DNA from: Nitrosopumilaceae archaeon
Lineage (GTDB): Archaea > Thermoproteota > Nitrososphaeria > Nitrososphaerales > Nitrosopumilaceae
Assembly: GCA_011523285.1 (NCBI GenBank)
Contig: WTHC01000014.1
Span: 1 to 32,826 of the forward strand
DNA length: 32,826 nt
Direction: 5' to 3'
The position numbers and the translations under genes were made by a program. The notes below the pieces were generated by a model, which saw only the letters and a list, made by a program, of their open reading frames with translations, was not told where the DNA came from and searched no databases. Below are positions 1 to 32,826 of this stretch, piece by piece; position 1 is the first letter of the stretch; each line of letters starts with the position of its first letter.

Positions 1-87
1 CTTCATGATTGATATTATAATAACACATATTTAATTATAGAATATTCTCGCTAGATTTTTATTTGGAAATTATCTTTATTTATTGTT
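1..87 (+). other. Upstream region of rpo3, no gene seen
   Basis: This is an AT-rich leader with no supported coding sequence. In many archaea rpo3 follows uS13-uS4-uS11, but no end of such a gene is recognisable here. A weak TATA-like stretch (ttttatttgg, around 58-67) lies about 26 bases before the TTG start of rpo3 and could serve a leaderless transcript. This assignment is tentative. Confidence 0.3.
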
Positions 88-723
88 TTGTCATTAAAGG
101 TTATTGAACATAATACGAATACGATATCTGTGAAGTTGAGTAATATACCGTTACAATATGCAAATGCGTTAAGACGGATTTGTTTAAATGGGATCCCAAT
201 ATTTGCCATTGATACAATAAATATAATTGAAAATTCATCTGTTTTGGCCGATGAGGGACTGGCACATAGATTAGCTTTAATACCTTTAAAAACACCGATA
301 TCAAGATTTAATGAGCCTGCAAAATGTGATTGTAATAATGAATCTGGATGCTCTAACTGCAGAGTTATTCTTATGATCGATTCCACAGATAACAATAAAA
401 CAAGAACTATAATGTCAAGTGAGATTATTTCTGAAAACGACGATGTAGAACCAACATCAAAAAATGTGCCAATAGTAGATCTTGCTATAGGACAACGGCT
501 AAAAGTTGAAGCATACGCACGTTTAGGACGAGGTACGAATCATGCAAAATGGAACTCTGCTAATGTTTCCATTTTAACCAACACAGATAAAGAAAATGAA
601 TATATATTAACTATAGAAAGTACTGGTTCATTAACACCAATGCAATTAATTAGCGAAGGCATCAAAGAATTAACTAATAGGCTACAAGAATTTAAAGAAA
701 CTATTAATAAAATGGAGTTATAA
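88..723 (+). CDS. rpo3: DNA-directed RNA polymerase subunit Rpo3 (RpoD, subunit D)
   Basis: Rpo3 is the archaeal alpha/Rpb3-like assembly subunit; it dimerises with Rpo11 to nucleate RNA polymerase. The family core is seen in PLQYANALRRI (about 21-31) and in DEGLAHRLALIPL (about 55-67). A four-cysteine cluster, C80, C82, C88 and C91 (CxCx5CxxC), resembles the zinc loop of eukaryotic Rpb3. At 211 aa the protein is shorter than Sulfolobus-type Rpo3 (about 265 aa), and the separate Fe-S domain appears to be missing. The start is TTG followed directly by SLKVIE, which fits the family N-terminus. It heads the rpo3-eL18-uL13-uS9 cluster, a classic archaeal arrangement. Confidence 0.95.
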   Translation: MSLKVIEHNTNTISVKLSNIPLQYANALRRICLNGIPIFAIDTINIIENSSVLADEGLAHRLALIPLKTPISRFNEPAKCDCNNESGCSNCRVILMIDSTDNNKTRTIMSSEIISENDDVEPTSKNVPIVDLAIGQRLKVEAYARLGRGTNHAKWNSANVSILTNTDKENEYILTIESTGSLTPMQLISEGIKELTNRLQEFKETINKMEL

Positions 724-758
724 AATACATATAATGTATAGAGCTGTTGTTTATTAAA

Positions 759-1103
759 ATGTCATACCAAACCAATCTTTCTACAATAAAAGAACTAAAA
801 ACAGCTCACAGAATTAATGATGCGGCAATTTGGTTGAAGCTTTCTAAATTAATTAAATCGTCATCTAAAAATAATGTTATAAATATTAACAAAATAGACA
901 AATATACACAAGAAAATGATATAATAATTTGTCCTTGTAAAGTGCTTGGGAATGGAACGATGTCTCATAAAATAACATTGGCTTCGTTTGGTATTTCACT
1001 TACAGCAGTAAACAAAATTATATATTCTGGTGGAAAGGTTGTTGATTTTCCATACATGATAAATAAATTTCCCACTGGCAAAGGTGTTAGGATAATTGAA
1101 TGA
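759..1103 (+). CDS. rpl18e: Large ribosomal subunit protein eL18 (L18e)
   Basis: This is a protein of the large ribosomal subunit found in archaea and eukaryotes. The central PCKVLGNG and the end segment MINKFPTGKGVRIIE are typical of archaeal eL18. I chose ATG at 759 (114 aa) over the TTG at 747, because MSYQTNLSTI is a normal N-terminus and the upstream codons add nothing conserved. It sits 35 bases after rpo3 and just before uL13 in the usual archaeal order, so co-transcription is likely. Confidence 0.92.
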   Translation: MSYQTNLSTIKELKTAHRINDAAIWLKLSKLIKSSSKNNVININKIDKYTQENDIIICPCKVLGNGTMSHKITLASFGISLTAVNKIIYSGGKVVDFPYMINKFPTGKGVRIIE

Positions 1104-1116
1104 AATTAATAACGAT

Positions 1117-1542
1117 ATGCCTAAATCAGTTGTTATAGATGGAACTAATTTGGTAGCTGGAAGATTAAGCTCACGAGTAGCAAAGTTATTGTTACTTGGA
1201 AAAAATATATCTATAATAAATTGTGAGAAAATAATGATAAGCGGAAATAAAAGGTCCATAATTGGAGAATATAAACAATACCTAAAAATTTCCAGTATAA
1301 TAAATCCCAAACATGGTCCATTCCATTCAAGAAGACCAGACACCATAATGCGTAAAATGATAAGGGGTATGTTACCAAAAAATAAAGCGACTGGAAAAAA
1401 TGCTTTCAAAAGGTTGCGCACATATATTGGATCTCCAACTAAAACTAGAAATATGGAAAAGATAAAATTAGATAAAACAGAAATTACGAAGGCACCTATG
1501 CATTATACAAGTATGTTAGAACTAGGTAAAAATGTGGGTTAG
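1117..1542 (+). CDS. rpl13: Large ribosomal subunit protein uL13
   Basis: uL13 is a universal protein of the large subunit. Family features include VIDGTNLVAGRLSSRVAK at the N-terminus and GPFHSRRPDTIMRKMIRGML in the middle, the latter being the archaeal/eukaryotic form. The longest ORF begins with TTG at 1096, inside the end of eL18, but ATG at 1117 gives MPKSVVIDGTN, which matches the family start, and a 141-aa product of normal length. It is followed by uS9 after 6 bases, consistent with one operon. Confidence 0.93.
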   Translation: MPKSVVIDGTNLVAGRLSSRVAKLLLLGKNISIINCEKIMISGNKRSIIGEYKQYLKISSIINPKHGPFHSRRPDTIMRKMIRGMLPKNKATGKNAFKRLRTYIGSPTKTRNMEKIKLDKTEITKAPMHYTSMLELGKNVG

Positions 1543-1548
1543 TTATAA

Positions 1549-1992
1549 ATGACAAAAAAAGAGCTTTATTTTGCTACAAAAAAAACTGCTAATGCACATG
1601 CATACATTACAAAGGGGATTGGAGAAATTAGAATAAATAACAAACCAATAGAAATGATTCAGCATGAAACTGCACGAGAAGTGATGCTTTCACCACTAGA
1701 AATTTCTGGAGACCTACGCAATAAAATAAACATATCAATTAGAGTAAAAGGCGGCGGCTTCATGGGGCAAGCTGTAGCAGTAGCAACAGTCATATCAAGA
1801 ACACTAGTAGGTTTAACAAAATCTAAAAAAGAACCCAGAGATCATCCATTATCTAAATCATCTCGCGAAGAATTAAGAAAACGAATAACTGATTTTGACA
1901 AATATCTTATTAGTGGAGATGCACGTAGTAAAGAACCAAAGAAGTTTGGAGGCCCAGGAGCACGAAGGCGTAAACAAAAATCATATAGGTAA
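1549..1992 (+). CDS. rps9: Small ribosomal subunit protein uS9
   Basis: uS9 lies in the small-subunit head and its C-terminal tail reaches the P-site tRNA. The sequence shows the family glycine-rich segment VKGGGFMGQAVAVA (about 66-79) and ends in the diagnostic basic tail RRRKQKSYR. The length of 147 aa is normal for archaea. It begins at ATG 1549, just after uL13. In many archaea rpo10 (rpoN) follows immediately, but here a nucleotidyltransferase begins two bases after the uS9 stop. Confidence 0.95.
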   Translation: MTKKELYFATKKTANAHAYITKGIGEIRINNKPIEMIQHETAREVMLSPLEISGDLRNKINISIRVKGGGFMGQAVAVATVISRTLVGLTKSKKEPRDHPLSKSSREELRKRITDFDKYLISGDARSKEPKKFGGPGARRRKQKSYR

Positions 1993-1994
1993 TA

Positions 1995-2720
1995 TTGAAA
2001 GCAATAATTTTATCTGGAGGAAGTGGTTTAAGAGGACGTCCTTTTACAAAATTTATACCTAAAGCTATGATTCCATGTAATGGAAAACCAGCTATATATT
2101 ATATTGTTAAACATATCATCCACTTTAAATTAATTGACGAAATTATAATAATAACAAATTTAAGAGGATTAGGCGGTCAAATATATAATTACTTTCATAA
2201 CACCAAATATGAAGAAAGAATCACATTTATACAAGATTCTCAAAAGGGGACTGCTGGAGATCTCAATTGTGTATCTAAAGAAAAAATATCAAATCCATTT
2301 GTATTGTGGTTTGCCGACAATTTATGTGCTATAGATATTCATAAAATGAAATCATGTTTTGATAAAACGAATAGCTATGTATGCATAGCTACTAGTAATA
2401 AAAAACAAGAAAAAACAGGCTTTGCAAAATTAGAAAATAATATGATAAAACAATTTGAAGAAAAACCATTAATGAAATTACAGTTAGAAGAATGTTTAGG
2501 CATTTACATTATGAATAGAGATGTTTTAGACATGACGCATAAATTAATGTGGAAGGATAACATTAATTTATCATATGATGTATTACAAAAATTGGTAAAA
2601 TGTAAAAACATAAGTTCGTTTAATATTGAAAATCAACAATGGATAGATGTTGAATCTCCAGCAATGGTTGCATATAACACAGAATTAGTTACTACGGTTA
2701 CAAAATTGATGGAACATTAG
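1995..2720 (+). CDS. Sugar-phosphate nucleotidyltransferase family protein
   Basis: This is a GT-A-like nucleotidyltransferase of the kind that activates a sugar phosphate as an NDP-sugar. The N-terminal signature is GGSGLRGRPFTKFIPKAMIP, equivalent to the usual GGxGTRLxPLTxxxPKxMxP, but the normal Thr and Leu are replaced by Leu and Gly; the Arg and PKAM lysine remain. Further features are GKPAIYYIV (helix after the loop), a WFADNL segment in the position of the metal-binding D-N, and GFAKLEN / FEEKP later on. The 241 residues match a catalytic domain only; there is no left-handed beta-helix. It starts at TTG two bases after uS9, so it may be translationally coupled. The sugar substrate cannot be told from sequence. 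Confidence 0.82.
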   Translation: MKAIILSGGSGLRGRPFTKFIPKAMIPCNGKPAIYYIVKHIIHFKLIDEIIIITNLRGLGGQIYNYFHNTKYEERITFIQDSQKGTAGDLNCVSKEKISNPFVLWFADNLCAIDIHKMKSCFDKTNSYVCIATSNKKQEKTGFAKLENNMIKQFEEKPLMKLQLEECLGIYIMNRDVLDMTHKLMWKDNINLSYDVLQKLVKCKNISSFNIENQQWIDVESPAMVAYNTELVTTVTKLMEH

Positions 2721-3282
2721 AAATATTTTCATATTCGGATATTTTATCTTCATACTTCATTGTAAATGCAATGTTATCTAATCCTGACATGAGGTTTTGT
2801 TTCTTTTCTACATCAATTACAAATTTTACACGTTCAGATCCAAATTCAATTATTTGTTGTGGCAAATTAACTTTGACATATGATTCAAATTTCATTAATT
2901 TATTTATTATTTCACCATTAAGTTGGATAGGCAATAAACCATTTTGAAAGCAATTATCATAAAAAATATCTGCAAAAGAAGTAGCAATAACTACTTCAAA
3001 ACCATAATCAATTATAGCCCACACTGCATGCTCTCTACTTGAACCACATCCAAAATTATCTCGAGAGACTAAAATTTTGGAGTTTCTATATAAAGATTTG
3101 TTTAAAACAAAATTTGGTTTTTTATCACCATGTAGATTAAACCTCCAATTATAAAAAAGGTATTTGCCGAAACCTGTCTTTGTGACTAACTTCAAAAATT
3201 GTTTTGGTACTATTTGATCTGTATCCACATTTATTTTATCTAGCGGAGTTATTATACTCCTCACAAATTTAAAATTTTTCAT
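2698..3282 (-). CDS. leuD: 3-isopropylmalate dehydratase small subunit, bacterial-type LeuD
   Basis: LeuD pairs with LeuC to isomerise 2-isopropylmalate to 3-isopropylmalate in leucine synthesis. The 194-aa length and the motifs VDTDQIVPKQFLK (about 19-31), GFGKYLFYNWRF and [15 protein letters not shown] mark the longer, bacterial-type small subunit and not the roughly 160-aa archaeal form. It follows leuC by 9 bases on the same strand and is the last gene of a four-gene run. Its 3' end overlaps the convergent nucleotidyltransferase gene by 23 bases. Confidence 0.95.
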   Translation of the reverse strand: MKNFKFVRSIITPLDKINVDTDQIVPKQFLKLVTKTGFGKYLFYNWRFNLHGDKKPNFVLNKSLYRNSKILVSRDNFGCGSSREHAVWAIIDYGFEVVIATSFADIFYDNCFQNGLLPIQLNGEIINKLMKFESYVKVNLPQQIIEFGSERVKFVIDVEKKQNLMSGLDNIAFTMKYEDKISEYENISNVPSIL

Positions 3283-3291
3283 TTTATCTTT

Positions 3292-4698
3292 TCACATCAA
3301 TTCACGTACATCTACTAAATGACCTTTTAATGCAGCTGCAGCTGCCATTATTGGACTTACTAGATGAGTACGGCCACCAACACCTTGCCGTCCTTCAAAA
3401 TTTCTGTTGGATGTACTCGCACAACGTTCTCCTGGCAATAAGAAATCATTATTCATACCTAGACACATACTACATCCAGATTCTCTCCATTCAAAATTGG
3501 CATCTTTGAATATTTTATGTAATCCTAATGTTTCAGCTTGTTTTTTTACTAATTGAGAACCTGGAACAATTATTGCTTTAACAGTAGGGAACACTTTTCG
3601 TCCTTTTACTATTTTAGAAACTTCAATCAAATCTTCTAGTCTAGAATTAGTACAAGATCCAATGAACACTCTATCTATTGTAATTTCATTGATAGGCGTG
3701 CCTGGTTTCAAACCCATGTATTTTAGTGCATTTTCAACTTCAAGTCTATTATGATCACTTTCAGAATATTGTTCTGGGAATGGAATTTTTGAATTAATAT
3801 CAGATACCATAGATGGATTAGTCCCCCAACTTACTTGTGGAGATATGTTACTTATTTCAATATCAATTTTTTTATCAAATTTGGCATTAGGATCTGAATA
3901 TAAATATGATTTCCAATAATCAATCAAAGCATCGTAATTATGAGGGATATATTTTTTATCACGTAGATAGTCAAATGTTTTTTGATCTGGAGCCACGATA
4001 CCAGCTCTAGCTCCAGCTTCTATTGACATATTACACATAGTCATCCTTTGTGCCATGGAGAAGTTTATTACAACATCCCCAGAGTATTCAACTACAGTTC
4101 CAGCACCGCCTGATGTTCCAATAGATCTGATTATAAATAATATGATATCTTTAGCTGTTATAGCTGGTTTTTGTTTTCCACTTATAGTGATTTTAAATGA
4201 TTTAGATTTTTGCATCCATATAGTTTGTGTTGCTAATACATGCTCTACTTCACTAGTACCTATACCAAATGCAAGAGTTCCAAATGCACCATGTGTAGAA
4301 GTATGACTGTCACCGCATACAATTGTAGTACCAGGTAAAGTAATGCCCAGCTGCGGGCCAATAACATGTACAATTCCTTGATCCGGACTGTTCATACCAA
4401 ATAATTTTATACCAAAATATTTACAATTATTTTCTAATGTATTAATTTGAATGCTAGAAACCTTGTCAACCATTGGTAAGGATCTGTCTGTGGTAGGAAT
4501 ATTATGATCTACTGTGGCAATAGTTAAATCTGGCCTACGTACTTGCCGTTTGTTTAATCGCAAACCATCAAATGCTTGTGGAGAAGTAACTTCATGAAGA
4601 AAATGTCTATCTACATATAGTAAATGTGATTGGTTTCGTGTGGCAATTATGTGCGAGTCAAAAATTTTTTCGTATAGTGTTTTTGGCATTGTTGTCAC
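3292..4698 (-). CDS. leuC: 3-isopropylmalate dehydratase large subunit, bacterial-type LeuC
   Basis: This is the catalytic Fe-S subunit of isopropylmalate isomerase. The 468-aa length matches bacterial LeuC. Family signatures are [17 protein letters not shown] (about 27-43), [13 protein letters not shown] (about 128-140) and the [4Fe-4S] cysteines C349 (IGSCTNSR), C409 and C412 (GCSMCLGMN). The GTG start at 4698 overlaps the stop of the upstream small-subunit gene by four bases (GTGA), suggesting coupled translation; an ATG three codons downstream is the alternative. It lies between the archaeal-type pair and its partner leuD. Confidence 0.96.
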
Positions 4699-5177
4699 AT
4701 GTCTAATTTAAAAATGCCTCCGGCATCTATAATTTTCTTTATTAAGTATGAGAATGGTTTGGTTGAGTACGTTTTTGATGTGGTTAAATTTTTTATTTTG
4801 TTATTTTGTATATCAATATTAAGTTCATCACCATCATTAATACCATCGTATGTATTTTGATCTATTTCAACTGGTATGATAAATGCACCATCAATTGCAT
4901 TTCTATAAAAAATTCTTGCAAACGAAAGTGCTAAAATTATCTTAATACCTGAAAATGATAATGCGATGGGAGCATGTTCTCTACTTGAACCACATCCAAA
5001 ATTGTGTCCGGCTATTATAAAACTACAATCTTTTGTTTTATTACTAAAATTTGGATCAAGTCCTTCCATAGCATGTTTAGCAAGTTCTTCATATTCATGT
5101 AATTTAAGATACTTGCCAGGAATTATACTATCTGTGTCTATGTTATTACTTTTGTATGCTATTACTCTACTAATCAA
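4695..5177 (-). CDS. Archaeal-type homoaconitase / isopropylmalate dehydratase small subunit
   Basis: This is the swivel subunit of an archaeal-type isomerase. The 160-aa length, [13 protein letters not shown] (about 11-23), HAMEGLDP and [15 protein letters not shown] define the short archaeal form. The substrate-specificity loop reads YLKL; in methanogen enzymes this loop differs between homoaconitase and isopropylmalate isomerase, so this sequence does not settle the substrate. Because a complete bacterial-type LeuCD follows in the same operon, my inference is a role in lysine synthesis through 2-aminoadipate (LysU-like). The start is TTG, one base after the stop of the large subunit. Confidence 0.88.
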
Positions 5178-5178
5178 T

Positions 5179-6447
5179 TTAGATCTCTCTTGGGTCTGTT
5201 ATCTTTCCAGTTATTGCCGAAGCCGCAACAACCATAGGAGATGCCAGATATGTTTGAGATTTTTTATGACCCATCCTGCCAGGGAAATTTCTATTAGTAG
5301 TGCTAATACATATTTCATTTTCAGACAGTACTCCCATATGTGCACCACAACATGCACCACATGTAGGAGGGGCCACCGTAGCTCCAGAATCTATGAAGAT
5401 TTTTATGAATCCACAATCCATGGCTTTTTTATAAATAGACATTGAAGAAGGCAGTATTTCAGTTCTAATTTTTACCTTACGTCCATTTAAAATTTTAGCT
5501 GCCACTGCAAGATCTTCTAGTTTTGCGCCAGTACAAGAACCTATATATGCTTTATCAAGCTCGATGGAGCTACAATCATGAGCAACTGCTATATTCTGTG
5601 GGGAAAATGGTTTTGCAACAACAGGTTCAAGATCATCTGCATTATATTCGAATGTTTTGTGATAGGTGGAATCTACATCTCCTTTAATTAAATTAAGGTT
5701 ATGTACGCCTCGTTCATTAATATAATCAACAACTTTGGTATCTGGTTCTATTATCGCGTTCTTTGCGCCAGCCTCCGTACTCATATTTGTTAGCGTGAGC
5801 CTTTCATCTATGGACATTTCTTTAATTCCATGCCCACCGAATTGCATTGTTCTATATGTACAGAAATTTGTTCCAATATCACCAATGATTTTTAAGATAA
5901 AATCTTTGGCCATAATATGGTTTGGAAGAGAACCGTCTAATTTGAAATAAATAGTTTCTGGTACTTTGATCCATATTTTGCCTTTTAATAATATATAAGC
6001 CATATCAGTGTGTCCAAAACCACATGCAAAAGCTCCCAATGCACCAGTAGTATTTGTGTGAGAATCTCCTCCAGCATATACTTCTCCTGGAAGTACTAGC
6101 GCTTCTTCATGAGATAAGGTATGGCATATACCATACTGCCCAATACCATATTTGAAATGTTTTTTAATACCATATTTTGATGTGAAATCTGAAAGTTTTT
6201 TTATATTTTCTGCAGATACTTCGTCAGGGGATGGTACAAAATGATCTTCAGTAACCCATACACGGTCAGGATCATAAATTGAACTTACATCAATACCTTG
6301 TTTTTGTAGTTTATCGAATACCTTAATAACTCCTGGCCCAGAAACATCATGCAACATTACTTTATCTACATTCACAAATACTACATCATGTGGAGATACT
6401 TCATGTTTATTAGATGCATTTGAAATTATTTTTTCAGTTATATTCAT
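5179..6447 (-). CDS. Archaeal-type homoaconitase / isopropylmalate dehydratase large subunit
   Basis: This is an aconitase-superfamily large subunit of the short archaeal class (422 aa against about 466 for bacterial LeuC). The [4Fe-4S] ligands are C305 (YIGSCTGAK), C363 and C366 (PTCGACCGAH). Other signatures are AGGDSHTNTTGALGAFA (about 125-141), MSTEAGAKNAIIEPD and STTNRNFPGRMG near the C-terminus. It is the first gene of the run and is followed by its small subunit, then leuC and leuD. It is probably the homoaconitase of the LysW-type lysine pathway, or a second isopropylmalate isomerase; sequence alone does not decide. Confidence 0.9.
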   Translation of the reverse strand: MNITEKIISNASNKHEVSPHDVVFVNVDKVMLHDVSGPGVIKVFDKLQKQGIDVSSIYDPDRVWVTEDHFVPSPDEVSAENIKKLSDFTSKYGIKKHFKYGIGQYGICHTLSHEEALVLPGEVYAGGDSHTNTTGALGAFACGFGHTDMAYILLKGKIWIKVPETIYFKLDGSLPNHIMAKDFILKIIGDIGTNFCTYRTMQFGGHGIKEMSIDERLTLTNMSTEAGAKNAIIEPDTKVVDYINERGVHNLNLIKGDVDSTYHKTFEYNADDLEPVVAKPFSPQNIAVAHDCSSIELDKAYIGSCTGAKLEDLAVAAKILNGRKVKIRTEILPSSMSIYKKAMDCGFIKIFIDSGATVAPPTCGACCGAHMGVLSENEICISTTNRNFPGRMGHKKSQTYLASPMVVAASAITGKITDPREI

Positions 6448-6494
6448 ACATGATCAAAACATTTTTTAGATTAAAATCTTTCAACATCAAGATA

Positions 6495-7274
6495 TTGTTA
6501 TTAGAAATACGAACTATAACAATGGATAATAAAAAAAGTACATTTAATTTATTTAATGAGATCTGCAAAACACTTAAACGTAAAAAAATCACTGTTAAAA
6601 ACAGAGACATAATAGCTATCGCTAGTAAATACATTGCACGTGCACAAGGAAGAGTACTCGATCTAAATTCTATAAATGTATCAAGTATGGGAGATAAATT
6701 ATCTAAAAAATTTAAAATAAACCCGAAAATAGCCGAAGCTATTTTTAGAGAATCAAATGTTATTTTTGGAGGAGTTAATGGATATATAATGTCTGCATTT
6801 AATGGTATGCTAGTACCTAATGCCGGTATAGATAAGTCAAATATAACAAATGGTAAGATTATATTATATCCCTACGATCCGTTTTCTATAGCAGAGCAAC
6901 TACGAAGGAATTTTTTTTTGAAATATCTAATTAATGTAGGAATTATTATTACAGATAGCAGACTCATGCCAGCTAGAATTGGCACTACAGGAATAGCAAT
7001 AGCATGTGCTGGAATAAATCCAATTTGGGATAGAAGGTCAGATCTAGATTTAAATGGCAATTCATTAAAAGTTACCATGCAAGCTACTGCAGATAGTCTA
7101 TCATCAATAACAAATTATATGATGGGAGAAGGTGCAGATTCAAAACCCATAGCGATAATTCGTAATTCAAATGTCAAAATTGTTAGCAAAATTATCAAAT
7201 ATTATGAAATGAATATACCGTATGAGCAATGTATATACATTCGTGGTTTAAACTCATCTACATTTAACGTTTAA
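6495..7274 (+). CDS. cofE: Coenzyme F420:L-glutamate ligase family protein (CofE-like)
   Basis: CofE adds glutamate to F420-0 using GTP. The family pattern is visible: DIIAIASKYIARAQGRV (equivalent to DIIVIASKIVSKAEGRV), VPNAGIDKSN and ITDSRLMPARIGTTGIAIA. About 260 residues match the CofE catalytic domain; there is no fused nitroreductase-like domain. The start is uncertain. ATG 6522 would lose the first beta strand, while ATG 6450 would begin 2 bases from the divergent homoaconitase start. TTG 6495 gives MLLEIRTITM, which aligns with the family N-terminus, and TTG starts are common here. The metal/GTP-site residues were not checked one by one. Confidence 0.83.
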   Translation: MLLEIRTITMDNKKSTFNLFNEICKTLKRKKITVKNRDIIAIASKYIARAQGRVLDLNSINVSSMGDKLSKKFKINPKIAEAIFRESNVIFGGVNGYIMSAFNGMLVPNAGIDKSNITNGKIILYPYDPFSIAEQLRRNFFLKYLINVGIIITDSRLMPARIGTTGIAIACAGINPIWDRRSDLDLNGNSLKVTMQATADSLSSITNYMMGEGADSKPIAIIRNSNVKIVSKIIKYYEMNIPYEQCIYIRGLNSSTFNV

Positions 7275-7307
7275 CATAAATTTATCTATGTTATATGAAT
7301 TTTATCT

Positions 7308-7856
7308 ATGGAATATTTTACCAAATATCCTAAAATAATATATTTACATAATGGGATTACAGAGAAAATACATGCAGATACCAAAAATGGCGTGGAACAA
7401 TTAACAATAATTGTGAAAAAAAACATAAATGAATTATTGAGAGTATTTGCAGATGAAGGTTTTACCAAAGTTAAATTCGAACATAAAAAACCATTTCAAA
7501 TTGGTAATGGTCTCTCATTAAGGCTGGACAAACCATGGGAGCTTCATGTAAGATTAGTTGAAATGAAAAAAGATATAATAGCAATATACGCAGAAGTTGA
7601 AGTGTCTCGCGATTATTTACAACATCTATTTTCACAAAGAACTCCTGTGATATATGAAATAGTAAATCTGATGAAGAAATATGAAATAGATTATAAAATT
7701 TGGAATGATAGAATAAAAAAATATGCACATAAAGTTTTGGAAGATTATAAAATAAGGCTAGATACACAAATACCAGTGTTTGCATGGAAACCCATGGTCT
7801 TTGTGATCGCAACAGTAGGGATCTTGTATTTGTGGAAATATGTGAACACAATTTAG
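7308..7856 (+). CDS. Unrecognised protein with C-terminal membrane anchor
   Basis: I do not recognise this 182-aa protein. The first 150 residues are hydrophilic and rich in charged alternating segments, for example LHVRLVEMKKDIIAIYAEVEVS (22 residues around 80-101, beta-like). A single hydrophobic stretch near the end (about 159-175, MVFVIATVGILYLW) is followed by only a few residues, so it looks tail-anchored with the bulk in the cytoplasm. It begins at ATG 7308, 33 bases after cofE, and is followed by another unknown gene on the same strand. Likely a lineage-specific conserved protein. Confidence 0.7.
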   Translation: MEYFTKYPKIIYLHNGITEKIHADTKNGVEQLTIIVKKNINELLRVFADEGFTKVKFEHKKPFQIGNGLSLRLDKPWELHVRLVEMKKDIIAIYAEVEVSRDYLQHLFSQRTPVIYEIVNLMKKYEIDYKIWNDRIKKYAHKVLEDYKIRLDTQIPVFAWKPMVFVIATVGILYLWKYVNTI

Positions 7857-7889
7857 ATAGAGCATATGTATACTTAATTTAATGATAAA

Positions 7890-8405
7890 TTGTTGATCAC
7901 AGAATTAATTCATTGTGGGATATCGCCGTGGGAGGTAGAAGTTTTATATGAAATATTAAGTACAAAATTTTCTGTGTCTACAAAAGAGATAAAAACAGAC
8001 GATGATTTTTTGAGTAAGATAGACTTAATTATACCAATTGCATTTCATGATTTTTTCGATTGGTTTGGTTTGAGATATTGGGACAAAATGAAGTTTATAT
8101 TCAAAGAAATGAAAAGAAGAAGAGGGAAAAATAATACCATAAAAATAATAATTGGTTTTATTAATTCAATGAAAATCAGGTTCATTTTAGACACTTTGGA
8201 TGTAAATAAATTTAACATTGCCGTAGATAAAATTAATTTCATATTAGAATTATTACCATATCATTTAGATGTAGAAAAATTTCCGAACGATGTAATAGAA
8301 ATGCAATATATTTTTGACGATCATGAAAATAGATGGATAGCGAATGCTGTAACTCCCAAAAAAACATTTTCATTCATAGATAAATCATGGAAATCATTAG
8401 GGTAG
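7890..8405 (+). CDS. Unrecognised soluble protein, 171 aa
   Basis: There is no recognisable family. The protein starts with tandem TTG codons (MLITELIHCGISPWEVE), has a tryptophan/phenylalanine-rich segment FHDFFDWFGLRYW (about 52-64) followed by a very basic stretch KRRRGKNN, and ends KTFSFIDKSWKSLG. There is no signal peptide or membrane segment. Its position 33 bases after the tail-anchored gene suggests the pair may work together. It ends against the convergent 2-oxoacid oxidoreductase beta gene, with about 100 bases of AT-rich non-coding DNA between them. Confidence 0.65.
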   Translation: MLITELIHCGISPWEVEVLYEILSTKFSVSTKEIKTDDDFLSKIDLIIPIAFHDFFDWFGLRYWDKMKFIFKEMKRRRGKNNTIKIIIGFINSMKIRFILDTLDVNKFNIAVDKINFILELLPYHLDVEKFPNDVIEMQYIFDDHENRWIANAVTPKKTFSFIDKSWKSLG

Positions 8406-8506
8406 ACAATTTGTACTATGTTTAAATGTTAAAATATTCTGCGTCAACATCAAAATGATCAGAATTAATAAAAGTTGAATTATATTGTAATGATTAAATG
8501 TTAATT

Positions 8507-9457
8507 TTATTTTAGGATTATTTCATCAATAAGATTTGAAATATCAGTAGAGGGATTATGATTAGAATCAGAAATTTTTGTAGAGGCTGGAGATATATTT
8601 TTGTGGCTGATAGTTATATCATTCAATCTGTCTTGATAAGAAGAAATTATGTTATTTTGATAAAAAACCCCGATGGGGATTTTGTGACCAAATTCATGAG
8701 ATTTGATCAAGATTTTATTCAGTTTTTCATATTGTGTTAATTTATTATCTCGATCACTGATTATTGGATCGTAAGTACTTTGGTTTAGTTTGTAATATGA
8801 TTGCGACGAAAATGTATTTGCAGAATTAACTGTATGCATATCATCATTATAAGTTGGACATGGTTGAATAACATCTATGAAGGATAAACCTTTATGAGAA
8901 ATTGCTGAAATTATTAAATTTTTAAGGTGTTGTATATCAAATGAGTGGCCCCTAGCTACAAATGTGAAGCCGGTGACAATAGCTAATTCAATTGGATTGA
9001 TACTACAATTAATATTTTTATTTATGCTGTTTTTAGTTTTAATACCTTGACTCAAAGTAGGAGATGGTTGACCTTTGGTCAGGCCATAAACTCCATTATT
9101 AAAAATTATATAAGTCATGTCAACATTTCTACGCCCAGCCGCTACAAAGTGTCCGGCACCAATTCCTAATCCATCACCATCACCACCAAGAGCTATTACT
9201 GTAATTTGTGGATTTGATATTTTAGCACCTTGTGCAAATGGTAGAACTCTGCCGTGTATAGTATGTATTCCATAAGTATTAATAAAATGTGGCGTCTTAC
9301 CAGAACAACCAATTCCTGAAAAAATTACGGCATTATGATTTGCAATATTTAATTCGCATAGTGCCATTTGTATCGAATTAAGAATACCAAAATCACCACA
9401 ACCTGCACACCAATCATTATGAATGTCAGTTTTGTAATCAGAAATATTATTGGCCAT
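8507..9457 (-). CDS. korB: 2-oxoacid:ferredoxin oxidoreductase, beta subunit
   Basis: This is the thiamine-diphosphate subunit of a CoA-dependent 2-oxoacid:ferredoxin oxidoreductase. Candidate [4Fe-4S] ligands are C17 and C20 (WCAGCGDFG), C51 (GIGCSGK) and C200 (IQPCPTYN). The ThDP/Mg motif is GGDGDGLGIG (about 91-100) with N120-N121, followed by YGLTKGQPSPT typical of the family. Length is 316 aa. Its start overlaps the end of the alpha gene by 11 bases, so the two are coupled. Whether it takes pyruvate, 2-oxoglutarate or several oxoacids cannot be settled; the symbol korB is used loosely. Confidence 0.9.
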   Translation of the reverse strand: MANNISDYKTDIHNDWCAGCGDFGILNSIQMALCELNIANHNAVIFSGIGCSGKTPHFINTYGIHTIHGRVLPFAQGAKISNPQITVIALGGDGDGLGIGAGHFVAAGRRNVDMTYIIFNNGVYGLTKGQPSPTLSQGIKTKNSINKNINCSINPIELAIVTGFTFVARGHSFDIQHLKNLIISAISHKGLSFIDVIQPCPTYNDDMHTVNSANTFSSQSYYKLNQSTYDPIISDRDNKLTQYEKLNKILIKSHEFGHKIPIGVFYQNNIISSYQDRLNDITISHKNISPASTKISDSNHNPSTDISNLIDEIILK

Positions 9458-11342
9458 GAGTTAAAACAATTTCTTTGTTTGATTTCTTGGAAAATATATT
9501 TTGTAGGGATTGATATATTTCTGTGCATGTTATAGGTCTTCCAGTATATTTTAGAATATAATAATCTATATCACGTGATAAATTTTGTTTAAACAGTTTT
9601 CCTAGTTGATGAGTTTTATTAGCTTCAATATCTATTATTATTGTTACATCATCTAAGACAGAACGTATGTGTTCGGTTGGAAATGGATGGAGTAATTTAA
9701 TCTGTAAGAATCCAACGTGTATGTTTATTTTTTCCAGCATTTTGATTGCATCTAATATAGGTCCAGTAGTTGAACCCCAACTTATAATACAGTGTTTACT
9801 GATTTTGTGCAATATGATTTGTTGTGATTTTGGAACTGTTTTCACTATAAGATCGAGGCGAGATATGCGTTTGTCCATCATTTCAGTTCTACAAATAGGA
9901 TCTTCAGTTATATGTCCATATTCATCGCTTTCGTCTCCAGTATTCCAAAATATTCCGTTAATCATACCTAATGTCGATCGTGGAGATATACCATCATCAG
10001 TAATTTGAAATCTTTTATAATGTTTATTATTAATTTCTTTTAATAATTTACCTCTCATTATTTTTATTTGATCTGAATCAAATTTATTACAAGTAATTAT
10101 GGAACTCGCAATGAATTTATCAACCATATGAATTACAGGCACTTGATATATTTCAGAAAAATTAAAACATATAGTAGTATCATAAAAACTTTCTTCAATG
10201 TTACCAGATGCATAAACTATCATTGGAAATTCACCATGGCCTGCATGTATTGCAAATAATAAATCTTCTTGTCCATGACGTGTTGGTAATCCAGTAGATG
10301 GTCCACTCCTTTGGTATAATGTTATCACAATAGGCACTTCGTTTATTCCAGCCCATCCAAGAGATTCCACCATTAATGAAAATCCAGGGCCAGATGTAGA
10401 AGTAGATGAGCGTACTCCTGTTAATGAGCTTCCTATAGCCATACAAATAGCTGAAATTTCATCTTCTGATTGTATTATAGTGACTTCGTCTGGCTTATTA
10501 TTATTAACAAATCCTTTGGATTCCATGTACAAACACTCATCTGTGGCAGGTGTTATTGGATAATATGATTGAAATCTACAACCTGCAATTATTTTACCTA
10601 GCGCAATACTTTCGTGGCCTTTAATCAGCATTCTATTTGCGGGAGCACATTGTTGCATAATGACATCAATTCTTGTGAGATAATTTATAGCATAATCGTA
10701 TGCATATTTAGATATTTGGATAGTATTTTTAATAACATTAGATTTTTTATTGAATATTTTTGTTATTGTTTTCAATATGAATGAAAATGAAATATTGAGA
10801 AGTCCTAATGATAATGATACATAAATAATATTAAATGAACGTGAAGAATAAATCATGTTATTATTTATTTTAGATGTGTGACTTTGTATATCATGTAATG
10901 AGATAGGACATAATGTGATATTTCTGTCTTTAGCTGTTTCTAGTAGTCCTCGTATAGAAAATACTTTCTCTTTTTTTTGTAAGTAATTTCTTAGCCTCGA
11001 ATTGAAGTAATTGTCAATTGTTTTAATTTCTGTGATTTTGATATTCAATATCCTTTGATCAAAAATAATCATACCACCGTCCAAAACATCTTGAGTATGT
11101 CTAATTATGGTTTCTGCATCTATACCAACTAACATGTTTATGTTATTTGTAGTAGAATTTATCTTAGTATTTGATAGTCGTACTTCATAGTAGCTGTGTT
11201 CTCCTTTTATATTAGAGTGATATTCACGCTTACCAAATATATAATAACCATACAATGCACATGTATTAGAAAAAATGTTAGCAGCTGTGTCAACTCCGCT
11301 TCCTTGAGGGCCTCCGATCAACCAGGTATAATCAAAGTTCAT
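9447..11342 (-). CDS. korA: 2-oxoacid:ferredoxin oxidoreductase, fused gamma-alpha subunit
   Basis: This fused subunit has an N-terminal gamma domain (GGPQGSGVDTAANIF at about 10-24) and an alpha domain from about residue 240. The alpha domain contains YPITPATDE (261-269), the conserved YPITP loop used in CoA/oxoacid chemistry in crenarchaeal two-subunit enzymes. The 631-aa length matches those gamma-alpha fusions. With the adjacent beta subunit it forms the complete enzyme that oxidises, or reductively makes, 2-oxoacids with ferredoxin. The linker near 160-205 is hydrophobic and Asn/Lys-rich. An FAD oxidoreductase lies 57 bases upstream on the same strand. Confidence 0.9.
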   Translation of the reverse strand: MNFDYTWLIGGPQGSGVDTAANIFSNTCALYGYYIFGKREYHSNIKGEHSYYEVRLSNTKINSTTNNINMLVGIDAETIIRHTQDVLDGGMIIFDQRILNIKITEIKTIDNYFNSRLRNYLQKKEKVFSIRGLLETAKDRNITLCPISLHDIQSHTSKINNNMIYSSRSFNIIYVSLSLGLLNISFSFILKTITKIFNKKSNVIKNTIQISKYAYDYAINYLTRIDVIMQQCAPANRMLIKGHESIALGKIIAGCRFQSYYPITPATDECLYMESKGFVNNNKPDEVTIIQSEDEISAICMAIGSSLTGVRSSTSTSGPGFSLMVESLGWAGINEVPIVITLYQRSGPSTGLPTRHGQEDLLFAIHAGHGEFPMIVYASGNIEESFYDTTICFNFSEIYQVPVIHMVDKFIASSIITCNKFDSDQIKIMRGKLLKEINNKHYKRFQITDDGISPRSTLGMINGIFWNTGDESDEYGHITEDPICRTEMMDKRISRLDLIVKTVPKSQQIILHKISKHCIISWGSTTGPILDAIKMLEKINIHVGFLQIKLLHPFPTEHIRSVLDDVTIIIDIEANKTHQLGKLFKQNLSRDIDYYILKYTGRPITCTEIYQSLQNIFSKKSNKEIVLTHGQ

Positions 11343-11399
11343 TACATTCTAAACAACGAGTTACTAATATAATCATATAATTGAGCATAATAGTTAATA

Positions 11400-12689
11400 C
11401 TAATTACTTGTGTTTAATATTTTATCATAATCCCAAATATTTGTATAATTTTTTTTAATTTTTATAAATCCTTTTTCATGAAGTTTAGTTACAATCGATG
11501 CAGAATATACTGGGGCGCCTGTTGCTCCTGGAGAATTATAATTAATTATATGTAAAGAATTATGATCATATAATTCCAATACATCATTCATAAATGTTCC
11601 ATCATTTAGTATTATTTGACTTCTGATACCAGAAGTGCCTTTAGTAACAAAATATTTAGGATCTACATCTGGAATAAATTTTTTGATTCTATTTATCATG
11701 TATGTTTTAGATATTGAACTCAAAAATTCTTTAGACGCTAACGTTAAAAAATCACTGTTGAAAATAATTTTTAGTGTATTTGCTTTTATATGCTTAAATA
11801 AATAAAAGATATCACGAAAATTATTAATCCAACCATCATAGGTTTCAGGTGTTATTACTGGTAGTGCAGTAGGTCCAATTTCAGTATTACCATTAGATTT
11901 TTTGATCCAATGTGGATCCAAAAATGGATATTCCTCAAATTCCGGTACTGAATAAATATTGGTATTAACCAAATTACCATGATGGGTAGATGCAATGATA
12001 TAATCGCCCCTAAAATTAATAGTAGAATATTCATTAGCTAGATTAAATTTGTGTGCCAGATCTAATGAATAGCCACCAGCACAATTGATAACAAAGTTGG
12101 CAATGATTTCTCTACCATTTTTGAATATTAATTTAGTGTGATCTGGATAATTAATTATGTTTTTGATTTCAAAATTAAAAAAGAAATCGGTCATATTTTT
12201 TTCAGAGTAATTTTTCATAACATTTGTCAACATGCCATAATCAGTAGAAACATCTCTAGTACAATATATGCCAGAATAACATTTTACATGTGGTTCTTTT
12301 GTAGATATTTGATTATGATCAAATAGATATAATTCAGTCTCATCTAGACCGTTTTCAACCCCCCAATTCAAATATTTTTCTAATGTATTATGTTGTTTTT
12401 CATTAATTGCAACTTCGATTGTACCAACTTTCATCCACGGGATGTTGTTTTTTAACGCCAATAATTTCCATAGATCATGAGATAACAATGTAGATTTAGC
12501 TATAGTCTTTTTTTGTGGATTAATATAAAATGGAGAGTGGACAACACCAGTATTTCTGCTACTGGCATGTTGTGCTTCACAATGTTCTTTATCAAATACA
12601 CAAATTCGAAGTGAAGTTAATGTCGATAGCCAATATGATAATGTGGTTCCCAATATTCCGGATCCTATAATGGCAATATCATATTTCAT
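11400..12689 (-). CDS. FAD-dependent oxidoreductase, L-2-hydroxyglutarate oxidase (LhgO)-like
   Basis: This DAO-fold flavoprotein of 429 aa begins with the FAD-binding motif DIAIIGSGILGTTLSYWLS and has SSRNTGVVHSPFYINPQK, the characteristic LhgO/L-2-HG dehydrogenase segment in the first 70 residues. It also has FVINCAGGYSLDLAHKF and, near the C-terminus, NYNSPGATGAPVYSASI. The family oxidises L-2-hydroxyglutarate or related 2-hydroxyacids to 2-oxoacids. I use ATG 12689; the longer ORF starts at TTG 12707. It lies upstream of the oxoacid:ferredoxin oxidoreductase genes on the same strand, so its product could feed them (inference). Malate or another hydroxyacid is an alternative substrate. Confidence 0.8.
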   Translation of the reverse strand: MKYDIAIIGSGILGTTLSYWLSTLTSLRICVFDKEHCEAQHASSRNTGVVHSPFYINPQKKTIAKSTLLSHDLWKLLALKNNIPWMKVGTIEVAINEKQHNTLEKYLNWGVENGLDETELYLFDHNQISTKEPHVKCYSGIYCTRDVSTDYGMLTNVMKNYSEKNMTDFFFNFEIKNIINYPDHTKLIFKNGREIIANFVINCAGGYSLDLAHKFNLANEYSTINFRGDYIIASTHHGNLVNTNIYSVPEFEEYPFLDPHWIKKSNGNTEIGPTALPVITPETYDGWINNFRDIFYLFKHIKANTLKIIFNSDFLTLASKEFLSSISKTYMINRIKKFIPDVDPKYFVTKGTSGIRSQIILNDGTFMNDVLELYDHNSLHIINYNSPGATGAPVYSASIVTKLHEKGFIKIKKNYTNIWDYDKILNTSN

Positions 12690-12720
12690 TATGTGATTTA
12701 ATATCAATAGGTTAAAAATG

Positions 12721-12815
12721 CGCCGGGAGAGAGATTTGAACTCTCGTATTCAACAGAATACGCGCTTTCTGGAAACGTTCCAGGCGCGCGCCATTCCAGG
12801 CTAGGCGATCCCGGC
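12721..12815 (-). tRNA. tRNA-Ser(GGA) with 11-nt intron at 37/38
   Basis: On the minus strand a full type II cloverleaf can be folded. The acceptor is GCCGGGA / TCCCGGC with discriminator G73. The D stem is GCC/GGC with loop TAGCCTGGAAT. The anticodon stem is CGCGC / GCGCG. The variable arm is GTATTC-TGTT-GAATAC. The T arm is GAGAG-TTCAAAT-CTCTC. The long variable arm together with G73 identifies serine and not leucine. Removing the 11-base intron leaves the loop CTGGAAA with anticodon GGA (UCU/UCC codons). CCA is not encoded. A T-run (TTTTTA) lies just downstream and a TATA-like box about 30 bases upstream. Confidence 0.95.
12767..12777 (-). other. tRNA-Ser intron, CGTTTCCAGAA
   Basis: In the precursor, CTGG of the anticodon loop can pair with CCAG of the intron, leaving AAC and AAA as three-base bulges. 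This is a relaxed bulge-helix-bulge. Cutting after the second base of each bulge removes exactly CGTTTCCAGAA and restores a seven-base anticodon loop. The outer helix collapses into a small loop, so this is the minimal form handled by archaeal splicing endonuclease. Confidence 0.85.
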
Positions 12816-12841
12816 ATGATTTTAATTACCTAAAAAATAGG

Positions 12842-12851
12842 AAAAATATAA
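12842..12851 (-). promoter_or_regulatory. Candidate TATA box for tRNA-Ser
   Basis: The minus strand reads TTATATTTTT about 27-36 bases upstream of the tRNA 5' end, at the expected distance for TBP binding if transcription begins a few bases before the mature tRNA. No mapping data are available. Confidence 0.5.
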
Positions 12852-12869
12852 GCATTTAGATTTCGAAAA

Positions 12870-13307
12870 TCATTGAATGATATTGATAATTATAGATGAG
12901 GTTGTTAGATTATTTAGATTATCTATAGCTGACGACGTTATTTTGTATCTACCTACAGATAGTGTATCTTTATTATTTTTTATTTGATCCCAAATAATTG
13001 TTTTTGTATTTTGAGGATCTAAATATACTGTCTTGTTATCTATAGATGAAGCATATAATGATCTCCCTCCCAAACTGGTTATTTTAAATAACATTTCAGT
13101 AAATTTCAGTTTAGTAGTTCCTGAATTTATTAAATGAATGGTAACTTTTTCTCCGATTCTAAAATTTGTTTTTTCTGTTATAATAGATAATGATGAACCT
13201 TCTACAAATTTAAGTTGTTTTGTACTGTCTATGTTCATAAATAATAAACCAACAAACATACATGAAATGGATCCTATTATAATACTAACAACGAAGCTTG
13301 AATTCAA
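12870..13307 (-). CDS. Small membrane-anchored/exported protein with Ig-like (BsuPI-like) domain
   Basis: This is a 145-aa protein with an N-terminal hydrophobic helix (about 5-25, VVSIIIGSISCMFVGLLFM) acting as a signal or anchor. It is followed by a beta-rich domain: INSGTTKLKF, a segment TKTIIWDQ and SVGRYKITSSA. This order of strands resembles intracellular-proteinase-inhibitor/BsuPI-like domains, but the match is by eye and weak. It starts at TTG immediately after the Cbf5 stop, so it is probably the last gene of the spc-derived operon. The function is unknown; the domain would face outside the cytoplasmic membrane. Confidence 0.65.
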   Translation of the reverse strand: MNSSFVVSIIIGSISCMFVGLLFMNIDSTKQLKFVEGSSLSIITEKTNFRIGEKVTIHLINSGTTKLKFTEMLFKITSLGGRSLYASSIDNKTVYLDPQNTKTIIWDQIKNNKDTLSVGRYKITSSAIDNLNNLTTSSIIINIIQ

Positions 13308-14306
13308 TTACATCTTAGTGCGCCAGTTTTTTTGATATGTTTTTGGTGTCATTATTATGCGTTTAGTTTTAAACGCATATCCTTTTGTACTTTTAATAAT
13401 CTCATTTTCAGACATTATTGATTCTGCAAGAGCAACTATTTCGTATTTTAATGTATAAATTGCAACTAAATCACCTTTTTTAATTTTTGGTGAAATGTAT
13501 ATGATCCCTGGTATTGCAAGCTGAGCGCCATGGCATAATGCGTCTACTGCAGAATCTAGTATGACAACAGCTTTAATTTCGCTTAAGGCTGCCTCTATAG
13601 GCAGTATTATTTTCTGTAATTTAGAATAGGTATTCTTTTGTGTCCATGATTCATATGCGTCCATTAGCTCATGAAGGGTTACAAGATGATTATCATTTTC
13701 ATTGAATTGGCTGACTTGATTTCGTCTCAATTCTATCATAGTAGCTCCACTTCCAAGTAATTCTCCAATATCATACAATAATTTACGTATATATGTTCCA
13801 CTTTCACATAGAATGCGAATTAATATCAAATTATCTTTTTTTTCTATTAGCTCTATATCAAATATTTTTCTAATTCGAGTTTGACGTAATACAGACGAGC
13901 GTTGTGGTGGTTTTTGATATATGTTACCAGAAAATTTTGACAATACAGAAGTTATTTTTTCCTTTGTAAAAAAAGAATGAAGTCTACCTATCGCATGGTA
14001 TTCTTTTGCACCTAAGTGAAGTATGTTTAATGCTTTTGTTGCATCATTTAATCCAATAGGCAGCACTCCAGAGACCAATGGATCTAATGTACCGCTATGC
14101 CCAGCTTTAGATATTTTAAGAATTTGTTTAACAGTAGAAACAATTTCATGAGAAGTTTGCCCCGGAGGTTTATCCAGTAGTATAAAACCATATTTCATAA
14201 GTCGGTCCATATTGAATTTGGGGTCAATGTCGTACGATAATTGTGTATTCTGGTCATGAATATCGTTATTTACATGTATTAGTTTTTCAAATTGTTTTAA
14301 TTTCAA
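13308..14306 (-). CDS. cbf5: rRNA/tRNA pseudouridine synthase Cbf5
   Basis: Cbf5 is the catalytic component of archaeal H/ACA RNPs and can also make pseudouridine 55 in tRNA. The TruB-type catalytic motif AGHSGTLDPLVSG places the nucleophile at D75; GFILLDKPPGQTSHE (about 40-54) is the family's first motif, and CESGTYIRKLLYDIG follows. The C-terminal part (about 250-325, with GDLVAIYTLKYEIVALAE) is a PUA domain. The 332-aa length fits archaeal Cbf5. Its start overlaps the Cmk stop by four bases, the usual place for cbf5 at the end of the archaeal spc operon. Confidence 0.95.
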   Translation of the reverse strand: MKLKQFEKLIHVNNDIHDQNTQLSYDIDPKFNMDRLMKYGFILLDKPPGQTSHEIVSTVKQILKISKAGHSGTLDPLVSGVLPIGLNDATKALNILHLGAKEYHAIGRLHSFFTKEKITSVLSKFSGNIYQKPPQRSSVLRQTRIRKIFDIELIEKKDNLILIRILCESGTYIRKLLYDIGELLGSGATMIELRRNQVSQFNENDNHLVTLHELMDAYESWTQKNTYSKLQKIILPIEAALSEIKAVVILDSAVDALCHGAQLAIPGIIYISPKIKKGDLVAIYTLKYEIVALAESIMSENEIIKSTKGYAFKTKRIIMTPKTYQKNWRTKM

Positions 14307-14863
14307 AGTAAATTACGCACTGTAGATTTAGCTATTTTTAGCACTTCATTAGCACTAAGATTACTTGTATCAATTATTTTGTCAAATATTGTATTATCAT
14401 CTTTAAAATCTATACCATATAATTTTTTATATAATGATTTATTTTCAGCATATCTTTTCTTAACTATTTTTAATGCTTGTTCTACGTTTACATTATCTCT
14501 TATTTTCATTCTTTCAGCACTATTTTGATGCGATCCAAATAACCATATTTTGATACCTCCATCAACAAGCCATGGTAATGTATAACTAGTAATTACAACT
14601 CCTCCTTTTTGGAAAATTTCTTTAAGTTTCTGATCTACTATTTTATCATATTGAAAATTTTGCTGTCTAAAATTTAAAAAGTCCATACCTTCTTCTGTAT
14701 CCCACCAATCATTACCTTGTATTTTAAAACCTTGTTCTTTTGCTAGTTCTTTTAGTGCATCACCTCCACTAATATATTGCAAATCAAATTCAGTAGCGAG
14801 ACCTTTGGCGATAGTAGTTTTTCCTATTGCAGGAGGTCCAGAAATTATTATTGATTTAATCAA
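14303..14863 (-). CDS. cmk: Cytidylate kinase (archaeal Cmk)
   Basis: This enzyme phosphorylates CMP/dCMP. The P-loop is GPPAIGKTT (9-17), followed by YISGGDALKELAKEQG, the archaeal CMP-binding segment, and DWWDTEEGMDFL. A lid region with arginines (SAERMKIRDNV and KKRYAENKSLYKKLYG) follows. The 186-aa length is normal. Four-base overlaps with both the DUF106 gene upstream and cbf5 downstream indicate tight translational coupling in the archaeal secY-adkA-DUF106-cmk-cbf5 order. Confidence 0.93.
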   Translation of the reverse strand: MIKSIIISGPPAIGKTTIAKGLATEFDLQYISGGDALKELAKEQGFKIQGNDWWDTEEGMDFLNFRQQNFQYDKIVDQKLKEIFQKGGVVITSYTLPWLVDGGIKIWLFGSHQNSAERMKIRDNVNVEQALKIVKKRYAENKSLYKKLYGIDFKDDNTIFDKIIDTSNLSANEVLKIAKSTVRNLL

Positions 14864-15486
14864 TTGATATCCATGGATGTTTTTGTTAGTTTCATTATAA
14901 TACCACTAAAAGCTATAGATGATAAAAAATACCACGCCCAGAAATATATTTCATTTTCCTCAGTGCATATTTTACCATCTATTTGTTCGTTTGTACACGT
15001 AAGCTGGAAGAAATCACCAGGTATTATGTTTAAAGATATTGGAGAAACAGCTACAGTGTAAGAAAACAAAGGAGGCAAAACAAAATAAAACATCAATATA
15101 AGTGGTACAAATGTTATTAACATAGGTCGCATATTCATTTGCATCATTTCCATATTCAGTTTATTCATGTACATAGATTTTTTATTTAATTCTGCTTGCT
15201 TCGCTGAATCTTTATTTCTAAATGCAGCTATACGTTCTTTTTGCCAGGCTCGAGTTTCTTTAGTTATTCTACGAAGCTTATCTTGATCAACTAATTTTTT
15301 GCGTATAGCAGAGTTAAATAAATTCAATAAGATTGAGAAGCCGATTATCCCCAGTACAGACGGTATAGTGCCTTTTATTATCGGATCTGCACTTCCTAAA
15401 GGACCTTCACGAGAACCAAAAATATCTATCTGCAAGTATATGGATTCGAAAAATAACATAATGAAGTCAAATTCCATGTAAATCAT
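14860..15486 (-). CDS. DUF106 membrane protein (EMC3/TMCO1/YidC-like insertase)
   Basis: This integral membrane protein of the Oxa1/YidC superfamily is thought to help insert membrane proteins together with SecY. It has an N-terminal membrane segment near 44-60 (VLGIIGFSILLNLF), a charged cytosolic coiled coil (RKKLVDQDKLRRITKETR onward, about 62-112) with KSMYMNKLNMEMMQMNMRP, a hydrophobic helix LITFVPLILMFYFVLPPLF (about 124-142) and a C-terminal helix around 180-197. The cytosolic loop containing a Met-rich run fits the DUF106 pattern. It overlaps adkA and cmk by four bases each, as in many archaeal spc operons. Confidence 0.9.
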   Translation of the reverse strand: MIYMEFDFIMLFFESIYLQIDIFGSREGPLGSADPIIKGTIPSVLGIIGFSILLNLFNSAIRKKLVDQDKLRRITKETRAWQKERIAAFRNKDSAKQAELNKKSMYMNKLNMEMMQMNMRPMLITFVPLILMFYFVLPPLFSYTVAVSPISLNIIPGDFFQLTCTNEQIDGKICTEENEIYFWAWYFLSSIAFSGIIMKLTKTSMDIN

Positions 15487-16061
15487 AAACCTATGGCTTT
15501 TATTATATATTCTGCGACATCTTTAATGTTACCTTCCTTATTTAATACAGATATAATTGGAGAACCTGATAGAACGGAACAACTTGACAACATAGCTTCT
15601 TGTACAGCCATCTCTTTTTTGATAGATTCTATTGATGTGATTATTCTACTTCGCGTCGTATCATTCATTCTCCTATTATAAATTTCTTCAGGTCGTGCAG
15701 ATACTGAAATAAAATTAGCTGGTTTTATAATCTTCAGTACATATTCTGGTAAACCTGGATAAAATCCAGCAGCAGTCGAGATGAATGCATGAGTATCTAT
15801 TATAACAACTTTATCATTAAAATTGGCTATTTGCTGGGCCGCTAATAATTGTAGTTTTTTTTGTTCTTCAATTGACAATTTACGTATATCATCTCGATCT
15901 TTTATGTTATTTTTTTTAGCTTCTTCCAACATAATAGTTCCAAAACTATAAACAGAAACAGTAGTTTGTTTCATATTTAGTAACTCTACTATTGTAGAAA
16001 CTAAAGTTGTTTTACCAACTCCAGGAATGCCTACTATTACAACTCTTTTACTTTCTACCAA
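15483..16061 (-). CDS. adkA: Adenylate kinase, archaeal type
   Basis: Archaeal AdkA interconverts ATP, ADP and AMP. The P-loop GIPGVGKTTL follows VVIVG at the N-terminus, and KRRMND-like arginines (YNRRMNDTTRSR) lie in the lid. DTHAFISTAAGFYPGLPEYV is typical of the archaeal trimeric form. The ORF opens at TTG 16073, but TTG 16061 (MVESKRVVIVG) leaves a shorter overlap with secY and a family-like N-terminus; GTG 16070 is another option. The gene follows secY directly and overlaps the DUF106 gene by four bases. Confidence 0.93.
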   Translation of the reverse strand: MVESKRVVIVGIPGVGKTTLVSTIVELLNMKQTTVSVYSFGTIMLEEAKKNNIKDRDDIRKLSIEEQKKLQLLAAQQIANFNDKVVIIDTHAFISTAAGFYPGLPEYVLKIIKPANFISVSARPEEIYNRRMNDTTRSRIITSIESIKKEMAVQEAMLSSCSVLSGSPIISVLNKEGNIKDVAEYIIKAIGL

Positions 16062-17478
16062 GCAATGCACCAAGACGTGGCATGACTATTTCAACTTGTT
16101 CCTTGACCAATTGGTTATAGTAATTTATCAAGATATCTACTAATAATAGAAGTCCTATTCCAGTTCCAAAAACACCCAAAACATCAGATATGCCTGCTAG
16201 AGCTCCCAGAATCATAGAACCTATAATTGTTACAGCAGAGATGTATTTATTGAGTAATAACTCTATTGGTTTGTTAGATCTTCTAAATCCAGGTATTTGG
16301 ACATCAGCATCTAATAAATTTTTAGCTGCGTTTTTTGGAGATAAACCACCTAATTCTACCCATAATCGTCCAAAAATTACTACTATCACTATCATGAAAA
16401 TTATATACCCTATAGCACGCAAAGGATCTAAAGCTGCTGTTTCTATTCCTCTAGGTGGAGTTACGTAGTATATCAACCCCCCAATCGGAGTGGATGGATT
16501 TGTTGGATCAAATTGTCCTATTATATTCATAATCACATTGCTATTATTTGAATTAAAATTTGCCCAAAATATTTGTCCTATGAATACAGCGTTTGCTGTT
16601 AATGCTGATGCAAGAATAACAGGTATATTTGAAACATACATTAACTTAATTGGATATACTGCAGAAAAACCACGATATTTAGTTGAAATTATAGGGATCT
16701 CTACTTTCATACCTTGAGTATAAATTAAAATGAGCAGTATTCCTATAGTGAGTAATAAACCGAAAACACTTGGAAGTTGATTGGAACGAAATATAATATC
16801 ATACATGTCGCCTTGCATGATAGATTGGCCAATATATGGCAATATTCCAATAGTACCACCATCACCAGCAGGCAGTGGACTAAAAACACTCCATAAAATT
16901 TGTTGAGCTACACCTGCCATTATAAAAAGACTAATGCCACTTCCTAATCCCCAACCTTTTTGAATTAATTCATCTAACATCATTATTATTATCGATGCAC
17001 TCATAAGTTGTCCTACTAAAATGTACAAGGTAGATGGTTCAGATATTCCAGGTCCATAAACAGCAGTTCCGTAAACAATTGATTCAACTATAATTACTAC
17101 ATATGTAACTAATTTAGTTGCAGTTTGAAATACACCTCTTTCAGTGGGTTTTTTAAAATCAAAGTTAAGTATCTCCGAGCCTTTCAATAATTGCATTAAT
17201 AATCCTGCAGTCACGATTGGTCCAATACCTAATTCAATCAATGTACCTTGCTGTGACGCAAAAATGACACGTGCAAAAGCTAGAAAATCAAAGTCAGGAG
17301 TAGATGCGCCATATAATGGTGTCTGTCCCATCACCATATAGATAAGTAATGCGACGCCACACCACAGCAATCTATTTTGTAATGGTAATTTTTTTCTAGG
17401 TTTTGGAACTTGTGGCAAATATGGTTCTGATTTTTGTACGATAGTTCTAATCAGAGTTGTGGCGGTACATTCAGTCAT
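16048..17478 (-). CDS. secY: Preprotein translocase subunit SecY
   Basis: SecY is the channel-forming subunit of the Sec translocon. The 476-aa sequence shows about ten hydrophobic segments. These begin with NRLLWCGVALLIYMVMGQTP (TM1 followed by the plug region) and the GIGPIVTAGLLMQLLKGSEI segment that lines the lateral gate. The conserved cytosolic loop PGFRRSNKPIELLLNKYI is near the C-terminus. The start lies 8 bases inside uL15 and the stop inside the adkA ORF. The partner SecE gene is at 26161 in this window. Confidence 0.97.
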   Translation of the reverse strand: MTECTATTLIRTIVQKSEPYLPQVPKPRKKLPLQNRLLWCGVALLIYMVMGQTPLYGASTPDFDFLAFARVIFASQQGTLIELGIGPIVTAGLLMQLLKGSEILNFDFKKPTERGVFQTATKLVTYVVIIVESIVYGTAVYGPGISEPSTLYILVGQLMSASIIIMMLDELIQKGWGLGSGISLFIMAGVAQQILWSVFSPLPAGDGGTIGILPYIGQSIMQGDMYDIIFRSNQLPSVFGLLLTIGILLILIYTQGMKVEIPIISTKYRGFSAVYPIKLMYVSNIPVILASALTANAVFIGQIFWANFNSNNSNVIMNIIGQFDPTNPSTPIGGLIYYVTPPRGIETAALDPLRAIGYIIFMIVIVVIFGRLWVELGGLSPKNAAKNLLDADVQIPGFRRSNKPIELLLNKYISAVTIIGSMILGALAGISDVLGVFGTGIGLLLLVDILINYYNQLVKEQVEIVMPRLGALLGRK

Positions 17479-17890
17479 TATTAGATAACACTTTTCCTCT
17501 AGACTGAATAATTTTTTGTTTTGCGTTATTAGTAATATTTTTAATTTTTATTACATATTTGTTCTTGATTGATCCACCACCTAGTAATTTATCATATCCC
17601 AAACTAGTCAGATCTAAAATTTTCGTCTCAGAGTCTTTAAATTTATAGTTTATATTATCCAGATCACGTATATTGATCCATTTTTTGATTATTTTTTGAT
17701 TTGGAGGATGCATAGAATCATGTCCAAAATGATTTGGGTCATATTTCAACATAGAGCTGAAATGATGCTTTAATTGTCCAGTTTGACCTTGCCCACCTTT
17801 ATGACCTGTAGATCTATGTTGTCCTATTTGTCCCCAACCATGTGTCCTAGATCCACGATATTTTCTAGTTTTTCTTAATCTAGTAGCCAT
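17471..17890 (-). CDS. rpl15: Large ribosomal subunit protein uL15
   Basis: uL15 is a universal large-subunit protein. The N-terminus RLRKTRKYRGSRTHGWGQ and HRSTGHKGGQGQTG (about 26-39) are the archaeal/eukaryotic signature; LDLTSLGYDKLLGGG lies in the C-terminal domain. The 139-aa length is normal. It overlaps secY by 8 bases and abuts uL30, giving the conserved uL30-uL15-secY order. Confidence 0.95.
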   Translation of the reverse strand: MATRLRKTRKYRGSRTHGWGQIGQHRSTGHKGGQGQTGQLKHHFSSMLKYDPNHFGHDSMHPPNQKIIKKWINIRDLDNINYKFKDSETKILDLTSLGYDKLLGGGSIKNKYVIKIKNITNNAKQKIIQSRGKVLSNND

Positions 17891-18358
17891 TTAGATCATA
17901 TTTTTAATTAAAACGCCCAGGTCTTTATTATATCCAAGTATTCCTTTTTCAGTATACATTTTCTTGGTGCTTTTTTTAAACCCATGTTTAGGCGGAGACA
18001 AAGCAAACCATGGTTTCAGTGTTTTTATCTTAGACATGGTTGTTCTACCATCAGATATAGAATGTGCCAATTGAGCAATATTATCAAAACCAGACTTCAT
18101 AGCATCATCTTCAGTAAACTTTATGTGTCCTATTTTATATGCTCTTTTATTTAATAATTCTTCCACCAGAGATATTTCTGCATCGGTCCAACAGATATAA
18201 TTTTTAATTTTATTAAGCATTCCAATTGAATCATTCTTATTTTGGATTATTGTAGCACGGTATTTTTTTTCCAAGTTAAATAGTTTCAATGTGGTAGATG
18301 CCCAATGAGGCAAGTTCACTTGTCCTTTAATTCGCAAAACTAGAAGAGAATTTGTCAT
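17891..18358 (-). CDS. rpl30: Large ribosomal subunit protein uL30
   Basis: This is the archaeal long form of uL30. LLVLRIKGQVNLPHW at the N-terminus is the ferredoxin-like core start; LKPWFALSPPKHGFKKS in the last third is the archaeal/eukaryotic extension. The 155-aa length is as expected. It begins 4 bases after uS5 ends, with a GGTTGATT sequence just before the ATG that may act as a weak ribosome binding site. Confidence 0.95.
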   Translation of the reverse strand: MTNSLLVLRIKGQVNLPHWASTTLKLFNLEKKYRATIIQNKNDSIGMLNKIKNYICWTDAEISLVEELLNKRAYKIGHIKFTEDDAMKSGFDNIAQLAHSISDGRTTMSKIKTLKPWFALSPPKHGFKKSTKKMYTEKGILGYNKDLGVLIKNMI

Positions 18359-18362
18359 ATAA

Positions 18363-19001
18363 TCAACCTTGACTGAAAGTGTTTCTTAAACATTGCATAA
18401 CAGCTTTAGAAGTAGAATTCATTGTTGATGTGGATCCTTTTGCACTGGTCCAGGCATCTTTTAATCCAGCCAATTTAAGTAATCGTCTAATTTGCCCTCC
18501 TGCAACCAATCCCAAACCTCTAGGAGCTGGAAGTATTTCTATTACTACACTACCGCCTTTACCAGACACTCTAAAAGGAACTGAGTGGTGTTGATCACAT
18601 CTACATTCCCAACTTCCACAACCTAATTTAATAGGATTTATATTCAAATATGCCACATTAGTAGCTTTTTCAATGGCAGTTCTCATTTGTTTAGATTTAC
18701 CTTGTCCTATACCTAACCATCCTTTTTCATTTCCTACTGCAACCATAGCTTTAAATCTTGTAGATTGGCCATTAGCAGTCATTTTTTGAATTATTCCAAC
18801 GTCTATTACTTCCATCTTTAGATCAGGTAAGAGTTTTCTAATTATTTCAGACTCTTGGATTCTATAACCATTTTCAAATATTTCAGACATAGCTGTGATT
18901 TCTCCAGATACAACTTTCTTACCTAATGTTGTACGAGGCATCCAGTTGATCATTTTTTGATCCGAATTGGAATCACGTTGAGTGTTTTTATTTTTGTTCA
19001 T
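18363..19001 (-). CDS. rps5: Small ribosomal subunit protein uS5
   Basis: uS5 binds near the mRNA entry and decoding region. ANGQSTRFKAMVAVGNEKGW is the S5 RNA-binding segment, GCGSWECRCDQHHSVPF the archaeal insertion, and GSVVIEILPAPRGLGLVAGG the C-terminal domain start. The 212 aa include a polar N-terminal extension (NKNKNTQRDSNSDQK). It lies between uL18 and uL30 with 4-base gaps. Confidence 0.96.
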   Translation of the reverse strand: MNKNKNTQRDSNSDQKMINWMPRTTLGKKVVSGEITAMSEIFENGYRIQESEIIRKLLPDLKMEVIDVGIIQKMTANGQSTRFKAMVAVGNEKGWLGIGQGKSKQMRTAIEKATNVAYLNINPIKLGCGSWECRCDQHHSVPFRVSGKGGSVVIEILPAPRGLGLVAGGQIRRLLKLAGLKDAWTSAKGSTSTMNSTSKAVMQCLRNTFSQG

Positions 19002-19005
19002 TTTT

Positions 19006-19485
19006 TTACCATTTATTTATTATTGATTTGATACTTTCTATGTTATTTTTTACAGAAAGATGCGCTCCATTTATTCGTTGTTCTGTAGGAAAAGTGCTTG
19101 AATCTGCTGGAATTTGTAGGCCTGCATCTATTAATCCTTTGAGTGCAGCTGCCATTCTTTGTGTATACTTATCTGTGCCACTATACAAGATAACATTTTT
19201 GATTCCTTTAATTATTGATTTTTTTCCTGCCAAATAGCCCGTAAGATATGCTGCAGATATATTTTTTCTAGAACCTTTCCACCCTTCATTAATCAAGAAT
19301 CTAGAGTGTGCTGATGCCACTACTAAATCTCCTGTAAATACAGGTTTATGAATTTGCACTAATGTATTTTCGTTAGAAATTTTAACTGTGACAAAATCAG
19401 ATTTATTCATTAGCATAGATCTTCTTTTACGATAATTAGTTTTTTTCAATTTAGCTCTTTTTAATATTTTTTTGTATTTCATCAT
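19006..19485 (-). CDS. rpl18: Large ribosomal subunit protein uL18
   Basis: uL18 binds 5S rRNA. Its N-terminus is a basic YKKILKRAKLKKTNYRKRRS, followed by VTVKISNENTLVQI and AAYLTGYLAGKKS typical of the archaeal form. The gene starts with two ATG codons. It is the first gene of this transcription unit: eL19, which precedes it in most archaea, lies 5 kb away on the other strand. A TATA-like box sits 24-33 bases before the first ATG. Confidence 0.94.
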   Translation of the reverse strand: MMKYKKILKRAKLKKTNYRKRRSMLMNKSDFVTVKISNENTLVQIHKPVFTGDLVVASAHSRFLINEGWKGSRKNISAAYLTGYLAGKKSIIKGIKNVILYSGTDKYTQRMAAALKGLIDAGLQIPADSSTFPTEQRINGAHLSVKNNIESIKSIINKW

Positions 19486-19508
19486 TAGCGCAAAAACTTA
19501 AACTTACT

Positions 19509-19518
19509 CTTATAAAAG
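19509..19518 (-). promoter_or_regulatory. TATA box of the uL18-uS5-uL30-uL15-secY operon
   Basis: The minus strand reads CTTTTATAAG, centred about 28 bases before the uL18 ATG and directly after the argF stop. This spacing predicts transcription starting at or a base or two before the ATG, that is, a leaderless mRNA. It is the promoter this operon would need after losing its usual upstream ribosomal genes. Confidence 0.6.
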
Positions 19519-20439
19519 TTAAGGATCAAACAGTGATAATAATAATGCTTTCTGCATATGTAATCTATTTTCAGCTTCACTCCAAATTACAGATTGAGTA
19601 CTATCTAGTACTGAATTTGTTACTTCATAACCTCGTTTTGCAGGCAGACAATGTAAAAAAATTGCATTTTTATTTGCTTTTTTCATAAGTGATGAATTTA
19701 TTCTGAACTTAGGTAAAAATTTTTGTATTCTTTCGTTTTGTTGGTTAATATTATGTATTGAAACAAATGTATCAGTCATAACTACATCAGCTTGATCAAT
19801 CATGTTTGATGGATTGTCACCTATTTCAATGGATATATATTTTCTTGATTCTTTAATTATATCTATGTTAGGTTCGTAACCTAGTGGAGATGCTATGGAC
19901 ATATTTATTCCCAATTTTGAACATCCATAAATTAATGAATTACATACGTTAGTACAGTCACCAATCCATGCTATTTTGATGTGGTTTAGATCACCTTTTT
20001 GTTCTTTGATAGTCATTAAATCCGCCAAAATTTGACATGGATGAAATGTATTGGATAATCCATTTATGACCGGAACACTTGAGTTGTTTGCTAATAATTC
20101 AATTTGTTTATGTTCATAAACCCTCGCCATTATTACATCTACGTAAACGGATAAAGTTTTAGCTGTATCCTCTATTGATTCTCCTAAAGACAATTGTAAA
20201 TCTTGTTGAGATAGGTTTATTGCATGACCACCAAGCTGTAACATAGCTAATTCAAAACTTATTCGTGTCCTAGTAGACGGTTTTTGAAAAATCATGGCCA
20301 TGGTTTTGTTTTTCAACCCACAGAGGTTTTTACATAATTCAGGATAACGTTTAAGCTTCATGCCCAATTCTATTAATTGCAATAATTCATTTGTAGTTAA
20401 TTCGTTAATAGAAAGTAAATTCTTTGTGAGTAATTTCAT
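19519..20439 (-). CDS. argF: Ornithine carbamoyltransferase
   Basis: This enzyme joins carbamoyl phosphate and ornithine to citrulline in arginine synthesis. STRTR (55-59) binds carbamoyl phosphate, HPCQ (133-136) is the second carbamoyl-phosphate motif, and FLHCLPAKRGYEV (261-273) carries the catalytic HCLP. The 306-aa length is normal. The ornithine loop reads DTFVSIH where DVWVSMG is common, a modest deviation. It overlaps ftsY by four bases, so it is probably co-transcribed with pfdA-ftsY although unrelated in function. Confidence 0.95.
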   Translation of the reverse strand: MKLLTKNLLSINELTTNELLQLIELGMKLKRYPELCKNLCGLKNKTMAMIFQKPSTRTRISFELAMLQLGGHAINLSQQDLQLSLGESIEDTAKTLSVYVDVIMARVYEHKQIELLANNSSVPVINGLSNTFHPCQILADLMTIKEQKGDLNHIKIAWIGDCTNVCNSLIYGCSKLGINMSIASPLGYEPNIDIIKESRKYISIEIGDNPSNMIDQADVVMTDTFVSIHNINQQNERIQKFLPKFRINSSLMKKANKNAIFLHCLPAKRGYEVTNSVLDSTQSVIWSEAENRLHMQKALLLSLFDP

Positions 20440-21596
20440 TTTCTAAATATATCAAAAAATCTTTTTTTCTTTGTTAGTATTTTATGCACATTTTGTTGTT
20501 CTGTATTTGATTCATTTATTTTGTTACCATTAGTTGAATTTGTGCTAATTTTATCATAGCTAGTATTCTTTATATTTTCATCTTCAGTATTATTATTTAC
20601 GTATTGGCTAGCATATGTTAGTGATTTGTTGTTTTGAGATTTGTGTATTCTTTCGATTTGTTTGTTGGTGGTAGATATGTTTTGTGATACTGCAAATATA
20701 CTATTTACATATTCACTTTTGTCAAATTGTTTTAAATCTTCGTAATTCTGACCAGTTCCCAAATACAAAATTGGTGTTGCAGTCAATTTCATAATTGATA
20801 AAGCTGCACCGCCTCTAGAGTCAGCGTCAGCTTTAGTTAGTATGGCCCCATCAAATTTAATATAATTATAAAATTCTTGTGCTTGATTGACTACATCATT
20901 ACCTGCGAGTGAATCTCCAACAAATAATTTCAAGTCTGGTTTTGACACATTAGCTATTTTAGAGATTTGATCCATAAGATTTTTACTAGTTTGCATTCTC
21001 CCAGCTGTATCAATTAGTACGCAATCAACATTATGCGATTGTGCGTGTAGAATAGCGTCACGAGCTACAGATGCTGGGTCTGCACCATAATTTTGATGTA
21101 CTAATTTAATATTAAGATTATTAGCGTGTACTTGTAATTGTTCAATCGCTCCAGCTCTATAAGTGTCTGAAGCTGCTATAACTGCAGAAACATTAGATTT
21201 TTTCAACATGTAAGCAATTTTAGCAAGTGTGGTTGTTTTTCCAGTACCGTTAATACCTACAAACATTATAACAAAAACGCCATCATTGTTAGTCTTAGTA
21301 CGAGAAGAAATAAGAGAATTAATATTAATAACTTGAATTGCGTCAAATAACGATGATATATTTTGTGTTAAGCTATTTTGTACTATTTGATGTATTTTAT
21401 TTTTGTTTACTTTGGTACCAATAAGTTTGTGTTGTAGATCTTGTTTTAATAAATCAATTATATCTATTGCCACATCTGATTCTATTAATGCAATTTCCAA
21501 TTCAGATAAAATTTTGTCTAGATCTGCTGTACTTATTTCGGTATCATGTATATTGTTTGCAATATTTAAGAATACATTACGTAGTTTGGTAAACAA
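20436..21596 (-). CDS. ftsY: Signal recognition particle receptor FtsY with C-terminal extension
   Basis: FtsY is the SRP receptor GTPase that delivers ribosomes to SecYEG. The N domain (about 1-90) is followed by the G domain: G1 GINGTGKTTTLAK (114-126), SDTYRAGAIEQL (143-154), DTAGR (196-200), TKADADSRGGA (254-264) and LGTGQNYEDL (279-288). The NG core ends near residue 302. An 84-residue tail follows that is unusual for archaeal FtsY: Asn/Ser/Thr/Gln-rich and probably disordered, ending LTKKKRFFDIFRK. There is no acidic N-terminal A domain. It sits between pfdA and argF, and pfdA-ftsY is a common archaeal pair. Confidence 0.95.
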   Translation of the reverse strand: MFTKLRNVFLNIANNIHDTEISTADLDKILSELEIALIESDVAIDIIDLLKQDLQHKLIGTKVNKNKIHQIVQNSLTQNISSLFDAIQVININSLISSRTKTNNDGVFVIMFVGINGTGKTTTLAKIAYMLKKSNVSAVIAASDTYRAGAIEQLQVHANNLNIKLVHQNYGADPASVARDAILHAQSHNVDCVLIDTAGRMQTSKNLMDQISKIANVSKPDLKLFVGDSLAGNDVVNQAQEFYNYIKFDGAILTKADADSRGGAALSIMKLTATPILYLGTGQNYEDLKQFDKSEYVNSIFAVSQNISTTNKQIERIHKSQNNKSLTYASQYVNNNTEDENIKNTSYDKISTNSTNGNKINESNTEQQNVHKILTKKKRFFDIFRK

Positions 21597-21597
21597 A

Positions 21598-22023
21598 TTA
21601 TTTCGTATTGGTTTTTTGTGATGCTTGTGTCAAACGATTAATTTCTTGTTTTCCTTGCTCTAATTTGATCGCAATATCTTGTTTCTGTATAGATGTGTTT
21701 TTGAGAGCTAATTCGATTTCTTTAATTCTTGATTCTAAATAATTTATTGCATTAGTTTTATTTTTTTCTATCATTATTCCACTACCAACATTAAGAGCAA
21801 TCTTTTGATTAGAAATAATTTTTGTTTTAATATATGCACCCATTCCAATTGGCATAAGTGTATCAGATTCTAATTTCTCGCTTAACGACATAATTGATTC
21901 TATAGCAGATTTTGCTTCGCGTAACACATTAACCAATGTGTTTTCTTTTTGAATCAAATCAGCAAAATATGTTTCAAGTGTTTGTATTTGGTATAATAAT
22001 TTTTGTGCTTGATCTTCACTCAT
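21598..22023 (-). CDS. pfdA: Prefoldin subunit alpha
   Basis: Prefoldin is a hexameric chaperone that passes unfolded proteins to the thermosome. The alpha subunit has an N-terminal helix (QAQKLLYQIQTLETYFADLI), a central beta-hairpin region including LMPIGMGAYIKTKI, and a C-terminal helix (EIELALKNTSIQKQDIAIKL), giving a long antiparallel coiled coil. The 141-aa length is typical. It precedes ftsY by one base, as in many archaea; the usual upstream eL31-eIF6-eL20 genes are not here. TTTATAATT lies about 26 bases before the ATG. Confidence 0.9.
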   Translation of the reverse strand: MSEDQAQKLLYQIQTLETYFADLIQKENTLVNVLREAKSAIESIMSLSEKLESDTLMPIGMGAYIKTKIISNQKIALNVGSGIMIEKNKTNAINYLESRIKEIELALKNTSIQKQDIAIKLEQGKQEINRLTQASQKTNTK

Positions 22024-22044
22024 TTGTATTTACAACCATTTATT

Positions 22045-22053
22045 AATTATAAA
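22045..22053 (-). promoter_or_regulatory. Candidate TATA box of the pfdA-ftsY-argF unit
   Basis: The minus strand reads TTTATAATT, centred about 26 bases before the pfdA ATG, which predicts a leaderless transcript. Confidence 0.5.
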
Positions 22054-22100
22054 TGCATTTACGTGATATATTAATTAAATTCTAAAAAAAATAATATGGG

Positions 22101-22718
22101 TCATACAGAATTAAATCTGTTTTCTACCTCGTTCCAATTAACTATGTTCCACCATTGCGATATGTATTCATGTCTTTTATTTTGATATTTAAGGTAGTAT
22201 GCATGTTCCCATACATCTAAGCCCAATAATGGAATTAAACCTAATGTACGAGGACTAGTTTGATTTGGCATTGCTTTAAATTCAATTTTGTTAAGGTTTT
22301 TGTTATATACCAACCATCCCCAGCCACTCCCTTGTATAGATGCTGTGTTAGTAGAAAACAATGTCTTAAATTCTTCAAAACTTCCAAACGTAGAAGAGAT
22401 CAAATCTGCTAGTTTGCCACCAGGAGATCCTCCACCAGTAGGCGACATATTATTCCAAAACAATCTATGATTATCAAACCCACCAGCATTAAAATTCAAT
22501 GCATTGCGAAAAGATTCAGGTACTTGATCTATATCATTGAGTATTTCAAGAATGTTTTTATTTTGTATTTCCGGCGATAGTTTTTCCAAAGTTGCATTCA
22601 TCACATCAGTATATTTTTGATGGTGCTTAGTATGATGTATCTCCATAGTTTTTTTATCTATATAAGGTTCTAATGCATCATATTCATATGGCATTTTTGG
22701 AAGATCATATTTAACCAT
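22101..22718 (-). CDS. sod: Superoxide dismutase (Fe/Mn family)
   Basis: This enzyme dismutates superoxide. The metal ligands are H28 (TMEIHHTKHH), H84 (FDNHRLFW), D168 and H172 (LDVWEHAYYLKYQNKR). Q153 in PNQTS sits where manganese-type enzymes carry their active-site Gln, and SPTGGGSPGG and GSGWGWLV are also of the bacterial manganese/cambialistic type. The position after GG is Phe-Asp instead of the frequent His-x, but this residue is not a ligand. No signal peptide, so it is cytoplasmic. 205 aa is normal. It lies between pckA and pfdA with its own short upstream region containing an inverted repeat. Confidence 0.95.
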   Translation of the reverse strand: MVKYDLPKMPYEYDALEPYIDKKTMEIHHTKHHQKYTDVMNATLEKLSPEIQNKNILEILNDIDQVPESFRNALNFNAGGFDNHRLFWNNMSPTGGGSPGGKLADLISSTFGSFEEFKTLFSTNTASIQGSGWGWLVYNKNLNKIEFKAMPNQTSPRTLGLIPLLGLDVWEHAYYLKYQNKRHEYISQWWNIVNWNEVENRFNSV

Positions 22719-22722
22719 AGCG

Positions 22723-22735
22723 AGTGTATCACACT
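22723..22735. promoter_or_regulatory. Inverted repeat upstream of sod (AGTGTatcACACT)
   Basis: A perfect 5-base inverted repeat with a 3-base centre lies 5-17 bases before the sod ATG and downstream of an AT-rich TATA-like stretch (around 22738-22750). This position overlaps the likely transcription start, where an archaeal repressor would bind. It is short, and chance occurrence is possible. Confidence 0.35.
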
Positions 22736-22780
22736 ATGTAATTTATTAGTTTATGAAATTTTAAAGCTATAATTTAGGTT

Positions 22781-24385
22781 TTAATTATTAGTATTAGGTC
22801 CAGCATCACGTATTTGTTGTGAGACATCTTTAAATTTTTGAAAATTACTTACAAACATTTGAGCGAGTTTATTTGCAGTAACGTCGTAAGAGTCTTTATT
22901 ATCCCAAGTATTTCTAGGGTTTAATATTTTAGATGGTACCCCACTGCAGCGTAATGGAATATACAAATTAAATAGTTTATTATATTCATATCCTGAAGAA
23001 TCAATTGTCCCATTTAGTGTGGCAGAGACCATAGATCTACTATAAGATATATTGATTCTAGTACCAACCCCATATGGTCCCATCGTCCATCCTGTGTTTA
23101 TTAGATAAACTTTGGTATTGTATTTAGTTATTCTTTCACCCAGCATTTTGGCGTACAAATAAGCAGATCTAGGCATAAATGGAGCTCCAAAACATTCAGA
23201 AAAAACTGCTTTAGGTTCTTTAATTCCTCTTTCAGTACCTGCTAATTTGCTTGTATATCCAGACATAAAATGAAACATAGCTGCATTTTTGGTTAATTTG
23301 GATACAGGTGGAAGCACCCCAAGCGCATCTGCTGTAAGAAACAAGATCACTTTAGGATGGTTTCCCACGCTAGGGGATTTAGCACCGGCGATATAATGCA
23401 ATGGATAAGCAGCCCTTGTATTTTCAGTTATACTGTTATCATCAAAATCAGGCTCAGATGTGTGTGGATCTACGGTTACATTTTCGAGTATTGTGCCTTT
23501 TTTAATAGCATTCCAGATTTGTGGTTCTTTATTTTTGTTAAGCCTAATACATTTGGCATAGCATCCACCTTCAAAGTTAAATATACCATCTTCAGACCAT
23601 CCATGTTCATCGTCACCAATTAGAGATCTATCTGGATCTGCAGATAAACTTGTTTTTCCAGTGCCAGATAAACCAAAAAATAATGTAGTATCACCTTTAG
23701 GTCCTACATTTGCAGAGCAATGCATAGGAAGTATGTTTTTTGTAGGCAATATGTAATTCATAATAGAAAACATAGCTTTTTTTATTTCTCCAGCATATCT
23801 GGTACCGCCTATTAGTACTAATTTTTGCGAGAGGTTGATTAATATGAAAACATTAGAATGAGTTTTATCATTTTTCGGTATTGCATTAAAATTATTAATA
23901 CACAAAATTGTGAATTCTGGAGTGTGTGATTTTAATTCATTAGTAGTTGGCCTAATAAACAATTGTCTTGCAAAAAGATTTTGCCATGCATGATCATTTA
24001 TTATTCTAATAGGAATTCTGATATTTTTATCTGCGCCTGTAAAACCATCAAATATAAATAATTCTTTACCCTGTATGAATTTCTTCATTCTTTCAAAAAT
24101 TTTATCAAAATCATTTGGTGAGAATTTGTTGTTTATTTTACCCCAAACTATAGTATCATGAGTATTATTATCATATACTATATATCTATCATTTGGGGAT
24201 CTGCCTGTATATTCCCCAGTAGTAACAGAGATAGATCCATTATTTGTTACTATACCTTCGTTTTTTTCAATTATTAATTTAACAAGCTTAGCAACAGTCA
24301 AATTACGATGTATAAGATGAGACTGAATAATTTCTTTGCCTAATTTCAAACAATGTTGGTTTTTGTCTAGCTCATATTTTTTCAT
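22781..24385 (-). CDS. pckA: Phosphoenolpyruvate carboxykinase (ATP)
   Basis: PckA converts oxaloacetate and ATP to phosphoenolpyruvate, the entry to gluconeogenesis, or the reverse. The ATP-type signature is clear: RYAGEIKKAMF (196-206), P-loop GLSGTGKTSLS (238-248) and GDDEHGW (257-263); EYTGRSPNDRY (58-68) is the substrate-binding start and RAYPLHYIAG follows. The 534-aa length fits the ATP-dependent family and not the GTP one. Unlike many genes here it has a Shine-Dalgarno-like GAGGT five bases before ATG. It is divergent from eL32, with 127 bases between the start codons. Confidence 0.96.
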   Translation of the reverse strand: MKKYELDKNQHCLKLGKEIIQSHLIHRNLTVAKLVKLIIEKNEGIVTNNGSISVTTGEYTGRSPNDRYIVYDNNTHDTIVWGKINNKFSPNDFDKIFERMKKFIQGKELFIFDGFTGADKNIRIPIRIINDHAWQNLFARQLFIRPTTNELKSHTPEFTILCINNFNAIPKNDKTHSNVFILINLSQKLVLIGGTRYAGEIKKAMFSIMNYILPTKNILPMHCSANVGPKGDTTLFFGLSGTGKTSLSADPDRSLIGDDEHGWSEDGIFNFEGGCYAKCIRLNKNKEPQIWNAIKKGTILENVTVDPHTSEPDFDDNSITENTRAAYPLHYIAGAKSPSVGNHPKVILFLTADALGVLPPVSKLTKNAAMFHFMSGYTSKLAGTERGIKEPKAVFSECFGAPFMPRSAYLYAKMLGERITKYNTKVYLINTGWTMGPYGVGTRINISYSRSMVSATLNGTIDSSGYEYNKLFNLYIPLRCSGVPSKILNPRNTWDNKDSYDVTANKLAQMFVSNFQKFKDVSQQIRDAGPNTNN

Positions 24386-24390
24386 AGTTT

Positions 24391-24395
24391 ACCTC
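24391..24395 (-). promoter_or_regulatory. Shine-Dalgarno sequence of pckA
   Basis: GAGGT lies five bases upstream of the pckA ATG on the minus strand. It indicates that this mRNA has a leader, in contrast to the leaderless-looking ribosomal genes nearby. Confidence 0.6.
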
Positions 24396-24484
24396 GTAAT
24401 ACACAGACATACAAAAATCGAATCATACAGTAAATCGATGCAACTTACTTTCCTTATTATCTCTTTCTAAAAATGAGGAACCTA

Positions 24485-24495
24485 TTTATTTAAAA
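24485..24495 (+). promoter_or_regulatory. Candidate TATA box of the eL32-eL19 unit
   Basis: TTTATTTAAAA is centred about 23 bases before the eL32 ATG within the 127-base divergent region shared with pckA. It fits a leaderless or near-leaderless transcript. The rest of this region shows no other clear element. Confidence 0.45.
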
Positions 24496-24512
24496 ATTTA
24501 GGAATAAATAAC

Positions 24513-24905
24513 ATGTCACTAAATAAGATTAATACAATTACGAAAAATAAGCCTAATTTTATAAGAAAAGAAAGCTGGCGCTATAAAAGACTTGAAACAA
24601 CGTGGAGAAAACCTAAAGGTATAGACAATCACCAGAGAAAGCAAAAAAAGAGTGTTCCTCCAATTGTAAAAGTTGGTTACCGTGGACCAAAAAAAACTAG
24701 AGGGTTACATCCATCAGGATATACTGACAATTTAATATATAACATAACAAACTTAGATAAATTAAATCCCAAATTAGATGGTATACGAATAGGACACAGT
24801 GTAGGCACAAAAAAGCGCGAGCAGATTGTCACACAAGCAATAAAAATGAGATTTAAAATTTTTAATAGCAGGGTAATGAAAAATGGTAGTAAATCTCAAA
24901 GCTAA
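24513..24905 (+). CDS. rpl32e: Large ribosomal subunit protein eL32
   Basis: eL32 is an archaeal/eukaryotic large-subunit protein. NFIRKESWRYKRLETTWRKP and VGYRGPKKTRGLHPSGY are diagnostic, with IRIGHSVGTKKREQIVTQA near the end. The 130-aa length is normal. In most archaea it lies between uL6 and eL19 in the spc operon; here eL19 follows with a 23-base overlap but uL6 is absent, and the divergent pckA lies upstream. Confidence 0.94.
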   Translation: MSLNKINTITKNKPNFIRKESWRYKRLETTWRKPKGIDNHQRKQKKSVPPIVKVGYRGPKKTRGLHPSGYTDNLIYNITNLDKLNPKLDGIRIGHSVGTKKREQIVTQAIKMRFKIFNSRVMKNGSKSQS

Positions 24906-25338
24906 AAAACAATTAATTTCACGAGTAACCAAAGTAGGAATAAATAGAATAAAGTTTAATTTAGAAAATCTAGACGAGATAGCGGATGCAATAACTAGAG
25001 AAAATATAAGAAGTTTAATCACAGCAGATAAAATAAAAATAAACCCAATACGAGGAATATCCAGAGGTCGAAGTAAAGCAAAAAAGGAACAAAAAAGTAA
25101 ACGTGGTACAAAACCAGGTTCAAAACATGGAAAAAAAAATGCTAGGCTAGGTAGGAAAAAAAAATATATCAGTAAAGTACGTTCCTTACGCTATAGATTA
25201 AAGATATCAAAAAAACATGGAGATATTACAAATAAAGTGTTTTGGAACATGTATAAAAAAATCCAAGGGAATAGAATAAGGAATAATGCACATCTAAGAG
25301 AGCTGTTGAATGAGGAAATTAAGAAAAAAAATCAATAG
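24883..25338 (+). CDS. rpl19e: Large ribosomal subunit protein eL19
   Basis: eL19 forms an intersubunit bridge. VNLKAKKQLISRVTKVGINR is the family N-terminus; ENIRSLITADKIKINPIRG and GISRGRSKAKKEQKSKRG follow, and a long basic helix ends the 151 residues. The start lies within the last codons of eL32, so translation is probably coupled. uL18, its usual downstream neighbour, is at 19485 on the opposite strand. Confidence 0.95.
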   Translation: MVVNLKAKKQLISRVTKVGINRIKFNLENLDEIADAITRENIRSLITADKIKINPIRGISRGRSKAKKEQKSKRGTKPGSKHGKKNARLGRKKKYISKVRSLRYRLKISKKHGDITNKVFWNMYKKIQGNRIRNNAHLRELLNEEIKKKNQ

Positions 25339-25360
25339 AAAATCACAGTACATATAATAA

Positions 25361-26123
25361 TTAGATTCTAATAATTTCCATATCTAAATTAGATATTAAA
25401 TGAGGTACGTCATTCATTTTCAATTCATTTGTATCTATAATAATAGAATCGGCCATATAATTTCGTTTTAATATATGATTAAATAAAACGCGATTGAGAA
25501 ATTTGATATTATATGACGGTATAATTGTTCCGAATGCATATTTACCGTGAATAATTTCGTTTGTAAACTTATCAGGATAATGAGTACCGCCAAGATCTAT
25601 AGATGTACTATATGATTTTTTAATTGGTAAATTTTGCATGACTATTTCAGATATAGATCTACACAAAGCAACATCATTCCATTGTGTTTCAGTAGTGCCT
25701 ATTTCTATGAATAAAGTAGGCTTATGAAGTGATGAAGCCCATGATGAGTAGCTTCTAGAGTGATTTTAAATTTTTGAAAATTATTTCTATTATTCCATAA
25801 TGATCTAATATACGATTTTTGTAAATATGGATGCGGCGTAGATACTTGTTGTATTTGATTAGTAGAATTTGTTTGGACAATACCAGTAGAATGACATGTT
25901 AATGAGAGAATATTGGATTTTGCTGCGTGTTTTGATAAAAAAATATAGCCTTCATAATCGTCGTATTTAGCGATCCAATCTGCATAAATAGTAGGTGAAT
26001 TTATTATAATAACATCGTAAAATTGTCCTTTGTAAATACCATTTTCCATTTTCATGGTACTGGAGATATGTTTGGCCATATTATACCCAGCAGCATCATT
26101 TCATATGCTATAATTAACTCCAT
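25361..26123 (-). pseudogene. dtdA: D-aminoacyl-tRNA deacylase (DtdA) interrupted by two frameshifts
   Basis: Archaeal DtdA removes D-amino acids from tRNA. Three reading frames join into one full-length protein of about 253 aa. The start MELIIAYE (ATG 26123) shifts into NDAAGYNMAKHISS. The middle frame has IYADWIAKYDDYEGYIFLSK, LTCHSTGIV and ITLEATHHG. The last frame has KPTLFIEIGTTETQWNDV, DLGGTHYPDKFT and GTIIPSY. One base is missing in an A-run at about 26099-26101 and one in a G-run at about 25738-25740; each puts an in-frame stop shortly after. Neither site is a canonical slippery heptamer. All motifs are otherwise intact, so the loss is recent or is a sequencing error. Confidence 0.88.
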
Positions 26124-26131
26124 GAATAAAA

Positions 26132-26140
26132 TTATAAATA
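26132..26140 (+). promoter_or_regulatory. TATA box of secE, in a possible bidirectional promoter
   Basis: TTATAAATA is centred 25 bases before the ATG at 26161 and decides that start for secE. The same AT-rich stretch, read on the other strand (TATTTATTTATAA), lies at a suitable distance for dtdA, whose ATG is at 26123. The two genes would share 37 bases of control DNA. Confidence 0.5.
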
Positions 26141-26160
26141 AATACTATTTAATCTCACCA

Positions 26161-26331
26161 ATGAGTATGACTACAATTAAAAATATGATAAACACAATAA
26201 AACTTGCAAGGAAATCAGATAAAGAGGATTATATGCAACATTTTAGACTGGTATTATTAGGCATATCCACGATAGGAATGATTGGATTTATAATTCAGTT
26301 TGTATTTTCTGTAATACAATTGGACAGATAA
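26161..26331 (+). CDS. secE: Protein translocase subunit SecE (Sec61 gamma)
   Basis: SecE clamps SecY. The mature-looking product is 56 aa: an amphipathic cytosolic helix with LARKSDKEDYMQHFRLV and one membrane helix LLGISTIGMIGFIIQFVFSVI. The ORF track extends to 26023, but those residues overlap dtdA on the other strand and are not conserved. ATG 26161 gives the normal archaeal length and has a TATA box 25 bases upstream. It is followed by spt5 and uL11, the conserved archaeal secE-spt5-uL11 order. Confidence 0.9.
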   Translation: MSMTTIKNMINTIKLARKSDKEDYMQHFRLVLLGISTIGMIGFIIQFVFSVIQLDR

Positions 26332-26348
26332 AAAAATTGTCAAATAAT

Positions 26349-26801
26349 ATGAGTGATGCTAAATTATATGCGTTGAGGACGACAGGAGGCCAAGAAAAGA
26401 TAATTGTTAAGCTATTAGAAAATAAAATAAGTAAAAAAAATATAGACATCAAGTCAGTACTACTGGTAGAAAATCTAAAGGGATATATAGTAATAGAAGC
26501 CCAAGATGCAAGTTCTGTATTTGAAGCAATTCAAGGGATAAGAAATATCAGAGGACAGTTAAGAGGTGAAATCAGTTTCAAAGATATAGAAAAATATCTA
26601 GTAAAGAAGTCAACTGTTATAGAATTATCTGTGGACTCAACAGTAGAAATAATAGGCGGGCCGTTCAAAGGTATGAAAGCTACTATAACTAGAGTGGACC
26701 ATGAAAAAGAAGAAGCAACTGTGATTTTGTTGGATGCACCATATCAATTACCAGTAACAGTAGATGCCAATTATTTAAAAATTTCATCTCGTAACAATTA
26801 A
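26349..26801 (+). CDS. spt5: Transcription elongation factor Spt5 (NusG-like)
   Basis: Spt5 binds the RNA polymerase clamp, with Spt4, to promote processive elongation. The NGN domain (about 4-85) starts with KLYALRTTGGQEKIIVKLLE; the KOW domain includes STVEIIGGPFKGMKATITRV. The 150-aa length from ATG 26349 is normal; TTG 26337 is an alternative that adds four residues and would leave a 5-base gap after secE. It is followed by uL11. Confidence 0.94.
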   Translation: MSDAKLYALRTTGGQEKIIVKLLENKISKKNIDIKSVLLVENLKGYIVIEAQDASSVFEAIQGIRNIRGQLRGEISFKDIEKYLVKKSTVIELSVDSTVEIIGGPFKGMKATITRVDHEKEEATVILLDAPYQLPVTVDANYLKISSRNN

Positions 26802-26826
26802 ATTTTTTATTTAATTAGTAAAATAT

Positions 26827-27306
26827 ATGTCCAATAATCAATCTATAGATGCTTTGGTTACAGGTGGCAAAGCTACATCAGGGCCGCCTTTAGGTCCAGC
26901 ATTAGGTCCACTAGGAGTGAACATAATGGATGTAATCAATAAAATAAATGAATCCACAAAAAATTTTAATGGTATGAAAATTCCAATTACTGTCAATATA
27001 GATCCAGACACTAAAAAATGGGATGTAGTAGTAGGAATTCCATCTACATCGGCATTGATATTGAAAGAAGCTGGCATAAAAAAAGGGACTAACAGCCCAA
27101 AAGAAAAATGGGTTGCAGATATTAATTTTGAACAAATAATAAAAATATCTGAAGTAAAAATGAATTCTTCTTATGGAAAAACATTGAAAAAAGTGTCTAA
27201 AGAAATAATTGGAACTTGTTTATCAGCAGGAGTTAAAGTAAATGGCAAAACACCAAAAGAGATCATTAAAGAAATAGACAAAGGTGTATGGGATAACAAA
27301 TTTTAG
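26827..27306 (+). CDS. rpl11: Large ribosomal subunit protein uL11
   Basis: uL11 organises the GTPase-associated centre with uL10 and L12. GGKATSGPPLGPALGPLGVN (about 13-32) is the hallmark; GTCLSAGVKVNGKTPKEI is near the C-terminus. The 159-aa length is normal. It starts 25 bases after spt5. Its last four bases overlap the convergent Lrp-family gene, which separates uL11 from uL1. Confidence 0.96.
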   Translation: MSNNQSIDALVTGGKATSGPPLGPALGPLGVNIMDVINKINESTKNFNGMKIPITVNIDPDTKKWDVVVGIPSTSALILKEAGIKKGTNSPKEKWVADINFEQIIKISEVKMNSSYGKTLKKVSKEIIGTCLSAGVKVNGKTPKEIIKEIDKGVWDNKF

Positions 27307-27758
27307 TGTAATCGATCGTTTTGATAATTTTGTAGTTCTATAAAAATTTCAGTATTGGTTATTCCATTTATTTTATTTAATTTTTCATTAATCACAGTAT
27401 GAAGATCTTGTAAGTTTTTTACATAAATTGTTAATATCGCATCAAACCTACCTGTAATTTGTGATACTGACATTATTTCATAGACATTAATTAATTGATT
27501 GTATATATTATCTTTAAATTTTGCCTCAATATTAATTCCAACAAATGCTTTAACAGAAAAACCCAGTTTTGTTCGGTTTAGACTTATAGTAAATTTTTCA
27601 ATAATATTATTGTGGACGAGTCTATTTATTCTGCTATATAATACAGAAGTATTAACACCAGTTTTTTTGGATAAGACAGGTATCGATATAGAGCTGTCTA
27701 CGATTAATTGATTGATGAGATCAATATCCAATTTATCTAATTTATCAATATTTTTCAT
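27303..27758 (-). CDS. Lrp/AsnC family transcriptional regulator
   Basis: This is a 151-aa regulator with an N-terminal winged helix-turn-helix (about 8-52, VDSSISIPVLSKKTGVNTSVLYSRINRL) and a C-terminal RAM/ligand domain (about 65-140, VKAFVGINIEAKF, VSQITGRFDAILTIYVKNL). Such proteins form octamers and often sense amino acids. It is antisense to, and lies between, uL11 and uL1, and its promoter shares the 92-base divergent region with uL1, so it could control uL1 or itself; this is inference from position only. Confidence 0.9.
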   Translation of the reverse strand: MKNIDKLDKLDIDLINQLIVDSSISIPVLSKKTGVNTSVLYSRINRLVHNNIIEKFTISLNRTKLGFSVKAFVGINIEAKFKDNIYNQLINVYEIMSVSQITGRFDAILTIYVKNLQDLHTVINEKLNKINGITNTEIFIELQNYQNDRLH

Positions 27759-27819
27759 ATATTACAATTTAGAAGCTTATATTTTGTATTTAAATTTCAG
27801 TATTAAATAACCTCAACGA

Positions 27820-27828
27820 TTTTAAATA
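27820..27828 (+). promoter_or_regulatory. TATA box of the uL1-uL10 unit
   Basis: TTTTAAATA is centred 27 bases before the uL1 ATG, predicting a leaderless mRNA. It lies in the 92-base divergent region between the Lrp gene and uL1. For Lrp, TTTAAATAC (27786-27794, minus) or AAAATATAAG (27776-27785, minus) could serve. Confidence 0.5.
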
Positions 27829-27850
27829 GCTAGATCATACTGTATTTATC

Positions 27851-28486
27851 ATGATTGATGAATCTAAAATTATTGAAATGGTTAACAATGCTAAGAAGAA
27901 TAATAATAATCACAAATTCAAACAAGCAATAGAGATGATAATGATTTTTAAAGATATAGATATTAAAAAGGGCTTCAAAATAAAAGAAACTGTACAACTT
28001 CCAAATAAACAAAATAATCCATCTTCAATATGTGTATTTGCATCTGGAGATATGGGATTGAAAGCAACAGATGCAAAAGCTGATAAAGTTCTAGATGTAA
28101 ATCAATTATCAGAATTAGGTTCAAATAAAAGAAAAATACGTAAATTTATTAATAAATATGATTTTTTCCTAGCAGATACTAAGATTATGCCCACAATAGG
28201 TAAAATACTTGGACAATTTCTAGGCCCACGCGGTAAAATGCCGACTCCAATTCCTTTTAATACACCAATAGAATCACTTTTATCAAAATTTAGGTCGTCC
28301 ATAAGAGTAAATATGAGTGGAACTTCATCATTATCATGCAAGATAGGTGATGAAGAAATGCAAGCTAAGGAAATTTCATCTAATGCCATCACCATAGTTA
28401 ATTTAATTGAAAAAATATTGCCCAATGGTGATAAAAATATCAAAAAGATTTTAGTAAAAACAACAATGGGAAAAATAATTCAATAA
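27851..28486 (+). CDS. rpl1: Large ribosomal subunit protein uL1
   Basis: uL1 forms the mobile L1 stalk at the E site and in many archaea represses its own mRNA. KADKVLDVNQL, YDFFLADTKIMPTIGKILGQ and FLGPRGKMPTPIPFN are diagnostic. The 211-aa length is normal. It is followed by uL10 after three bases. Because its mRNA looks leaderless, any autoregulatory L1 site would have to lie inside the coding sequence. Confidence 0.95.
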   Translation: MIDESKIIEMVNNAKKNNNNHKFKQAIEMIMIFKDIDIKKGFKIKETVQLPNKQNNPSSICVFASGDMGLKATDAKADKVLDVNQLSELGSNKRKIRKFINKYDFFLADTKIMPTIGKILGQFLGPRGKMPTPIPFNTPIESLLSKFRSSIRVNMSGTSSLSCKIGDEEMQAKEISSNAITIVNLIEKILPNGDKNIKKILVKTTMGKIIQ

Positions 28487-28489
28487 AAA

Positions 28490-29341
28490 ATGTATCAAAA
28501 TAGAACTCAATACCATACGAAGAAGAACAACCTATACAAAAGTATATCTACATACGCAACACAATATAAAAACATAGCATTAATAAGAATGGAAAAAGTT
28601 CGCGCGTCACAAATTTCATCGTTAAGAAAGAAATTACATGATACAAAAATATTTAGTGTAAAGGATCGCATAGCCAAAAAAGCTTTGGCGAACATAAATA
28701 TTGATGTGATTGATAAAATTGTAAATGGAATAAATGGACAATGTATGTTGGTATTTACTAATGTTTCACCATTCGAATTAAGTGCAATATTTGCAAAAAA
28801 TAAAACAATGTTATTGTCTAGAGAAGGAGATATTTCTAATATAGATATTATAATACCTGCAAAGAATACTGGTGTTGCTCCTGGTCCGATTTTAACCGAT
28901 TTTAAGGAAAATGGAATACCTACAAAAATAGATCAAGGCACTGTATGGATTACTAAAGATACCCCAGTTATAAAAAAAGGGGAAAAAATTTCTGCAAAGT
29001 TAGCATCAATACTTGGTAAATTGAATATTAAACCAATCGAAGCCACTGTGAAACTAAATATGGCGATGGAAGAAGGAAATTATTATAACAATATAGATTT
29101 AATAATAGATGTAGATTGGTATAAAGAAGCTTTCTTGAGATCACATGCAAGTTGTTTATTATTATCGGTGGAATGTAATTATGTAACACCAGAAAGCATC
29201 AATAGTATAATTGTAAAATTAGTTAATTTGGCATTCAATGTATCAATTAATATAACATATATGAACACAGATAATAAAAAAGAAATAATAAATAAGGCGC
29301 ATAACAACGCATTACTACTACATGCTAGTATAAACAACTAA
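28490..29341 (+). CDS. rpl10: Large ribosomal subunit protein uL10 (P0)
   Basis: uL10 anchors L12 dimers to the ribosome. MEKVRASQISSLRKKL in the N-terminal RNA-binding domain and the archaeal insertion VAPGPILTDFKENGIPTKI identify it; the C-terminal helical part (about 215-283) would bind L12. The 283-aa protein ends HNNALLLHASINN without the acidic GLGALFG-type tail found in many archaeal and eukaryotic P0 proteins. It starts 3 bases after uL1. L12, normally next in the same operon, is convergent here. Confidence 0.94.
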   Translation: MYQNRTQYHTKKNNLYKSISTYATQYKNIALIRMEKVRASQISSLRKKLHDTKIFSVKDRIAKKALANINIDVIDKIVNGINGQCMLVFTNVSPFELSAIFAKNKTMLLSREGDISNIDIIIPAKNTGVAPGPILTDFKENGIPTKIDQGTVWITKDTPVIKKGEKISAKLASILGKLNIKPIEATVKLNMAMEEGNYYNNIDLIIDVDWYKEAFLRSHASCLLLSVECNYVTPESINSIIVKLVNLAFNVSINITYMNTDNKKEIINKAHNNALLLHASINN

Positions 29342-29379
29342 AATATTATGTTTAGTTTATACAAGCTGAAATAATAAAT

Positions 29380-29685
29380 CTAACCAAATAGTGATGCCAG
29401 GCCTTCCATTGCTTGTTCTTCTGATTTACCACTTTTTTCTTCTTTAGGCGAAGATTCTTTCTTTTTATTAGTATCTTCAGGAGTTTTTTGCGTAGATTGT
29501 ACTGGAACAGAATTAGACGAACTAATTATCTTTTCAATATCAACATCAGATAAAGAAGCAATCAATGTTTTTACTTTAGCTGTATCGACATCAGAGCCAG
29601 CAGCTTTGATTATAGATGTTACATTGGATTCATTAATTTCTTTTTTTAATTTATGTAAGATTAATGCAGCGTAAACATATTCCAT
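29380..29685 (-). CDS. rpl12: Ribosomal stalk protein L12 (P1-like)
   Basis: This is the archaeal acidic stalk protein that recruits translation GTPases. The helical dimerisation domain (about 1-58: MEYVYAALILHKL, IIKAAGSDVD, IASLSDVDIEKII) is followed by a flexible charged hinge (about 65-92, rich in Lys, Glu and Ser) and the factor-binding tail MEGLASLFG. 101 aa is normal. It faces uL10 tail-to-tail with 38 bases between, an inversion of the usual uL10-L12 order, so it needs its own promoter in the 53 bases before its start. Confidence 0.94.
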   Translation of the reverse strand: MEYVYAALILHKLKKEINESNVTSIIKAAGSDVDTAKVKTLIASLSDVDIEKIISSSNSVPVQSTQKTPEDTNKKKESSPKEEKSGKSEEQAMEGLASLFG

Positions 29686-29738
29686 TATTTTGTTTTCTTA
29701 TATATTCAATATAAAACTAATGCAAGATGGTGGTATTA

Positions 29739-30251
29739 TTATGTCAAAATTTTCAAACTTCTACAAACAGAATATAAGTTACGTTTCAGATTTTTATCGT
29801 ATAATGTATCCATTCTTTGTTTTAATATAGATTTAGCATGATCTTTTTCAGATCCATCTTGAAGCGACAATACATTATTGATTAATTCTGATAAAGATTC
29901 TCTCATCCAACCATCAAGTACTGAATACGTTTTTGATGAAATTAACACGATATTGTTGTTGTCTAGGTTTAAAACATCTTCATAGGTTTCATAATCAACT
30001 CTGTATATAAATGCAAGAATGCAATTATCAGGAGTAGGGTTTTTTAATATTTCAATAGATCGAGGGCCGGTTTTACCTTGAGTTATTTTATTTTTCAATC
30101 CAACAGGAGTGATAATTAATCCATTTATTCCGATATCATGTTCGTGTACTCCTGTAACAACACCAATTACAATATCACATAAATCATCTTTGGATCGAAT
30201 TGATGCAAATACATAATCACCTTCTTTAATACGAGATTTTTTTTTGAACAC
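29739..30251 (-). CDS. Unrecognised protein, 170 aa
   Basis: I do not recognise a family. The N-terminal half looks like a small beta barrel: KEGDYVFASIRSKDDLCDIV, then GVVTGVHEHDIGINGLIITP and a glycine/lysine loop NKITQGKTGPRSIEI. The C-terminal half is helical with ESLSELINNVLSLQDGSEKD and a basic end. There is no signal or membrane segment. A nucleic-acid-binding role is conceivable because the N-terminal segment begins MFKKKSR and looks KOW/SH3-like, but this is a guess. It is divergent from alaS and lies upstream of L12 on the same strand. Confidence 0.7.
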   Translation of the reverse strand: MFKKKSRIKEGDYVFASIRSKDDLCDIVIGVVTGVHEHDIGINGLIITPVGLKNKITQGKTGPRSIEILKNPTPDNCILAFIYRVDYETYEDVLNLDNNNIVLISSKTYSVLDGWMRESLSELINNVLSLQDGSEKDHAKSILKQRMDTLYDKNLKRNLYSVCRSLKILT

Positions 30252-30324
30252 GGTAATATAACTTTGTTATTATATTTATTTCATAATATAGATAATTAAT
30301 AACTAACGTCTCTCTAAATATAAT

Positions 30325-32826
30325 ATGAATAGAGACATTATGAAGAAATTTTCTTCGAATCCAGATAAATATTATAAAACTAAATTATTTGAAGATCATA
30401 ACTTTAAACGTATAATGTGTGTGCAATGTAAGAGATTTTTTTGGACATTAGATGAAAATAAAATATTATGCCCAGAAGATGAAGATGATACTCATTCATT
30501 TATTGGCAACCCGCCTACTAATAAAAAACTCGATTATGTAAAAACATTACATGAAATTAAGTCTTTTTTTGCAGAAAATAATCACACAATAATTAATAGA
30601 TATCCGGTAGTATGTAGATGGAGAGAAGATCTATATTTTACGATTGCGTCAATAGTTAACTTTCAAAGAATTATTGATTCAAAAGTAATTTTTGAATTAC
30701 CAGCAAATCCACTCCTAGTACCACAAATATGTTTAAGATTTAATGATATAGAGAATGTTGGAATAACTGGAAAACATTTTTCCAGTTTTTGTATGATTGG
30801 ACAACATAGTATATACAATGAACTTGGTGGATATTGGAAAGACAAATGTATAGAATTAGATTTTAAATTATTAACAGAAAAATTTGGAATTAATAAAAAT
30901 AAGATAGTGTTCATGGAAGATGTGTGGGAAGGTGGAGGTTCTTTTGGAGCGTCTTTAGAATATTTTGTAAATGGTTTGGAATTGGGAAATGCTGTGTTTA
31001 CTGAATTTCAAGGCAGATTAACTGAATACACTAAACTGAAACAACTTGTAGTAGATATGGGAGCAGGGCTAGAAAGAATGTCATGGATAACTACAGGCAG
31101 CCCAACTGCGTACGATTGTTGTTTTGGCAACATCACAAAAAATCTTATCCAGAAAGCTGGTATTGATATACCTAATCATACACTACACAAATATTTCAAA
31201 GAAATAATTCAAAATAAAAAATATAAAAATATTTTAGAATGTAAAAATAAAATAATCAATTCTATCGGTATGTCAACACGAGATTTAAACAATATTTTAG
31301 CACTTGAATCTATATACTTAATTTTAGATCACATACGGACATTAATTTTTGCAGTAAAAGATGGAATGATACCTAGTAATGTAGGAGGAGGATACAATTT
31401 AAGAATAATCACAAGAAGAATTATTGCCGCCATAAATAAACTACAAACAAAAATAAACATAAATGAAATAATAAATGAAGAAATAAACTATTTAAAATAT
31501 GCATATCCAGAAATAACAAATGCTGAAAAAGATATCAACATAATAATAGATATAGAATACAAAAGATATTCAGAATCAAAAAAAAGAATTGATAAGATAG
31601 TAACAAAAATGGATATAGATAATAAAAAACCAAATGTAGAAAAATTAATGAGACTATATGAATCTGATGGTATAACACCAGATTATTTGAAAGAACGTAA
31701 TATAATTTCAACATATCCAGATAATTTTTATTCACTTTTATCCAAAAAGAATGAACATATAAAAACACATTCTACAAATATATTGGAGCTTGAAGGCATT
31801 CAAAAGACAGATCTGCTTTTTTATAAGACTGATCCTACAGAATTTAAGGCCAACATCCTAAAAGTATATGACAAATATATAATATTGGACCGTACTGCTT
31901 TTTATGCTCGTGGAGGGGGACAAGAACCAGATCATGGAAAAATATATTCCTACAATGTTATAGATGTAAAAAAGTATGAAGGAGTGGTAATACATGAAGT
32001 AGATCGACATATCAATGATATTAAAACTGGCGACGTTGTTAATTGTTCAATAAATATAGAACGTCGTAGAAATATAACGAAGCATCATACAAGTACACAT
32101 ATAATCAATTCAGCATCACGTAAAATATTAGGCAATTGGGTTTGGCAGAATTCAGCTTTTAAAGATAGTAAATATGGAAGACTAGACATAATTCATCATT
32201 CTAGTTTAACAAATGATGAAGTTATAAAAATAGAAAAGATATCCAATGACATAATCCAACAGGATCTAATTGTAAATATAAAAGAATATGAAAGAAAAAT
32301 AGCTGAACAGAAATTTGGTTTTAAGATTTATCAAGGAGGCGTAATGCCATTAAAGATAATACGGATTGTAAGTGTGGGATATTTCGATATAGAAGCATGT
32401 GGAGGAACACATGTTAAGAGAACTGGAGAAATTGGTTTGATCAAAATAATCAAAACAGAAAGAATACAAGACGGAGTCATTAGAATAGAATTTGTATCAG
32501 GAGAAAAAGCTGTAGAATATATTCAGGAACAAGAAAATCAACTTACAAAAATTACCGAATTATTACAAACAGAAAAACATAGAGTCATGAAATCTTTTCA
32601 AAACAAATTGATAGAATTAGAAGAAACTAAAAAAAAATTGAAATATACTCTTGAAAAAACATCTGAAAATGATATTTATGAAATCATCCAAAAATCCAAA
32701 ATTTATGGAAAATTGAAACTATATTTATTGGTAGAATATAAATTGGACGAAAAATTTCATATAAATATAGGCAAAAAAGCAACAAAGAAAGATCCGTTAT
32801 TAGTATATTGTGTATTAATAATAAAG
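30325..32826 (+). CDS. alaS: Alanyl-tRNA synthetase, archaeal type (C-terminus cut by window edge)
   Basis: AlaRS charges tRNA-Ala. The ORF is open from ATG 30325 to the right edge (834 codons, no stop), which is why the ORF track omits it. The archaeal N-terminus has a Cys motif (MCVQCKRFFWT, then ILCPEDE), followed by the class II core: RYPVVCRWREDLYFTIASIV, NPLLVPQICLRF, NVGITGKHFSSFCMIGQH and MGAGLERMSW. The editing domain carries HHTSTHIINSASR and EACGGTHVKRTGE, giving the H-x3-H and C-x3-H metal site. A coiled C-terminal part begins near residue 730. In other archaeal AlaRS a fourth Cys follows the third in the N-terminal motif; here Asp/His occupy that stretch. Confidence 0.95.
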   Translation, partial: MNRDIMKKFSSNPDKYYKTKLFEDHNFKRIMCVQCKRFFWTLDENKILCPEDEDDTHSFIGNPPTNKKLDYVKTLHEIKSFFAENNHTIINRYPVVCRWREDLYFTIASIVNFQRIIDSKVIFELPANPLLVPQICLRFNDIENVGITGKHFSSFCMIGQHSIYNELGGYWKDKCIELDFKLLTEKFGINKNKIVFMEDVWEGGGSFGASLEYFVNGLELGNAVFTEFQGRLTEYTKLKQLVVDMGAGLERMSWITTGSPTAYDCCFGNITKNLIQKAGIDIPNHTLHKYFKEIIQNKKYKNILECKNKIINSIGMSTRDLNNILALESIYLILDHIRTLIFAVKDGMIPSNVGGGYNLRIITRRIIAAINKLQTKININEIINEEINYLKYAYPEITNAEKDINIIIDIEYKRYSESKKRIDKIVTKMDIDNKKPNVEKLMRLYESDGITPDYLKERNIISTYPDNFYSLLSKKNEHIKTHSTNILELEGIQKTDLLFYKTDPTEFKANILKVYDKYIILDRTAFYARGGGQEPDHGKIYSYNVIDVKKYEGVVIHEVDRHINDIKTGDVVNCSINIERRRNITKHHTSTHIINSASRKILGNWVWQNSAFKDSKYGRLDIIHHSSLTNDEVIKIEKISNDIIQQDLIVNIKEYERKIAEQKFGFKIYQGGVMPLKIIRIVSVGYFDIEACGGTHVKRTGEIGLIKIIKTERIQDGVIRIEFVSGEKAVEYIQEQENQLTKITELLQTEKHRVMKSFQNKLIELEETKKKLKYTLEKTSENDIYEIIQKSKIYGKLKLYLLVEYKLDEKFHINIGKKATKKDPLLVYCVLIIK

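Follow-up and report, generated by a model that had tools for sequence, protein, structure and literature searches.

Probable recent inactivation of dtdA, encoding a DTD2-type D-aminoacyl-tRNA deacylase, at least twice within a small-genome genus of Nitrosopumilaceae

A proofreading gene that is spread over three reading frames raises the question of whether it is a true pseudogene, an intact gene misread by sequencing or assembly, or a gene whose pieces still yield a protein. Such a gene, dtdA, lies in the 32,826-nucleotide stretch of DNA analysed here (the window, WTHC01000014.1, contig C26 in our numbering), which belongs to a metagenome-assembled genome (MAG) of a Nitrosopumilaceae archaeon (GCA_011523285.1, hereafter G000; 826,649 bases or 0.83 Mb, 54 contigs, 93.7% completeness). 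The family, DTD2, clears tRNA of D-amino acids, whether plain or modified by aldehydes, and counts as the guard of archaea against D-aminoacyl-tRNA and its aldehyde adducts (PMC10942605). According to the ORF list and the alignment, dtdA runs on the minus strand from an ATG at 26123 to a stop at 25361, passing through all three frames. The largest frame left open, of 124 amino acids (25705–26079, minus strand), covers positions 3–78 of the Pfam profile PF04414 and ends at a stop after His-His-Gly, and the third-frame remainder (25361–25708, minus strand) covers positions 89–198. Each of these two pieces passes the profile alone: they score 59 and 71 bits, where the cut-off is 33.6. Nearly all family motifs are still kept, and the joining of the start frame, the 124-residue frame and the third frame into one DtdA, proposed in the initial annotation, was found as described. 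By Pfam on the pieces and by its motifs, the G000 gene is thus the same as DTD2/DtdA (PF04414; NCBIfam PRK03995 group), the D-aminoacyl-tRNA deacylase of archaea and plants. What sets it apart from working members is the absence of a continuous full-length frame, two breaks separating the three frames, and we class it as a pseudogene of the family.

The nature of the two breaks was seen from a three-way alignment with the other genomes of the genus, G001 (COS1_bin_11, JAPOVD01) and G002 (MEX2-MAG6, JAHRAP01). The dtdA of G002 is a single intact frame of 253 amino acids, with D-aminoacyl-tRNA deacylase as its best NCBIfam match, at a score under the cut-off of that model; the locus L051 matches contig C64 of G002 at 100% over 10,008 bases. 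At break 1 (about 26098–26102, minus strand) both congeners have one extra base: they read CAT after GAG/AAA, and G000 reads AAATG, passing straight from GAA to ATG without that C. At break 2 (about 25735–25740, minus strand) G000 is one base short inside the Gly-Pro codons of the conserved His-His-Gly-Pro, a motif that is invariant in the intact relatives across the family. Compared with G002, each break costs the frame one base, so the two go in one direction, as had been noted before. The initial annotation had further placed the losses in a triple A and a triple G; the coordinates (26101–26099 and 25740–25738) are correct, whereas the CAT of the congeners and the HHGP motif do not assign the missing bases to those runs. 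On the aligned sequences, neither loss need stem from a homopolymer run, and this weakens the usual explanation by sequencing error.

The sister species G001 carries dtdA in the same syntenic place, broken by at least four frame breaks that differ from those in G000, and five stops (three TGA and two TAA) fall inside its family match. Break 1 of G000 is absent from G001, and near break 2 G001 is two bases short rather than one. Two independent inactivations, one in G000 and one in G001, would be the simplest history of these alignments. A sponge origin of G001 is hinted at only by its isolate name (COS1), which says nothing for G000. The alignment also bears on the idea that programmed frameshifting or another kind of recoding yields a full-length DtdA. 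The common direction of the breaks and the kept motifs would agree with recoding, but two shifts would be required, no common slippery element is seen in the three sequences, and no shift site is conserved across the relatives, the breaks of G001 being of another kind and G002 needing none. Intact relatives, among the matches listed, use one frame. We regard recoding as extremely unlikely.

Of 47 family columns conserved at 90% or more, 11 are substituted in each of G000, G001 and G002, a further difference from working DTD2, as intact relatives depart at 0–6. Most of these departures fall at the same columns in all three genomes, so dtdA was already evolving quickly in the genus.

To gauge the error rate, the neighbourhood of dtdA was compared with G001. 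The window is collinear with contig C5 of G001 along its entire length, and both genomes with a broken dtdA keep its flanking genes whole and in synteny. On one side lies a convergent, intact gene resembling rpl19e (putative name; 24883–25338, plus strand), with an intact homologue in G001 at 74%. On the other is a divergent secE-like gene (putative name; 26122–26331, plus strand), a 70-amino-acid ORF with 90–93% conservation in G001 and G002. Its start codon overlaps that of dtdA in a CATG (26121–26124) and is conserved in G001 and G002 alike, so that the dtdA promoter would sit within the secE coding region. Farther away, alaS (archaeal alanine-tRNA ligase; 30325–32826, plus strand; TIGR03683, 775 bits) runs off the window and, as far as seen, forms one open frame, in a single frame against G001. 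In the translated comparison with G001, clean single-frame full-length matches numbered 38 in the window and 79 in the overlapping part of another contig, C29 (about 77 kb). Thirteen flagged cases, mainly the larger ones, were inspected and turned out to be alternative starts or ends or antisense ORFs; the rest were mostly short antisense ORFs. Over about 110 kb of synteny (window and C29), dtdA is the sole gene found frame-broken in G000 or G001. The earlier statement that no other gene of the window needs a frame correction is borne out by single-frame matches to the syntenic G001 genes, apart from end effects. The suggestion of genome erosion fared less evenly: the genome is indeed small, but no other frame-broken gene was found in the roughly 110 kb sampled, and general genome decay in G000 is not evident there.

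These comparisons weigh on the reading in which two false one-base deletions disrupt an intact dtdA. G000 is a draft MAG judged from assembled sequence alone, both deficits are of a single base only, and the motifs are preserved, all of which would suit an error. Against it, neither site need be a homopolymer slip, no other break was found among the window genes compared or along about 77 kb of C29, and the independent assembly of the sister species is broken in dtdA too, by different indels. As the main reading, homopolymer error was set aside because, judged by the relatives, the missing bases need not come from the runs, and the other compared genes are clean.

Substitutions in dtdA were polarised using G001 as outgroup, counting the changes private to G000 or to G002. 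On the G000 branch 28 were synonymous and 35 nonsynonymous; G002 had 35 synonymous and 16 nonsynonymous (Fisher p = 0.014). Six flanking genes gave 117/83 on G000 versus 122/65 on G002, synonymous to nonsynonymous, an asymmetry that is not significant (p = 0.18), and dtdA set against these genes on the G000 branch alone gave p = 0.059. The counts modestly favour relaxed selection on dtdA along the G000 branch. Pairwise dN/dS of dtdA was 0.12 for G000–G002, 0.20 for G000–G001 and 0.11 for G002–G001, and the median of the other window genes against G001 was 0.122. The G000–G002 value is ordinary, from which it follows that the inactivation would be recent. Taken together, the substitution pattern agrees with constraint having been lost recently in G000, although it is not strong alone. 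An ordinary overall dN/dS against G002 would equally accompany an intact gene marred by error; the nonsynonymous excess on the G000 branch speaks against this, and with the evidence given above we hold an error of sequencing or assembly to be improbable. Even less probable is that expression of the pieces gives a split protein, partly functional or repurposed. The 124-residue ORF with an internal ATG does persist, but the ORFs that are left miss the start region or the Gly-Pro junction, the G001 gene is in still smaller pieces, and the G000 branch shows the modest signs of relaxed selection just described.

A genuine pseudogene could be compensated by another deacylase. The family has one match in G000, and a DNA search returned one full match and otherwise a chance-like match of 27 bases on C29; no second copy was found in the assembly by either search, nor did the 124-residue piece match when scanned against the genome contigs. 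Since the MAG is 93.7% complete and in 54 contigs, a second dtdA on missing DNA is possible. A profile search did not find DTD1 (PF02580) in G000, G001 or G002. Only one of the 61 genomes searched has it, an order-level relative that also carries DtdA (L045, G078:C45:6657-7082), where this rarity among relatives may reflect either transfer or contamination. Loss of a source of D-amino acids was considered as the cause. Asp/Glu racemase (PF01177) and alanine racemase (PF01168) were not found in the genus, but most relatives with a retained dtdA lack them as well; their absence explains nothing about the cause, and this candidate was rejected.

Throughout the class the gene is seldom missing. 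The PF04414 family is present in 208 of the 220 genomes surveyed (completeness at least 90%, contamination at most 5%), and among the matches listed dtdA is intact in 0.8–1.2 Mb genomes of other genera and families; DTD2 is thus kept by nearly all genomes of the class, small ones included. Outside the genus, all matching genomes score at least as strongly as 1e-50 except G142 and G206, whose partial matches lie at contig edges and were most likely cut there, so that we do not count them as further broken genes; beyond the matches listed, another broken copy is conceivable. Five well-assembled genomes outside the order (G103–G107, families f19 and f20) have neither DtdA nor DTD1; older clade-wide losses of DtdA or a replacement of unidentified type are possible there.

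With a sister gene independently broken, an intact congener, clean neighbours and no second dtdA or dtd1 found, the genuine recent inactivation proposed in the initial annotation holds. Comparison with relatives, which it had called for, gave the intact frame of G002 and the different indels of G001. We consider it very probable, on sequence grounds, that dtdA in G000 is a recent pseudogene, independently broken in the sister species, and that purifying selection was relaxed at least twice within the genus. Two small deletions would have split the sole D-aminoacyl-tRNA deacylase gene of the G000 lineage; full-length DtdA would then be impossible by ordinary translation, and a functional product is presumably absent. 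G001 would have broken its copy independently, through at least four other indels. The genomes of the genus, at about 0.8 Mb, are about half the size of those of most Nitrosopumilaceae relatives; they keep the archaeal amoA, and the members are therefore presumably ammonia oxidizers. The relaxation of selection on DTD2 proofreading may come from a lower need, where cells seldom meet D-amino acids or aldehydes, or from drift in a small-population lifestyle. Our literature search found no paper describing this dtdA loss, and none on this genus or on MEX2-MAG6 or COS1_bin_11.

The event is ordinary by mechanism, being a pseudogenization, and unusual by its target gene. It resembles the pseudogenes of reduced-genome, often host-linked microbes in the small genome, the recent indels, the independent losses and the retention of the gene by larger relatives. 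It differs from them in that no general pseudogene load appears in the sample, that dtdA is near-universal in the class and that G000 is known here without an established host link. Whether the genus is shedding tRNA chiral proofreading altogether, with at least two species devoid of any known D-aminoacyl-tRNA deacylase (DTD2 or DTD1), is a closer call, which we judge slightly better than even. Two independent losses beside an intact congener offer a natural comparison for when the DTD2 guard is dispensable, and if the loss of proofreading is true, these species would be natural knock-outs bearing on the claimed dependence of archaea on DTD2 for protection from D-amino acids and aldehydes.
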